Assembly (NCBI GenBank): GCA_022827405.1
Contig: JAJDTA010000042.1
Coordinates: forward strand, 1-56,523
DNA length: 56,523 nucleotides
Direction: 5' to 3'
DNA from: Acidimicrobiia bacterium
Lineage (GTDB): Bacteria > Actinomycetota > Acidimicrobiia > Acidimicrobiales > Bin134
Shown here: positions 1-56,523 of the stretch, piece by piece
Numbering within the stretch: the first letter of the stretch is position 1
How the letters are laid out: each line of letters opens with the position of its first letter
Notes under the pieces: model-generated
What the model was told of the DNA's origin: nothing
Databases searched by the model: none
The model's input: the letters and a program-made list of their open reading frames with translations, nothing else
Made by a program: the position numbers and the translations under genes

Positions 1-2
1 GG

Positions 3-1400
3 ATGGTGTCGCTAGAGGTGATTGCACTGGTGGACGCGGGGGCTTTTCCCGGCTTGGGCGGCATTCTCCCCATGATCACCCGGGTTATGGCGCCGGGCGT
101 CTACGGGATCGAACAGGTGCAGTTCGACTACGGCCTGGCAGCCACCAACCGGGCCCCGCTGGGGGCGTTCCGAGGGGTAGGCCGGCCCCAGGCCACCCTC
201 ACCATCGAGCGCATGGCCGACTTGGCCGCGGCCGAATTGGGCATAGACCCGGTGGAGTTTCGCCGCCGCAACTTCCTGGCCCCGGAGGATTTCCCGCTGG
301 TCACCCCCACGGGCGGGGCCTACGACACCGGCGAGTACGAGAAGGCCCTGGACCGAGCCTGCGAGCTGGTCGGCTACGACGACTTGCGGGCCGAGCAGGC
401 TGCCCGCCGGGCTACCGGCGACCCCATCAGGTTGGGAATCGGGTTGTCGAGCTACGTGGAGGTCACCGCACCGACCGGCCAGGAGGAGCACGCCACCGTC
501 GAGGTCCACTCCGACGGCTCGGCCACCGTGTCGGTGGGCACTTCCTCCCACGGTCAGGGCCACGAAACGGCGTTCACCATGATCGTGGCCGACCGGCTGG
601 GCATCGACATGGACCGCATCGCCTTCGTGCAGTCCGACACTGCACTGGTGGCCCGGGGCAGCGGCACCGGCGGCTCGCGCAGCGCCCAACTCGGAGGCAG
701 CGCCATCCATGCCGCCTCCATGGAGGTGCTGGACATTGCCCGACAGCGGGCGGCGGAGCTGTTGGAGGCCAGCGCCGACGACATTGTGGTCACTGACGAA
801 GGCCGCTTGGGAGTGGCCGGTGTGCCCTCGGCCACGGTGGGCTGGGCCGAGGTGGCTGCGGCCTCCGATGAACCGCTGCGGGCCGAGCTGGATCACACCA
901 CCGATGGCGCTACCTTCCCGTTTGGCACCCACATCTGCGTGGTGGAGGTGGACACCGAGACCGGCCTGGTCGCCCTGCGGCGCTTTGTGGCGGTGGACGA
1001 CGCCGGCAACCTGCTCAACCCCTTGATCGTGGCCGGTCAGCAGCACGGCGGGGTGGCCTCGGGCATTGGCCAGGCGCTGTATGAGCACGTGGTATACGAC
1101 GACCACGGCAACCCGCTCACCACCGGACTGGCCGACTACGCCATGCCCTCAGCGGCCGAGTTCTGCGACTTCACCGTCGACAGCACCATCACTCCCACCC
1201 ATCTGAACCCCTTGGGGGTGAAGGGCATCGGCGAGGCAGCCACCATCGGTGCCACCCCGGCGGTGCAGAACGCAGTCATCGATGCCCTCAGCGATCTCGG
1301 CATCCGCCACATCGATCTGCCGCTTACCCCGGATCGCGTCTGGCAGGCCATCCAGTCGGCGGGCGATCCCGTTGCGGATATAACTTGGCCTTCACTATGA
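3..1400 (+). CDS. Molybdopterin hydroxylase large subunit, CoxL/xanthine dehydrogenase family (5' partial)
   Basis: This is the C-terminal part of a molybdenum hydroxylase large subunit, the chain that carries the molybdopterin cofactor in aldehyde, xanthine and CO dehydrogenases. The reading frame is open at the window edge, so the first ATG is probably internal; about 465 of a usual 750-800 residues are present. AFRGVGRPQA (about residues 54-63) matches the active-site loop of form II CoxL-like enzymes. It is not the AYRCSFR loop of true CO dehydrogenase. GVKGIGEAATIG near residue 410 contains the conserved catalytic glutamate (GE). The substrate cannot be deduced. The medium and iron-sulfur subunits must lie outside the window. 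The stop overlaps the start of a truncated P450 (ATGA), and a molybdopterin synthase gene (moaE) lies far downstream at 49281. Confidence 0.9.
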   Translation: MVSLEVIALVDAGAFPGLGGILPMITRVMAPGVYGIEQVQFDYGLAATNRAPLGAFRGVGRPQATLTIERMADLAAAELGIDPVEFRRRNFLAPEDFPLVTPTGGAYDTGEYEKALDRACELVGYDDLRAEQAARRATGDPIRLGIGLSSYVEVTAPTGQEEHATVEVHSDGSATVSVGTSSHGQGHETAFTMIVADRLGIDMDRIAFVQSDTALVARGSGTGGSRSAQLGGSAIHAASMEVLDIARQRAAELLEASADDIVVTDEGRLGVAGVPSATVGWAEVAAASDEPLRAELDHTTDGATFPFGTHICVVEVDTETGLVALRRFVAVDDAGNLLNPLIVAGQQHGGVASGIGQALYEHVVYDDHGNPLTTGLADYAMPSAAEFCDFTVDSTITPTHLNPLGVKGIGEAATIGATPAVQNAVIDALSDLGIRHIDLPLTPDRVWQAIQSAGDPVADITWPSL

Positions 1401-1510
1401 GCGCCGACCCTGAGCACATCATCGCCGACATCATCAACCCGGAAACCCGAGGGAACCTGTACCCGCACTATCACGCGTTGCGGGAGGCTGCCCCGATCCA
1501 CAAGGCCTAA
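1397..1510 (+). pseudogene. Cytochrome P450 N-terminal remnant
   Basis: A 37-codon frame begins with the ATGA overlap at the end of the molybdopterin hydroxylase gene. It contains DIINPETRGNLYPHYHALRE followed by AAPIH. This resembles the opening of bacterial cytochromes P450, where a proline-rich segment is followed by a Y/LRExAPV/IH motif. The frame then stops at TAA and the minus-strand S1-domain gene ends only 8 bases later, so the remaining 360 or so residues of a P450, including the heme cysteine, are absent. I infer a P450 gene cut short by a deletion or rearrangement. An unrelated small protein cannot be excluded. Confidence 0.55.
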
Positions 1511-1517
1511 TCGGGCG

Positions 1518-2771
1518 TCAACCAGCGATGGCCTGGGAGATGGAGAGGTCTACGCGGCGGCGTTTGCGATCGACGCCTAGCACTTTGACCCAAACCTCTT
1601 CGCCGGGAAGGACGATCTCCTCGGGGTGGTACACCCGGTACTCGGCCATCTCGGTGATGTGGACCAGACCTTCGATGTCGTCGTTGAGCGCCACGAACGC
1701 GCCGAAGTCCACCAGGCGGGTCACCCGGCCGCTCATCACACCGCCAACCTCGAGGCTGGCCAGCGGGTCGGGGGTGAGCTTCATGGTGAGGTTCACTCGC
1801 TGCTTGGGCAACTGCACCGACTTGACCTTTACCTTCACCTCGTCGCCCACGCTCACTACCTCGTTAGGGTGCTGAACCCGCTTCCAGGCCATTTCGGAGG
1901 AGTGGACCAGGCCCCGCACGCCGTTGATGTCCACAAACGCCCCGAAATCTTGGATGTCCACCACTCTGCCGGTGTACTCGTCGCCCGCCGACATCGACTC
2001 CATCAACGCCTTGGCCGCCTTGCGCTGCTCGGCTCGGACCACTGCCTTGCGAGACAGCACTAAACGGCCCGACACCTGGTCGGCCTCCACCACCTTGCAC
2101 TGCACTTCGCGGCCGACCAGCGCCTGGAGGTTCTCCACCGGCTCCACGTCGATCAGCGACGACGGTATGAACCCCCGCACACCCACGTCGCACGACAGCC
2201 CGCCCTTGACCACCGCGGTGATGGTGCCGGTAACGGCCTCGTTGGCCGCGGCCGCCCGGGCGATGTCCACCCAGGCGATCTGCTGCAAGGCCCACAGCCG
2301 CGACAGCACAATGCGGCCCTTGTGGTCTTCTCGCACCAGCACGGCGGCGTTGACCACCTCGCCTAGCACGCACTGCTGGGACAGATCGGCAGCCGGATCG
2401 TCACCCCAGTAGCGCTGGCTGATGACTCCGATCCGGTCCCCACCCAAGTCGAGCTCTATTTCGTGAGCAGCCTTCGTCTTGACCGTCCCGGACACGATGG
2501 TGCCGCCGGTCATCCCATCTACCGTGGCTGGTGCTGGTTCCCCCGGCGGCGCTTCAGGCTTCGGCGGTTCGGCGGCCTCGGCTGCGGGTTCTTCGGCGGC
2601 CTCGGCTGCGGGTTCTTCGGCGGCAGCCTCTGGTTCTTCGGCGGCTTCGGGTTCTTCGGTAGGTACTTCGGCGGCAGCCTCTGGCTCTTCTACCAAAGCT
2701 TCGGATTTTTCGACAGGCTCCGGCTCGACCTCGGTGGTCTCGGATTCCAGAGTGGTTTCCGCCTCAGACAT
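1518..2771 (-). CDS. S1-domain RNA-binding protein (ribosomal protein S1-like)
   Basis: A 417-residue protein with two parts. Residues 1-85 are an acidic, low-complexity tract of Glu, Ala and Pro. Residues about 90-412 hold four S1 (OB-fold) RNA-binding domains (about 90-158, 178-243, 263-331 and 343-412). The last two carry the typical DFGAFV and GLVH motifs; the first two are more divergent. This is the architecture of actinobacterial ribosomal protein S1, which helps mRNA bind the 30S subunit. The acidic head replaces the usual short N-terminus and the C-terminal tail is missing, so it may be a paralogue and not the main RpsA. It lies 52 bp downstream of the LLM gene on the same strand. 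No clear Shine-Dalgarno sequence precedes the ATG. Confidence 0.85.
   Translation of the reverse strand: MSEAETTLESETTEVEPEPVEKSEALVEEPEAAAEVPTEEPEAAEEPEAAAEEPAAEAAEEPAAEAAEPPKPEAPPGEPAPATVDGMTGGTIVSGTVKTKAAHEIELDLGGDRIGVISQRYWGDDPAADLSQQCVLGEVVNAAVLVREDHKGRIVLSRLWALQQIAWVDIARAAAANEAVTGTITAVVKGGLSCDVGVRGFIPSSLIDVEPVENLQALVGREVQCKVVEADQVSGRLVLSRKAVVRAEQRKAAKALMESMSAGDEYTGRVVDIQDFGAFVDINGVRGLVHSSEMAWKRVQHPNEVVSVGDEVKVKVKSVQLPKQRVNLTMKLTPDPLASLEVGGVMSGRVTRLVDFGAFVALNDDIEGLVHITEMAEYRVYHPEEIVLPGEEVWVKVLGVDRKRRRVDLSISQAIAG
2571..2713. repeat. Imperfect GC-rich repeat coding for the acidic Ala/Glu tract
   Basis: Two identical 24-bp units lie at 2571-2594 and 2595-2618. Shorter variants of the same GGCGGC...TTC pattern (21, 18, 12 and 21 bp) run on to about 2690. 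All unit lengths are multiples of three, so the S1-like protein stays in frame and only its EEPAAEAAE-type tract varies in length. Confidence 0.8.
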
Positions 2772-2823
2772 AGGGGAATTAACACTAATGGCCTCGCCTA
2801 GAGCATCGACAAAGGAAAGCCGG

Positions 2824-3753
2824 TCACGTTCCCGCCAGGCGGTCCACTACCGGAGCCATTTCCTCCATGGATTCGATCGACAGGCCGATGTAGCTGATGC
2901 CCAATTCCTCCCTTTGGCGCACCAGCTTGTCCACCACTTCGTCCACTGTTCCGATCATGCTGTGGGGCGATGCCAGCGCCTGGTCGGTGTCCAGCCCCAG
3001 CGCCGGGGCCAACGCCCCGGCAAAGCTCCGCTTGTCGTCGGTAACTCGGGCCACATGGACCCGGGAGTGCAGTTCCAAGCCCTCGAACCGCTCTCCTGCA
3101 CTCTCGCGGATCCACCCGATCTTGACCGCGGTGGCCTCAAATGTGGCCGACGGACCGACCCGGTCGTCGATGACCCCAGCAGCCATGTTGGGGTTCACCC
3201 CCACGATGTCAGCCGTTCGGGCCGCCAACCGCAGCACCCGCTCCGAGCCTCCGGCCACGAACAGCGGCGGCCCTCCCGGCCGCACCGGCTCGGGCAGCCC
3301 CTCAAGGCCGTCAATGGTGTAGTGCTGGCCCGAGAACGTGACCGTCTCACCGGCGAGCAGCGCTTTGATGATGGCCACCGCCTCGCCCAGGCGCTCGATC
3401 CGCACGCCGGGCCGGTCCATGGCGATGCCGGTGCTCTGGTAGTCGCTGGTCTGCCACCCGGCTCCGATGCCCAACTCGAACCGTCCGCCGGACAGCACGT
3501 CCAGCGTGGCCGCCTCTTTGGCCAGCGCCGCCGGGTGGCGAAAATCGTTAGCCAGCACCATGGTTCCCAACCGCAGCGTGGTGGTGGCCTCCGCGGCAAA
3601 GGCCAACGCCACCATCGGCGCGGGCCCCTGGTCGAAATGGTCAGGCATGCAGAAGACGTCGTACCCCAGCCCCTCCGCCCTCCGAGCCATCTCCCGCCAC
3701 CCCTCAGCATCAGAAAACCCCCGAGCCTGCACCCCAAACCGAAACTTCCCCAT
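2824..3753 (-). CDS. LLM-class F420-dependent oxidoreductase
   Basis: A luciferase-like TIM-barrel flavin/F420 oxidoreductase of about 309 residues. The opening MGKFRFGVQ, the segment LGYDVFCMPDHF, and LSGGRFELGIGAGW (a near-invariant LLM motif) place it in the LLM superfamily. It is closest to the F420-associated group named after MSMEG_2516 (TIGR03621-like). The substrate is unknown. The frame is open to an ATG at 3780, but the ATG at 3753 is preferred: a GAGAG element lies just upstream and the family normally begins with the short GKFRFG strand. It shares its strand with the S1-domain gene 52 bp downstream. A related LLM gene sits beside sucCD in mycobacteria, as I recall. Confidence 0.87.
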   Translation of the reverse strand: MGKFRFGVQARGFSDAEGWREMARRAEGLGYDVFCMPDHFDQGPAPMVALAFAAEATTTLRLGTMVLANDFRHPAALAKEAATLDVLSGGRFELGIGAGWQTSDYQSTGIAMDRPGVRIERLGEAVAIIKALLAGETVTFSGQHYTIDGLEGLPEPVRPGGPPLFVAGGSERVLRLAARTADIVGVNPNMAAGVIDDRVGPSATFEATAVKIGWIRESAGERFEGLELHSRVHVARVTDDKRSFAGALAPALGLDTDQALASPHSMIGTVDEVVDKLVRQREELGISYIGLSIESMEEMAPVVDRLAGT

Positions 3754-3985
3754 CACCAAACTCTCTAGAAGATTGGGCATTCAATATAGGCGGGGCGGCG
3801 GCCACCAAAATGGGTTGTGGTGGGGGGTGGCGCCGCAGGCGGACCTGGCTGCTCCGACAGCCAGGCCGCCGTAGGCGACAGGACCCGCCACCACAACCCC
3901 GTCAAAAGAGTCCGCCGCCCCGCCGGGGGATGGCAACGACAGGCTGTCATCGTCAAACTGACATGCCCGTCGGTAGTGTGAGTCA

Positions 3986-6217
3986 ATGCCGTCGACCGCG
4001 CTCACCGAGGGCCTGAACCCGGCCCAGATCGACGCGGTCACCCATCCAGGGGGCCCCATCCTGGTGGTCGCCGGCGCCGGCTCGGGCAAGACCCGCGTGC
4101 TAACGCACCGCATCGCCCACCTCATTGACAACCAGGGCATTTCCCCGTTCGCCATCTTGGCCATCACCTTCACCAACAAGGCGGCCCAGGAGATGAAGCA
4201 CCGGGTGGGCGCCCTCGTCGGACCGGTGGCCGACAAGATGTGGGTGAGCACCTTCCACTCGGCCTGCGCCCGCATCCTGCGCTACGAGCACGAGGCCATC
4301 GACTTCCCCTCCAGCTTCACCATCTACGACCAAGCCGACTCGGTGCGGCTCGCCCGCTACATCCTCAACGACTTCGGTTTCGACCCCAAGCAGATGCCCC
4401 CCCGGTCGATTCACGCCGCCATCAGCGCAGCCAAAAACGAGATGATCAGCGTGGCCCAGTACAAGGACCGGGCGGCCAACATTTTCGAGCGCCGCATCGG
4501 CGATATCTACGACGAGTACCAGCAGCGCCTCCGCCGGGCCGGGGCGATGGACTTCGACGATCTCCTGGGTACCACCGTGGACCTGTTCCGACAGCGGCCC
4601 GACGTGCTCGACCGCTACCGCCGCCGCTTCGAGCATGTGCTGGTGGACGAGTACCAGGACACCAACAGCGTGCAGAACCAACTCGTGCTGCTTCTGGGCC
4701 AAGAGCACCGCAACGTATTCGTGGTGGGCGACGCCGACCAGTCGGTGTACCGCTTCCGGGGGGCCGACATCCGCAACATCTTGGAGTTCGAGCGGGCCTT
4801 CGAAGATGCCACCGTGGTGCTGTTGGAGCAGAACTACCGTTCCACCCAGCGCATCTTGAGCGCGGCCAATGCGGTGATCGCCAACAACCTCAGTCGCAAG
4901 CCCAAAAACCTGTGGTCCGACCAATCCGACGGCGAGCGCATCGTCCGCTTCTGCGCTTCCGACGAATACGAGGAGGCCCGCTGGGTGGTGCGAGAGGCGT
5001 TCCGACTCCACGACGATGAGCAGCACCGCTGGGATGAGATGGCCGTCTTCTACCGCACCAACGCCCAGAGCCGGGTGGTGGAAGAACTGCTGATGGAGGC
5101 AGGAATCCCCTACCAGCTCATCGGCGGCACCCGGTTCTACGACCGCCGGGAGGTCAAAGATGCTCTGGCCTATCTGCGGGTGACGGTCAACCCCGGCGAC
5201 GCCGTGAGCCTGCGCCGGGTGCTGAACACGCCCAAGCGGGGGGTGGGCGACGGGTCGGTGGCCAAGCTGGAGGCGTGGGCCGAATCCCACGGCCTGACGC
5301 TGATGGACGCCTTGGGACACGCCGCCGAGGCCGGGGTCAAGGGCAAGGCGCTCCGCGGCATCCAAGAGTTTCAGGGCGTAATCGCCGAGGCCGGCGAGCG
5401 GCTGGACAGCGGACCGGCTGCGGTGCTGGAGCACCTGCTTGAGAAAAGCGGCTATCTCGACCAGCTGGAGGTCGAGGCCGACCGCGAAACCACGGGCAAC
5501 ACCGAGGCGAGCGTGCAGGCCATGGGTCGGCTGGAGAACCTCGACGAGCTGATTACTGCGGCCACCGAGAGCGAGAACGTGAGCGATTTCTTGGAGCTGG
5601 TCAGCCTGGTGTCGGACACCGATGAGTTAACCGAAGACTCCCAACTGACCTTGATGACTCTGCACTCGGCCAAGGGCCTTGAGTATCCCGTGGTGTTCTT
5701 GATCGGCATGGAAGAGGATGTGTTTCCCCACTTCCGCTCAGTCACCGAGCCCGATGAACTAGAGGAGGAGCGCCGACTGGCCTATGTGGGCATCACCCGA
5801 GCCCGACAGCGCCTGTATATGACCCATGCCTGGAGCCGTACCGTCCACGGCAGGACGCAGTACAACGCGCCATCCAGGTTCTTGGAGGAGATCCCCGAAG
5901 AGCTGGTTGACGATCGCGGCAGCAGCCGGACCCGCATGCGCCAGTCTGGCTATCGCCGGGAAACCGCCCAGGAATCCAGCTCCTTTCCCGGGCGGGAGCG
6001 AGCGGTGGATGCCGCCCAAGCTCCCCGGACCCCGGTTGAGGCCGACCCCAGCCCGGTACACCTCGTAATAGGCGACGACGTGAACCACGCCACCTTCGGC
6101 CTCGGCGTCGTCACCGATGTGAAGGGGGCCGGCAGCGACGCCGAGATCACCGTCAACTTCACCACCGCCGGTTCCAAAGTCCTGCTGGCCTCCTACGCCC
6201 GCCTGGAAAAGGTCTGA
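3986..6217 (+). CDS. pcrA: ATP-dependent DNA helicase PcrA/UvrD
   Basis: A superfamily 1A 3'-to-5' DNA helicase of 743 residues, acting in nucleotide excision repair and replication-fork maintenance. Visible motifs are the Q-motif LNPAQIDAV, Walker A AGAGSGKT (residues 29-36), Walker B VLVDEYQDTN (around 215), the motif III region VGDADQSVYRFRGAD, motif IV QNYRST, and LMTLHSAKGLEYPVVF with VGITRARQRLY (motifs V and VI). The C-terminal 50 residues form the Tudor-like fold of PcrA that binds RNA polymerase, here with HATFGLGVV. The length is typical. It stands alone on the plus strand and converges with the small membrane protein gene that ends 6 bases away. Confidence 0.96.
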   Translation: MPSTALTEGLNPAQIDAVTHPGGPILVVAGAGSGKTRVLTHRIAHLIDNQGISPFAILAITFTNKAAQEMKHRVGALVGPVADKMWVSTFHSACARILRYEHEAIDFPSSFTIYDQADSVRLARYILNDFGFDPKQMPPRSIHAAISAAKNEMISVAQYKDRAANIFERRIGDIYDEYQQRLRRAGAMDFDDLLGTTVDLFRQRPDVLDRYRRRFEHVLVDEYQDTNSVQNQLVLLLGQEHRNVFVVGDADQSVYRFRGADIRNILEFERAFEDATVVLLEQNYRSTQRILSAANAVIANNLSRKPKNLWSDQSDGERIVRFCASDEYEEARWVVREAFRLHDDEQHRWDEMAVFYRTNAQSRVVEELLMEAGIPYQLIGGTRFYDRREVKDALAYLRVTVNPGDAVSLRRVLNTPKRGVGDGSVAKLEAWAESHGLTLMDALGHAAEAGVKGKALRGIQEFQGVIAEAGERLDSGPAAVLEHLLEKSGYLDQLEVEADRETTGNTEASVQAMGRLENLDELITAATESENVSDFLELVSLVSDTDELTEDSQLTLMTLHSAKGLEYPVVFLIGMEEDVFPHFRSVTEPDELEEERRLAYVGITRARQRLYMTHAWSRTVHGRTQYNAPSRFLEEIPEELVDDRGSSRTRMRQSGYRRETAQESSSFPGRERAVDAAQAPRTPVEADPSPVHLVIGDDVNHATFGLGVVTDVKGAGSDAEITVNFTTAGSKVLLASYARLEKV

Positions 6218-6223
6218 CCTCGG

Positions 6224-6724
6224 CTATTCCTCAATGGCCGGTACGGGCGACTCGGTGAGATCGTTGGCATTCACGTCCACGATCAGGTCGCCGTCGTCGT
6301 CCACCCATACCCCGAATTGGGTCAGCCCCTCGCCGGTGGCCGAGTACACCAAGGTGGGATCGCAAGTGTCCACGAACAGCCTCCTCTCGGCGTCCCAGTC
6401 GACAACGCAGTCGCCGGTTGCCCCGGGCGACTGCACATCGAAGGCGAACCAACCCTCCACCGGTTTGTCGCCGACGTGGTTGATCCAGATGCTGCGCCCC
6501 CGGCTCAGCGGCGCCCATGGCACCGGCCCCCGCTCGGCGATCTCGGCGGCCAGGTTCTCGGCGTTGCCGGCATTGAAGTCGTCGTCGCCCAGCTTCACCT
6601 CGATCTGGTCGGAGCCGGCCAGCGACACCACGGCGAACACCAGCCCCACGCCCAGCCCGATGCTGACCACGGTATAGAAGACTGCTCGCAGCGGGGTGAT
6701 CTTGGGTCCAGATGCGACGGGCAC
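6224..6724 (-). CDS. Membrane-anchored hypothetical protein
   Basis: A 166-residue protein with a GTG start. One hydrophobic segment at about residues 13-36 is followed by a soluble domain, presumably outside the cell. That domain contains two cysteines (GDCVVDWD and VDTCDPTL) that could pair, and ends in an acidic, Asp-rich tail. The CDPTLVYSATGEGLTQF stretch vaguely recalls the end of Rieske-type domains, but no Fe-S ligand pattern (CxH...CxxH) is present. I do not recognise the family. It is transcribed away from sucC, with 123 bp between the two starts. Confidence 0.65.
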   Translation of the reverse strand: MPVASGPKITPLRAVFYTVVSIGLGVGLVFAVVSLAGSDQIEVKLGDDDFNAGNAENLAAEIAERGPVPWAPLSRGRSIWINHVGDKPVEGWFAFDVQSPGATGDCVVDWDAERRLFVDTCDPTLVYSATGEGLTQFGVWVDDDGDLIVDVNANDLTESPVPAIEE

Positions 6725-6847
6725 GAGTCCTTCCTCGGTTCGCTCCGACAGACGGTGTTGCTCCTAGTATCGCGGCGAAGCTTCGGCGGTACGAACCATC
6801 GCCGAACCACACCGCAAACTTGGCCATCGCGCTGCATTGGGGAGCCC

Positions 6848-7996
6848 GTGGATCTATTCGAATATCAGGGAAAACAGTTCTTCGCGTCGTACGGCATGCC
6901 GGTGTCGCCCGGTGAGGCAGTCACCACGGTGGACGACGCAGTGGCCGCGGCGGAGCGGCTGGGAACGCCAGTGATGGTGAAGGCCCAGGTGCACACCGGC
7001 GGGCGGGGCAAGGCCGGGGGAGTCAAGTTCGCCCCCGACATCGACGCCGTTCGCACCCATGCGACCAACATCTTGGGCCTCGACATCCAGGGCCACATCG
7101 TCGAGAACCTGTGGATCGAGAAGGCCTCCGACATCGCCGAGGAGTACTACGTGAGCTTCACCCTCGACCGGTCGGCCAAAGCGCATCTGGGGATGCTGTC
7201 GGCTGAGGGCGGTGTGGAGATCGAGACCGTGGCCGAAGAGAACCCCGACGCCATCGCCAAGATCTGGGTCGATCCGGTACACGGCCTCAGCAAGGACCAG
7301 TGCCGCCAGTGGGTGCTGGCCGCCAACCTCAACCCCGACGTCACCGACCAAACGGTGGATCTGTTGTTGAAGCTGTACGAGGCCTACACCACAGGCGACG
7401 CCGATCTGGTGGAGATCAATCCGCTGATCGTGACCCCCGAGGGCAAGGTGCATGTGCTCGACGCCAAGGTCACCCTCGACGGCAACGCCGGATTCCGCCA
7501 CGACCTGGCCCCCTTCGACGCCACGCAGCCCCGCGACGAGCGGGAGGCCGCCGCCCACGCCAAGGGCCTCCAATATGTGGGCCTGGAGGGCTCGGTGGGC
7601 GTGATAGCCAACGGCGCCGGGCTGGCCATGAGCACGGTGGACGTGGTGAACCAGGTGGGCGGCAAGCCGGCCAACTTCTTGGACATCGGCGGCGGGGCCA
7701 ATGCCGATGTGATGGCCGGGGCGCTGGAAGTGATCAACAACGACCCCGACGTTCAGTCCATCTTCATCAACATCTTCGGGGGCATCACCCGGGGCGAGGA
7801 GGTGGCCAACGGCATCATCGAGGCCATGAACCGGGTGGATATCGCCTCGCCCATCGTGATCCGCCTCGACGGCACCAATGCCGATGAGGGAAGGGCACTG
7901 CTGGAGCCTCATCTGAGCGACCGGCTCATGATGGCGCCAACCATGCTGGAAGCGGCCCGAGAAGCCGTCGCCCTCGCAGAAGGGTCCGTATCATGA
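6848..7996 (+). CDS. sucC: Succinyl-CoA synthetase, beta subunit
   Basis: The ADP/GDP-forming beta chain of succinyl-CoA synthetase, the TCA-cycle step that makes a nucleoside triphosphate from succinyl-CoA. At 382 residues it has the standard length. [16 protein letters not shown] is the family's hallmark N-terminus. The ATP-grasp domain includes [10 protein letters not shown], and the CoA-ligase domain has the [15 protein letters not shown] motif. The frame is open far upstream to 6317, but the GTG at 6848 fits both the protein family and a GGGGAG Shine-Dalgarno sequence a few bases before it. It is coupled to sucD through an ATGA overlap. Confidence 0.96.
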
Positions 7997-8877
7997 GCAT
8001 CTTCATCGACGAGAACACCAAGGTGGTCTACCAGGGCCTCACCGGGAGCCAGGGCCGGTACTATGGCATGTTGAACCGGGACTACGGCACCCAGGTGGTG
8101 GCCGGCACCAACCCCAAGAAGGCGGGCACCGATGTGGAGGGCGTTCCCATCTTCGCCTCCGTGGCCGACGCGGTGGCCGCCACCGGGGCCAACGTGTCGT
8201 GTGTGTTCATCCCCGCCGCCGGGGTGCGCAGCGCGGTGCTCGAGGCCGCCGAGGGCGGGGTGGAGCTGGTCGTGGTAATCACCGAGGGTGTGCCCATGCA
8301 CGACGAGGCCTACTTCTTCAACAAGCTCAAGGCCGACTACCCCGATGTGCGGCTGCTCGGCCCCAACTGCCCCGGCCTCATCAGCCCCGGCAAGGCCAAC
8401 ATCGGCATCACCGCCGGCCACATCGCCAAAGAGGGCGGCCCGGTAGGCATCGTGAGCCGCTCGGGTACCCTCACGTACCAGGCCCTGTACGAGCTGAAGC
8501 AAAAGGACATCGGCTGCACCACCTGCGTGGGCATCGGAGGTGACCCGGTTCCGGGCACCTCGTTCATCGACTGCCTGGCTGCCTTCGAGGAAGACCCCGA
8601 GACCGAAGCGGTCATGATGATCGGCGAGATCGGCGGTTCGGCCGAGGAGGAGGCCGCCGAGTTCATCGCCGCCAACGTGTCCAAGCCGGTGGTGGCCTAT
8701 ATCGCCGGAATGACCGCTCCGCCCGGCAAGAAGATGGGTCACGCCGGCGCCATCGTGTCGGGGGGCAAAGGCACCGCCCAGGCCAAAATGGACGCCCTAG
8801 CCGCCGCCGGAGTCCTCGTCGGCCAGAGCCCCTCCGAAGCCGGCGACATAATGGCCAAAGTAGTCGCCCAGCTCTGA
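7993..8877 (+). CDS. sucD: Succinyl-CoA synthetase, alpha subunit
   Basis: The CoA-binding and phosphohistidine chain of succinyl-CoA synthetase, 294 residues. The Rossmann motif [10 protein letters not shown] lies near the N-terminus. [10 protein letters not shown] and [14 protein letters not shown], which carries the active-site histidine that is transiently phosphorylated, are both present. It starts within the sucC stop (ATGA), so the two chains are very likely made in equal amounts. purN follows 70 bp later on the same strand. Confidence 0.96.
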
Positions 8878-8947
8878 AAACAGGGTCGAAGCGACTGGCC
8901 AAAAGACATCCCGAGCAGCCCGCGAGGCGGGTGGTAGGTTCGGCGCG

Positions 8948-9511
8948 ATGCGGCTTGCGGTGTTGGCTTCGGGCAGTGGGACGATCCTCGATGCTATGGG
9001 CCGCAGTGGGCTGCCGATTTCGCTGGTGATGGTGGACCGGCGCTGCGGAGCGGAGAAGGTGGCGGCCGATCACGGGTTGGACTGTGCGCTGGTGGAGCGG
9101 GACAGCTTTGGGTCTGATTTCGACCGGGTGGGGTACACCCGGCAGGTGACCGAGCGGCTCCAGGCCGAGGGGATCGAGCTGGTGGCCATGGCCGGGTTCG
9201 GCACGGTGTTGGACCAGCCGATGCAAGACGCCTATGAGGGGCGCGTACTCAACACCCACCCGTCGCTGCTGCCCGCCTTTCCGGGCTGGCACGCGGTGGC
9301 CGATGCCCTGGACTACGGGGTGAAGGTCACCGGCTGCACCGTGCACGTGGCCACCCTGGAGGTGGACGCCGGGCCGATCCTGGCCCAGCAGGCCGTGTCC
9401 GTAGAGCCCGGGGACACCGTGGATACGCTGCACGAACGCATCAAGACGGTGGAGCGCGACCTATACATTCGCACCATCCAAAAGATAATCCAGCGAGGGC
9501 ACGTCCTATGA
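8948..9511 (+). CDS. purN: Phosphoribosylglycinamide formyltransferase
   Basis: The 10-formyl-THF-dependent GAR transformylase, third step of purine synthesis, 187 residues. LASGSGT at the N-terminus forms the phosphate-binding loop. NTHPSLLPAFPG contains the catalytic Asn and His, and GCTVHVATLEVDAGPI holds the catalytic aspartate. The Asn that usually follows the GSGT loop is Ile here, which is a minor departure. It overlaps purH by four bases (ATGA), so the two purine enzymes are probably translationally coupled. Confidence 0.94.
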   Translation: MRLAVLASGSGTILDAMGRSGLPISLVMVDRRCGAEKVAADHGLDCALVERDSFGSDFDRVGYTRQVTERLQAEGIELVAMAGFGTVLDQPMQDAYEGRVLNTHPSLLPAFPGWHAVADALDYGVKVTGCTVHVATLEVDAGPILAQQAVSVEPGDTVDTLHERIKTVERDLYIRTIQKIIQRGHVL

Positions 9512-11028
9512 GCCAGGGAGCCAGCCAACCGCAGCGGGCGTTGGTGTCGGTGTACGACAAGACCGGGGTGATCGATCTGGCCCAGGGGCTGGTGGCGCTG
9601 GGGTGGGAGATCATCTCCAGCGGGGGAACCTCCCGGGCCCTGGCCGAAGCCGGGATCCCGGTGACCCCCGTCGAAGAAGTCACCGGCGCGCCCGAGATGA
9701 TGGACGGCCGGGTCAAGACCGTCCACCCCGCAATCCACGGGGGCCTGCTGGCCGACCTGTCCAACCCCGGCCATGTGCAGGATCTGGCCGACCGGGGCAT
9801 CGTCCCCATCAATCTGGTGGTGAGCAACCTCTACCCATTCCGCTCCGATCCATCGGTGGAGCAGATCGACATCGGAGGACCGGCCATGGTCCGGGCCGCA
9901 GCCAAGAACCACGAGCGGGTGGGCGTGGTGGTGCGGCCCGACGACTACCCAGCAGTGCTCGCCGAGTTGGAAGCCGATGGCGGGTTGTCGGATGCCACCC
10001 GGCGGCGGCTGGCCCGCATCGCGTTCACCCACACCAGCGCCTACGACGCGGCCATAACCGACTGGCTGTCAGACGCCGATGACGAGCCGCTTCCCCCCAC
10101 CGTGGCGCTGACACTGGAGCGCCAAGAGGTGCTGCGCTACGGGGAGAACCCTCACCAAGTCGGCGCCCGCTATCGCATCGCCGGTCAGTCGAGCTGGTGG
10201 GACGAAGCGCAACAGCTCCAGGGCAAGGCCATGTCGTACCTCAACGTGTTCGACGCCGACGCCGCCTGGCGGCTGGCCCATTCGCTGGGCGATGACCCGG
10301 CCGCTGCGGTGATCAAGCACGCCAACCCCTGCGGAGCGGCCGTGGCCGACGACATCGCCACCGCCTACAGGCGGGCCCACGAGTGTGACCCGGTCTCGGC
10401 CTTCGGGGGGATTGTGGCTGTGAACCGCCCGGTGACCGCCGAGATGGCCGAGGCCATGGCCGAGGTGTTCACCGAGGTGCTCATCGCTCCCCAATACGAC
10501 GAAGCCGCGCTTGCCCTGCTGGCCAAGAAGAAGAACCTGAGGGTGCTCCACGCACCACCCCCCGAAGCTGCCGAGTTGGAGGTCCGCACCCTCGGCGGCG
10601 GCGCCCTAGTGCAGACCCCTGACACCGTTACCATCGACCGCGCAGCCTGGCAGGTGGTCACCGAGCGGGCCCCCACCACTGAGCAGTGGGCCGACCTCGA
10701 GCTGGCCTGGCGGGTGGCGGCCCGGGTGGGATCCAACTGCATCGTGCTGGCCAACAACCGCCAGGCGGTGGGCATCGGCGCCGGCCAGCAAAACCGCCGC
10801 GACGCCGGTCGCATCGCCGCCGAGAAGGCCGCCGGTCGAGCCGCCGGCGGGGCCTGCGCCAGCGATGCCTTCTTCCCGTTCCGCGACGGCCTTGACGCCG
10901 CCGCCGAAGCCCAATGCGCCACCGTCATCCAACCCGGCGGCTCAGTACGCGACCAAGAAGTAATCGACGCCGCCAACGAGCACAAAATGGCCATGGTCTT
11001 CACCGCCGAACGCCACTTCCGCCACTAG
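9508..11028 (+). CDS. purH: Bifunctional AICAR transformylase/IMP cyclohydrolase
   Basis: Catalyses the last two steps of IMP synthesis; 506 residues. The N-terminal MGS-like cyclohydrolase domain (about 1-195) has ALVSVYDKTG, SSGGTSRAL and DGRVKTVHPAIHGG. The transformylase domain has LRYGENPHQ and VIKHANPCG, which carries the catalytic Lys-His pair. SDAFFPFRDGLD near the C-terminus is also typical. Its TAG stop lies in a CTAG that also serves as the stop of convergent metF. Confidence 0.97.
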   Translation: MSQGASQPQRALVSVYDKTGVIDLAQGLVALGWEIISSGGTSRALAEAGIPVTPVEEVTGAPEMMDGRVKTVHPAIHGGLLADLSNPGHVQDLADRGIVPINLVVSNLYPFRSDPSVEQIDIGGPAMVRAAAKNHERVGVVVRPDDYPAVLAELEADGGLSDATRRRLARIAFTHTSAYDAAITDWLSDADDEPLPPTVALTLERQEVLRYGENPHQVGARYRIAGQSSWWDEAQQLQGKAMSYLNVFDADAAWRLAHSLGDDPAAAVIKHANPCGAAVADDIATAYRRAHECDPVSAFGGIVAVNRPVTAEMAEAMAEVFTEVLIAPQYDEAALALLAKKKNLRVLHAPPPEAAELEVRTLGGGALVQTPDTVTIDRAAWQVVTERAPTTEQWADLELAWRVAARVGSNCIVLANNRQAVGIGAGQQNRRDAGRIAAEKAAGRAAGGACASDAFFPFRDGLDAAAEAQCATVIQPGGSVRDQEVIDAANEHKMAMVFTAERHFRH

Positions 11029-11870
11029 AGGCTGAGCAACGCGGCGATCTGGGTTGAGGCTTCGGGGCGGTTGAGGGTGTAGAGGTGGATGCCGGGGGCT
11101 CCGGCGTCTAGGAGCGATTGGGATAATTCTGTTGCGGCTTCGGCGGCGACCCGTATCCGATCAGGGCCCGAAAGCGCCTCCAATTCGGCGAACAGGGGTT
11201 CGGGGATGGTGGAGCCGTTCATTTTGGCGTAGCGGCGGATGCTCTTGGGCCAGATCACGGGCATGACGCCGGGGATCACTGGCTGATGGCACCCCAGATC
11301 GGCTAGCTCGCTGCACAGGCGGGTGTAGTCGGCGGGGTTGAAGAAGAACTGGGTGATGGCGAAATCGGCCTCGTTCAGCTTGGCGGCCAAATGCCGCCGG
11401 TCGGAGGCGCGATTCACCGAGCGGGGGTGGACTTCGGGATGGGCAGCCACTCCTACGCTGAACTCGGCGGGGTGGGCCCGCACCACCTCCACCAACTCGG
11501 AGGCGTAGCGGAAGTCGCCGCTGATGGCCGACCCGTCGGGCGGGTCGCCGGCCAGGGCCAAGATGTTGACCACCCCGGCGGTGGCGTAGTCGTCGAGCAG
11601 GGCGGCGACGCCCTGTCGGGTGTGGCCGACGCAGGTCAGGTGGGCCATGGCCGGGAAGGGCCGATCCCGGCAGATGTCGGTCACAATGTCGCGGGTGCGG
11701 TCATGGCCGTCGCCCCCGACCCCGCAGGTCACCGACACGAAAGAGGGGGCTAGCCCAGTGATTTCGTTCAGGGTCTCATCCAGCTGCTTGGCAGCAACCT
11801 CGTCGGCTGGGGGAAAGAACTCGAACGACAGCGTTGGCTGATCGCCCAAGAGGTCGACAATCCGGGTCAT
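11025..11870 (-). CDS. metF: 5,10-methylenetetrahydrofolate reductase
   Basis: A flavoprotein that reduces methylene-THF to 5-methyl-THF for methionine synthesis. About 281 residues are expected from the ATG at 11870, where the protein begins [11 protein letters not shown]. The family hallmark SFEFFPP (catalytic Glu) follows, then VSVTCGVGG and [11 protein letters not shown]. The frame is open to 11924, but the extra 18 residues match nothing typical of MetF and would crowd the divergent icd promoter. It converges with purH, with which it shares a CTAG stop. The one-carbon theme fits PurN and PurH, which also use folates. Confidence 0.92.
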
Positions 11871-11995
11871 CAAAGGGCAGCGTATGGCCCGGTTCCCTGC
11901 GTCTCGGCATTGTTTGCCGCTCACCTGCCGGTGCTTGCAGGCACTTCATTCTTGGCTTCGTTGGGTACAAAGGCCCATCGGTATGCTCGCCTTAT

Positions 11996-13192
<1,197 letters not shown>

Positions 13193-13249
13193 CTGCCCGA
13201 CCGCAACCTGACTCCTCAGTTCCGCACTCAGCCCAAAGGAGACTTGTCG

Positions 13250-14236
13250 GTGAGCGATCCCAAACGAGTGGCGGTGACCGGCGCGGCTGGCCAGATCGGC
13301 TACAGCCTCCTGTTCCGCATTGCCAGCGGCCAGATGCTCGGCCCCGAGGTGCCCGTGGTGCTCCAGATGCTGGAGATCCCCCCGGCCATGGGCGCCCTGG
13401 GCGGAGTGGCCATGGAACTAGACGACTGCGCTTTCCCGCTGCTGGCCGGCAAGGTGTGTCCCGACGATCCCAACGAGGCGTTCGACGGAGTGGACTACGC
13501 TCTTGTGGTGGGGTCGCGGCCCCGGAGCAAGGGGATGGAGCGCCGTGATCTGCTGGAGGCCAACGGCGCCATCTTCACCACCCAGGGCAAGGCGCTGGCT
13601 GCCGGTGCGGCATCCGATGTGCGGGTGCTGGTGGTGGGCAATCCGGCCAATACCAACTGCCTGATCGCCATGAACAACGCCCAGGGGATCGGTGCCGAGC
13701 GGTTCACCGCCATGACCCGGCTCGACCACAATCGGGCGGTGGCCCAGCTCTCGGCCAAGCTGGGGGTGACAGTGGGCGAGGTGAGCCGGATGACCATCTG
13801 GGGCAACCACTCGGCCACCCAGTACCCCGATCTGTTCAATTGCCGGGTGGGAGGCCAGTCGGCCGCCGAAGCAGTGGGCGATCAGGCGTGGATCGCCGAC
13901 GAGTTCATCCCCGCGGTGCAGCAGCGGGGCGCGGCCATCATCGAGGCCCGAGGCCTGTCCAGTGCGGCCTCAGCCGCCAACGCGGCCATCGACCACGTCC
14001 ACGACTGGGTCCACGGCACCGCCGACGGCGACTGGGTGAGCATGGCCGTGCCCTCTGACGGCTCCTACAGCGTGCCCGAGGGCCTCATCTCGTCGTTCCC
14101 CTGCACCACCGCCGGCGGCCAGTGGTCGATTGTGGACGGCGTGGACCTGAACGAATTCTCCCAGGCCCGCCTGGACGCCACCGTCGCCGAACTGGTCGAA
14201 GAGCGAGACACTGTGGCCGATCTGGGCTTGATCTAG
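13250..14236 (+). CDS. mdh: Malate dehydrogenase
   Basis: NAD-dependent malate dehydrogenase, 328 residues, of the cytosolic-type group common in actinobacteria. The opening [22 protein letters not shown] is the NAD-binding loop. MTRLDHNRA carries a substrate-binding arginine, and [12 protein letters not shown] holds the catalytic histidine. The GTG at 13250 is chosen because AAAGGAGA ends 8 bases before it; a TTG at 13244 would be too close to that site. It follows icd on the same strand. A cobalamin riboswitch begins about 30 bp downstream. Confidence 0.94.
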
Positions 14237-14267
14237 TTGGCCGACATCCCTCCCGCCGGGCCGCTAT

Positions 14268-14442
14268 GATTCGGAGCGGCGTGGAGGCGAAGTCCGGTTA
14301 GATTCCGGCACTGTCCCGCAACGGTGAACTGGCCCTGAGCCAGTAAGTCCGGTCGAACTACACGCTGAAACGAGCCATAGGCCCCGAGGCAGGGTTGGCT
14401 CGGGGGCAGCGCACCTGCCGATCGAGCTTCCGTTCCTCGATC
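14268..14442 (+). promoter_or_regulatory. Cobalamin (B12) riboswitch
   Basis: The leader of the btuF operon contains GATTCCGGCACTGTCCCGCA followed by ACGGTGAAC and later CAGTAAGTCCGG. These are the strongly conserved core elements of the adenosylcobalamin riboswitch (B12 box). A hairpin GATCGAG/CTCGATC at 14420-14442 lies 3 bases before the AGGAGG Shine-Dalgarno sequence (14446-14451) and is a plausible expression platform. Inference: bound cobalamin reduces translation of the uptake and salvage operon. The outer limits are approximate. Confidence 0.9.
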
Positions 14443-14457
14443 TACAGGAGGTGCTAG

Positions 14458-15321
14458 ATGCCCCGACAAAAGTTCCGTCTACTGACTGCGATGCTGCTCG
14501 CCCTCGCCTTGGTGGTGACTGCCTGCGGCAACGATGACGATGCCGCTTCCGAGCGGCCTCAGCGGATCGTGTCGCTGTCGCCAATGGCCACTGAGGTTTT
14601 GTTCGCCATCGGTGCGGGCGAGCAGGTGGTGGCCGTGGACGAGTTCTCCTATTTCCCAGCGGAGGCCCCGGTCACCGGCTTGTCGGGTTGGGATCCAAAC
14701 GTGGAGGCAGTGCTCTCCTACGAGCCCGATCTGGTGGTGGTCGCCCACGACGCCAACGACCTGATGGCCGGGATGGCTGCGGTGGGCGTTCCGGTGCTGT
14801 TGAGCTTGGCCCCCGTCGATTTCGAAAGTGGCTATAACTCGATTGCCGAATTGGGGTTCGCGGTTGGGCGATCAGATGAAGCTGCTGTGCTGGTTGCCGC
14901 TCTGCGAGCCGAGATAGACGAGGCTCTGGCCGCCGCCCCCGATGCGCCGGTGCGGGTGTATCACGAGCTGGACAACACCTACTTTTCGGTCAGTTCCAAC
15001 AGCTTCATTGGCGCGGTGTACGCCGCCATGGGAGTGGTCAATATCGCCGATGAAGTCGATCCCGACGGCTACGGGTATCCCCAGCTCACCGAGGAGTACA
15101 TCGTTGAGGCAAACCCCGAGCTCATTGTGATCACCGATCTGGTGGGCTACACCGCCGAAGACGTGGCGGCCCGGCCCGGTTGGGGCGAGGTGTCGGCAGT
15201 GCGCAACGGCAACATCGTCGTGGTCAACGCCGACATCGCGTCCCGGTGGGGACCGCGGCTGCCCCAGTTCATCAACGCAGTGGCCGAGGCTCTCAATTCG
15301 GTGGCCTCCCCGGTTTCATAA
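14458..15321 (+). CDS. btuF: Corrinoid ABC transporter, substrate-binding lipoprotein
   Basis: A 287-residue periplasmic-binding-type lipoprotein. The signal peptide ends in the lipobox VTAC (Cys at about residue 22), so the mature protein is anchored to the outer face of the membrane. RIVSLSPMATEVLFAIGAG is the start of the class III BtuF/FecB fold, followed by YEPDLVVV and a C-terminal WGPRLPQFI. The upstream cobalamin riboswitch and the downstream cob genes identify the ligand as cobalamin or another corrinoid, not a siderophore. An ideal AGGAGG lies 6 bases before the ATG. Confidence 0.9.
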   Translation: MPRQKFRLLTAMLLALALVVTACGNDDDAASERPQRIVSLSPMATEVLFAIGAGEQVVAVDEFSYFPAEAPVTGLSGWDPNVEAVLSYEPDLVVVAHDANDLMAGMAAVGVPVLLSLAPVDFESGYNSIAELGFAVGRSDEAAVLVAALRAEIDEALAAAPDAPVRVYHELDNTYFSVSSNSFIGAVYAAMGVVNIADEVDPDGYGYPQLTEEYIVEANPELIVITDLVGYTAEDVAARPGWGEVSAVRNGNIVVVNADIASRWGPRLPQFINAVAEALNSVASPVS

Positions 15322-15339
15322 CCCACCGCGGGCACTGCG

Positions 15340-16437
15340 ATGGCCGACGCTTCCCTCCCGACTACCGCTTTGACGGACGCTGATGCCGCCCACTCGGCGG
15401 TACGGCGGGCGTTTGGGATGTCGATTGGGGCCGCCGTTGTTGGGGTTGTGGTCCTTGTGGCGGTGGGACTGTTCAGCGCCACCAGCGGAGCCGCAGGGCT
15501 GCCGGTCAAAGGAGTGCTGGGTGCCTTGTTCGACTGGGTTCCGCTGATCGGTGTCGACTCGTCGCTGTCGACCACGCAAGAGAACATCTTGTTTGAGATC
15601 CGGCTTCCCCGACTAGTTCTCGGGATGCTGGTAGGGGGGTCGTTGGGGGTGGCCGGTGCCTCCTACCAGGGGGTGTTCCGCAATCCGCTGGCCGACCCCT
15701 ACCTGCTGGGGGTTTCCGCCGGGGCCGGCTTCGGCGCGGTGCTGGCCCTGGGATTCGGCCTTGACTTGGGCTGGGGTCCATTTGACACCGTGCCGGCGGC
15801 TGCCTTCTTGGGGGCGCTGGTGGCGGTGTTGGCGTCGATGGCCATCGCCCGGGGTGGTGGGGCGTCACCGGCCACGCTGCTGCTGGGCGGAGTGGCTATG
15901 GCCGCCTTGTTCTCCGCGGCGCAGACCTACGCCATCCAGCAACTCGACGAAAACCGGGCCCGCGAAGTGCTGTCGTGGCTGTTCGGGCAGCTCAACACCA
16001 CTGGGTGGAAGCAGATCTGGCTCCTGTTGCCCTATGTCGCGGTGTGCGGGGCGGTGCTCCACGTCCACCGACGCCATCTCGACGTGCTGAGGGTGGGCGA
16101 CGACGAGGCCCGCTCCCTGGGCCTCGACCCAGTTCGCTCCCGCCTGACGGTGATCGTGGCCGCCTCGCTGCTTACCGCCGCCGCGGTGTCGGTGAGTGGA
16201 TTGATCGCCTTTGTCGGCCTGGTGGTTCCCCACATTGTGCGCCTGCTGATCAGCCACAGCTACCGGGTGATCGTGCCCCTCTCGGCACTGGTGGGGGCAG
16301 CGTTTCTGGCGTTCGTGGACATCGGTGCCCGCACTCTGCTGGCCCCGGAGGAATTGCCGGTGGGGATATTGACCGCCTTCGTCGGGGCGCCGTTCTTCGC
16401 TCTGGTGCTGTGGCGAGACCGGTGGAGCACGTCATGA
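15340..16437 (+). CDS. btuC: Corrinoid ABC transporter, permease (FecCD family)
   Basis: A 365-residue polytopic membrane protein of the BtuC/FecCD family, expected to have about ten transmembrane helices. RLPRLVLGMLVGGSLGVAGA and NPLADPYLLGVSAGAGFGA are classic family motifs. VSGLIAFVGLVVPHIVRL is the segment that contacts the ATPase. It starts 18 bp after btuF and overlaps btuD by four bases (ATGA). Together the three genes make a complete importer. Confidence 0.92.
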   Translation: MADASLPTTALTDADAAHSAVRRAFGMSIGAAVVGVVVLVAVGLFSATSGAAGLPVKGVLGALFDWVPLIGVDSSLSTTQENILFEIRLPRLVLGMLVGGSLGVAGASYQGVFRNPLADPYLLGVSAGAGFGAVLALGFGLDLGWGPFDTVPAAAFLGALVAVLASMAIARGGGASPATLLLGGVAMAALFSAAQTYAIQQLDENRAREVLSWLFGQLNTTGWKQIWLLLPYVAVCGAVLHVHRRHLDVLRVGDDEARSLGLDPVRSRLTVIVAASLLTAAAVSVSGLIAFVGLVVPHIVRLLISHSYRVIVPLSALVGAAFLAFVDIGARTLLAPEELPVGILTAFVGAPFFALVLWRDRWSTS

Positions 16438-17243
16438 GTTCCACTGGGTTGTTGGAGGCCCGCCCGTTGATCCCAGCCTTGCATTGTCGGGATGTGCGGG
16501 TTTCGTTCCGCGATCACGAGGTGGTCTGCGGGGTCGATCTAGAGTTGGCCTCGGGGGAGTGGCTTGGCATCATCGGCCCGAACGGTGCCGGCAAATCCAC
16601 CTTGCTGCGATCGGTCATCGGCCTAACCGACTTCCTCGGCACGGTGGCGTTGGGCGACGGAAGTGCACCGGGGGCCGCCGACGTCGCCTTGGTGCCGCAG
16701 TTCCCGGTGCTGCCCAAGGGCATGACCGTGGCCGAGTATGTGCTGTTGGGGCGGACCGCGCACCTCGGGTGGCTGGCCCGTGAATCGCAGTCTGATCGGC
16801 AGATCGTTTCCTCGGTGCTGCATCGCCTTGAGCTCTCGGCCTTTGCCGACCGCTTTGTGTCCACCCTGTCGGGTGGTGAGGCCCAGCAAGTGGTGGTGGC
16901 CCGGGCGCTAGCCCAGCAATGCCCGGTGCTGCTGTTGGACGAGCCCACCAGTGCCCTCGACGTGGGCCATCAGGTGTCGGTGCTGGAGTTGGTGGACGAT
17001 CTGCGCCGCACCGAGGGTCTTAGCGTGTTGGCGGCCATGCATGATCTGAGTGCCGCGGCCCGGTTTGCCGACCGGCTCATTCTGATAGACCACGGCCGGA
17101 TCGTGGCCCAGGGCACGCCAGCCGAAGTGCTGAATGCTGATCTGCTGTCCGCGGTGTACGACACGCCGCTTACTGTTCAACCAATCGACGGCGAGTTGGT
17201 GGTGCTGCCTGCATCCCGTCGGAGAGAGAAGGAGCCCTCATGA
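16434..17243 (+). CDS. btuD: Corrinoid ABC transporter, ATP-binding protein
   Basis: A 269-residue ABC ATPase. Walker A is GPNGAGKST, the signature is LSGGEAQQVVVARAL, Walker B is PVLLLDEPTSALD, and the switch histidine is in AAMHDLS. The start at 16434 overlaps the btuC stop; the frame is open well upstream, but that region lies inside btuC. The gene ends in an ATGA overlap with cobO, so uptake and corrinoid modification are translationally linked. Confidence 0.92.
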   Translation: MSSTGLLEARPLIPALHCRDVRVSFRDHEVVCGVDLELASGEWLGIIGPNGAGKSTLLRSVIGLTDFLGTVALGDGSAPGAADVALVPQFPVLPKGMTVAEYVLLGRTAHLGWLARESQSDRQIVSSVLHRLELSAFADRFVSTLSGGEAQQVVVARALAQQCPVLLLDEPTSALDVGHQVSVLELVDDLRRTEGLSVLAAMHDLSAAARFADRLILIDHGRIVAQGTPAEVLNADLLSAVYDTPLTVQPIDGELVVLPASRRREKEPS

Positions 17244-17815
17244 GCAGCGACCCGACTCCCCAAGAAGAACAGCCTTACGACCTCTCTGAGATGCGACGGG
17301 CCTCGTCGCTGGTGCTGGTGAACACCGGCGACGGCAAGGGCAAGTCCACCGCGGCGTTCGGCACCATCTTGCGGGCGATTTCCCAGAGCTGGCCGGTGGC
17401 AGTGGTTCAGTTCCTCAAGAGCGGCGACTGGAACACCGGCGAGGAGAAGGTGTGCCGAGAGCTGGGGGTGCAGTGGTTCTCGGCGGGCGACGGGTTCACC
17501 TGGGACTCCGACGACCTCGACGAGTCCCGAGCCATGGCGGTGGCTGCCTGGGAGTTCTCGGCTCAGCTCATCGCCGGTGGCGAGTATCGCCTGGTGGTGT
17601 TGGACGAGATCAGCTACGCCATGACCTGGGATTGGATCGATGCCGTCGATGTGGCCGCGGCACTGGAGTCTCGACCGGAGCAGGTCAGCGTCATCCTCAC
17701 CGGCCGGGACATGGCCGATGAGGTGATCGACGTGGCCGACACCGTCACTGAGATGGTCAAGGTGAAGCACGCCTTCGACAGCCAGATACTGGCCAAAAAA
17801 GGCCTCGACTATTGA
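17240..17815 (+). CDS. cobO: Cob(I)yrinic acid a,c-diamide / cob(I)alamin adenosyltransferase
   Basis: A CobA/CobO-type ATP:corrinoid adenosyltransferase of 191 residues, which attaches the 5'-deoxyadenosyl group to reduced corrinoids. VNTGDGKGKSTAAFGT is the P-loop of this family. VVQFLKSGDWNTGE and VVLDEISYAMTWDWID are further conserved blocks. The first 25 residues are a polar tail. It overlaps btuD by four bases. With the importer upstream, it probably adenosylates imported corrinoids. Confidence 0.93.
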   Translation: MSSDPTPQEEQPYDLSEMRRASSLVLVNTGDGKGKSTAAFGTILRAISQSWPVAVVQFLKSGDWNTGEEKVCRELGVQWFSAGDGFTWDSDDLDESRAMAVAAWEFSAQLIAGGEYRLVVLDEISYAMTWDWIDAVDVAAALESRPEQVSVILTGRDMADEVIDVADTVTEMVKVKHAFDSQILAKKGLDY

Positions 17816-17858
17816 GCAGCAGTGCGCCTTGGGCCTGGGGGAATACGGGTAGTCGCTC

Positions 17859-18368
17859 ATGATCGTGCTGGTGTTGGGCGGGACCCGCTCGGGCAAATCA
17901 GAGGTAGCCGAGTCGATTGCCTCGACGCTGGGCCCGAAGGTCACCTACGTGGCCACCGCCGAGGTCGATCCAAGCGACGCCGACCACGTGGCGCGGGTTG
18001 CAGCCCACCAGGCTCGACGCCCTCCGGGTTGGAGCACCATCGAATGCGAGGCACCTGCTGACCTGCCCAGGGTGCTTAGGGAGATCGACAGCCCGGTCCT
18101 GGTGGATTCGCTGGGCACCTGGGTCACCAAGCACCCTGAGATGAACGTGGAAAGCAGCGACCTATTGGCTGCTTTGGCCAGTCGGATCGCTCCCGCGGTC
18201 ATCGTCTCCGAGGAGGTCGGGTTGGCGGTTCATCCCCCCAGTGAACTGGGCCGGCGGTATGTCGACGCTGTGGGAAGGCTTAATCAGCAGGTCGCCGAGG
18301 TTGCCGACCGGGTGCTGCTGGTGGTGGCCGGTCGGGTGCTCGAGCTGCCTCCCGTCGATGGGGAGTAG
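17859..18368 (+). CDS. cobU: Adenosylcobinamide kinase/adenosylcobinamide-phosphate guanylyltransferase
   Basis: A bifunctional CobU/CobP enzyme of 169 residues that phosphorylates adenosylcobinamide and then activates it with GMP for nucleotide-loop assembly. VLGGTRSGKSEVAES is the P-loop. [19 protein letters not shown] includes the His region that accepts GMP. VDSLGTWVT and IVSEEVGLAVHPPSELGR are family motifs. It begins 43 bp after cobO and is followed by cobS after 7 bp. Confidence 0.92.
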   Translation: MIVLVLGGTRSGKSEVAESIASTLGPKVTYVATAEVDPSDADHVARVAAHQARRPPGWSTIECEAPADLPRVLREIDSPVLVDSLGTWVTKHPEMNVESSDLLAALASRIAPAVIVSEEVGLAVHPPSELGRRYVDAVGRLNQQVAEVADRVLLVVAGRVLELPPVDGE

Positions 18369-18375
18369 GGCAAAG

Positions 18376-19089
18376 ATGAGACGGCCTGCGGTCATGGGTG
18401 CGTTGGCTTTTCTGACCGTGGCTGGCCGCGGCCAAACGCCCCAGGCCCGGGCACTTTGGTGGTTTCCGGTGGTCGGGGCCGGGCTGGGTGCGGTGCTGGG
18501 GGCCGTCCACTGGGGGGCGGGTGAGCTGTGGCCGCTGCTGGTAGTCGGGATCTTGGTGGTGGCCGCCGACCTAGTGCTCACCGGCGGACTGCACCTTGAT
18601 GGTCTGGCTGACAGCGCCGACGGGCTCCTTCCCCACATGGAGAGGGATCGGCGGCTGGCGGTGATGAGCCGTCCCGATGTGGGAGCGTTCGCCATCGCCA
18701 CGGTTGTGGTTGTGGTGGCGGCCCGTTGGGCGGCGTTATCGGTTGACGGCATCGAGTCGTGGTCGTTTGTGCCCATCTGGGCTTTCAGCCGCACCCTGGT
18801 TGCGGTGGTCCCGGCCATCGTCCCCTATGCCCGGCCCGGCGGGCTAGCCGCCTCGTTCCTGGAAGGGTCAAGGCTCTGGCTGGCGTTGTGGCTGGTACCC
18901 GCAGTGGCGGCGCTGGTGCTGATAGAAGGGGTGTCGGGAGCGGTGGCAGCCGGTGTCGCAGCGGTGGTCTCCATTGCAATGGTGGGGTTGGCATGGCGTC
19001 GGCTGGGCGGATTCACCGGCGATGTGCTGGGTGCGGTGATCATGGTGGCAGAAACCGCCGCCCTGCTCGCCTTGGCGGCCGATCCATGA
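18376..19089 (+). CDS. cobS: Adenosylcobinamide-GDP ribazoletransferase (cobalamin synthase)
   Basis: An integral membrane enzyme of 237 residues that joins adenosylcobinamide-GDP to alpha-ribazole. GGLHLDGLADSADG is the conserved metal- and substrate-binding motif (normally GGLHLDGLADTADG). Several hydrophobic helices follow. The ATG at 18376 was chosen because the protein family begins near this point; earlier starts fall inside cobU. It overlaps cobT by four bases (ATGA). Confidence 0.92.
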   Translation: MRRPAVMGALAFLTVAGRGQTPQARALWWFPVVGAGLGAVLGAVHWGAGELWPLLVVGILVVAADLVLTGGLHLDGLADSADGLLPHMERDRRLAVMSRPDVGAFAIATVVVVVAARWAALSVDGIESWSFVPIWAFSRTLVAVVPAIVPYARPGGLAASFLEGSRLWLALWLVPAVAALVLIEGVSGAVAAGVAAVVSIAMVGLAWRRLGGFTGDVLGAVIMVAETAALLALAADP

Positions 19090-20126
19090 GCTCGTCGCCA
19101 TTCCCGTCAGCGCCTCCGCTCGATGTTCAGGCCATGGAACAGGCCCAGGCTCGATGGGCCACCCGGGCCATGCCCCCGGGCGCGCTGGGGCGACTACAGG
19201 ACCTGGGAGTTCACTTGGCCGGGGTGGCCGGTGTCTGCCCGCCGCCTGTGCCCGGCAATCCGGTTGTGGTTGTGTTCGCCGGCGATCACGGCGTGGTGGC
19301 TGATGGGGCCAGCGCGTGGCCTTCGGAGATCACCGCGGCCATGGTGGCCACGGTGAGCAGCGGCGGGGCCGCCATCTCAGTGTTTGCTGAGACGGTGGGT
19401 GCTCAGGTGGTCGTCGTCGACGTAGGAGTACAGACCCCGCTCGACCCGCTCCTCGGCGTGAGAGACGAGAGGGTGGCCGACGGCACCGCCAGCATCGCCA
19501 GCGGGCCGGCCATGACCCTTGGCGAAGCCGAAGCAGCGCTGGCGGTAGGCGTTCGAATCGCGTCCGAGCAGCTAGAGGCCGGCGTCGACTGTCTCATAGG
19601 CGGCGACTTGGGCATCGGCAACACCACGTCGGCGGCCGCGCTGATCGGCGCGTTCACCGGCCGATCAGCCCAAGAGGTCACCGGAGTCGGCGCGGGAGTT
19701 CCCGCCGGGGGCCTCGACCACAAGCGCGGGTTGGTGGCCACTGCCATCGAGAGAGCCGCCGCCTGTGCGCAACCCATCCATGTGCTGGCCACGGTGGGGG
19801 GATTGGAGATTGCGGCCCTCGCCGGGTTGTACATTGCCGCCGCTGAGAACCGGGTTCCCTTCATTGTGGACGGGGTGATCGCTGGGGCGGCCCTGTGCGC
19901 GGCAGAAGCCCTGGCGCCCGGCACTGCGGTCCTTGCCATCGCTGGCCATCGCTCCAGCGAGCCAGCCGCCTCCATCGTCCTCGACCACCTGGGCCTGAAC
20001 CCCCTGCTGGATCTCAACTTGCGATTGGGAGAGGGAACCGGCGCCTGCCTGGCCTTTCCACTGGTGCAGGCGGCTGCTCGGGCGCTGGCCGGTATGGCCG
20101 ATTTACCGGAGCCCGGTCAGGAATAG
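19086..20126 (+). CDS. cobT: Nicotinate-nucleotide-dimethylbenzimidazole phosphoribosyltransferase
   Basis: CobT makes alpha-ribazole phosphate, the lower-ligand nucleotide of cobalamin; 346 residues. FAGDHGVVADG, GGDLGIGNTTSAAA, TGVGAGVPAGGLDHK and the C-terminal RLGEGTGACLAFPLV, with the catalytic glutamate, are all present. It is the last gene of the riboswitch-led operon. The operon has uptake and nucleotide-loop assembly but no corrin-ring genes, which indicates salvage. The alpha-ribazole phosphatase (CobC) is not seen here. Confidence 0.94.
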   Translation: MSSSPFPSAPPLDVQAMEQAQARWATRAMPPGALGRLQDLGVHLAGVAGVCPPPVPGNPVVVVFAGDHGVVADGASAWPSEITAAMVATVSSGGAAISVFAETVGAQVVVVDVGVQTPLDPLLGVRDERVADGTASIASGPAMTLGEAEAALAVGVRIASEQLEAGVDCLIGGDLGIGNTTSAAALIGAFTGRSAQEVTGVGAGVPAGGLDHKRGLVATAIERAAACAQPIHVLATVGGLEIAALAGLYIAAAENRVPFIVDGVIAGAALCAAEALAPGTAVLAIAGHRSSEPAASIVLDHLGLNPLLDLNLRLGEGTGACLAFPLVQAAARALAGMADLPEPGQE

Positions 20127-20138
20127 GCAAACCTCTCG

Positions 20139-20516
20139 TCAAAGGTTCCAGATTGTGCGGTCCCGCATCTCTGCGAAGACGTCTTCGGCTCTCGCCAGTA
20201 ACCGGCGGTGGGACAACAGCGCCATGGGGTTGCCTTCAAACGTGACTTCCCCATTCAACACTGCTTCCTCAGCCGAGAGCTCTCCTTTGGCAATGGCCAC
20301 CGCCGTCTCGCGGGCTTGGCTGAAAGCCACCTCAGGATCGGGGGCTGGCCCAGAGCTGACGCGAGCGCCCTCACCGTCGAACACCATGTGGAATATCACC
20401 TCACCCACTTGCTGTTGGACCGCGAATCGATCGCCGTCCGGCGCGCACAACCCCGACGCCCGCAGTGCGGCGTCTGCCTCCTCGATCCACTCGTCGCTCA
20501 AGTACTCCAGCACCAA
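20139..20516 (-). CDS. SCP2 sterol-carrier-like domain protein
   Basis: A 125-residue protein resembling the SCP2 lipid-binding fold. Strands around VIFHMVFDGEGARV are followed by PDPEVAFSQARETAVAIAKGEL and VTFEGNPMALLSHRRLL, the helix and loop order typical of SCP2-type proteins in actinobacteria. These proteins are thought to hold hydrophobic ligands; no substrate can be assigned. The start is TTG (or the adjacent GTG). It faces the unknown gene at 20541, with only 24 bp between the two starts. Confidence 0.7.
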   Translation of the reverse strand: MVLEYLSDEWIEEADAALRASGLCAPDGDRFAVQQQVGEVIFHMVFDGEGARVSSGPAPDPEVAFSQARETAVAIAKGELSAEEAVLNGEVTFEGNPMALLSHRRLLARAEDVFAEMRDRTIWNL

Positions 20517-20540
20517 GTCCTACCGTACTGAGGTAGGTAT
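20517..20540. promoter_or_regulatory. Divergent start region with inverted repeat CCTACC-N7-GGTAGG
   Basis: CCTACC (20519-20524) and GGTAGG (20532-20537) form a perfect inverted repeat between two divergent genes. Each arm lies in the position of a Shine-Dalgarno sequence for its own gene, so the symmetry may come from two ribosome-binding sites facing each other. An operator is the alternative. Confidence 0.4.
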
Positions 20541-21194
20541 ATGACTTCTGCACCGACGCACCGACTGTGGGCCGAGTCGTGGTATGGCGATTTCGCTGCG
20601 CCAGACGGATCGGTGGGGGGCTATGCGCAGCTTACGCTGTGGCCCAACCTGGGGCGGAGCTGGTTCTGGTCGGCGCTGGTCGGTCCCGACCGCCGTCCTG
20701 TTGTGTTGGTGGAGACCGACGCCCCGCTACCCCGGCCCTCCACCCTGGAACTTCGAGCACCCGGGCTGTGGACCGAGTTCATCGAACAGATCCCCGACGA
20801 ACACTTCACCGTGGATTTGGAGGCGTTCGCAGTGGCCCTCGACGATCCCGAAGAAGTGTTCGGGCTGGGCTGGGGCGACCGGGTGCCCTACGGCCTGGAG
20901 CTGGAGTGGGAGTCGTCGCCCGACAAATTGGACATTGTCCACGGCCAAGTGCTGGTGGGTGATGAGACGATTGAGCTGGACGGCCGGGGCCGTCGCTTCC
21001 ACTGGGAGGGCCTGCCCGCCTGGTGGGACCAGGAGTGGACCAACGGCCCAACCGACGGCACTGTCATTGCCTCCGCCCCTCTCCCCGCCGACCACCCTGA
21101 GACCTCTCAGCGCGCCCGTTTGGAGCGATCCCTGGTCGCTAGTTCCGACGGGCCTGCGTGGACCGAGCAGAACTTGCTACGAGGTCTAGTTTGA
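20541..21194 (+). CDS. Hypothetical protein, tryptophan-rich
   Basis: A 217-residue soluble protein with no signal peptide or membrane segment. It is rich in Trp and acidic residues, with motifs such as AESWYGDFAAPDGSVGGYAQ, LGRSWFWSALVGP and WGDRVPYGLELEW. The alternating hydrophobic pattern suggests a beta-rich fold, possibly a lipocalin- or AttH-like domain of the type found in actinobacterial lipid metabolism. I cannot assign it to a named family with confidence. The start is supported by GAGG a few bases upstream. It diverges from the SCP2-like gene, and the two may be co-regulated. Confidence 0.7.
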   Translation: MTSAPTHRLWAESWYGDFAAPDGSVGGYAQLTLWPNLGRSWFWSALVGPDRRPVVLVETDAPLPRPSTLELRAPGLWTEFIEQIPDEHFTVDLEAFAVALDDPEEVFGLGWGDRVPYGLELEWESSPDKLDIVHGQVLVGDETIELDGRGRRFHWEGLPAWWDQEWTNGPTDGTVIASAPLPADHPETSQRARLERSLVASSDGPAWTEQNLLRGLV

Positions 21195-21206
21195 AGAGGC
21201 ACGCAT

Positions 21207-21839
21207 CTATTTCGCGTGTGTGGGAAGCCATCCCTCTGGAGCCTGGATCAGGTGTCCTGATGACGTAGTGACTGTTGCCGGCAGATGGCAGGAGAGAATG
21301 GTGGTTCGCGAAATTCTCTTGTGTGCGTGGGCCGCCCTTTGCAGTTCAAAGGAGTTTCGCTTAGGTGGGAAAGCGACCACGATCCGTTTCTCTGGTGTAC
21401 GTGAGCGAACCGAATCAATGGCTGGTGCCAAATCCCCATCACCGGATATCAAAATGGCAATATCAAATCTATCGTCGTGAGCGTCTTCCAAAAGACGTAC
21501 GGCGATATTGATATCGGTCTTCTTTTCCTCACGTTGGAGCCACGAATGCCCACACGAGTAGCAGTGCACGTCTTTTGACTGGAAATACCCGTAGTCGATG
21601 AAGACTCCCCCCAACCCTTCTATGGCATCGACAAATCGCGACTGTCGCTCAGACTTCCTTGGGTCATTCCGCACTCGAGTAGTGAAATAGCGGACGAATT
21701 CGAGTTGCTGGCCCTTCCGCATCTGAGATTTGCATACTGCGCGGATATCCAGCCAACGCGAAGTTCGTAAACGGGCATCGATGAGCCCGTGGTAGAGGTT
21801 GTATCCGTCGATGTAGGCGACGACCCGGTTGGCAGTCAT
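21207..21839 (-). CDS. NYN-domain (LabA/DUF88-like) putative ribonuclease
   Basis: A 210-residue protein with a PIN-like NYN nuclease fold. VVAYIDGYNLYHGL at residues 6-19 gives the first catalytic aspartate, EEKKTDINIAVRLLEDA the central acidic pair, and AILISGDGDLAPAIDSVR the C-terminal aspartates. CYSCGHSW at about residue 93 adds a CxxC pair, possibly half of a zinc-binding site. NYN proteins often cleave RNA, and some sit in defence or toxin modules; no partner gene is visible. A 60-base hand count (21481-21540) gives about 48% G+C, clearly below its neighbours. This suggests the gene was acquired. Confidence 0.85.
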   Translation of the reverse strand: MTANRVVAYIDGYNLYHGLIDARLRTSRWLDIRAVCKSQMRKGQQLEFVRYFTTRVRNDPRKSERQSRFVDAIEGLGGVFIDYGYFQSKDVHCYSCGHSWLQREEKKTDINIAVRLLEDAHDDRFDIAILISGDGDLAPAIDSVRSRTPEKRIVVAFPPKRNSFELQRAAHAHKRISRTTILSCHLPATVTTSSGHLIQAPEGWLPTHAK

Positions 21840-22022
21840 GTGAATCTGAGCCTAGCCACGGGGTGTGACACATTTGCCCAGGTAGTGGATAGTATCCAGA
21901 CGACTGAAAAATCGTGGCGAATTGTCGCTCCAGGATGTAACGTATTCCTTGTACCACCCCGGGGTGAGTAGCCTCGGGCCGACAGCCCCGACTCCGGTCG
22001 GGGCTTGTCTATTTTCTGGGGT
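21840..22022. other. Lower-GC intergenic region between NYN and DUF368 genes
   Basis: This stretch holds no convincing gene. It contains the presumed promoter of the NYN gene (minus strand), the near-palindrome TGGATAGTATCCA around 21889-21901, and a plus-oriented terminator hairpin at 21984-22016. Confidence 0.5.
21984..22016 (+). terminator. Rho-independent terminator-like hairpin
   Basis: AGCCCCGAC, loop TCCG, GTCGGGGCT forms a perfect 9-bp GC-rich stem (21984-22005), followed by TGTCTATTTTCT. The T-run follows the stem on the plus strand, yet both neighbouring genes are on the minus strand. The transcript it would end is not evident. Confidence 0.6.
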
Positions 22023-22946
22023 TCAGTCTGGCGAGCGGGTTAGGCGGGAGAGAACGAGAACCAGGGAGGAGGCAGCGGCGGCCAGGAGGGCGGGAAGCCA
22101 GAGGTCGGCCGCGGGGGCCCAGCCCAGGCGGGTTCCGTCGATGGTCTCCTCCGCGTGGCGGCTGATCACGCCCACTCCGGCGGGCCAGGGCCACAGCACC
22201 CGCAGCGAGCCCAGCAGCAGTCCGATCATCACAGCCAGGGTGTAGTCATGCCAGCGGTCGAGCACCCGGCCGATCAGGTTCGAGAACAGGGCCAGCCCCA
22301 CCACTGCCCCCACGGCCAGTGCGGCCAGATCAGCCCAGACGCGGTTGTCCACCGCGGCGATCGCGGCGGGGTACACCCCCAGCATAAGCAGGATGAACGA
22401 TCCGGAGATGCCGGGCAGCAGCATGGCGCATACCGCCACGACCCCCGACCCGAACAGTGCCAGAACTGTCGGATCTGCCACCGGCCCCGACTGGAGTCCC
22501 AGCAGCCAGAAGAACAACCCGCCCACCACCAGCGAGGTCAGGGCAAGCCTTGCGCTGGGATTCTCCACCATTTTCCAGGCCACCACCACCGATGCCGCCA
22601 CCAGCCCGAAAAACAGCCCGGCCATGGCTTCGGGCTCGTCGGTCAGCAGTTCGTCGATCACCGACGCCAGGGCCACCACCGCGACCACGATGCCCGCCAG
22701 CAGGGGCACGGCGAACCACCAGTCGAAACTCCTCAACCGTTCCCCTGCCCCCCTCCACCTGCCCCGCAGCAACGCCCCCAGCACCCCGGCTCCGGCCCGC
22801 ACGGTGTCAATGAGCCGGGTATAGATCCCCAGCAGCAGCGCCACGGTGCCCCCCGACACGCCGGGCACCACGTCGGCCGCCCCCATGAGCACTCCCCGCG
22901 CCGCGTGGCGGACGACGTCGTTTGCCTTGCCGATGGCCGACATCAA
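22023..22946 (-). CDS. popT: DUF368 polyprenyl-phosphate transporter
   Basis: A 307-residue polytopic membrane protein of the DUF368 family. Members have been shown to act as undecaprenyl-phosphate flippases (PopT), returning the lipid carrier for cell-wall synthesis. The family signature GVLMGAADVVPGVSGGTVALLLGIY is near the N-terminus, and an inverted second copy, LLPGISGSFILLMLGVY, occurs mid-protein, as expected for an internally duplicated fold. Eight or more hydrophobic segments follow. It is 12 bp from the OsmC gene on the same strand. The symbol rests on family membership only. Confidence 0.85.
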   Translation of the reverse strand: MMSAIGKANDVVRHAARGVLMGAADVVPGVSGGTVALLLGIYTRLIDTVRAGAGVLGALLRGRWRGAGERLRSFDWWFAVPLLAGIVVAVVALASVIDELLTDEPEAMAGLFFGLVAASVVVAWKMVENPSARLALTSLVVGGLFFWLLGLQSGPVADPTVLALFGSGVVAVCAMLLPGISGSFILLMLGVYPAAIAAVDNRVWADLAALAVGAVVGLALFSNLIGRVLDRWHDYTLAVMIGLLLGSLRVLWPWPAGVGVISRHAEETIDGTRLGWAPAADLWLPALLAAAASSLVLVLSRLTRSPD

Positions 22947-22958
22947 CCAGGTTGGGCG

Positions 22959-23402
22959 TTAGCCCGCGAACACTGCTTCGGTAGTGAAGGACATGCCCCC
23001 TTCGAGGGTGCGGCGCACGGGACAGCGGCGGGCGATGTCTTCCAGTCGGGCCCGCTGGACGTCGTCGAAGTCGCCTTCGATGAAAATCTGGCTGCGCACC
23101 CGGTCGATGAAGCCCGAGGCGTCGGCCTCGCAATCGTCGCAATCGCGAGCGTGAACCCGGTCGTGCTCGAAGCGGGCGGAAATCGAGTGGAGTCTCCATC
23201 CTTTGCGCTGGCAGTACATCGACAGGGTGATGCAGGTGCAGGCCGCCACTGACGACAGGAGGATCTCGTAGGGGTTGGGGCCGGTGTCGCCCCCGCCCAG
23301 GTCTTCGGGCTCATCGGCCGCCCACAGGTGCGAGCCCGAGCGGAGTTCCACAGCGAAGTTCTGGCCGCTCTCGATCTTGAGATCGGCAGTAACGGTGGTC
23401 AT
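22959..23402 (-). CDS. OsmC/Ohr family protein
   Basis: A 147-residue OsmC-fold protein, usually a thiol-dependent peroxidase that reduces organic hydroperoxides. GPNPYEILLSSVAACTCIT holds the first cysteine region, and DIARRCPVRRTL holds the second conserved cysteine. Two more cysteines in ARDCDDCEA are unusual for the family and could bind metal or form a disulfide. It lies between sdhB (15 bp upstream) and the DUF368 gene, all on the minus strand, and may be read through from the sdh operon. Confidence 0.85.
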   Translation of the reverse strand: MTTVTADLKIESGQNFAVELRSGSHLWAADEPEDLGGGDTGPNPYEILLSSVAACTCITLSMYCQRKGWRLHSISARFEHDRVHARDCDDCEADASGFIDRVRSQIFIEGDFDDVQRARLEDIARRCPVRRTLEGGMSFTTEAVFAG

Positions 23403-23417
23403 GCTTTGACGCTACCG

Positions 23418-26103
<2,686 letters not shown>

Positions 26104-26104
<1 letters not shown>

Positions 26105-26907
26105 CAGTGCTCCTCCCCTTCGGCGGCTCCGTGTTGTTGGAGCTCCTCCACGACCGAGCGGCCGTTGTCGTCGATCACCCCGGCCTGCACGAAGATCGGA
26201 AAGCTCAAATTTCCCACCAGGATGATCCCGGCCAGTCCGGCGGCCAGGTAGCGGCGCAGGTGGTTGTAGCGGGGGCTGTTGATTCCCAGGCTCTGGAACA
26301 TGCTCCAGGTGCCGTGGAAGATGTGGACGGCCAGGGCGGTGTTGGCCACGATGTACAGGATCGCCACTGGGATGCTGCCCAGGCTCTCCGAAACGTTGTG
26401 GTAGGGGTCGCCCCTAACGAAGTCGGGGTTGAACCAGCCCCAGGTGAGATCGGCCAGGTGGTAGAAGAGGTAAAGCCCGATGATGGGGCCGGTCCACCGC
26501 ATGGTGCGGGAGGCGAAGTTGGCCGCGATGTAGTTCCTGCCGCCGGGGTAGCGCTGGTCGGCGGCCAGGCTCATCCGGCTCAGGGAGTAGGCCGAGTGGA
26601 TGTGCAGGGCGAAGGCCAGGATCAGCCCGATGCGCATGATCCACAGCAGCCAGGTGCGGGGGAGGAGCTTGGTGCCCAGATCCCGCAGGGTCTCGGCGTA
26701 TTCGTGGATCTCCAGCGGCCCCTCGTAGAGATGGAGATTGCCGATCATGTGGACCACGATGAATCCCAGCAGCGCGATCCCGGTGAGACCCATCACCCAC
26801 TTCTTGCCCACCTCGGTCTGGTAGATGCTGAGCGGCCACGGGAGCCTCACCTTGGACTCCGACCGCACCGGCGGCGGCGTGCTCACTCTCGTCATGGATT
26901 GGACCAT
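26104..26907 (-). CDS. sdhC: Succinate dehydrogenase cytochrome b subunit (B-type)
   Basis: A 267-residue membrane anchor with about five hydrophobic helices, the first following [16 protein letters not shown]. Histidines in [29 protein letters not shown] and [11 protein letters not shown] are placed as expected for two heme b ligand sets. One long subunit in place of SdhC plus SdhD defines the B-type enzyme. It is the first gene of the operon. The GTG start at 26907 leaves 107 bp to the glycosidase-like gene. Confidence 0.92.
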
Positions 26908-27014
26908 CGGTTGCCTCCGCTCCAGGCCACCGGCAGCCCAGAACCTTCACGCCGACGGTACCGGCGCCCCACCCCCTGCGACTAGCCGAACCGGGGCATC
27001 AGCCAGCATGCGTG

Positions 27015-29117
27015 CTAGCTGAAGATGACCGCGTCGTAGCGGTTGGCGGCTTCCATGGGGCCGGTGAGTTGCAAGTGGAGGGCGGCGGGGCCGGAGGCAT
27101 CGGGAACTCTCCAGTTGATGATTCCCACCATCACGCATTCGTCTGAGCCCACTGCTCCGACCCAGCTCCAGGTTTGGCTGCCGCCGGGCCACTCGAGGGT
27201 GGCCTCCACCTGGAGTCCGGCCACCGGTTCTTGGCGGTCGCTCACCACGTGGACGCCTATCTCCAACTCGTCGCCGGAGGTCAACTCGGCGGCCAGCCGG
27301 TCAGCCACCACGATGACCGGCTGGCAGGCCCTGGCCAGGGCCTCGTAGGCCGGTTTGGGCCACCGCTGCCAGTCGAGCAGCGCAGTGGACACCGCAGGGT
27401 GGGAGTCGGCGAAGAAGTGCTGGCAGAATCCGGCTGCGGGCCGATACTTGAGCCGTCTCAGGGTTTCGATATGACGTCGCACCAGCATGGCCTGGTAGCC
27501 CCACGCCGCCTGCTGCCATTCCTCCAGGGTGGTGTGGTCGCGGGGCGGGACGTGGCGGTTCATGGCGGTAGCATCCAGCCCGTGGTCGCGGGCCAGTCGG
27601 GCCCAATCCAGGTCGGGCCACGTCTGCGGGCAGAGCAACGGCAGCCCCTTGGGCGGAGACTGGGCGCCGAACTGCGACACGAAGCGGACGGCCCGAGGCC
27701 AGCGGGCGGCGAGTTGCTCCAGATCCCTTTCGGAACCCCGATTCCAGCCCAGCCTCAGGTGGGTGTCGGTTCCGTCTAGGCGAGGCAGGTGGGGGAGCAC
27801 TCCGGAATAGGCCAACACTGGACGGGTGGGGTCTCGCCGCTCAATCTCCCGCTTGATGCTCCGATCCAGCACCGACAGGTTCCAACTCGGCCGCTGGTGA
27901 GACGCTAGGCGTCGGGCCATGCCGGGGGGACTCTCACTTGTTTGATTGGCGCTGTCGCCCAAGGGGTCGACATGTCCGCACCACAGCATCACGCTGGGGT
28001 GGGCACCCACTGTGCCGACGGCCGACTGGGCGCATTCGGTGGCCGCGTTTCGGCTGCCTTGGGGGAACGGACCCACCAGGGGGAGGTCTTGCCAGATCAG
28101 CATCCCAGCGTCGTCGGCCGCGTCGTACAGAGCAGGCGGGGCGACATGGCCGTACAACCGGATCAGATCGAGTCCCGCTTCTTTGGCCAACTCCACGTCG
28201 CGGCGCAGGCTGTCGGCGTCCACCTCGGCCCACCACGGGGAGGAGGGGCCGAAGCTGGTGCCTTTCAGGAACATCCTGACGCCGTTGATCGAAAACTGCC
28301 ACCGGTTCATTTCCACGGTTCGCAATCCGGTGCGCACCCGCCGTCGGTCGCTCAGCCCCCCTTGAGTGGTGCCCACTTCTACGGTGATGTCGTAGAGGGG
28401 TTGGTCACCCAACCGGTGGGGCCACCACCGGCGGGGTTCGGGCACTGTTACTCGCCACTCCACATGATTGAGCCCCGCGGCCAGCACATGATCGTCGGTG
28501 TGCTCCACCTCGCCCACGGTGGTGTGAAGGCGCACGAGGCCCGCTCGAGAAGCATCCAAATCGGCCTGCAAGGCCACCACTGCCCGTCGTTCGGAGGCGC
28601 CGAAGGTACCCACTCGCAGATCCAGAATTCGGATCTCCCCGGTGCTTTCCACCCTGACCGGCGCCCATAGCCCACCCGGATTGCCCGGCGGCAGCAGCTC
28701 CGGCGCCTGCCCCAGCGATCCCAGCATGTGGCTCCCGGAAATGTCCGACGAGCGGAACGGACACGACACCTCCAAGGCCAGCAGGTGCTCGCGCTGTCCG
28801 GCCATGGTCTCGGTCACGTCGAACTGGTGGGCCATGAAGTAGCCCTCCACGTCGCCCAGGTAGCCGCCATTCAGCCATACGTCGGCCTGATACAGCAGCC
28901 CTTCGAACACCAGCCACCGACGCTCACCCGCCGCCGGAGGCTGCTGGCTGAAGCGATGCCGATACCGCACCGAAGTCTCAGCGCCCAGCTCCGGAACCCG
29001 TCCCCAATGCCCCGGCACCGCCACCGGAACCCAGCCTGAGTCGTCAAACCCCTCATCAGGAAACCCCAGAAGGGCCTCGCCCCCCGGAGCCGCCACCCAT
29101 CTCCCGCCTAGGTCCAC
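27015..29117 (-). CDS. GH2 (beta-mannosidase-like) homologue, probably catalytically inactive
   Basis: A 700-residue protein with the GH2 layout: an N-terminal jelly-roll (about 1-170, with FEGLLYQADVWLNGGYLGD), an immunoglobulin-like domain, a TIM barrel from about 275 (NGVRMFLKGTSFGP), and a C-terminal beta region. Catalytic residues look lost. Where active enzymes have HPSxxxWCGNNE, this one has HPSVMLWCGHVDP (Asp384 in place of the acid/base Glu). Where they have the nucleophile in SEFGFQS, it has VSQFGAQS (Gln482). No signal peptide is seen, so it is probably cytoplasmic. It is transcribed away from the MoxR ATPase gene with 31 bp between starts. Inference: a carbohydrate-binding or structural role. 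Confidence 0.85.
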   Translation of the reverse strand: MDLGGRWVAAPGGEALLGFPDEGFDDSGWVPVAVPGHWGRVPELGAETSVRYRHRFSQQPPAAGERRWLVFEGLLYQADVWLNGGYLGDVEGYFMAHQFDVTETMAGQREHLLALEVSCPFRSSDISGSHMLGSLGQAPELLPPGNPGGLWAPVRVESTGEIRILDLRVGTFGASERRAVVALQADLDASRAGLVRLHTTVGEVEHTDDHVLAAGLNHVEWRVTVPEPRRWWPHRLGDQPLYDITVEVGTTQGGLSDRRRVRTGLRTVEMNRWQFSINGVRMFLKGTSFGPSSPWWAEVDADSLRRDVELAKEAGLDLIRLYGHVAPPALYDAADDAGMLIWQDLPLVGPFPQGSRNAATECAQSAVGTVGAHPSVMLWCGHVDPLGDSANQTSESPPGMARRLASHQRPSWNLSVLDRSIKREIERRDPTRPVLAYSGVLPHLPRLDGTDTHLRLGWNRGSERDLEQLAARWPRAVRFVSQFGAQSPPKGLPLLCPQTWPDLDWARLARDHGLDATAMNRHVPPRDHTTLEEWQQAAWGYQAMLVRRHIETLRRLKYRPAAGFCQHFFADSHPAVSTALLDWQRWPKPAYEALARACQPVIVVADRLAAELTSGDELEIGVHVVSDRQEPVAGLQVEATLEWPGGSQTWSWVGAVGSDECVMVGIINWRVPDASGPAALHLQLTGPMEAANRYDAVIFS

Positions 29118-29148
29118 CTGCTTAATCTATGGGCTAGGTTTCTCACCT

Positions 29149-30558
29149 ATGTCTCAACCCTCCACCCTCGGCGAGCTACGAGAATCCGGCTGGCAGTCGG
29201 TATCGGTCAAGCAAGAGATCCGTCGCAACGCGATCCAACGGATTCGAGCCGGCGAAGACCTGTTCCCCGGCATCTGGGGCTACGACGACACCGTCATCCC
29301 CCAACTGGAGACGGCGCTATTGGCTGGCCACGACATCATCTTTTTGGGTGAGCGGGGCCAGGCAAAGACCCGGATGATCCGCCTGGTGCTCGAATTGCTC
29401 GACGAGTGGATGCCGATTGTGGCTGGTTCCGAGGTGAACGACGACCCCGACAACCCGGTGTCCAAGCACGCCAAGGATCTGATCGCCGCCGAGGGTGACA
29501 ACACGCCGATCTCATGGGTCCATCGCAGTGAGCGCTACGGGGAGAAGCTGGCCACCCCCGATACCTCGATTGCCGATCTAATCGGTGAGGTGGACCCCAT
29601 CAAGGTGGCCGAGGGCCGGTACCTGTCCGACGAGCTGACCATCCACTACGGCCTGGTGCCCCGCACCAACCGGGGGGTGTTCGCCATCAACGAGCTGCCC
29701 GATCTGGCCGAGCGCATTCAGGTGGGGTTGCTCAACGTGCTGGAGGAGCGGGACGTGCAGATCCGGGGCCACAAGATCCGCTTGCCCCTCGACATCTTGT
29801 TGTTCGCGTCGGCCAACCCCGAGGACTACACCAACCGGGGCCGCATCATCACCCCGCTCAAAGACCGCTTCGGTGCCCAGATCCGCACCCACTATCCGAC
29901 TGACGTGGACATTGAGCTGGACATCACCGAGCAGGAGGCGACCGTACCCGAAGCCGACGTGCTGGTGACGATGCCGGACTTCATGAGCGAGGTGCTGGTG
30001 TATCTCAGTTTCTTGGCCCGACAGAGCCCCCATATCAACCAGCGATCGGGGGTGTCGGTGCGGTTGACGGTGTCCAACTACGAGACGCTGGCCGCAGCCG
30101 CCATCCGGCGAGCGCTTCGTACGGGCGAGGTCGTCGCGGTGCCCCGGGTGACCGACTTGGACGCGCTTACCCCGTCCACCCTGGGCAAGATCGAGATCGA
30201 GACCATTGAGGACGACCGCGATGCCGAGATCCTGGGCAACCTCCGCAAGGAGGCTGTCCGTCAAACCTTCAGAGACGCGGTCGACCATGAGGTGCAACAG
30301 CAGGTGATCGATGCCTTCGAGGAAGGTCGAGTGGTCAACGCCGGTGATGACATCTCCTCGGCCGACTATGCCGCCCTCGTGGACGAGGTGCCCGCCTTCG
30401 CCAGCGCGCTGGCCGCGCTGGGCTACGAGCCCGGCGATCTGGAAAACCCCGCGCTAGTGGCCAGCGGCATCGAGTTCGTGCTGGAAGGCCTCCACCTCTC
30501 CAAACGCCTCAATAAGGAATCCCTAGCCGGCGCTGCCGTCTACCGCGGCAGAACCTGA
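29149..30558 (+). CDS. MoxR/magnesium-chelatase-I-type AAA ATPase
   Basis: A 469-residue AAA+ ATPase. Walker A is GERGQAKT (residues 67-74), Walker B VFAINEL (177-183), sensor 1 LFASANPED (about 219-226) and an arginine-finger region RIITPLKDRF. It resembles BchI/ChlI but lies with no tetrapyrrole genes, so a MoxR-like role is more likely: remodelling a protein complex or inserting a cofactor together with a VWA partner (31796-33895). I recall a homologous pair in mycobacteria, Rv0958/Rv0959, in the same wider neighbourhood as sucCD and purNH. Here the pair is split by an opposite-strand gene whose 3' end overlaps this one by 19 bp. Confidence 0.87.
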   Translation: MSQPSTLGELRESGWQSVSVKQEIRRNAIQRIRAGEDLFPGIWGYDDTVIPQLETALLAGHDIIFLGERGQAKTRMIRLVLELLDEWMPIVAGSEVNDDPDNPVSKHAKDLIAAEGDNTPISWVHRSERYGEKLATPDTSIADLIGEVDPIKVAEGRYLSDELTIHYGLVPRTNRGVFAINELPDLAERIQVGLLNVLEERDVQIRGHKIRLPLDILLFASANPEDYTNRGRIITPLKDRFGAQIRTHYPTDVDIELDITEQEATVPEADVLVTMPDFMSEVLVYLSFLARQSPHINQRSGVSVRLTVSNYETLAAAAIRRALRTGEVVAVPRVTDLDALTPSTLGKIEIETIEDDRDAEILGNLRKEAVRQTFRDAVDHEVQQQVIDAFEEGRVVNAGDDISSADYAALVDEVPAFASALAALGYEPGDLENPALVASGIEFVLEGLHLSKRLNKESLAGAAVYRGRT

Positions 30559-31772
30559 TCGGCCTCGATTCCCCGGATGCGGTCGCGCAGGGTGAGGGCG
30601 GCGTCTTTGGGGTTGCGGTCTCGGTCGAATAGGCCTCGGGCGGTTGACCTTCCCAGGTGCCAGTGGTAGCCGTCAACGGCGGTGTCGGCGAAGAACCCCA
30701 CCACGTTGATGCCGTCGGATCTGGCGGCCTCCACCTGATCTAGCGTTCGGCCCAAGAGCTGATCGCGCCAGGTCTCGTCGGTGGTGGACGCGCCGGTGCC
30801 GGCCACCGCCAGCGACACATCGCCCAGCATGTCGGCCAGGCGGGCCAGCGCCCGGCCCAACTCCTCGGGCTCGGGGGCCAAGCCGGAGTCGTCGCATCGG
30901 GCGGTAGCGGGATACGGCCCGAGGTGGCCGTGTTGGTTTACTGAAACCGGAGCGTCGAAGCACATGCCCACCACGTCGATGGCGTCTCGGAACTCCTCAC
31001 GGGCGACTATCGGGCGATCGGGCACGGTGATCTCCCCGTCGGTCAGAGCTGAGGTCCAGCTCTGCCACAGCAGGCGGTCCCACCACCCCTGCCAAGCGAG
31101 GGAGTCGGCCCGCTGATCAGCGGCAAATACGGTGTGGAGGCCGAACACCCCCATCACCGGCTGGCTCCCGCTGCGGAGCAGTCGGCAGGCCTCGAACATG
31201 GCCTCCAGCCCGTGCTGGGCCGCTTCCACGCCGTCGGCAAGACTGCGCCGGCCGGGAGGGCGCTGGGCCATGAGGCGGCTCCGCACCGCCCAGCCCACCG
31301 GGTCTTCCACGGGCACCCACCCGGCCACCCGGTCGGAGAACCACTCGCCGCAGCGGTCCACCCAGCGGGCCCACCACAGGGTTCGTCCCTGTCGGGTGCT
31401 CCAGCCGCCCTCGTCGTCGGCAAACCACCCCGGCAGGGTGGTGTTTTGGAGAACCAGCCAGGTTTGCAGTCCGGCGTCGCGGGCCGCGGCCAATACGTCC
31501 AGGTACCGGTCGATGGCGTCGCTGTCCAGCTTGCCGGGCTCGGGCTCCACCCGGGCCCACTCCACCGGGAGCCGGCAGTGGGTGAAGCCCCACTCGGCCA
31601 AGAGCGCCAGATCGGCCCGGAAGTCGATGCCGAACCCGCAGCCCTCGCCTGACCGGGGTGCGCGCCCCTCCCGCTCCCACACCGACCAGTCGGCCGCGGG
31701 GGCAACTCCCTCCAACGACACGGAGTCCGCGGTCCAGCCCCAAGCGAAATCAGGACCGGTATGGCCATCCAT
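30540..31772 (-). CDS. GH1 (beta-glucosidase-like) homologue, probably catalytically inactive
   Basis: A 410-residue GH1-type TIM barrel. FAWGWTADSVSLEG matches the GH1 N-terminal FxWGxATSAYQxEG block, and FTHCRLPVEWARVEP the FxxYRFSIxWxRxxP block. The C-terminal GFFADTAVDGYHWHLG and ARGLFDRDRNPKDAA correspond to the WSLLDNFEW and FGLxxVD...RxPK blocks. The acid/base motif TxNEP is PVEDP (Glu156-Asp157), and the nucleophile motif (I/V)TENGA is VAGTGA (Gly325). Both catalytic glutamates are therefore changed. It overlaps the AAA gene end by 19 bp and starts 23 bp from the divergent VWA gene, so it sits inside the MoxR/VWA pair. Confidence 0.85.
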   Translation of the reverse strand: MDGHTGPDFAWGWTADSVSLEGVAPAADWSVWEREGRAPRSGEGCGFGIDFRADLALLAEWGFTHCRLPVEWARVEPEPGKLDSDAIDRYLDVLAAARDAGLQTWLVLQNTTLPGWFADDEGGWSTRQGRTLWWARWVDRCGEWFSDRVAGWVPVEDPVGWAVRSRLMAQRPPGRRSLADGVEAAQHGLEAMFEACRLLRSGSQPVMGVFGLHTVFAADQRADSLAWQGWWDRLLWQSWTSALTDGEITVPDRPIVAREEFRDAIDVVGMCFDAPVSVNQHGHLGPYPATARCDDSGLAPEPEELGRALARLADMLGDVSLAVAGTGASTTDETWRDQLLGRTLDQVEAARSDGINVVGFFADTAVDGYHWHLGRSTARGLFDRDRNPKDAALTLRDRIRGIEADQVLPR

Positions 31773-31795
31773 CTCGTTCAGAGTAGGTTGGCGGG

Positions 31796-33895
31796 ATGCT
31801 TCGGAGATGGCGAAGAGGCCGCCGCCAGTCTGCTCATCGGGTGGCCTACTCCCGCTGGGATGGCACCCAGACCGGTTTCGATTTCTCCACCGCCGATCTG
31901 TTCTCCCAGATGAACGACGATCTCCTCTACCACGGCGACGTGAACGCCGCTTTGCGCCGGCTACTCCAACAGGGCTTCGACGTCGACGGCCAGCGGGTTC
32001 AGGGCCTGCGGGAAATGATGGAGCAGCTCCGCCAGAGACGCCAGGAGCGATTGGAGCAGCACGACCTCGGCGGGGTCTACGACGACATCGCCCAGGAGCT
32101 GCGTGACGTGATCGACATGGAGCGCGACGCGCTCGATGGCCTCGCCGCCGAGGCGGCCGAATCGGGCGACGAGCGTCGAGCGGCCATCACCGAAGAGACC
32201 GTGGACCAGCGCCGGTTCCAGCTCGACATGCTGCCCCCCGATCTGGCCGGACAGATCAAGGAGCTGGACAACTACCAGTTCACCTCTTCGGAGGCCCAGC
32301 AGCGGTTCGACGAGTTGGTGGAACAGCTCCGCCAGCAGCTCATGCAGAACTACGTCAACCAGATGACCGACGGCATGAACAACCTCTCCCCGGAGGATCT
32401 GGCTCGGGCCAAGGACATGATGGCCGAGCTGAACAGCCTGCTGGAGAAGCGCCAGATGGCTGACGAGCAGCTCCCCTCAGACATCGACGACCCGGCCGAG
32501 CGCAACCGGATGCTGGACGAGCGCCTCCAATCCGACTTCGACAGCTTCATGGAGCGCTTCGGCGACTTCTTCCCTGAGAACCCCCGCACGCTGAGTGAGC
32601 TGCTGGAGGTCATGGCCCGGCGCATGGCGGCCATGTCGGCCATGATGGCGTCGATGACGCCCGAGCAGCGGGCGCAGCTCCAAGGCTTGGCCGAGCAGTT
32701 GTTGCAGGACATGGACCTTCGCTGGCAGGTGGACCAGCTGTCCCAGAACCTCCAGGCCATGTTCCCCGATGCCGGTTGGGACCGGTCGTACGACTTCAGC
32801 GGGGCCGATCCCCTCGACTTCGCCTCGGCTGCCCAGATGATGCAGGAGCTGGGCGACTTGGACCAGCTCGACAATCTGCTGCGGGGGGCTAACAACCCGG
32901 GCGCTCTGGCCGAGGTGGACATCGACCGGGCCCGGGAGCTTCTGGGCGACGAGTCCGCCCAGAGCCTGGAGCAGATGGCCGATCTGGCCAAGCTGCTGGA
33001 AGAGGCTGGATTGATCGAGAATCGGGAGGGCCGCTTGGAGCTCACCCCCCGGGCCATCCGTCGGATCGGCCAGAACGCCCTGTCGGACCTATTCAAGAAA
33101 CTCCAGCAAGACAGAGTGGGCCAGCACGCCATGGAGATGTTCGGCGGGGGACACGAGCGGGAGTACCACACCAAGCCCTACGAGTTCGGCGACCCCTTCA
33201 ACCTGGACATCGAGCGGACCATCCGCAACGCCATCCAGCGCACCGGTGGCGGCACCCCGGTGGAGCTGTCGCCGGAGGACTTCGAGGTGGAGCGCACCGA
33301 GCACATCTTGCGATCTTCAACCGTGCTCATGCTCGACCTGTCGCTGTCGATGCCCATGAGGGACAACTTTTTACCGGCCAAGAAGGTGGCCATGGCCCTT
33401 CACTCGCTGATCAGCTCGCAATACCCCCGGGACTTCCTGGGCATCGTGGGGTTCAGCGAGGTCGCCCGGGAGGTCAAGCCCGAGCAACTTCCCGAGGTGT
33501 CGTGGGATTTCGTGTACGGCACCAACATGCAGCACGGGTTTATGCTGGCCCGCCAGATGCTGGCCCGCCACAGCGGCACCAAGCAGATCATCATGGTCAC
33601 CGACGGCGAGCCGACCGCCCATGTGGACGAGGACGGTCGACCCTTCTTCTCATACCCGCCGGCCCGGGCCACGGTGGACAAGACCCTGGAGCAGGTCATG
33701 CGGGCCACCCGGGAGGGGATACGCATCAACACTTTCATGCTGGATGCCACCTCGTACCTCACCAACTTCATCGAGCAGATCTCCAAGATGAACGGCGGCC
33801 GGGCCTTCTTCACCACCCCTGAGACCTTGGGCGACTACGTGCTGGTGGACTTCGTAGAGCACAAGCGAAAGTTGCTGGGCGCCCGTCGCCGCTGA
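31796..33895 (+). CDS. VWA-domain protein, partner of the MoxR-type ATPase
   Basis: A 699-residue protein. The first 500 residues are mostly charged helices rich in Gln, Glu, Arg and Met, and several stretches look like coiled coil. The C-terminal von Willebrand factor A domain has a MIDAS metal site: DLSLSM (about residue 515), GTNMQHG, and VTDGEPT. It resembles the D-subunit side of chelatase pairs and Rv0959-type proteins. With the AAA ATPase it probably forms a metal-dependent chaperone-like machine; the client is unknown. The first ATG is used, but the highly basic first 17 residues leave room for a later GTG start near 31841. Confidence 0.85.
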   Translation: MLRRWRRGRRQSAHRVAYSRWDGTQTGFDFSTADLFSQMNDDLLYHGDVNAALRRLLQQGFDVDGQRVQGLREMMEQLRQRRQERLEQHDLGGVYDDIAQELRDVIDMERDALDGLAAEAAESGDERRAAITEETVDQRRFQLDMLPPDLAGQIKELDNYQFTSSEAQQRFDELVEQLRQQLMQNYVNQMTDGMNNLSPEDLARAKDMMAELNSLLEKRQMADEQLPSDIDDPAERNRMLDERLQSDFDSFMERFGDFFPENPRTLSELLEVMARRMAAMSAMMASMTPEQRAQLQGLAEQLLQDMDLRWQVDQLSQNLQAMFPDAGWDRSYDFSGADPLDFASAAQMMQELGDLDQLDNLLRGANNPGALAEVDIDRARELLGDESAQSLEQMADLAKLLEEAGLIENREGRLELTPRAIRRIGQNALSDLFKKLQQDRVGQHAMEMFGGGHEREYHTKPYEFGDPFNLDIERTIRNAIQRTGGGTPVELSPEDFEVERTEHILRSSTVLMLDLSLSMPMRDNFLPAKKVAMALHSLISSQYPRDFLGIVGFSEVAREVKPEQLPEVSWDFVYGTNMQHGFMLARQMLARHSGTKQIIMVTDGEPTAHVDEDGRPFFSYPPARATVDKTLEQVMRATREGIRINTFMLDATSYLTNFIEQISKMNGGRAFFTTPETLGDYVLVDFVEHKRKLLGARRR

Positions 33896-33931
33896 GCATT
33901 TTCCCAGTCAGCGAAAGATTCCTCTTGCATT

Positions 33932-33957
33932 GGTAACTATTACCTGGCAGAGTTACC
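33932..33957. promoter_or_regulatory. Inverted repeats GGTAAC/GTTACC upstream of whiB
   Basis: GGTAA-CTA-TTACC (33932-33944) is a perfect short palindrome. A further GTTACC at 33952-33957 makes a second inverted pair with GGTAAC. The cluster lies 56-81 bp before a WhiB start, in an otherwise gene-free 117-bp gap that is AT-richer than its surroundings. This placement suits a regulator-binding site or promoter elements; the binder is unknown. Confidence 0.45.
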
Positions 33958-34012
33958 TTGTTGAAATTACAAGCGAGTCGTTTCCGCGACCGAGCAATCC
34001 AGGAGGGGTGCT

Positions 34013-34330
34013 ATGAGACTGGTGGAGACAACTTCGAAGCAATCTGATGGGGGCGACGATGGCCGGGCGTGGCAAGCGCTGGCCAACTGCCTAGGGGTGG
34101 ACCCTGATCTGTTCTTCCCGGAACGGGGGGCGTCCACCCGAGAAGCCAAAGAGGTCTGCCGGGCTTGCGTGGTGCGTGAGGAGTGTTTGGAGTACGCCAT
34201 CGTAAACGGCGAGAAGTTCGGCATCTGGGGTGGCATGAGCGAGCGGGAGCGGCGCCGGGTCCGCCGGGCTCGGGGACTCACCCGAGTACGGGAACCGGTG
34301 ACCGCGGTGGCCGACAGCTCTGGCGCTTGA
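34013..34330 (+). CDS. WhiB-family iron-sulfur regulator (first copy)
   Basis: A 105-residue Wbl protein. Four cysteines (Cys26, Cys49, Cys52, Cys58, the last three in CRACVVREEC) are set to bind a [4Fe-4S] cluster. They are followed by the GIWGG turn (70-74) and a basic tail SERERRRVRRARG for DNA or sigma-factor contact. Wbl proteins work with the primary sigma factor and can sense redox or nitric oxide. AGGAGG lies before the ATG. tatA follows 54 bp later. The exact paralogue (WhiB1, 2 and so on) cannot be assigned. Confidence 0.93.
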   Translation: MRLVETTSKQSDGGDDGRAWQALANCLGVDPDLFFPERGASTREAKEVCRACVVREECLEYAIVNGEKFGIWGGMSERERRRVRRARGLTRVREPVTAVADSSGA

Positions 34331-34384
34331 ACTCAAGCGCAGTTCCGCTGACACACCCAGACCATTTCCGGGTAGTCTGAGCGC

Positions 34385-34564
34385 ATGAATCTCGGGGCAA
34401 CGGAGCTGATCATCGTTTTGGTCATCTTGCTGGTTCTGTTCGGCGGGGCCAAGCTCCCCAAGCTGGCCCGCTCGCTGGGCCGAGCCCAAAAGGAGTTCAA
34501 AGAGGGTGTGACCGAGGGTTCGAAGGTCGAGGACAAAGCGGACGAGAAGCCCCAAGACGCATAG
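34385..34564 (+). CDS. tatA: Sec-independent translocase subunit TatA
   Basis: A 59-residue protein. A short N-terminal part and one hydrophobic helix (ELIIVLVILLVLFGGAKLPK) are followed by the FGGAKLPKLARSLG hinge and amphipathic helix, then an acidic, Lys-rich tail. This is the standard TatA layout. TatA oligomers form the pore that moves folded, twin-arginine-tagged proteins such as molybdoenzymes across the membrane. No tatB or tatC is nearby. It ends 12 bp before the TIM-barrel epimerase gene and may be co-transcribed with it. Confidence 0.92.
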   Translation: MNLGATELIIVLVILLVLFGGAKLPKLARSLGRAQKEFKEGVTEGSKVEDKADEKPQDA

Positions 34565-34576
34565 CATCACCCCCTG

Positions 34577-35416
34577 ATGCCTGCAACAACCTCTGAAAAA
34601 CTGGTCATGTCTTTGGCCACGATGTCCGTCAATCCGTTCGAGTTGACCTTTGACCAGTTGGAATCATCGCTGGTCGCGACAGCCGATGCGGGATATACCG
34701 GCATCAGCGTTTGGCCCTTCACCCTGGGAATGGCCGGCGTCGACGCCCATTGGCTGGCTGATCGATTGGGGGAGCTTCACCTGACCCACCCCGTGGCTGA
34801 AGCGGCCTTCGGCTGGTTGAATGCCGATCGCGATGCCGCTGCCGCGGAAGTGGCCAATTTGAGCGAGTACGCCAGTGCGGTGGGCAGCCGAGAAGTGGTG
34901 GCGGTCACCATGGAATCGACGTTGCCCCCAATCGACGAAGTGGCCGCTTGTTTCAAGACCCTCTGTCAGTCCGCCGGCGACGCCGGATTGCAGGTCAGCA
35001 TGGAGTTCTTGCCTTGGACGGGCATTCCCGACCTGGCCACCGCGTGGGAGATCTTGCAGCGGGCCGACTGCGACAACGGCGGCATCATGGTCGATACGTG
35101 GCACTGGTACCGCCAGCCCGGTGGTCCCAACCCCGACCTGCTCCGTCAGATTCCCTCAGAGTTCTTGCGAGTGGTTCAGCTCTGCGATGCCCCAGCCGAG
35201 CCCCCCGTGGACACGGACATCGCCACCGAGACCATGACCGCGCGGCTCCTTCCCGGCGACGGCGCGGTCGACTTCGCCGAGGTCTTGGGCATCATCACCG
35301 ATTCCGGTGCCGAGCCAATCTGGTTCCCCGAGGTATTCAGCATCGACCTGGCCGCGGCTGGCCCTCAAGCCATGGCCCCCCAAGTTATGGCGGCCACCCG
35401 GTCGGTTTTGTCCTGA
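34577..35416 (+). CDS. Xylose-isomerase-like TIM-barrel protein (sugar phosphate isomerase/epimerase)
   Basis: A 279-residue protein of the AP endonuclease 2/xylose isomerase TIM-barrel superfamily. The second-half metal-site motifs are visible: VSMEFLPWTGIPDLATAW (Glu), GIMVDTWHWYR (Asp and His), RVVQLCDAP and the late PIWFPEVFS glutamate. Relatives isomerise or dehydrate sugars, inositols or hydroxyacids. The substrate cannot be set from sequence. The ATG at 34577 is followed by other possible starts within 12 codons. Confidence 0.82.
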   Translation: MPATTSEKLVMSLATMSVNPFELTFDQLESSLVATADAGYTGISVWPFTLGMAGVDAHWLADRLGELHLTHPVAEAAFGWLNADRDAAAAEVANLSEYASAVGSREVVAVTMESTLPPIDEVAACFKTLCQSAGDAGLQVSMEFLPWTGIPDLATAWEILQRADCDNGGIMVDTWHWYRQPGGPNPDLLRQIPSEFLRVVQLCDAPAEPPVDTDIATETMTARLLPGDGAVDFAEVLGIITDSGAEPIWFPEVFSIDLAAAGPQAMAPQVMAATRSVLS

Positions 35417-35425
35417 ACGCCGCGG

Positions 35426-35650
35426 TCAAGCGGCCGCTTGGCGAAGCAGACGTCGGCGCTCGCGTTCGGACCTGCCCCCCCACACGCCGTGCTTGATGCG
35501 GTTGCACAGGGCGTATTCCAGGCAAGCCTCTTGCACATCGCACTCCCGGCAGATTTTTCGGGCTCTGTCCACCCCCATACCACTACTGGGGAAGAAGATG
35601 TTGGGTGACTTCCCAACGCATTTGCCGTAATCCATCCAACTCTCGTTCAT
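35426..35650 (-). CDS. WhiB-family iron-sulfur regulator (second copy)
   Basis: A 74-residue Wbl protein with cysteines at 11, 34, 37 and 43 (CRECDVQEAC), then GVWGG and the basic SERERRRLLRQ tail. The ATG at 35650 is preferred because GGAGG lies a few bases upstream and the frame's 30-residue extension to 35740 is unlike the family. It converges with the epimerase gene (9 bp between ends). It is shorter than the copy at 34013 and differs in the tail, so it is not a recent duplicate. Confidence 0.92.
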   Translation of the reverse strand: MNESWMDYGKCVGKSPNIFFPSSGMGVDRARKICRECDVQEACLEYALCNRIKHGVWGGRSERERRRLLRQAAA

Positions 35651-35799
35651 GGGACCTCCATCGGTTACATGCCCCCACATGTAAGACGCCCCATATCGGC
35701 CAAGAGTTCCCTCCGCTCCTGAGATTCCAAGAACTCTCAACCGCCCGCCCGCTCATCATAGCCACAAGTTGGGCATTCGGGATATCGACCCGATGCGGC

Positions 35800-35805
35800 T
35801 ACAAT
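35800..35805 (+). promoter_or_regulatory. Possible -10 element upstream of the small acidic protein/ppk
   Basis: TACAAT lies 33 bp before the ATG at 35838 and matches the actinobacterial -10 consensus well. No good -35 is found at 17 bp (TTCGGG). It lies within the reading frame upstream of 35838 and so supports the later start. Confidence 0.3.
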
Positions 35806-35837
35806 GTCAAGGCCCCATTTCCTACAGGAGCGACGCC

Positions 35838-36131
35838 ATGACTGACACCATTGATGCCCTGCCCGAACCACCGGTTGGGCATGTCAAGGTGGTTTATCTG
35901 GGTCCGGTGGCGCCTCATTGGGACTTCATGTCTGACTTCGGCGATTCGGGTCACATCGAGCAGTTCAGGGTCCGGGCCGAGGCCCGCCTGTTGCTGCTCC
36001 CTCCCCACGATCCGCAGTTCCGCCGGAACCGGGAGAGGGTCAACCGGGACGCCGAGCGAGAGAATCTGCTCATCGACTGGGACTTGGGGTACGACGAAGA
36101 AGAAGAGGAGAGGGCGTCAGAAGGGGGGTAG
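35838..36131 (+). CDS. Small acidic hypothetical protein
   Basis: A 97-residue protein with AGGAG 7 bases before its ATG. The central part (VKVVYLGPVAPHWDFMSDFG) looks like a folded beta/alpha unit. The middle is rich in Arg and the tail is strongly acidic (DEEEEER). I do not recognise it. It ends 18 bp before the polyphosphate kinase start, so it is probably in the same transcript and may relate to that pathway. Confidence 0.65.
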   Translation: MTDTIDALPEPPVGHVKVVYLGPVAPHWDFMSDFGDSGHIEQFRVRAEARLLLLPPHDPQFRRNRERVNRDAERENLLIDWDLGYDEEEEERASEGG

Positions 36132-36149
36132 GCGCGCCAGCTGCACGAC

Positions 36150-38228
36150 ATGGCATTGGAATCCATCGACATAGGAATCGACACAGACGCCAAGTCTGGG
36201 CGGTTCATAAACCGCGAACTCTCGTGGTTGGATTTCAACAGCCGTGTGCTGGCCCAAGCCGAAGACCCGTCAGTGCCTATTCTGGAACGGGTCAAGTTCT
36301 GCGCCATTTGGTCGTCCAACCTGGATGAGTTTTTTCAGGTTCGGGTGGCTGGCCTCAAAGACCAACTGGCCGGCCAGTTCACCGGCACCACCCCCGACGG
36401 CCGCACCGCCGCCCAACAGCTCCATGAGATCCGTATCGAAGTGGACGCCCAGGTGGACCGAGCCGCCCGCTGCTTGGGCGGCTTGACCGTCGAGCTGGCC
36501 GACGCCGACATCGAGATTCTGAACTGGGACGACCTGGACGATGAGGATCGCAAGTTCCTGTCCGGCGAGTTCGACGACCGCATCTATCCGGTGCTGACCC
36601 CCCTGGCCGTAGACCTCGGCCATCCGTTCCCCTACATCTCCAATCTGTCGCTCAGCCTGGGCGTGCTGATGATCGACCCGGCCGACGGCCACCAGCGCTT
36701 TGCCCGCCTCAAGGTGCCAGCCACCTTCGGACGCTTCCTCCGCCTCCCCGACGAGCATCGGTTCGTGCCCATCGAACAAGTGGTGGCCGCCCACCTCCCC
36801 ACGCTGTTCCCGGGGATGGAGATCACCGAGACCGTGGCATTCCGGGTGACCCGCAACGCCGACTTGGCCGTGGATGAGGGTGAAGCCCAAGACCTGCTGG
36901 CCGCGGTTGAGGTTGAGCTGCGGCGCCGCCGATTCCGCAGCGTGGTCCGTTTGGAGGTTGAGCATCTGGTGTCGTCCGAGATCCGCAACCTGCTGATCGA
37001 CGAACTCGACATCGAGCGCGACGACGTTTACGAGGTTGACACGCTGCTGGAGCTGTCCAGTTTGTGGGATCTCTTCGCCGTCGACCGCCCCGACCTCAAG
37101 AACCCGGCGTGGAAGTCGGTCAATCCCCTTCCCTCGGCAACGACCAGCGATCAGCCGATAGACCTTTTCGCCCGCATCCGCGAGGGGGACATCCTGGTCC
37201 ACCATCCTTATGACTCCTTCACCGCCACCGTGCAGGAGTTCATCTGGCAGGCGGCCAACGATCCCAAGGTCTTGGCCATCAAGCTCACGCTGTATCGAAC
37301 CTCGGGGGACAGCCCGATCGTGCGATCGCTCATCCGGGCCGCGGAGAGCGGCAAGCAGGTGGCGGTGGTGGTCGAGTTGAAGGCCCGCTTCGACGAGGAG
37401 GCCAATATCGAGTGGGCCCGCCGCTTGGAGCAGGCCGGCGTTCACGTGGCTTATGGGCTGGTGGGCCTCAAGGTTCATGCCAAGACCTGCCTGGTAGTGC
37501 GGGAAGAGGCCGACGGCGTGCGCCGCTACTGCCATATCGGCACCGGCAACTACAACTCCATCACCGCCCGGGTGTACACCGATCTGGGGCTGTTCACCGC
37601 CGATCCCGAGATCGGGGTCGATCTGACCCAGCTTTTCAACTCCCTCACCGGCTACGGCCGAAATATCGAGTTCCGCCGCTTGGTGCCCGCGCCCCAGGGT
37701 CTCCGGCCCACGGTGACCGAGCTGATCCGCAACGAGGCGGCCCGCGGCCCCGAGGGCAGAATCATCATGAAGATGAACAGCCTGGCCGACGCCGACATGG
37801 TGGAGGCGCTGTACGAGGCCTCTCAGGCCGGGGTGGACATCGATCTGATTGTGCGGGCCATCTGCTGCTTGCGCCCTGGAGTACCCGGCATGTCTGACAC
37901 CATCCGGGTCCGCTCTCTCATCGGGCGCTACCTGGAGCACAGCCGCATCTACTACTTCGGCAATGGCGAGGACGTCGGCGCCCCGGCGTACTACATCGGC
38001 TCGGCCGATCTCATGCCCCGCAACCTCAACCGCCGGATCGAAGCCTTGGTGGCGGTGGTCAACCCAGACCTGCGCCGACGGCTCGACCAGGTTCTGGAGA
38101 TCAACCTCAAAGACGACACTCTGGCCTGGGATTTGCTCCCCGACGCCACCTGGCAGCGGGTCGCCAAGAACACGGGTTTCGAGGCCCACACCGCGTTCGA
38201 GCAACTGGCCACGGCCGCGATTTCTTAG
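36150..38228 (+). CDS. ppk1: Polyphosphate kinase 1
   Basis: A 692-residue PPK1 that makes inorganic polyphosphate from ATP. RFINRELSWLDFNSRVL is the hallmark N-terminal motif, with SNLDEFFQVRVAG next. The two phospholipase-D-like catalytic parts include VHAKTCLVVREE, whose histidine is autophosphorylated, HIGTGNYN, and the second-site ICCLRPGVPG and YIGSADLMPRNLNRR. The length is standard. A Nudix hydrolase, as next to ppk in mycobacteria, and the pst operon follow. Confidence 0.96.
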   Translation: MALESIDIGIDTDAKSGRFINRELSWLDFNSRVLAQAEDPSVPILERVKFCAIWSSNLDEFFQVRVAGLKDQLAGQFTGTTPDGRTAAQQLHEIRIEVDAQVDRAARCLGGLTVELADADIEILNWDDLDDEDRKFLSGEFDDRIYPVLTPLAVDLGHPFPYISNLSLSLGVLMIDPADGHQRFARLKVPATFGRFLRLPDEHRFVPIEQVVAAHLPTLFPGMEITETVAFRVTRNADLAVDEGEAQDLLAAVEVELRRRRFRSVVRLEVEHLVSSEIRNLLIDELDIERDDVYEVDTLLELSSLWDLFAVDRPDLKNPAWKSVNPLPSATTSDQPIDLFARIREGDILVHHPYDSFTATVQEFIWQAANDPKVLAIKLTLYRTSGDSPIVRSLIRAAESGKQVAVVVELKARFDEEANIEWARRLEQAGVHVAYGLVGLKVHAKTCLVVREEADGVRRYCHIGTGNYNSITARVYTDLGLFTADPEIGVDLTQLFNSLTGYGRNIEFRRLVPAPQGLRPTVTELIRNEAARGPEGRIIMKMNSLADADMVEALYEASQAGVDIDLIVRAICCLRPGVPGMSDTIRVRSLIGRYLEHSRIYYFGNGEDVGAPAYYIGSADLMPRNLNRRIEALVAVVNPDLRRRLDQVLEINLKDDTLAWDLLPDATWQRVAKNTGFEAHTAFEQLATAAIS

Positions 38229-38288
38229 ATTTCCCGCTAACGCAGTTCACACAGGTATCCGCATTTTCAGCGCGTTCATGCTCTACCG

Positions 38289-38726
38289 TTGACTCTCGTG
38301 CAGTTCGGAACGGTGGCGGTCATACTCGGCGGGGGCGGGCTCATCACCCGGCACCACGACGGCGAGTTGGAAGTTCTGATGGTCCACCGGCCCAAGCATC
38401 TCGACTGGTCGCTGCCCGCCGGCAAACTCGACCCGGGGGAGACGCTGGCCGAGTGCGCGCTACGCGAGGTGCACGAAGAAACGGGCTACGTCTGCGAGTT
38501 GGGCAGGGAACTCGACATGGTGGAGTACACCGATCGGCGGGGTCGGACCCGCCAAGTGCACTATTGGGAGATGGACGCCATCTCCGGCAGTTTCACCCCG
38601 GGTACCGAGGTGGACGCCATCGCCTGGGTGCCACTGCTGGAGTCTTTGAACTACTTCACCAATGAGCGCGATCTCAAGATCGTGAGCGCGTTCTTGGCCC
38701 TGATGGGCGACAGCGTTTTGGCCTGA
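38289..38726 (+). CDS. Nudix hydrolase (MutT-like)
   Basis: A 145-residue single-domain Nudix protein. The Nudix box runs from GKLDPGETLAECA to LREVHEETGY, with the full Gx5Ex7REUxEExGU pattern, so it should bind Mg2+ and be active. Mycobacterial MutT1, also beside ppk, carries an extra histidine-phosphatase domain that is missing here. Likely substrates are oxidised nucleotides, dinucleoside polyphosphates or inositol/polyphosphate compounds. The start is TTG at 38289 or GTG at 38298; neither has a strong Shine-Dalgarno sequence. Confidence 0.9.
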   Translation: MTLVQFGTVAVILGGGGLITRHHDGELEVLMVHRPKHLDWSLPAGKLDPGETLAECALREVHEETGYVCELGRELDMVEYTDRRGRTRQVHYWEMDAISGSFTPGTEVDAIAWVPLLESLNYFTNERDLKIVSAFLALMGDSVLA

Positions 38727-38755
38727 TCGCCAGCCTGATTCTCGCCTCGCCAAAC

Positions 38756-38788
38756 CTTTCGTCCCTGTTCACCTTCTGTTCAGACAGT
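38756..38788 (+). promoter_or_regulatory. PHO-box-like 11-bp direct repeat upstream of pstS
   Basis: GTTCACCTTCT (38767-38777) is followed at once by GTTCAGACAGT (38778-38788), and a weaker unit, CTTTCGTCCCT, precedes them. Repeated 11-bp units of the GTTCACC type are the binding site of PhoP/RegX3-class regulators in actinobacteria. The site lies about 90 bp before pstS, and a RegX3-like regulator is encoded at the end of the same locus. Confidence 0.75.
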
Positions 38789-38876
38789 CGCGGCAGGCCA
38801 GAAACCCGCCCCTCCTAGCTTTACGGCTGTCACTTTGCGCTGATCGGTGTGTTCGGCGTGCATTTAAGGAGGACAT

Positions 38877-40034
38877 GTGAGGCTACGGAAACTGAAGTTC
38901 ACAACCTGGTCATTGGCAAGTTCAAATTCGAACCTGTCGAGGTCCGCGAGACTGCTCATTCTGATGTTTGGGCTCATGACAACTCTTGCGCTCGTCGCAG
39001 CTGCCTGCGGCAACGACGACGATGGGGACACCACCCCAAGCACAGCGGGACAGACCGACTCCGGTGGCGATACCGGCGGTGACTCTGGTGGAAGCTCTAG
39101 CAGCGACTCTGGGGGAAGCTCTAGCAGCGACAGCGGCGGCGATTCCATGGGAAGCGTCTCCGGTTCGGTGACGATTTCGGGTTCGTCGACGGTGGAGCCG
39201 ATCTCGGTGCGGGTGGCCGAACTGTTCGAAAACGTGCAGCCTGATGTGCAGGTGACGGTGGACGGTCCCGGTACCGGTGACGGGTTCAAGCTGTTCTGCG
39301 AGGGCGAGACCGATATCTCCGACGCCTCTCGCCAAATCAAGGACTCCGAAGCTGAGGCCTGCGCCGCCAACGGCATCGAATTCGTTGAGTTGCGGGTGGG
39401 CATCGACGGCATCGCGGTGATGACCGGCGAGGGCAACTCGGTGGAGTGCGTGACCTTCAACGACATCTACGGCCTGGTCGGCCCCGAGTCCACCGGTTTC
39501 GGCTCTTGGTCGGACGCCGGGTCGCTGGGCCTGGAGACCTCTGATCTGCCGGACGTCGATCTGGACATCTACGGTCCGGGCGAGGAGTCGGGCACGTTCG
39601 ACAGCTTCATTGAGATCGTGCTGGAGGACATCGCCGACGAGCGGGGCCAAGACGCCACCACCCGTCCCGACTACAACGCCAATGCCGATGACAATGTGAT
39701 CATCCAGGGCATCCAGTCGAGCGACACCAGCTTCGGCTGGGTCGGGTTCGCATTCGCCGCCCACGCCTCGGGCGTGAAGCTGCTCGATGTGGACGGCGGC
39801 GGCGGCTGCGTTGGCGCCAACGCCGACACCATCGCCTCGGGCGAGTACCCGGTGTCCCGCTCGCTGTACATCTACGTGAACAAGGCCAAAGCAGCGGCGA
39901 GCCCGGCCCTGGTCGCCTATGTGGACTACTACATGAGCGACGACGGCCTCGGCACCGCAGTGAGCGACGTGGGCTACGTGAACCTCACCGACGATGCCAA
40001 GGGTGCCACCCGGGCCAACTGGGCCGGCCGCTAG
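38877..40034 (+). CDS. pstS: Phosphate ABC transporter, substrate-binding lipoprotein
   Basis: A 385-residue phosphate-binding lipoprotein. The signal peptide is long, with the lipobox VAAAC at about residues 40-44. A Gly/Ser/Asp-rich linker (about 47-95) precedes the binding domain, which starts VTISGSSTVEPIS and has DGPGTGDGF and SDASRQI as phosphate-site motifs. The start is GTG at 38877 with AAGGAGGA just before it; the ATG two bases earlier is followed directly by a stop. Expression is expected to rise when phosphate is scarce, through the PHO box upstream. Confidence 0.94.
   Translation: MRLRKLKFTTWSLASSNSNLSRSARLLILMFGLMTTLALVAAACGNDDDGDTTPSTAGQTDSGGDTGGDSGGSSSSDSGGSSSSDSGGDSMGSVSGSVTISGSSTVEPISVRVAELFENVQPDVQVTVDGPGTGDGFKLFCEGETDISDASRQIKDSEAEACAANGIEFVELRVGIDGIAVMTGEGNSVECVTFNDIYGLVGPESTGFGSWSDAGSLGLETSDLPDVDLDIYGPGEESGTFDSFIEIVLEDIADERGQDATTRPDYNANADDNVIIQGIQSSDTSFGWVGFAFAAHASGVKLLDVDGGGGCVGANADTIASGEYPVSRSLYIYVNKAKAAASPALVAYVDYYMSDDGLGTAVSDVGYVNLTDDAKGATRANWAGR
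39081..39140. repeat. 24-bp tandem repeat encoding the PstS linker
   Basis: Two units (39081-39104 and 39105-39128), each coding for DSGGSSSS, differ at one base and are followed by a half unit. Copy-number changes would alter the linker length in steps of eight residues without shifting the frame. Confidence 0.8.
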
Positions 40035-40094
40035 GCCAGATGTCCAAGGCCAACTAGGAGGGCTAGGAACCAAAGTGCCGAGTACCAGTAGCGT

Positions 40095-41045
40095 GTGGTC
40101 GTGAGCGACACAAGAGTCGATCCTGCCGGCGGGTTCTCCGTCGAATCGCTGAAGGCGAACCCCCGGCAGGCCCGGAAGGAGCGGTTGATCCGCGACTCTC
40201 TGGGGGCCACCGCACTGGTTTCGGTGCTCATCTCCGGCCTCATCATCTGGTCGCTGTTCTCCGAGGCCTATACGTTCATCGTCGAGGTGGACTGGGGCTC
40301 GGTGTGGGACATCGGCTGGTTCCCCCGGCGGGGCATCTACGACGTAAAGACGCTGATCGTCGCCAGTCTGATCATTACCGGAATCGCCATGATCGTCGCT
40401 GGCCCGCTGGGATTAGGCGCGGCCATCTACTTGTCGGAATATGCCCGCCCAGGGATTCGTCGAACGCTCAAGCCCATCCTGGAGATCCTGGCCGGGATCC
40501 CCAGCGTGGTGCTCGGCTTCTTCGCTCTGAAATGGATCGCTCCGAACTTGGTTGAGTCCATTTTCGGGGGACCGGCGGCCGGCTCTCTGCTGGCTGCCGG
40601 TATCGGCGTGGGGGTGCTGGTAATTCCCCTGGTGGCGTCCATCTCTGAAGACGCTATGAAGGCGGTGCCGATGGCGCTGCGGGAAGCATCCTCCGGGTTG
40701 GGGGCCCGCAAGATCACCACCACGGTACGAGTGGTGCTGCCCGCCGCCGTCTCAGGCTTGATGGCCGCGTTCATCGTGGCCATCTCCCGGGCTTTGGGCG
40801 AGACCATGATCGTGTTCATGGCTGGCGGGGCCGCTCAGACCGCGGTGTATACGCACGACCCCCTAGAAGGGAGCCTCACCATGACGGCGGGGATGACCTC
40901 TTTGGCTCGGGGCACCGACAACGTGGTGGGAGAGGGCCTCACCTTCCAGAGCCTGTTCTTTGTGGGGCTGGTACTTTTCGTGCTGACCTTCGCCTTGAAT
41001 CTGTTCTCAGACCGGTTTGTGCACAAAGTTAGGGAACAGTACTGA
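40095..41045 (+). CDS. pstC: Phosphate ABC transporter, permease PstC
   Basis: A 316-residue membrane protein with six predicted helices. The binding-protein-dependent permease loop EASSGLGARKITTTVRVVLP couples it to PstB. AGIPSVVLGFFAL and ISRALGETMIV are PstC motifs. The GTG at 40095 is used; another GTG six bases later is equally possible. It begins 60 bp after pstS and overlaps pstA by one base. Confidence 0.94.
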   Translation: MVVSDTRVDPAGGFSVESLKANPRQARKERLIRDSLGATALVSVLISGLIIWSLFSEAYTFIVEVDWGSVWDIGWFPRRGIYDVKTLIVASLIITGIAMIVAGPLGLGAAIYLSEYARPGIRRTLKPILEILAGIPSVVLGFFALKWIAPNLVESIFGGPAAGSLLAAGIGVGVLVIPLVASISEDAMKAVPMALREASSGLGARKITTTVRVVLPAAVSGLMAAFIVAISRALGETMIVFMAGGAAQTAVYTHDPLEGSLTMTAGMTSLARGTDNVVGEGLTFQSLFFVGLVLFVLTFALNLFSDRFVHKVREQY

Positions 41046-42001
41046 TGGCCAAGGCAAGGCTGATCGGGGATCGCACCAGCAAGGTGATGGTGCAGGCCAT
41101 GGAACGCCGTTCGACGGATGTGCGGGGCCTCGTCTTTCAGATAACCCTGCTGGTCACCCTGCTCATATCGCTGTTCGTCCTAGGCGTTCTGATCGTGGAC
41201 GTGGTGATGGATGGCTGGGGCATCCTCACTGGCCGTCCCGGCGGCTTTCTGAGCGGCACCATGCGGTCGCTCTCCGACGATCCCCAACTCGGGGTACATC
41301 AAGCCTTGGTGGGCACCTTCTGGATCGCGGTATTCGTCGCGGTGCTTGCTTTTCCCATCGGCATTGGCGCGGCAATCTGGCTTGAGGAATACGCCCCCAA
41401 GAACCGCATTGCCCGGTTCATCGAGTTGAATATCCGCAATCTCGCCGGTGTTCCCTCGATCGTTTTCGGGCTGCTGGGATTGTTCTTGTTCGTCAAGCAC
41501 CTGGAAGACGTCACCGGTGGAAAGTCCATAGCTTCAGCCGGCATCACCTTGGCCATCTTGGTGCTTCCCATCGTGATCATCACCGCCCAAGAGGCCATTC
41601 GAGCGGTGCCCCAAGGACTCAAGGAGGGGGCCTACGGCGTGGGCGCCACCAAGTGGACCATGATCCGCAGCCAGGTTCTGCCCTACGCCGCCCCAGGAAT
41701 TCTCACCGGAACTCTGCTATCCATGTCACGGGGCATCGGCGAAGCGGCACCGCTATTGCTGGTGGGCGCGGTCTCCGGTCGGCTGGGGTCCAACCCGGGC
41801 TTCCTCGACCTCAGCGCCATCAACGCCAAGGCTTTCATGGCCATGCCGGTGATCATCGTTGAGTGGGTGCAGAACTCGGGCCGTGATCCGGGCTTCGCCG
41901 AGGCCGCGGCAGCGGCCATCGTTGTGCTGTTGGTATTCGTTATCCTGATGAATGCAGCGGCCATCTTCTTGCGCAATCACTTCGAAAAGAAGAGAGGATG
42001 A
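41045..42001 (+). CDS. pstA: Phosphate ABC transporter, permease PstA
   Basis: The second channel subunit, 318 residues and six helices. AGVPSIVFGLLGL, the coupling loop EGAYGVGATKWTMIRSQVLP and MSRGIGEAAPLLLVGAV are typical PstA motifs. Its ATG uses the last base of the pstC stop (TGATG), which implies translational coupling. pstB starts 3 bp after its stop. Confidence 0.94.
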   Translation: MAKARLIGDRTSKVMVQAMERRSTDVRGLVFQITLLVTLLISLFVLGVLIVDVVMDGWGILTGRPGGFLSGTMRSLSDDPQLGVHQALVGTFWIAVFVAVLAFPIGIGAAIWLEEYAPKNRIARFIELNIRNLAGVPSIVFGLLGLFLFVKHLEDVTGGKSIASAGITLAILVLPIVIITAQEAIRAVPQGLKEGAYGVGATKWTMIRSQVLPYAAPGILTGTLLSMSRGIGEAAPLLLVGAVSGRLGSNPGFLDLSAINAKAFMAMPVIIVEWVQNSGRDPGFAEAAAAAIVVLLVFVILMNAAAIFLRNHFEKKRG

Positions 42002-42004
42002 CTC

Positions 42005-42913
42005 GTGGAAGCTGTCACTGAGAGCATAAGGACCGACCAGATGGAGCAAGCAGAACCGGAAGCCTCTCCTCTTCTCGGTCTGGATCTCGACCGAACGGTG
42101 CAAGCCGCCGCACCGGATGCCGTGGGCGACGCGGTGTTCGAGGTGGAAGACCTGAACGTGTACTACGGCGACTTCAGAGCGGTCCAAGGTGCCACCTTCA
42201 CGGTCTACAAGCACGAGATCACCGCCATGATCGGTCCCTCGGGCTGTGGCAAGACCACGGTGCTGCGCTGCTTCAACCGCATGAACGACCTCATCCCCTC
42301 CGCCCGGGTGGAGGGTCGCCTGGACTTTCAGAACGTACCCATCTACGACCCCCGGGTGGACCCAGTTGAGGTTCGCCGCCGCATCGGCATGGTGTTCCAG
42401 AAGCCCAACCCGTTTCCCAAGTCGATCTACGACAACATTGCCTTCGGTCCCCGGGTGACCGGAATGGCCAAGAAGAAGAGCGAACTGGACGACATCGTGG
42501 AGCGGTCGCTGGGCCGGTCTGCTCTGTGGGACGAGGTTAAGGACCGGATGAAGGACTCCGCCCTCGGGCTTTCCGGCGGCCAGCAGCAGCGCCTGTGCAT
42601 CGCCCGAGCCATCGCCGTCGATCCCGACGTGCTCTTGATGGACGAGCCGTGCTCGGCCCTCGACCCCATTGCCACCGCCCGCATCGAAGACCTGATGCAG
42701 GAGATCAAGGACGACTACACCATCGTGATCGTCACCCACAACATGCAGCAGGCCGCCCGTATCAGCAACCGCACGGCGTTTTTCACCGCGCAACTCGACT
42801 CCACCACCGACCAGCGGTGTGGTCTGCTGGTGGAATACGACCGTACCGAGACCATCTTCTCGAATCCCTCTGATGAGCGGACCGAGAACTACGTCACCGG
42901 GCGGTTCGGCTGA
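42005..42913 (+). CDS. pstB: Phosphate ABC transporter, ATP-binding protein
   Basis: A 302-residue ABC ATPase. Walker A is GPSGCGKTT, the Q-loop region is [16 protein letters not shown] (a PstB hallmark), the signature is [14 protein letters not shown], and Walker B is [16 protein letters not shown]. About 40 residues ahead of the ABC domain are an acidic extension that most PstB proteins lack; a start inside it (ATG at 42041) is possible. phoU begins 20 bp later. Confidence 0.95.
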
Positions 42914-42933
42914 GCGAGGCAGAGGAGGCCGCT

Positions 42934-43689
42934 GTGGGGGAGTTGCGCAAGTCCTTCCACGAAGAACTGGACGAGATCCAGGCGGGCATCGTCCGCATGG
43001 CCGCCCTTGTCACAGAGGCCGTACCCCGGGCCACTGAGGCGCTTTTGGAGTCGAATCTCGAGTTGGCCCAGCAGCTAATCACCAACGACGACCAGCTCGA
43101 CGACCTATCAGTACACCTCGAGGAGAGGTGCCACCATGTGCTGGCTCTCCAAGCCCCCATGGCCAGCGATCTTCGGGCCCTCAGCTCCGCCCTCCGTCTG
43201 AATGCCGAACTGGAGCGGTCGGGCGATCTGGCAGTGAACATCGCCAAAGCCACTCGGCGCATCTATGGCACCCGCTACGACGCCACTCTCCGCGGGTTGT
43301 TGGTGAGGATGAGCGACGAAGCCTGTCGGCTAATGCGCTTGGCCATCGACTCTTATGTGGACGGCAACGCCGGATTGGCTGCGGCTCTCGATGACATCGA
43401 CGACCAGCTAGACAACCTCAACCGCGAGTGCGTGCAAGCGGTGTTCCAAGCCCACAACGACGGTTGCATCGACCTTCAAGCCGCGGTTCAGCTCTGCCTG
43501 ATCAGCCGCTATTACGAGCGCATCGGCGACCACGCGGTGAACATCGGCGAGCGAGTGGTGTACATGGTCACGGGATGGCTTCCCGAGTACACCGGATCGG
43601 CCCGATTGCAGGTACGAGAGCACCATCACCTTGCCAAGGCCGACGACGAGAGCGACGACGAGACTGACGACGAGACCAGCGAGGAGTGA
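42934..43689 (+). CDS. phoU: Phosphate-signalling protein PhoU
   Basis: A 251-residue all-helical protein with two PhoU repeats. The metal-binding motif of repeat one is around LRLNAELERSGDLAVNIA, and of repeat two around ISRYYERIGDHAVNIGE. PhoU links Pst transporter state to the histidine kinase and represses the Pho response when phosphate is plentiful. It has a strongly acidic, Asp/Glu-rich tail (DDESDDETDDETSEE). It lies directly between pstB and the sensor kinase gene, the partners it is known to contact. Confidence 0.94.
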   Translation: MGELRKSFHEELDEIQAGIVRMAALVTEAVPRATEALLESNLELAQQLITNDDQLDDLSVHLEERCHHVLALQAPMASDLRALSSALRLNAELERSGDLAVNIAKATRRIYGTRYDATLRGLLVRMSDEACRLMRLAIDSYVDGNAGLAAALDDIDDQLDNLNRECVQAVFQAHNDGCIDLQAAVQLCLISRYYERIGDHAVNIGERVVYMVTGWLPEYTGSARLQVREHHHLAKADDESDDETDDETSEE

Positions 43690-43735
43690 GCACTGTGAAA
43701 CTCGTCGCCCCTAGCCAAAGGCCCGAGGTGTCGAG

Positions 43736-44908
43736 ATGATCGCGACCCTCGTCGTGTTGGCTGCGGTGGTGGGCTTGGTGCTGGTGGGGGCGGTGGCGTG
43801 GCGCGAGCACCGGCATTTCGCAGATGCCGAGGAGAGCCGCCGCCGAGACGATGAAATGCACCGCCGTCACGAAGACGAGGTGGTGGAGAGCGAGACTCGC
43901 CTCCGGCTGTCGCTGGATGCCATTACCCAAGGGGTGGTGATGGCCGATGACGCCGGCAATGTGCTGTACCGCAATTCCTACGCCCGGCAGTTCACCGAAG
44001 CCCGCCACGGGGAGGCTCTGGTGGAGGCCGCGGTGATCGAGCTGCTGGCCGAGGCCGTCCGAGGGCGAGCGGTTGAGCGGGAGGTCGAGCTATTCGGACC
44101 CCCTCGTCGCTGCATGTTCGTCAGCGCCATGCCGCTGGTGTTCGAGGGCCGGGACTACGGCTCGGTTGCCCTCATCGACGACATCACCGAGCCCCAGCGA
44201 CTGGACGCCATGCGCCGGGATTTCGTGGCCAACATCAGCCATGAGCTCCGGACCCCGATGGGGGCGCTCAGCCTGCTGGCCGAGACCTTGGCCGGGGAAA
44301 CCGATCCCGAGGTGGTCTCCCGGCTGGCCATGAGGGTGCAGGCCGAGGCCATTCGGCTGTCCGACATCATGGACGACCTCCTGGAGCTCAGCCGGATTGA
44401 GAGCGACGAGTCGTCCGAGCGGGGCCCAGTGACCGTCCAGCACGTGATCAGCGATGCGTTATCCCGGCTGAAGCCCATCGCCGACGAGAAGCAGGTGTCC
44501 ATAGAAACGGTGCTCCCCGCTTTCGACCTGTTGGTGAAGGCCGACCGCCGGCAGCTCACCTCGGCCGTGTTCAATCTCCTTGACAACGCGGTGAAGTACT
44601 CCGACCCCCACCGGCCGGTCAGAGTCTCGGCTGAGATGACGGGAGACTGTGTTGAGGTGGAGGTCCGCGACCAGGGCTATGGCATTCCCCTGCGCCACCA
44701 AAAGCGGATCTTTGAGCGCTTCTACCAGGTTGACCGGTCACGAGAGCGCACCGATGGCGGCGTGGGTCTGGGGTTGGCCATCGTGCGCCATGTGGCCACC
44801 AACCACGGCGGCGAAGTCCGGGTGGACTCCACCGAGGGAGAGGGTTCAACGTTCACCCTGACATTGCCGATGTCCGACATTCCACAACCCGTTGGGGCAA
44901 AGGCATGA
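43736..44908 (+). CDS. senX3: Phosphate-sensing histidine kinase (SenX3/PhoR type)
   Basis: A 390-residue sensor kinase. It has one membrane helix (about 2-20), a charged linker, a PAS-like domain (LDAITQGVVMADDAGNVLYRN), a HisKA domain with the phosphoacceptor in ANISHELRTP, and an ATPase domain with LDNAVKYSDP (N box), VRDQGYGIP (G1), and GVGLGLAIVRH (G2). A single helix and no large outer sensor domain fit the SenX3/PhoR group, which senses phosphate through Pst and PhoU. It precedes the response regulator by 36 bp. Confidence 0.92.
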   Translation: MIATLVVLAAVVGLVLVGAVAWREHRHFADAEESRRRDDEMHRRHEDEVVESETRLRLSLDAITQGVVMADDAGNVLYRNSYARQFTEARHGEALVEAAVIELLAEAVRGRAVEREVELFGPPRRCMFVSAMPLVFEGRDYGSVALIDDITEPQRLDAMRRDFVANISHELRTPMGALSLLAETLAGETDPEVVSRLAMRVQAEAIRLSDIMDDLLELSRIESDESSERGPVTVQHVISDALSRLKPIADEKQVSIETVLPAFDLLVKADRRQLTSAVFNLLDNAVKYSDPHRPVRVSAEMTGDCVEVEVRDQGYGIPLRHQKRIFERFYQVDRSRERTDGGVGLGLAIVRHVATNHGGEVRVDSTEGEGSTFTLTLPMSDIPQPVGAKA

Positions 44909-44944
44909 CATTCGGAGAGCGGGCATGAAAGTAGGGGCGCAACC

Positions 44945-45682
44945 ATGAGTGGGTCGGCGCGGGTTCTCATCGTTGAAGATGAGGAGTCGTTTGTCGAGGC
45001 GCTGACCGTGGGGCTGGCCCGAGAGGGCTTCACCGTGAACGTGGCCCGAGACGGCAAGGAAGCCCTCGATTTCTTCAATGCGTACTCCCCCGACATCGTG
45101 TTGCTCGACGTGATGCTGCCCCTGGTCTCCGGGATCGATGTCTGCCGTCAGATCCGGGCTCGTTCCCAGGTGCCCATCATCATGGTCACCGCCAAGGGCG
45201 AGGAGATCGACGCCGTGGTCGGCTTGGAGGTGGGGGCGGACGACTATGTCGCCAAGCCCTATCGCCTACGGGAGCTGATCTCTCGGATGCGCTCACTGTT
45301 GCGGCGGTCTCGGTGGACGGCCGAGAGCGAGTCATTCCGGGGAGACGTCATCGAGGTGGGCGACGTGGCCGTCGATCCTGAGCGCCACGAGGTGTTCGTG
45401 CGGGGTGAGCAGATCGAGCTCCCGCTCAAGGAGTTCGACCTATTGGAGTTGCTGTTGACCAACGCGGGACGGGTGTTGACCCGGGACGCGTTAATCGACC
45501 AGGTATGGGGCAGCGACTACGTGGGCGACACCAAGACGCTCGATGTTCACATCAAGAGGCTTCGGTCCAAGATCGAGGATGATCCCTCCAATCCCTGTCG
45601 CATCGTGACCATCCGCGGCTTGGGCTACAAGTACGCCACCGGCGTCCCGGCGGAGTCCGCGCCGTCGAAATCCCCGCCATAA
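44945..45682 (+). CDS. regX3: Phosphate response regulator (RegX3/PhoP type)
   Basis: A 245-residue OmpR-family regulator. The receiver domain has the acidic pair in VEDEESF, the phosphorylated Asp in IVLLDVMLPL, Thr in MVTAKG and Lys in YVAKPY. The C-terminal winged helix includes LPLKEFDLLELLLTNAGRVLTR and DVHIKRLRSKIEDDP. Together with the kinase it should bind the PHO-box repeats before pstS. The gene is the last of the phosphate locus; an MFS gene starts 10 bp later. Confidence 0.93.
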   Translation: MSGSARVLIVEDEESFVEALTVGLAREGFTVNVARDGKEALDFFNAYSPDIVLLDVMLPLVSGIDVCRQIRARSQVPIIMVTAKGEEIDAVVGLEVGADDYVAKPYRLRELISRMRSLLRRSRWTAESESFRGDVIEVGDVAVDPERHEVFVRGEQIELPLKEFDLLELLLTNAGRVLTRDALIDQVWGSDYVGDTKTLDVHIKRLRSKIEDDPSNPCRIVTIRGLGYKYATGVPAESAPSKSPP

Positions 45683-45692
45683 TGTTCAATAA

Positions 45693-46976
45693 GTGATCAA
45701 TACCTCGTTCTTGCGGCTGGTCCGGGTTCATGCCCTCGGCGCCGCGGGCGACGCAATGATCGCGGTCGCGTTGGCGGGGTCGCTCTTCTTCTCCATCGAT
45801 CCCAGCGCAGCCCGGGTTCGGGTCACCCTCTATCTGCTGTTGACGATGGCCCCGTTTGCGGTGGTCGGGCCGCTGATCGGCCCGGCCATCGACCGGATTC
45901 GGGGCGGGCGGCGGAACATGATCATTGCGGTCAACGTGGGGCGGGCCTTCTTCGCTTTCCTGATGATCTCCAACATGGACTCGCTGCTGCTGTTTCCCCT
46001 GTCCTTTGCCATGCTGATCCTTCAGAAGAGCTACGGCGTGACCAAGGCCTCCATGGTGCCGCTCATATTGGCCAACGAGAAGCAGTTTGTGGGAGGCAAC
46101 GCCCGCTTGGCGTTGGTGGGCAGCGTCTGCGGACTGATCGGCGCGGGTCCGGCGCTGCTGGCCAACCTGTTGGGCGGCGCTCCTTGGACGGTGGGCCTAG
46201 CCATGGTGGTGTTCATCATGGCCGCCCTGGCGTCGCTCACGCTGCCCAAGGCCCAGGCCGTGCCCGAGCCGGTGGACGATCAGGAGTGGAGCGGGCTTCG
46301 CGGTGTGGGTATCCGCAAGGCGGCGTCGGCCACCGGCACACTGCGGGGCATCGTAGGGTTCACAACGTTTCTGGCCGCCTTTGCGCTCCGGGGTGGTGCC
46401 GACGACGTGGATCTCTCCGGGGTGGGGACCGCGTTCGGTGCCGGCATTCGCCACGCATTGCAAGGCGATGTGGCTTCCGACGCCAGTCCGGCCTGGAAGC
46501 TGGGATTTGTGGCCGCCGCTTTGGTCGTCGGCTTCTTCACCGGCTCGCTTCTGGCCCCCAAACTGCGGGACCGGATCCGAGAAGAGGTGATCATCGCCAC
46601 CGCACTGGCTGGGCTGTTCCTTGTCGGGCTGCTGGCCGCGTGGGGAGGGGGTTTCGGCTCAACCCTCCTGCTGGCCCTGGGGGTGGGGATCACCGCCAGC
46701 GCCGGCAAGCTCTCGTTTGACTCCATCGTGCAGCGCGACTCCGAGGGCGCCAATCACGGCCGCGCGTTTGCCGCCTTTGAGACCCGATTCCAGGTCTTCT
46801 GGGTGCTGGGCGCCCTCATACCAGTGGTTATCCCCATTCCCGCCCGAGTCGGCTTTATATTGATCGCTCTGGCTGCGGCGGCTGCGGCGGTGCTCTTCTG
46901 GCTGCGGCGAGTTCCTACTCAGGAAGGTCGATCCGGGCCAGCCACAGACCAGGGGCATCAACCTCAGCAGGCGTAG
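45693..46976 (+). CDS. MFS-type membrane transporter
   Basis: A 427-residue polytopic protein with about twelve hydrophobic segments, an MFS-like loop PAIDRIRGGRRNMI between helices 2 and 3, and a central hydrophilic linker. The substrate is unknown. The GTG start is 10 bp after regX3, so it may be read from the phosphate transcript. Its last 62 bases overlap the 3' end of the convergent DUF2342 gene. Confidence 0.8.
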   Translation: MINTSFLRLVRVHALGAAGDAMIAVALAGSLFFSIDPSAARVRVTLYLLLTMAPFAVVGPLIGPAIDRIRGGRRNMIIAVNVGRAFFAFLMISNMDSLLLFPLSFAMLILQKSYGVTKASMVPLILANEKQFVGGNARLALVGSVCGLIGAGPALLANLLGGAPWTVGLAMVVFIMAALASLTLPKAQAVPEPVDDQEWSGLRGVGIRKAASATGTLRGIVGFTTFLAAFALRGGADDVDLSGVGTAFGAGIRHALQGDVASDASPAWKLGFVAAALVVGFFTGSLLAPKLRDRIREEVIIATALAGLFLVGLLAAWGGGFGSTLLLALGVGITASAGKLSFDSIVQRDSEGANHGRAFAAFETRFQVFWVLGALIPVVIPIPARVGFILIALAAAAAAVLFWLRRVPTQEGRSGPATDQGHQPQQA

Positions 46977-48093
46977 GCAGTTCTCGCGCCGAATGCCAGA
47001 GCCGGGCTAGGCCTTCGGCCCCCGCCCGCTCCACCACCCCGCTGGCAAAGGCCGCTCCTCGGTCGTACTGGTCCTGGGAGAGTTCGAGGCCGAACATCCG
47101 CTCGATGAAGCGATCGGCCGCATCGGCGGTTACCCGCCGCCTCCTCAGCGCTTCGCTGAGGCGCTGGTATGAGCCGATGAGCCCGCGCCCGATGCTGTCC
47201 ATGGTCCAGTCGACGTAGCCGGCGATAACCGTCACCAATGCCGTGATCTGCGGGAGCAATGCCCGCTGGGCCGGCGATTGGACAGCCCCCAAGATCACCT
47301 CGGGGTCGCCCAACACCGATTGGAGGCTGCTCAGTGAATCAGCGTTGGCGAGATCGAGGTCGCTCAGCCGGCTTTCCAGCGCGTCGGGATCGGCCTCGAA
47401 TCCCCTCACGTAATCGGCCAGCAGTTCGTCGATTCGCTGGCGCACATGGGGTATGGAGAGCACCGCGTGATGGGTCAGCTCGCTCAGGCATACCCAAAGC
47501 CGCAGGTCAGATGGGTCCAAGCTCCACTCGTCAGCCAACCCGTCGATGTTGGCTGGCACCACCATGAGCTCTGAGCCGTCACGGGGTATGGGCAAGTCGT
47601 ACTGGCCGAGGCTCCGGCGGGCGAGATTTCCCACCATGCTGCCGGCGGTCATGCTCATCATGACCGGGCCGATCATTTTCATAATCTGGCCGAACATGGC
47701 CTGAGCGGGATCGATAGGCGTCTCGGAGTCCTCAGTTCGGCTCGACACACTCCCAATGGGCTCCAAGAGATCCCGGTAGGCGTCAAGGGTGGCCGTGGCC
47801 CATTGCGCCCGGGTCACGGGCACTATCGACGCGGTTTGGCCGGCGCGGGTAATCGACAGTCCGGTGACATTGGCCACATGAAGTTCGGCCACTCGAGCCA
47901 GTTCACCCAGGGCGATGCGGTCGGCAGGGTCGACGTTGGGCTCAGGCTGCGAGTCGGTGGCCAAGGCCACCGCGAACTGGCGGGCCGTCTCCCAGGTGGA
48001 AGACGCCTGTTGGGAGAAGAGCTTGCCCAGATCACCGAAGATCGGCAGACCCTTGAAGGGATTGAATTCGTCGGGTGAGTCAGGGCTATCCAC
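46915..48093 (-). CDS. DUF2342 (zincin-like) family protein with degenerate HExxH
   Basis: A 392-residue protein of the DUF2342/F420-associated family, annotated as zinc-dependent metalloprotease-like. Features are DEFNPFKGLPIFGDLGKLF at the N-terminus, the helical pair MIGPVMMSMTAGSMVGNLA, and LWVCLSELTHHAVLS. The HExxH zinc motif would fall at residues 204-208 but reads SELTH, with Ser204 in place of the first His, so protease activity is doubtful. I recall members next to PDZ and UPF0182 genes in mycobacteria; both occur a few genes downstream. The start is GTG. A 41-bp direct repeat duplicates its first codons upstream. Confidence 0.8.
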   Translation of the reverse strand: MDSPDSPDEFNPFKGLPIFGDLGKLFSQQASSTWETARQFAVALATDSQPEPNVDPADRIALGELARVAELHVANVTGLSITRAGQTASIVPVTRAQWATATLDAYRDLLEPIGSVSSRTEDSETPIDPAQAMFGQIMKMIGPVMMSMTAGSMVGNLARRSLGQYDLPIPRDGSELMVVPANIDGLADEWSLDPSDLRLWVCLSELTHHAVLSIPHVRQRIDELLADYVRGFEADPDALESRLSDLDLANADSLSSLQSVLGDPEVILGAVQSPAQRALLPQITALVTVIAGYVDWTMDSIGRGLIGSYQRLSEALRRRRVTADAADRFIERMFGLELSQDQYDRGAAFASGVVERAGAEGLARLWHSARELPTPAEVDAPGLWLARIDLPE

Positions 48094-48171
48094 GCTGCGT
48101 CACATCATCTTGAAGGGCGCTGTTCGCACTGGGATTGAACTCGTCGGGTGAGTCAGGGCCTTCCACGCTGC
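48058..48171. repeat. Direct repeat pair duplicating the DUF2342 gene start
   Basis: The 41 bases at 48058-48098 recur at 48131-48171, 73 bp away, with three mismatches. The first copy covers the first 12 codons of the DUF2342 gene. The second copy lies in the divergent promoter region. It creates a GTG-started frame (minus, 48166-48086) of 26 codons that begins VEGPDSPDEFNP, like the real protein, and ends across the real start codon. Confidence 0.85.
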
Positions 48172-48185
48172 TTTATGCTACTGCC

Positions 48186-49229
48186 GTGAGTCCGCTAACC
48201 GTCGCGGTGGCTGGCGCATGCGGACCGCTGGGCCGTCGGGTATGCCGGCGATTGGTGGAACATGGCCGGGTCGGCTCGGTCATAGGCTTCGATCTGCGCC
48301 CCGATCCGGGAATAGCTGGTATGGACTATGTCCGCGGCGATGTCGGGGAACTGGACCTCGGCGCGCTGTTGGCCGAGGTCGATGTGCTGGTCCATTTGGC
48401 GTCGGCGCTGGAGCCATGGCCCGACGAGGCCTCCGCGGGCACCAGTGATGGCCAGGCCACCCGCCGGCTCTTGGAGGCCGCGGGCTCTGCCGGGGTCGGT
48501 CGAATCGTGCTGATGTCCACCGCCATGGTGTACGGCGCATGGCCAGACAATCCTGTTCCCCTCACCGAGGCCTCTCCGCTGCGGCCGATTCCTGAATTCG
48601 GCTTTGCGGTCAAAAAGGCTGAGCAGGAGCGGTTCGCCGCTCAATGGGGCGAGGACCACCCCGAGGTGGACATCATCACCCTGCGACCCACGGCCTGCCT
48701 GGCCGAAGAGCACGTGGGGTGGGTGGCCCGATCACTGCGCTCGGCGGCCAGCCTCACCGGAGAGAGCGAGGTTCCGGTTCAATTCCTCCACCTGGATGAT
48801 TTGGCGGCTGCGGTGGAACTGTCGGTGGTGGGTGACCTAACCGGGGTGTACAACGTGGCCCCGGAAGGCTGGATGAACAGCGGCACCACCCTCGACCTTG
48901 AGGGTCTGACTTCGCGGGTTCGCATGCCGGAGCAGCTTCTCGGTCGGCTGAGCGCGTGGTGGTGGAAGTACGGCCTCATGCCCATCAGCCCGGGTGTTCT
49001 CCGGTATGCCCGGTTTCCCTGGGTTGTGGCCAGCGATCGGATTCGCGCTGCGGGTTGGTCCCCTCAATTCACCAGCGAGCTGGCCTTTGTCTCCGGGCGC
49101 AAGGGTCACTCCTGGGGGATGTTGGATTCTCGGCGCCGTCAACAGATCGCCCTGGGCGGAGCAGTTGTGGGGGGATTGGCGCTGGTATGGGGGGTCTCGG
49201 CCATCGCTCGCCGGCTATTTCGCCGCTAG
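48186..49229 (+). CDS. NAD-dependent epimerase/dehydratase (extended SDR)
   Basis: A 347-residue extended short-chain dehydrogenase. AGACGPLGRRVCRRLVEHG is the NAD-binding loop (normally GxxGxxG; here GACGPLG). VDVLVHLASALEP and IVLMSTAMVYGAWP follow. The usual YxxxK catalytic pair is not clear: FGFAVKKAE has Phe in the tyrosine position. A hydrophobic segment near the C-terminus (ALGGAVVGGLALVWGVSAIA) suggests membrane anchoring. The GTG at 48186 is preferred over a TTG at 48135 inside the direct repeat. The substrate is unknown. Confidence 0.82.
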   Translation: MSPLTVAVAGACGPLGRRVCRRLVEHGRVGSVIGFDLRPDPGIAGMDYVRGDVGELDLGALLAEVDVLVHLASALEPWPDEASAGTSDGQATRRLLEAAGSAGVGRIVLMSTAMVYGAWPDNPVPLTEASPLRPIPEFGFAVKKAEQERFAAQWGEDHPEVDIITLRPTACLAEEHVGWVARSLRSAASLTGESEVPVQFLHLDDLAAAVELSVVGDLTGVYNVAPEGWMNSGTTLDLEGLTSRVRMPEQLLGRLSAWWWKYGLMPISPGVLRYARFPWVVASDRIRAAGWSPQFTSELAFVSGRKGHSWGMLDSRRRQQIALGGAVVGGLALVWGVSAIARRLFRR

Positions 49230-49280
49230 CCGCGTCAACGGGCTGGAATCCCACCAGAGCGCAGGGTTTACACTCAATCC

Positions 49281-49772
49281 GTGAAACCGCCAGAAGCCGC
49301 CGACGTGTGGGTAGGGCTCAGCGAGTCGCCGCTGCCGCTCGACCAAGTGCTCTCATGGGTTGGCCGACCGGATTGCGGCGGCACCGTATTGTTCAGCGGC
49401 ACCGCCCGCGACCACTCAGAGGGACGACCCGGGGTGACCGTTTTGGAGTACGAGGCCTACGAGCAGCAGGTGGCCCCCCGACTGGAGGCGCTGGTCGACG
49501 AGGCTCGGGCCCGCTGGCCCGACATCGGCCGGGTGGCGTTGCTGCACCGAGTTGGCCGGTTAGAGATCGGAGAGTCGGCGGTGGTGGCGGCGGTCTCTGC
49601 TCCCCATCGTGAGGAGGCCTTCGCCGCGGCCCGGTTCTGCATCGACGGGCTGAAGGCGACCGTCCCCATTTGGAAGCGGGAGATTTGGGAGGGGGGCGAG
49701 AGCTGGGGCTTGGAGTCCCAGCACATCTCCGAGGCTGTGGCGGTTTCTACCTCGGGCGAGTCGGCCGGCTGA
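49281..49772 (+). CDS. moaE: Molybdopterin synthase catalytic subunit MoaE
   Basis: A 163-residue MoaE that inserts sulfur into precursor Z using MoaD thiocarboxylate. GGTVLFSGTARDHSEGR, LEYEAYEQQ and LLHRVGRLEIGESAVVAAVSAPHR are family motifs. KATVPIWKREIWEGG has the conserved active-site lysines. No moaD is adjacent. The gene supports molybdenum-cofactor synthesis, needed by the hydroxylase at the window start. It begins at GTG, 51 bp after the SDR gene, and ends 4 bp before mreB. Confidence 0.93.
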   Translation: MKPPEAADVWVGLSESPLPLDQVLSWVGRPDCGGTVLFSGTARDHSEGRPGVTVLEYEAYEQQVAPRLEALVDEARARWPDIGRVALLHRVGRLEIGESAVVAAVSAPHREEAFAAARFCIDGLKATVPIWKREIWEGGESWGLESQHISEAVAVSTSGESAG

Positions 49773-49776
49773 TCTC

Positions 49777-50772
49777 ATGGCTCGCGATCTGGCGATCGAC
49801 CTTGGCACGGCCAACACGCTGGTCTACGCCCGCGGCCAGGGGATCATCCTGAACGAGCCCTCAGTTATCGCCCTGAACCGCAAGACCAACGAAGTGCTGG
49901 CCATGGGGCGTGAAGCGTGGCAGATGATCGGCCGTACACCGGCGCACATTGTGGCTGTCCGCCCACTGCGCAAAGGGGCAATCACCGATTTCGAGGTCAC
50001 TCAGCGCATGATCCGCTTGCTGCTCCTGCGGGCCGGGGTCAATCGCTTCAGCCGTCCCAAGGTGGTCATCTGCGTACCGTCGGCGATTACCGCCGTCGAG
50101 CGCCGGGCGGTGGTGGAAGCAGCTCGGCGGGCGGGAGCGGCCGAGACCCGGCTCATCGAGCAGCCGCTCGCCGCGGCCATCGGTGCTTCCCTGCCGATTC
50201 ACGAGCCGGTCGGCAACATGGTGGTTGACATAGGGGGAGGGACCAGCGAGACCGCGCTCATATCTTTGGGAGGGGTGATCGCGCTCAAGGCCATCCGGGT
50301 GGGATCGTTCGACATTGATGCTGCCATCCAGTCTTATGTTCGACACGAGTTCGGAATAGCCATCGGTGAGCGCACCGCCGAAGAAGTCAAAATCACCATC
50401 GGCTCGGCGGCCTATGTGGCGGGTGAGTGCAGCGCTGAGGTTCGAGGTCGCAATCTCATGAACGGTCTTCCAGAGACCATCGTGTTGTCTCCGTTCGAAG
50501 TGCGGGCCGCCATTGGCGAACAGGTCTTGTCCATTGTGGACTCGGTGTTGTCGTGTCTGGTGGAGGCGCCTCCTGAGCTGTCGCAGGATGTGATCTCCCG
50601 CGGGATTCACCTGGTGGGGGGCGGGTCGCTGCTGCGGGGGTTGAGCGAGCGTCTGTCTCAGGCCGCCGATGTGCCGGTCAGCTTGGTCGACACACCGCTG
50701 GAGGCAGTGGTGATCGGGGCGGGTCGCTGTCTGGAGTCGTTTGAGGACGTCCAGGCGATGTTCATGGAGTGA
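49777..50772 (+). CDS. mreB: Rod-shape-determining protein MreB
   Basis: A bacterial actin of 331 residues. DLAIDLGTANTLVYARG is phosphate loop 1 and ILNEPSVIALN follows. VVICVPSAIT and MVVDIGGGTSETALISLGG (phosphate 2) are also present, and HLVGGGSLLRGL is the adenosine loop. MreB filaments organise lateral wall synthesis in rod-shaped cells. The length is normal, but mreC and mreD do not follow, unlike most mre loci. The last four residues, MFME, and the stop codon lie in the first unit of an 18-bp tandem repeat. Confidence 0.92.
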   Translation: MARDLAIDLGTANTLVYARGQGIILNEPSVIALNRKTNEVLAMGREAWQMIGRTPAHIVAVRPLRKGAITDFEVTQRMIRLLLLRAGVNRFSRPKVVICVPSAITAVERRAVVEAARRAGAAETRLIEQPLAAAIGASLPIHEPVGNMVVDIGGGTSETALISLGGVIALKAIRVGSFDIDAAIQSYVRHEFGIAIGERTAEEVKITIGSAAYVAGECSAEVRGRNLMNGLPETIVLSPFEVRAAIGEQVLSIVDSVLSCLVEAPPELSQDVISRGIHLVGGGSLLRGLSERLSQAADVPVSLVDTPLEAVVIGAGRCLESFEDVQAMFME

Positions 50773-50825
50773 TTTGGGTTCATGGAGTGATTTGGGCTCA
50801 TGGAGTGATTTGGGTTCATGGAGCA
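50761..50825. repeat. 18-bp tandem repeat at the mreB stop codon
   Basis: TTCATGGAGTGATTTGGG recurs about 3.5 times (50761-50778, 50779-50796, 50797-50814 with one change, then a partial unit). Each unit contains ATGGAGTGA, so a start, one Glu codon and a stop are repeated. mreB ends in the first unit. Confidence 0.88.
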
Positions 50826-50827
50826 GT

Positions 50828-50842
50828 CCCGATCTAGTCGGG
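50828..50842. terminator. Short hairpin between mreB and the HEAT gene
   Basis: CCCGA-TCTAG-TCGGG is a 5-bp stem. The HEAT gene stop is in it, and a short TTT follows on the plus strand. It is a weak candidate for a shared terminator. Confidence 0.3.
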
Positions 50843-51451
50843 GTTTGTGAGCAGCTCGGCCGCGTCTCTGGTCTGCCAGTCTCTGTCATTGGCCGCCCGC
50901 CGGAGAGCGGCCTCCACCTCGGGGCCGTCGAACGGGGCCAAAGCCAGCACCGCCCGTCGGCGCACCGCCACTCGGTCGGTGGTTGCCCCCACAATGGCCT
51001 TTAGCCCAGCAGGGTGGCCGATCGCTCCCAAGGCGGCGACGGCCGCTTCCCGAACCAGGGGATTCGAATGGCCGGCGGCCAATTCCCCCAACCGAGTCAC
51101 AGTGCCGAGTTCTTCAAAGCCTCGCTCTCCACAGGCCCATGCGGCGGTCTCCGCGACATCGTCGTTCGGGTCGTCCAAGAGTGGGGCAGGCGATACTGCG
51201 GTGCGGCCCACGCTCAACACGGCCGCCCGCAGCCTCACTTTGGGCGACGTATCGCGAAGCGCGAGAAGCAGGGCCTCGTCGGCCAGCGCGCCCATCCGGT
51301 GGAGAGCCCCGAGTGCCGATGCCCGCACCTGGGGATCATCGGCACCTAGGCCCGCCCTCGCCGTGGCCTCGTCTCCGGCATGCCCGGCGATCACCGCGTC
51401 GCGGCGTCGAATCTTGGGGGCGTGCTGGTTGTCTTCGGGCAACCTGCTCAC
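50834..51451 (-). CDS. HEAT-repeat protein
   Basis: A 205-residue protein made almost wholly of paired helices with HEAT/PBS-lyase-type repeats: DPQVRASALGALHRMG, SPKVRLRAAVLSVGR, NPLVREAAVAALGAIG and RVAVRRRAVLALAPF. Such solenoids are protein-binding scaffolds. The GTG at 51451 overlaps the stop of the small membrane protein gene (GTGA), so the two are coupled; the frame upstream of it is non-coding in style. No partner can be named. Confidence 0.8.
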   Translation of the reverse strand: MSRLPEDNQHAPKIRRRDAVIAGHAGDEATARAGLGADDPQVRASALGALHRMGALADEALLLALRDTSPKVRLRAAVLSVGRTAVSPAPLLDDPNDDVAETAAWACGERGFEELGTVTRLGELAAGHSNPLVREAAVAALGAIGHPAGLKAIVGATTDRVAVRRRAVLALAPFDGPEVEAALRRAANDRDWQTRDAAELLTNPD

Positions 51452-51735
51452 ACCAGGGTTTCCAGGGCAACCGTGAGGCCGACGAAGAAGAGCCCCACCA
51501 ACATGGTCAGTCCTGCTCCCAGCAAGACGATCACAAAGAAGAGGCCGACACCGGCCCGCAATCGCTGCCACCATCGAAACCGCGCTTCTTCGCCGTAGTC
51601 GGCCCGATACGAGGCCAAGACATCCCTCTCGGCCCTGGCCGCCCGCCAGTTTTCCCACCGGCGCTGCCACCGATTTCTCAGCGCTGCCCAAGTATCGTCG
51701 GAGAGGGAAGCACGAATGCGCGACGAATCGACCAC
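51448..51735 (-). CDS. Small membrane protein
   Basis: About 95 residues from a GTG at 51735. A basic, Trp- and Arg-rich amphipathic part (WAALRNRWQRRWENWRAAR) is followed by two closely spaced hydrophobic segments (AGVGLFFVIVLLGAGL and LVGLFFVGLTVAL). I do not recognise the family. It is coupled to the HEAT gene. Its start overlaps the divergent PDZ/S16 gene start by about 20 bp, so one of the two starts may be further in. Confidence 0.55.
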   Translation of the reverse strand: MVDSSRIRASLSDDTWAALRNRWQRRWENWRAARAERDVLASYRADYGEEARFRWWQRLRAGVGLFFVIVLLGAGLTMLVGLFFVGLTVALETLV

Positions 51736-52792
51736 AGGGCCATCCAGGATAGTTCCATCCACCGATGACCGGGTGCCGTCATGGTGGCGGCGCAACATGG
51801 CCTGGCTGGTCCCCGTGGGGGTGCTGGTGGCGGTATTGGCGATCACCTCGGTGGTGTTCACCTTCTGGCGCACCGATCAGGTAGCGGTCCGCCCCGGCTC
51901 AGTGGAGCAGGTGCCTTCCCGGGTCACCGTTTCGGGGGCTGAGGTCTATCCCCCGGAGAGCGAGGTCGCCCTGGTGACCGTGCTGGTCAGCCAGAGGTTG
52001 ACCATTTGGCAGCGCATCGGCGCCGAGTTCGAGTCGGGGGTGGACATCGAGCCCGAGCGGACCTTCACCGGCGACGGCACCCGCAGCGAGCTGCGCCGGC
52101 TCAACGAGCTGCGCATGGAGACCTCCCAGCACACCGCCGTCGTGGTGGCGCTGGAGCACTTGGGCTATGAGATCCCCCGCCTTGCCTCGGGGGTCATCGT
52201 GGCTGAGGCCATGGCCGACGCTCCTGCCGCAGGATTGCTGGAGCGCGGCGATGTGATCGTGGGGATCGACGGCGTCACGGTTGGCGAGTTGGCGGATTTG
52301 GCAGATGTGCTGGCCTCTCGAAGCGCCGGGCAGACGGTGGTCTTGGATGTGGAGAGGGCAGACAGCGGTTCGGTGGAGTCGGTGACCCTGGAGCTGACCG
52401 CCTCCCCCGAAGATGCCGAGCGGGCGTTGATCGGGGTTAGCGCCCGCGAGCGAATCGATATAGGAGAGCTGCCGGTGGATGTCGTCATCGACAGCGGCAA
52501 GATTGGGGGGCCGTCCGCCGGGCTGGCCCTCACCATCGGGATCATCGACCTGTTGACCCCTGGCGAGCTGACCGGCGGGCTCAGCGTGGCGGCCACCGGC
52601 ACGATCTCGTTCGACGGCTCAGTGGGGGCCATTGGGGAAGTCGACCAGAAGGCCATCGCGGCGGACCGCGCCGGAGTCGATCTTCTGCTGGTTCCCACTT
52701 CGAATCTGAGCGACGCCCTCGATCACGTCGGCGATGACATGCAAGTGGTAGGGGTGGCTTCACTGCAAGAAGCCTTGGACGCATTGGCCTAG
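51716..52792 (+). CDS. PDZ-domain, Lon-type (S16) serine protease, YlbL family
   Basis: A 358-residue protein. One membrane helix (about 28-50), a region with VALVTVLVSQRLT, a PDZ domain (PAAGLLERGDVIVGIDGVTV, about 160-230), and a C-terminal Lon-type protease domain are present. The catalytic Ser lies in KIGGPSAGLALT, and the Lys in VDQKAIAADRAG. The protease should face outward. Homologues neighbour UPF0182 and DUF2342 genes in mycobacteria (compare Rv3194c), as here. The ATG has GGAGAGGG just upstream. Confidence 0.9.
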   Translation: MRDESTTGPSRIVPSTDDRVPSWWRRNMAWLVPVGVLVAVLAITSVVFTFWRTDQVAVRPGSVEQVPSRVTVSGAEVYPPESEVALVTVLVSQRLTIWQRIGAEFESGVDIEPERTFTGDGTRSELRRLNELRMETSQHTAVVVALEHLGYEIPRLASGVIVAEAMADAPAAGLLERGDVIVGIDGVTVGELADLADVLASRSAGQTVVLDVERADSGSVESVTLELTASPEDAERALIGVSARERIDIGELPVDVVIDSGKIGGPSAGLALTIGIIDLLTPGELTGGLSVAATGTISFDGSVGAIGEVDQKAIAADRAGVDLLLVPTSNLSDALDHVGDDMQVVGVASLQEALDALA

Positions 52793-52816
52793 GCATGACA
52801 GGACTACCATTCGAGC

Positions 52817-53869
52817 ATGGCCGAACGTCTTGGGGGAGACACTCCATTTGAGCGGGTAAATCCCGAAGAGGTGTCCAACCAGACATTCGCGGTGGCCCGC
52901 AAGGGATTTGACCAGAAGCAAGTGCAAGCGTATTTGGTGTCGCTGAGCAATCAGATCAAGTCGGGCCAGCAGCAGATCCGGGATTTGCGGGAACAAGTCG
53001 CCCAAATCGAAGCGCAACCCGAGCCCGAGCCCGAGCCTGAGTTCAGCAGGCAGGGAGTCAAACTGCTCGACGACGGTATGGAGGCTTCCCGTCGCCTCAC
53101 CCAGACCGAGGCCAACGAGTTGGCGGCCCGGGCCAGCCGGCTGGCCGAGAAGCTGGACAAATCGGTCGAGGATCTGCGGTCACATCAGGATCTCTCGGAG
53201 GCCGGAGAGCTGTTGGATTTGTTGGAGCAGGCCGGTGAGCAGGCCCAAGCGGTGGCCAGGCTGCTTCAAGAGGCCCGAGAGCAAGCCGAGGCTGAGGTTG
53301 AGCACGGCCGGGTCCAGGGCCGGGAGATCGTGGAGCAGGCCAAATCGCTCCGGTTGACAGTATTGCGGGACATGGCTCGCCGCCGCCAAACGGCCCGTGC
53401 CCAGGTGGAGCGGCTCCGGGCCGGACGCGACAAGTTGATGGCCACCCTTGGCGAAGCTCGGCACTCCATCGAGCAATCGATGGAGGCGGCCAAGCTGTCG
53501 TTGGCCGAGGCCAAGGTGGTGGCTGATGCGGCCGCCCGCCGAGTAGAGGACGAAACCGAGCCCACCGACTTGGCCCTGCTGTCGGAGTTGGACGATGCCC
53601 AGGTTGTGGGGATGGTGCCGGACACCACCGCACCAGACGCCAACACAACAGATGATGGCACCGAAGAGGTCCATGAGAGCGTGACGATCCTGGCACCTGC
53701 GGAGCGCGACCCGGTGGAGGCCGCGGCCGAACATCCTGTGCTGACCAATGTGGGCGACAGCAGAGATGTGGAGGCCATCTTCGCTCGCTTGCGATCCCAG
53801 AGCGGTGCATCGCAGGACGATCGCGAAACCGCGCCGGACGCTGCGAAGACCTCCGTCGGCGACGAGTAG
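52817..53869 (+). CDS. DivIVA-domain coiled-coil protein
   Basis: A 350-residue protein. Residues about 12-60 form a DivIVA N-terminal domain (VNPEEVSNQTFAVARKGFDQKQVQAYL), used to sense membrane curvature at poles and septa. A long coiled coil rich in Gln, Glu, Ala and Arg fills the middle (about 80-250), and the acidic tail is low-complexity. It is probably a Wag31-related or septal accessory factor, not the main polar DivIVA. It lies between the PDZ protease and UPF0182 genes, on the same strand as both. Confidence 0.85.
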   Translation: MAERLGGDTPFERVNPEEVSNQTFAVARKGFDQKQVQAYLVSLSNQIKSGQQQIRDLREQVAQIEAQPEPEPEPEFSRQGVKLLDDGMEASRRLTQTEANELAARASRLAEKLDKSVEDLRSHQDLSEAGELLDLLEQAGEQAQAVARLLQEAREQAEAEVEHGRVQGREIVEQAKSLRLTVLRDMARRRQTARAQVERLRAGRDKLMATLGEARHSIEQSMEAAKLSLAEAKVVADAAARRVEDETEPTDLALLSELDDAQVVGMVPDTTAPDANTTDDGTEEVHESVTILAPAERDPVEAAAEHPVLTNVGDSRDVEAIFARLRSQSGASQDDRETAPDAAKTSVGDE

Positions 53870-53881
53870 TCTCCTTCGGGT

Positions 53882-56523
53882 ATGCGCGTCCCCCGAAGTG
53901 TGCCCCGACCGGGCCCACCACCTCGCCCGCGGTTCTCGCGCCGATCAAAAATCATCGCCGGGCTCATCTTGGTGGTGCTTCTGGCCGCCATCTTGTCTTT
54001 GCGGGGAATGGCCCGCATGTGGACCGACTACCTGTGGTTCGACTCCCTAGGCCACGGAAGCGTCTGGACCGAGATCTTGGTCTACAAGATCATCCTGTCG
54101 GTCATCTTCATCGTCCTGTTCTTCTTGCTGATGTACTCCAACTTGGCGATAGCCGACCGCCTGGCGCCCTCCACCCGCCCACCCGGACCGGAGGAGGAAC
54201 TGCTCGGCCACTATCACGATGCGGTTGGCCATCGCCGTCGGTTGGTGAGCGTGGTGATCGCCATCTTGTTCGCCCTTATCGTGGGCGGCGGCACCGGCGG
54301 GGAATGGCAGAAGGCCATGTTGTTCTTCAACAGCGTGGACTTCGGTATCGAAGACCCGCAGTTCAGCCAAGACATCGGCTTCTATGTCTTCCAGCTTCCG
54401 TTCATACAGTTCTTGGTCAGCTGGGTATTCCGGGCGCTCATCATCGTGGCGGTCATCACCGCCATTGCCCATTACGTGAACGGCGGCATCAGGGTCCAGA
54501 CCACTGGCCAGCGAGTCACCCCCCAGGTAAAGGTCCACCTCTCGGTTCTGTTGGCCCTGATCGCCCTGGTTCGGGCTGTGGGCTATTACTACGACCGGTA
54601 CGGCCTCAACTTCTCATCTAGGGGACCGGTGGACGGGGCGTCGTTCACCGATGTCAACGCGCAGCTGCCGGCGCTCAACTTGCTGCTTCTGATCTCGGTG
54701 CTGTCGGCGGTATTGCTGGTGATCAACATCTGGCAGCGAGGCTGGGTGTTGCCGGTGACCGCAGTGGGCCTGTGGATAGTTGTGGCCATCGTCATGGGCG
54801 CGATCTACCCTGCCATCATCCAAAGGTTCCGAGCCGAGCCGGAGGAGTCCCAGAAAGAAGCGGTCTACATCGAGCGCAACATCGAGGCCACCCGATACGC
54901 CCTGGGATTCGACAAGAACCCTGGAGACGAAAACACAGCGGACAACGTGATTACCCGCGACGATTTCAAGCCCAACATTGAGATAACCATCGAAGAGCTA
55001 GAAACAAACCCCAGCGTCCGCAACATCCGATTGCTCGACCCAGACATTGTGCCCAACGCCTTCCAGGTAGAGCAGTCGGAGCGCACGTTCTACACCTTCG
55101 GCAGCGAGGTGGACGTTGACCGCTACGTGATCGACGGTGAAATCACCGAGGTGGTCATCGGTGCCCGACAGCTCAACGTGGCCGACGTTCCCCAGCAGTC
55201 GTGGGAGGGTCGCCATGTCCAGTACACCCACGGTTATGGCGTGGCGGTGGCGCCGGTCAATTCGGTGACCACCCAGGGATCGCCCGACTTCGTGGTGGGA
55301 GACGTGCCGGTGGTGGCCAGCGACGAATTCCAGATGGACCGGCCCCAGCTCTATGTCGGGGAGAACCTGACCGGGTACGCCATTGTGGGAGCTTCGATAC
55401 CCGAGGTGGACTACACCGAGGCCAACGAGACGGTTCCGTTTGAGTACGACGGGGAAGCGGGAGTGGGGATCGGCAGCTTCTTCCGCCAGTCGGCATTTGC
55501 CTTGCGCTTCGGTGACATCAACCCGCTGATATCCGGATTCGTGGACGGAGATTCCCGTATCATCTTCAATCGCGATCTGCGCCTTCGGGTGCAGAACTTG
55601 GCCCCGTTCCTAGAACTGGACGCCGATCCCTATCCGGTGGTCTCCGACGGGCGGGTGTTCTACATTCTCGACGCCTACACCACCAGCGACCGGTATCCCT
55701 ACGGCCAGCGTCCCGACATCGGCGACCTGCCGCTGGAAAGCGGGCTGCGCAAGAGGTTCAACTACGTCCGCAATTCGGTCAAGGTGGTGGTGGACGCCTT
55801 CGACGGCACCACCACGTTCTATGTGATCGACCCCGACGATCCCATCATCCAGGCGTGGCGGAAGATCTTCCCCGGCCTGTTCGAGGACTTCGAGGAGATG
55901 CCCCTCGATCTCAAAAACCACCTGCGCTACCCCGAGGATCTGTTCCGGGTGCAGACCTCTATGTGGGCTCGCTACTTCATTGATGATCCCGAGACCTTCT
56001 ACGCCAACTCGGTGACCTGGGCTGTGGCCCAGGATCCGGGCACCCGCATCACCGCCCGAACGTTCGTCGATGAGTTGACCGAGGCCATTGCCGCCGAAGA
56101 GACGGCCACCGCGGCGGCCACCCGTCAGCTCGAGCGGAGAATCCGGCCCTTCTACCAGCTCCTCCAGCTCCCGGGAGAGGACGACTTGGACTTCGTGATC
56201 TTCCGAACGTTCGTCCCCGTTTCCGGGTCGGGAGACGACGAGGACGAGCGCAAGGAGTTGACTGCGTTCATGGCCGCCAAGAGCGACGTCGCTGAGGATG
56301 GGAGCTTGGGCGAGTACGGACAGCTCGTGGTCTACACCGTGCCGGGAACCAGCATTCCCGGCCCGAGCATTGTGGACGCGAAAATCCAGGCCGACACCCA
56401 GATTGCCGACGCCTTCACCCAGCTGAACCAGCAGGGATCCACCGTGCTTCAGGGGAACCTGTTGATGATCCCGGTGGGCGACTCGCTGCTGTTCGTGCGC
56501 CCGGTGTACGTCCAGGCCACCGG
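53882..56523 (+). CDS. UPF0182 family membrane protein (3' partial)
   Basis: A frame open from ATG 53882 to the end of the window, 880 codons so far; the family is usually 900-1000 residues. There is a basic, Pro-rich start, then several hydrophobic helices (IIAGLILVVLLAAILSL, ILSVIFIVLFFLLMY, LVSVVIAILFALIVGG and more). A large extracytoplasmic part begins near FRAEPEESQKEAVYIERN. TDYLWFDSLGH and DFGIEDPQFSQDIGFYVF are UPF0182 (COG1615) hallmarks. The function is unknown. It follows the DivIVA-type gene by 12 bp. It matches Rv3193c by neighbourhood. Confidence 0.93.
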   Translation, partial: MRVPRSVPRPGPPPRPRFSRRSKIIAGLILVVLLAAILSLRGMARMWTDYLWFDSLGHGSVWTEILVYKIILSVIFIVLFFLLMYSNLAIADRLAPSTRPPGPEEELLGHYHDAVGHRRRLVSVVIAILFALIVGGGTGGEWQKAMLFFNSVDFGIEDPQFSQDIGFYVFQLPFIQFLVSWVFRALIIVAVITAIAHYVNGGIRVQTTGQRVTPQVKVHLSVLLALIALVRAVGYYYDRYGLNFSSRGPVDGASFTDVNAQLPALNLLLLISVLSAVLLVINIWQRGWVLPVTAVGLWIVVAIVMGAIYPAIIQRFRAEPEESQKEAVYIERNIEATRYALGFDKNPGDENTADNVITRDDFKPNIEITIEELETNPSVRNIRLLDPDIVPNAFQVEQSERTFYTFGSEVDVDRYVIDGEITEVVIGARQLNVADVPQQSWEGRHVQYTHGYGVAVAPVNSVTTQGSPDFVVGDVPVVASDEFQMDRPQLYVGENLTGYAIVGASIPEVDYTEANETVPFEYDGEAGVGIGSFFRQSAFALRFGDINPLISGFVDGDSRIIFNRDLRLRVQNLAPFLELDADPYPVVSDGRVFYILDAYTTSDRYPYGQRPDIGDLPLESGLRKRFNYVRNSVKVVVDAFDGTTTFYVIDPDDPIIQAWRKIFPGLFEDFEEMPLDLKNHLRYPEDLFRVQTSMWARYFIDDPETFYANSVTWAVAQDPGTRITARTFVDELTEAIAAEETATAAATRQLERRIRPFYQLLQLPGEDDLDFVIFRTFVPVSGSGDDEDERKELTAFMAAKSDVAEDGSLGEYGQLVVYTVPGTSIPGPSIVDAKIQADTQIADAFTQLNQQGSTVLQGNLLMIPVGDSLLFVRPVYVQAT

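Follow-up and report, generated by a model that had tools for sequence, protein, structure and literature searches.

The window, a stretch of 56,523 nucleotides from an Acidimicrobiia bacterium, encodes a MoxR-type AAA+/VWA couple interleaved with two glycosidase-fold proteins, and the neighbourhood of these genes is real and conserved. It can plausibly be read as a four-part system. We suggest, with confidence just short of even, that a MoxR AAA+/VWA remodelling pair has taken on GH1-like and GH2-like recruits, which are likeliest to be non-catalytic partners. The initial annotation had described the order GH2-like (-), AAA (+), GH1-like (-) and VWA (+), with 31 bp between the starts of GH2 and AAA, 23 bp between those of GH1 and VWA, and a 19-bp overlap between the ends of AAA and GH1. 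An open reading frame check returned the same coordinates, strands and spacing (Table 1). A TANNNT box lies 6-8 nt upstream of all four starts, which makes two back-to-back pairs of leaderless-type promoters a plausible prediction from the sequence. The box stands 6 nt ahead of the GH2 GTG and 8 nt ahead of the AAA ATG in the 31-bp region, and 7 nt ahead of the GH1 ATG and 6 nt ahead of the VWA ATG in the 23-bp region. Leaderless-type boxes are conserved at the AAA and GH2 starts.

Table 1. Features of the locus and of the conserved block around it, in window positions.
Feature	Position	Strand	Basis
sdhB, sdhA, sdhC (succinate dehydrogenase/fumarate reductase), just downstream of GH2 and co-directional, within the conserved block	23418..26907	-	
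GH2 (beta-mannosidase-like) protein, 700 aa, predicted pseudoenzyme	27015..29117	-	ORF, Pfam, catalytic residues
Divergent start region, 31 bp, predicted leaderless-type promoters	29118..29148	.	TANNNT boxes
MoxR/ChlI-type AAA+ ATPase, 469 aa	29149..30558	+	ORF, Pfam, Walker motifs
GH1-like pseudo-glycosidase, 410 aa	30540..31772	-	ORF, Pfam, motifs, model
Divergent start region, 23 bp	31773..31795	.	TANNNT boxes
VWA-domain partner, 699 aa	31796..33895	+	ORF, Pfam, MIDAS residues, model
WhiB-family regulator following VWA, within the conserved block	33965..34327	+	

The AAA and VWA proteins are a MoxR-type AAA+/VWA couple. The AAA protein matches Pfam AAA_5 and Mg_chelatase above cut-off and carries both the AAA+ P-loop GxxGxxK[TS] (GERGQAKT in the window) and the catalytic Walker-B Glu (in NELPDL). 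G67, R69, G70, Q71, K73 and E182 are invariant among 17 sequences drawn from 80 loci and the window, and the Walker-B Asp is replaced by Asn (N181) in all 17. Its best sequence relatives of solved structure are 8osf (E 1.8e-8), 6l8d and 1g8p. The ChlI/BchI magnesium chelatase subunit is closest among such relatives, although the window protein scores 38 bits, far under the curated BchI-ChlI cut-off of 467. The VWA protein reaches 23.6 bits against Pfam VWA_2, under the cut-off of 27, and an NCBIfam search returned no family for it; the VWA fold was then supported by a structure model and by a second structural comparison, which bears little on the N-terminal region. In that model, the N-terminal two thirds are predicted to be mostly helical, with a C-terminal VWA domain at about 503-699. 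The MIDAS residues (DxSxS, T, D) are kept across 56 sequences, with D514, S516, S518 and T576 invariant and D603 present in at least 90%. VWA follows AAA on the same strand in 76/82 loci of the class and in 23/29 other loci with at least 6 kb of flank. The couple is thus present outside Acidimicrobiia, a class of bacteria from soil and water, too, there without glycosidase genes. To our knowledge, MoxR/VWA pairs are widespread, with clients known for some of them only.

Known systems resemble the couple in part. The top three Foldseek matches of the VWA model are chain G of the NorQD complexes 9qhe, 9qh6 and 9qhg, which we take to be NorD, with the match confined to the VWA domain (query TM 0.24-0.26). 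NorQ and NorD of nitric oxide reductase are likewise an AAA+ and a VWA protein encoded as a pair (cf. PMC9976466), but the VWA domain alone aligns and the annotated neighbours, a subset of all neighbours, include no nor gene. MoxR-vWA ternary conflict systems, VMAP among them, are described as adding a third component to a MoxR/vWA core (PMC7159879). The window AAA stays under the cut-off of PF20030 (bpMoxR), and the main text of that article has no occurrence of glycosidase, glycosyl hydrolase or glycoside hydrolase. In PADLOC, the AAA and GH1-like proteins had no match and the VWA protein had two weak partial matches. A combination of AAA/VWA with glycosidase-like genes was not found among the titles and abstract openings searched, and we claim its absence to that extent.

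Linkage of the glycosidase-like genes to the AAA/VWA pair, which the initial annotation had made the touchstone of its proposal, is conserved through the order, but the set of four is not obligate. GH2 lies upstream of and divergent from AAA in all 53 Acidimicrobiia loci with both genes. GH1 lies downstream of and convergent with AAA in 24/24 Acidimicrobiia loci that have GH1 and AAA. L203, L209 and L212 were dropped from these counts, and from the flank-based ones below, as repeats of L128, L137 and L163. Beyond the order, the class yielded a single further case of the GH1 slot, in G104. The four-gene arrangement is far from chance, since it recurs across genomes from many families of the order. 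Among loci with at least 6 kb of flank, GH2 is found in 37/76 within the class and 0/28 outside, and GH1 in 16/82 and 0/29, counts that are not independent of synteny because the class membership of some loci (L202-L236, L252, L253, L260, L270, L274) was set from titles and search rank and, for some with vague or plainly mistaken titles, from shared neighbours. Presence was scored at cut-offs of about 1e-80 (GH2), 1e-30 (GH1), 1e-100 (AAA) and 1e-60 (sdhA). On this basis, a close AAA is present in 77 genomes of the order. A close GH2 accompanies it in 41 and a close GH1 in 18, counts that share 15 genomes with both, and the other 33 lack a close copy of either. Tight four-gene coupling is opposed by those 33 genomes, and by the sister locus L202, where AAA is 92% identical to that of the window and GH2 is cleanly absent. 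It is opposed as well by the synteny of the whole block and by GH2 genes that stay on the sdhC side. GH2 is kept without AAA/VWA in two genomes (G054, G071) and lies on a different contig from AAA in a third (G027), with sdhC adjoining it in all three.

Part of the GH linkage may be gene-order inertia, because the block also retains sdhCAB, WhiB and further neighbours. In its full form, this explanation has sdhCAB-GH2-AAA-GH1-VWA-WhiB passed on as a single unit, with functions of the GH-like proteins that are unrelated to AAA/VWA, which we regard as possible though rather unlikely. Among loci with at least 6 kb of flank, sdhA is divergent from AAA in 59/76 of the class (0/28 outside) and WhiB follows VWA in 62/82 of the class. 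The interval between AAA and VWA is elsewhere also occupied by the MaoC-like c26 and the cyclase-like c30. GH2 is co-directional with sdhC in 43/45 rows showing sdhC, and the three genomes in which GH2 adjoins sdhC with AAA absent or on another contig also favour inheritance as a block. Against this, GH2 keeps its place beside AAA in L183 and L219, whose sdh genes are inverted, and in L179, L190 and L214, which show no sdh close by. When the presence of GH genes was compared with that of sdh in a phylogenetic pair test, the supported pairs were too few for a decision.

Distance covariation speaks for a tie of GH2 and GH1 to AAA/VWA and also bears on gene-order inertia. Given rpoB, partial distance correlations were 0.54 for AAA-VWA (n=33), 0.62 for AAA-GH2 (n=34) and 0.58 for VWA-GH2 (n=30). 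GH2 does not similarly track the sdh genes (sdhA 0.10, sdhB 0.00, sdhC -0.14), even though sdhC is about as near GH2 as AAA is. For GH1, the values were 0.63 with VWA (n=15), 0.32 with AAA (n=16) and 0.58 with GH2 (n=13). GH1 distances covary also with sdhA and sdhB (0.35 and 0.48; 0.56 and 0.43 in a second computation). FTCD, PPK and c16 covary with AAA/VWA as well (0.29-0.59), as inertia would have it. All these values are to be read with the species signal poorly controlled, since rpoB distances are nearly uncorrelated with those of AAA (-0.03) and negatively correlated with those of GH1 (-0.40), and the permutation test treats genomes as exchangeable. The rpoB set started from the 46 genomes with a close GH2 or GH1, three of which stayed outside the rpoB search (G025, G054, G071). 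The gene was found in 38/43 genomes, of which 37 were used (G010 was dropped, and one of the two rpoB of G052 was taken).

The AAA/VWA pair might instead mature or regulate the divergent succinate dehydrogenase/fumarate reductase, leaving the GH proteins incidental. RavA/ViaA provides the precedent, as a MoxR/VWA pair that is reported to associate with fumarate reductase (Frd) and to modulate it (PMC10585395). The window pair adjoins sdhCAB, sdhA is upstream of AAA at the frequency given above, and AAA distances covary weakly with those of sdhA (0.22, p 0.016) and sdhB (0.22, p 0.045) given rpoB. However, the corresponding values for AAA-sdhC (0.10), VWA-sdhA (0.06) and VWA-sdhC (-0.01) lend a client role little support, and the sdh link is seen in Acidimicrobiia only. 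Four genomes (G035, G054, G056, G071) have a window-type sdhA without a close AAA. The presence of the two genes is not significantly associated (window-type sdhA in 46/77 genomes with AAA and 4/12 without, p 0.12). No RavA-specific Pfam match was listed for the window AAA at E up to 0.1. We consider this explanation improbable.

The GH1-like protein appears to be a pseudoenzyme under selection rather than in decay, as indicated by membership in a single dead clade together with a dN/dS near that of AAA in the window/L202 pair. Pfam PF00232 (GH1) matches it with 69 bits against a cut-off of 22.6. Its model is a predicted TIM barrel (mean pLDDT 90), which aligns with GH1-type PDB entries at TM 0.81-0.87 by query length among the 50 such entries listed. 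Both catalytic Glu are missing in the window (D157, G325), where the NEP motif has become EDP and the nucleophile motif AGTG. The 22 rows in which one or both catalytic Glu are missing make one clade with support 98/97 in a second GH1 tree, from which L022 and L023 were excluded as gappy. dN/dS is 0.097 for GH1 and 0.089 for AAA in the pair window/L202, 0.057 and 0.034 in L159/L206, and 0.44 and 0.24 in the more distant L204/L221. The genome G104 has a dead GH1 linked in the slot and an intact GH1 unlinked. Klotho, the GH1-fold co-receptor of animals, is among the PDB matches. It is a scaffold that acts without hydrolysis as the extracellular part of an animal receptor, whereas the window protein has no transmembrane segment in a crude hydropathy scan. 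The proteins of the proposed machine, likewise without such a segment by crude hydropathy, are probably cytosolic. The top sequence relatives of solved structure are 9u98 (E 8.5e-27) and 8kap (E 9.2e-26; cf. PMC12369401), from which the window protein differs in that the two catalytic Glu and the majority of the sugar-pocket residues are missing.

The GH2-like protein has the GH2 architecture, with PF22666 and PF00703 above cut-off and PF02837 below. Its best PDB matches are GH2 beta-mannosidases (6byg, 5n6u; E down to 2.6e-29), with which it shares the domains but not the catalytic Glu, replaced in the window by D384 (acid/base) and Q482 (nucleophile). Both window proteins therefore deserve the name of glycosidase pseudoenzymes given to them at the outset, but the GH2 slot in general does not, as 28/60 GH2 orthologues retain both Glu. 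On the GH2 tree, from which L161 was excluded as a fragment, at least 12 changes of catalytic state are counted. Catalytic losses in GH1 and GH2 are associated (Fisher p 0.011), but a phylogenetic pair test had too few supported pairs to have power. The window GH2 has no close relative and hence lies outside the dN/dS comparison. The dead GH2 pair L205/L217 has a dN/dS of 0.199 (AAA 0.101), and the more distant pairs L204/L221 and L205/L221 have 0.48 and 0.31 (AAA 0.24 each). In PADLOC, the GH2-like protein matches a CARF/beta-galactosidase fusion model over its GH2 part (E 1.6e-51).

The GH-like proteins could also be enzymes of changed chemistry acting on an intracellular substrate. The retained barrel of the GH1 model, the Asp at the GH1 acid/base place in 14/27 rows and the D384/Q482 combination of the window GH2 are consistent with this. 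We nevertheless consider it highly unlikely, as the GH1 nucleophile is replaced by Gly, Ala, Ser or Phe and the sugar-pocket residues are poorly kept. Six sugar-pocket columns (Q19, H109, N156, Y273, W301 and E370 in window numbering) are invariant in 9 intact GH1 rows, and the intact-row letter is not the majority in the 22 dead rows, which keep mainly structural G/W/P/D positions. Decay of the GH-like genes into pseudogenes, to which the precise absence of GH2 in L202, the repeated catalytic changes on the GH2 tree and the highest dN/dS of a dead GH2 pair might point, is the least credible explanation and already disfavoured for GH1, as the window frames are open at full length and all dead pairs compared, GH1 and GH2, have dN/dS of 0.06-0.48, below 1.

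Under the preferred reading of a remodelling pair with glycosidase-fold recruits, the AAA ATPase would act as a ring with the VWA partner bringing the target, as inferred by homology to NorQ/NorD. In Acidimicrobiia, the glycosidases GH2 and GH1 would have come to flank the AAA gene, and both would have lost catalysis in the lineage of the window. The GH1-like protein would stem from an old pseudoenzyme clade maintained by purifying selection. The likeliest role of the GH-like proteins would be that of a client of AAA/VWA, or of a scaffold or adaptor presenting the client; physical contact, client identity and mode of action are what we infer for this machine. A more specific version, which we put forward only tentatively and think rather doubtful, is a machine of four parts, a MoxR/VWA chaperone joined by two ex-enzyme glycosidase-fold proteins as dedicated non-catalytic subunits. 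The loss of catalysis would then go back, in GH1, mostly to a single event in a deep ancestor and, in GH2, to several separate events, and the machine would be to the inside of bacterial cells what Klotho and other GH1-fold scaffolds are elsewhere. A selected dead partner in a fixed slot beside a MoxR/VWA pair is a concrete binding candidate. The orthologues that share a slot, some active-looking and others dead, provide a natural series in which to study the path from glycosidase to pseudoenzyme.

The window carries the GH2-like, AAA, GH1-like and VWA genes in that order on alternating strands, and an ORF check bore out every detail of the arrangement first proposed, including gaps of 31 and 23 bp and a 19-bp overlap. 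The assembly comprises 3.77 Mb in 237 contigs (completeness 95.67%, contamination 5.34%). Pfam supports the GH2, GH1 and AAA families; the VWA protein falls slightly below its cut-off, and its fold is backed by a predicted structure. The initial annotation also called both glycosidase-like proteins pseudoenzymes, and alignment with solved relatives agrees: the nucleophile appears as Gln in GH2 and Gly in GH1 and the acid/base as Asp in both, so that catalytic Glu is replaced at both positions in each protein. The GH1 protein is modelled as a GH1 barrel (mean pLDDT 90.2). In PADLOC the GH2 protein hits a model for a fusion of CARF, beta-galactosidase and LolE (E 1.6e-51).

Coordinates of genes and intervals in the window and in compared loci (L numbers)
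Feature	Locus	Positions	Strand
sdhCAB	window	23418..26907	-
GH2-like	window	27015..29117	-
AAA	window	29149..30558	+
GH1-like	window	30540..31772	-
VWA	window	31796..33895	+
WhiB	window	33965..34327	+
Interval containing GH2	window	26994-29145	
Same interval, GH2 missing	L202	9954-9997	
Cyclase-like or MaoC-like insert	L208	11405-12001	
Cyclase-like or MaoC-like insert	L204	14232-15980	
c20 gene	L191	11045-11896	
GH1 between AAA and VWA (genome G104)	L295	9183-10583	
Second GH1 (genome G104)	L296	9199-10407	

Among 60 genomes or loci with GH2, both Glu are present in 28, both lost in 14, the nucleophile alone in 11 and the acid/base alone in 7; the 27 GH1 rows divide into 6, 17, 3 and 1, respectively. 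Catalytic state changed at least 12 times on the GH2 tree and at least 14 times on the AAA tree, counts in which gain and loss are indistinguishable. The GH1 tree, built with the catalytic columns excluded, unites the 22 rows in which one or both Glu are missing in a single clade (support 98/97) and places one further such row, L295, elsewhere, for two changes in total. Intact GH1 rows unlinked to AAA or VWA (L158, L296, L299) cluster together. Sugar-pocket residues invariant in 9/9 intact rows are mostly lost in the dead clade, and structural positions are retained.

The catalytically dead GH1-like protein is under selection. Against L202, a metagenome-assembled Acidimicrobiia genome and the window's nearest named relative (AAA identity 92%), dN/dS is 0.097 for dead GH1, 0.089 for AAA and 0.045 for VWA, these and all following values being Nei-Gojobori estimates from single pairs. 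GH2 is cleanly missing in L202, with 44 bp against 2,152 bp in the window between flanks of 94% and 89% DNA identity. Other pairs gave 0.057 (dead GH1, L159/L206), 0.199 (dead GH2, L205/L217), 0.215 (intact GH2, L179/L214), and 0.105 for GH2 and 0.171 for GH1 (genomes G016/G070). Constraint was weaker in more distant pairs, with GH2 at 0.313 versus AAA at 0.244 (L205/L221), and GH2 at 0.484 and GH1 at 0.440 versus AAA at 0.238 (L204/L221).

The suggested co-occurrence of the four genes held for orientation and only in part for presence. GH2 lies upstream of AAA on the opposite strand in 53/53 loci with both, and GH1 downstream on the opposite strand in 24/24. With cut-offs near 1e-100 for AAA, 1e-80 for GH2 and 1e-30 for GH1, close copies among 89 genomes of the order number 77, 43 and 18, respectively; the 77 AAA genomes include 41 with GH2, 18 with GH1, 15 with both and 33 with neither. 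In the window's own genus, none of the four has a close copy in G035; in G085, AAA and VWA lie on separate contigs and a close GH gene is absent. The overall block order is sdhCAB, GH2, AAA, GH1 or another insert, VWA and WhiB. Inserts elsewhere include adenylate/guanylate-cyclase-like or MaoC-like genes on the strand used by GH1. AAA is missing from the locus in three GH1 rows: L130 (G016), where GH1 adjoins VWA, and L126 (G070) and L158 (G055), on short contigs without AAA or VWA. In a phylum-wide sample of 296 genomes, GH1 matches reaching 1e-30 occurred in six, all of this class, the window's included and four of them new. GH1 occupies the slot between AAA and VWA with both Glu present in G218 and lost in G363. 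G104, from another order, has a slot copy that has lost catalytic residues and a second copy away from the slot with both Glu kept. The intact GH1 of G229 sits on a contig of 7.9 kb that does not carry AAA; there AAA is on a different contig.

AAA/VWA is a MoxR/VWA couple. The AAA P-loop residues and Walker-B Glu are invariant (17 aligned sequences), and the VWA MIDAS residues are kept (56 sequences). ChlI is the closest solved structure by sequence, yet AAA falls far under the curated ChlI cut-off; NorQD complexes are the top Foldseek matches of the VWA model, a predicted likeness confined to the VWA domain. AAA and VWA also neighbour each other outside the class, in 23/29 loci with at least 6 kb downstream, with GH genes beside them in 0/28 upstream and 0/29 downstream and sdh in 0/28 loci, although class membership was assigned partly by shared neighbours and inside and outside counts are hence not fully independent. 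The GH genes thus look like class-specific additions to the couple.

The reading with the best support, at just short of even chances, has the GH-like proteins working with AAA/VWA, and it draws on linkage and distance covariation. GH2 remains with AAA both at loci with an inverted sdh (L183, L219) and at those where no sdh is seen close by (L179, L190, L214). Given rpoB, an unclean control (rpoB-AAA only -0.03), GH2 distances covary with AAA (0.62) and VWA (0.58) but show no such tie to sdhC (-0.14), a pattern unchanged without that control; sdhA, sdhB and sdhC reach 0.63, 0.63 and 0.69 among themselves. The main rival, that inertia of gene order keeps these neighbours together, has a lower but appreciable probability. 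GH2 and sdhC share a strand in 43/45 rows showing sdhC, within 300 bp in 38, and GH2 adjoins sdhC in G027, with AAA on a different contig, as well as in G054 and G071, two genomes with no close AAA and no close VWA. The GH2 copies of G054 and G071 (L282, L283) have both lost the nucleophile Glu. With kinship uncontrolled, window-type sdhA, at a cut-off near 1e-60, is present in 36/43 genomes with GH2 versus 14/46 without, a stronger association than that of AAA (41/43 versus 36/46); presence thus leans to sdhA, but evolutionary distances point the opposite way. Without rpoB control, GH1 distances covary with sdhA (0.56), sdhB (0.43), sdhC (0.42), AAA (0.39) and VWA (0.34), and FTCD, PPK and neighbour cluster c16 also covary with AAA/VWA (0.29-0.59).

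SDH as a client of AAA/VWA is a fair rival because the sdh neighbour is conserved and RavA-ViaA, reported in PMC10585395 to be tied to fumarate reductase, offers a precedent. However, window-type sdhA occurs without close AAA in four genomes, and distance covariation given rpoB is weak (0.22 for AAA-sdhA and AAA-sdhB, the rest at most 0.16). Proteins of neighbour cluster c20, found in L191 and 13 other loci, have about 290 aa and, by crude hydropathy, about four transmembrane segments. Their gene lies upstream of and divergent from AAA, together with GH2 in 0/14; a Pfam scan of the L231 member gave no match. The c20 protein may be another SDH membrane anchor.

TANNNT boxes 4-9 nt ahead of candidate starts, scored against places inside genes, support a predicted divergent transcription of GH2 and AAA as leaderless mRNAs. 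They precede AAA in 86/99 loci (controls 3/275), GH2 in 42/53 (0/117), VWA in 50/86 (1/205) and GH1 in 6/26 (0/63), and all four starts in the window.
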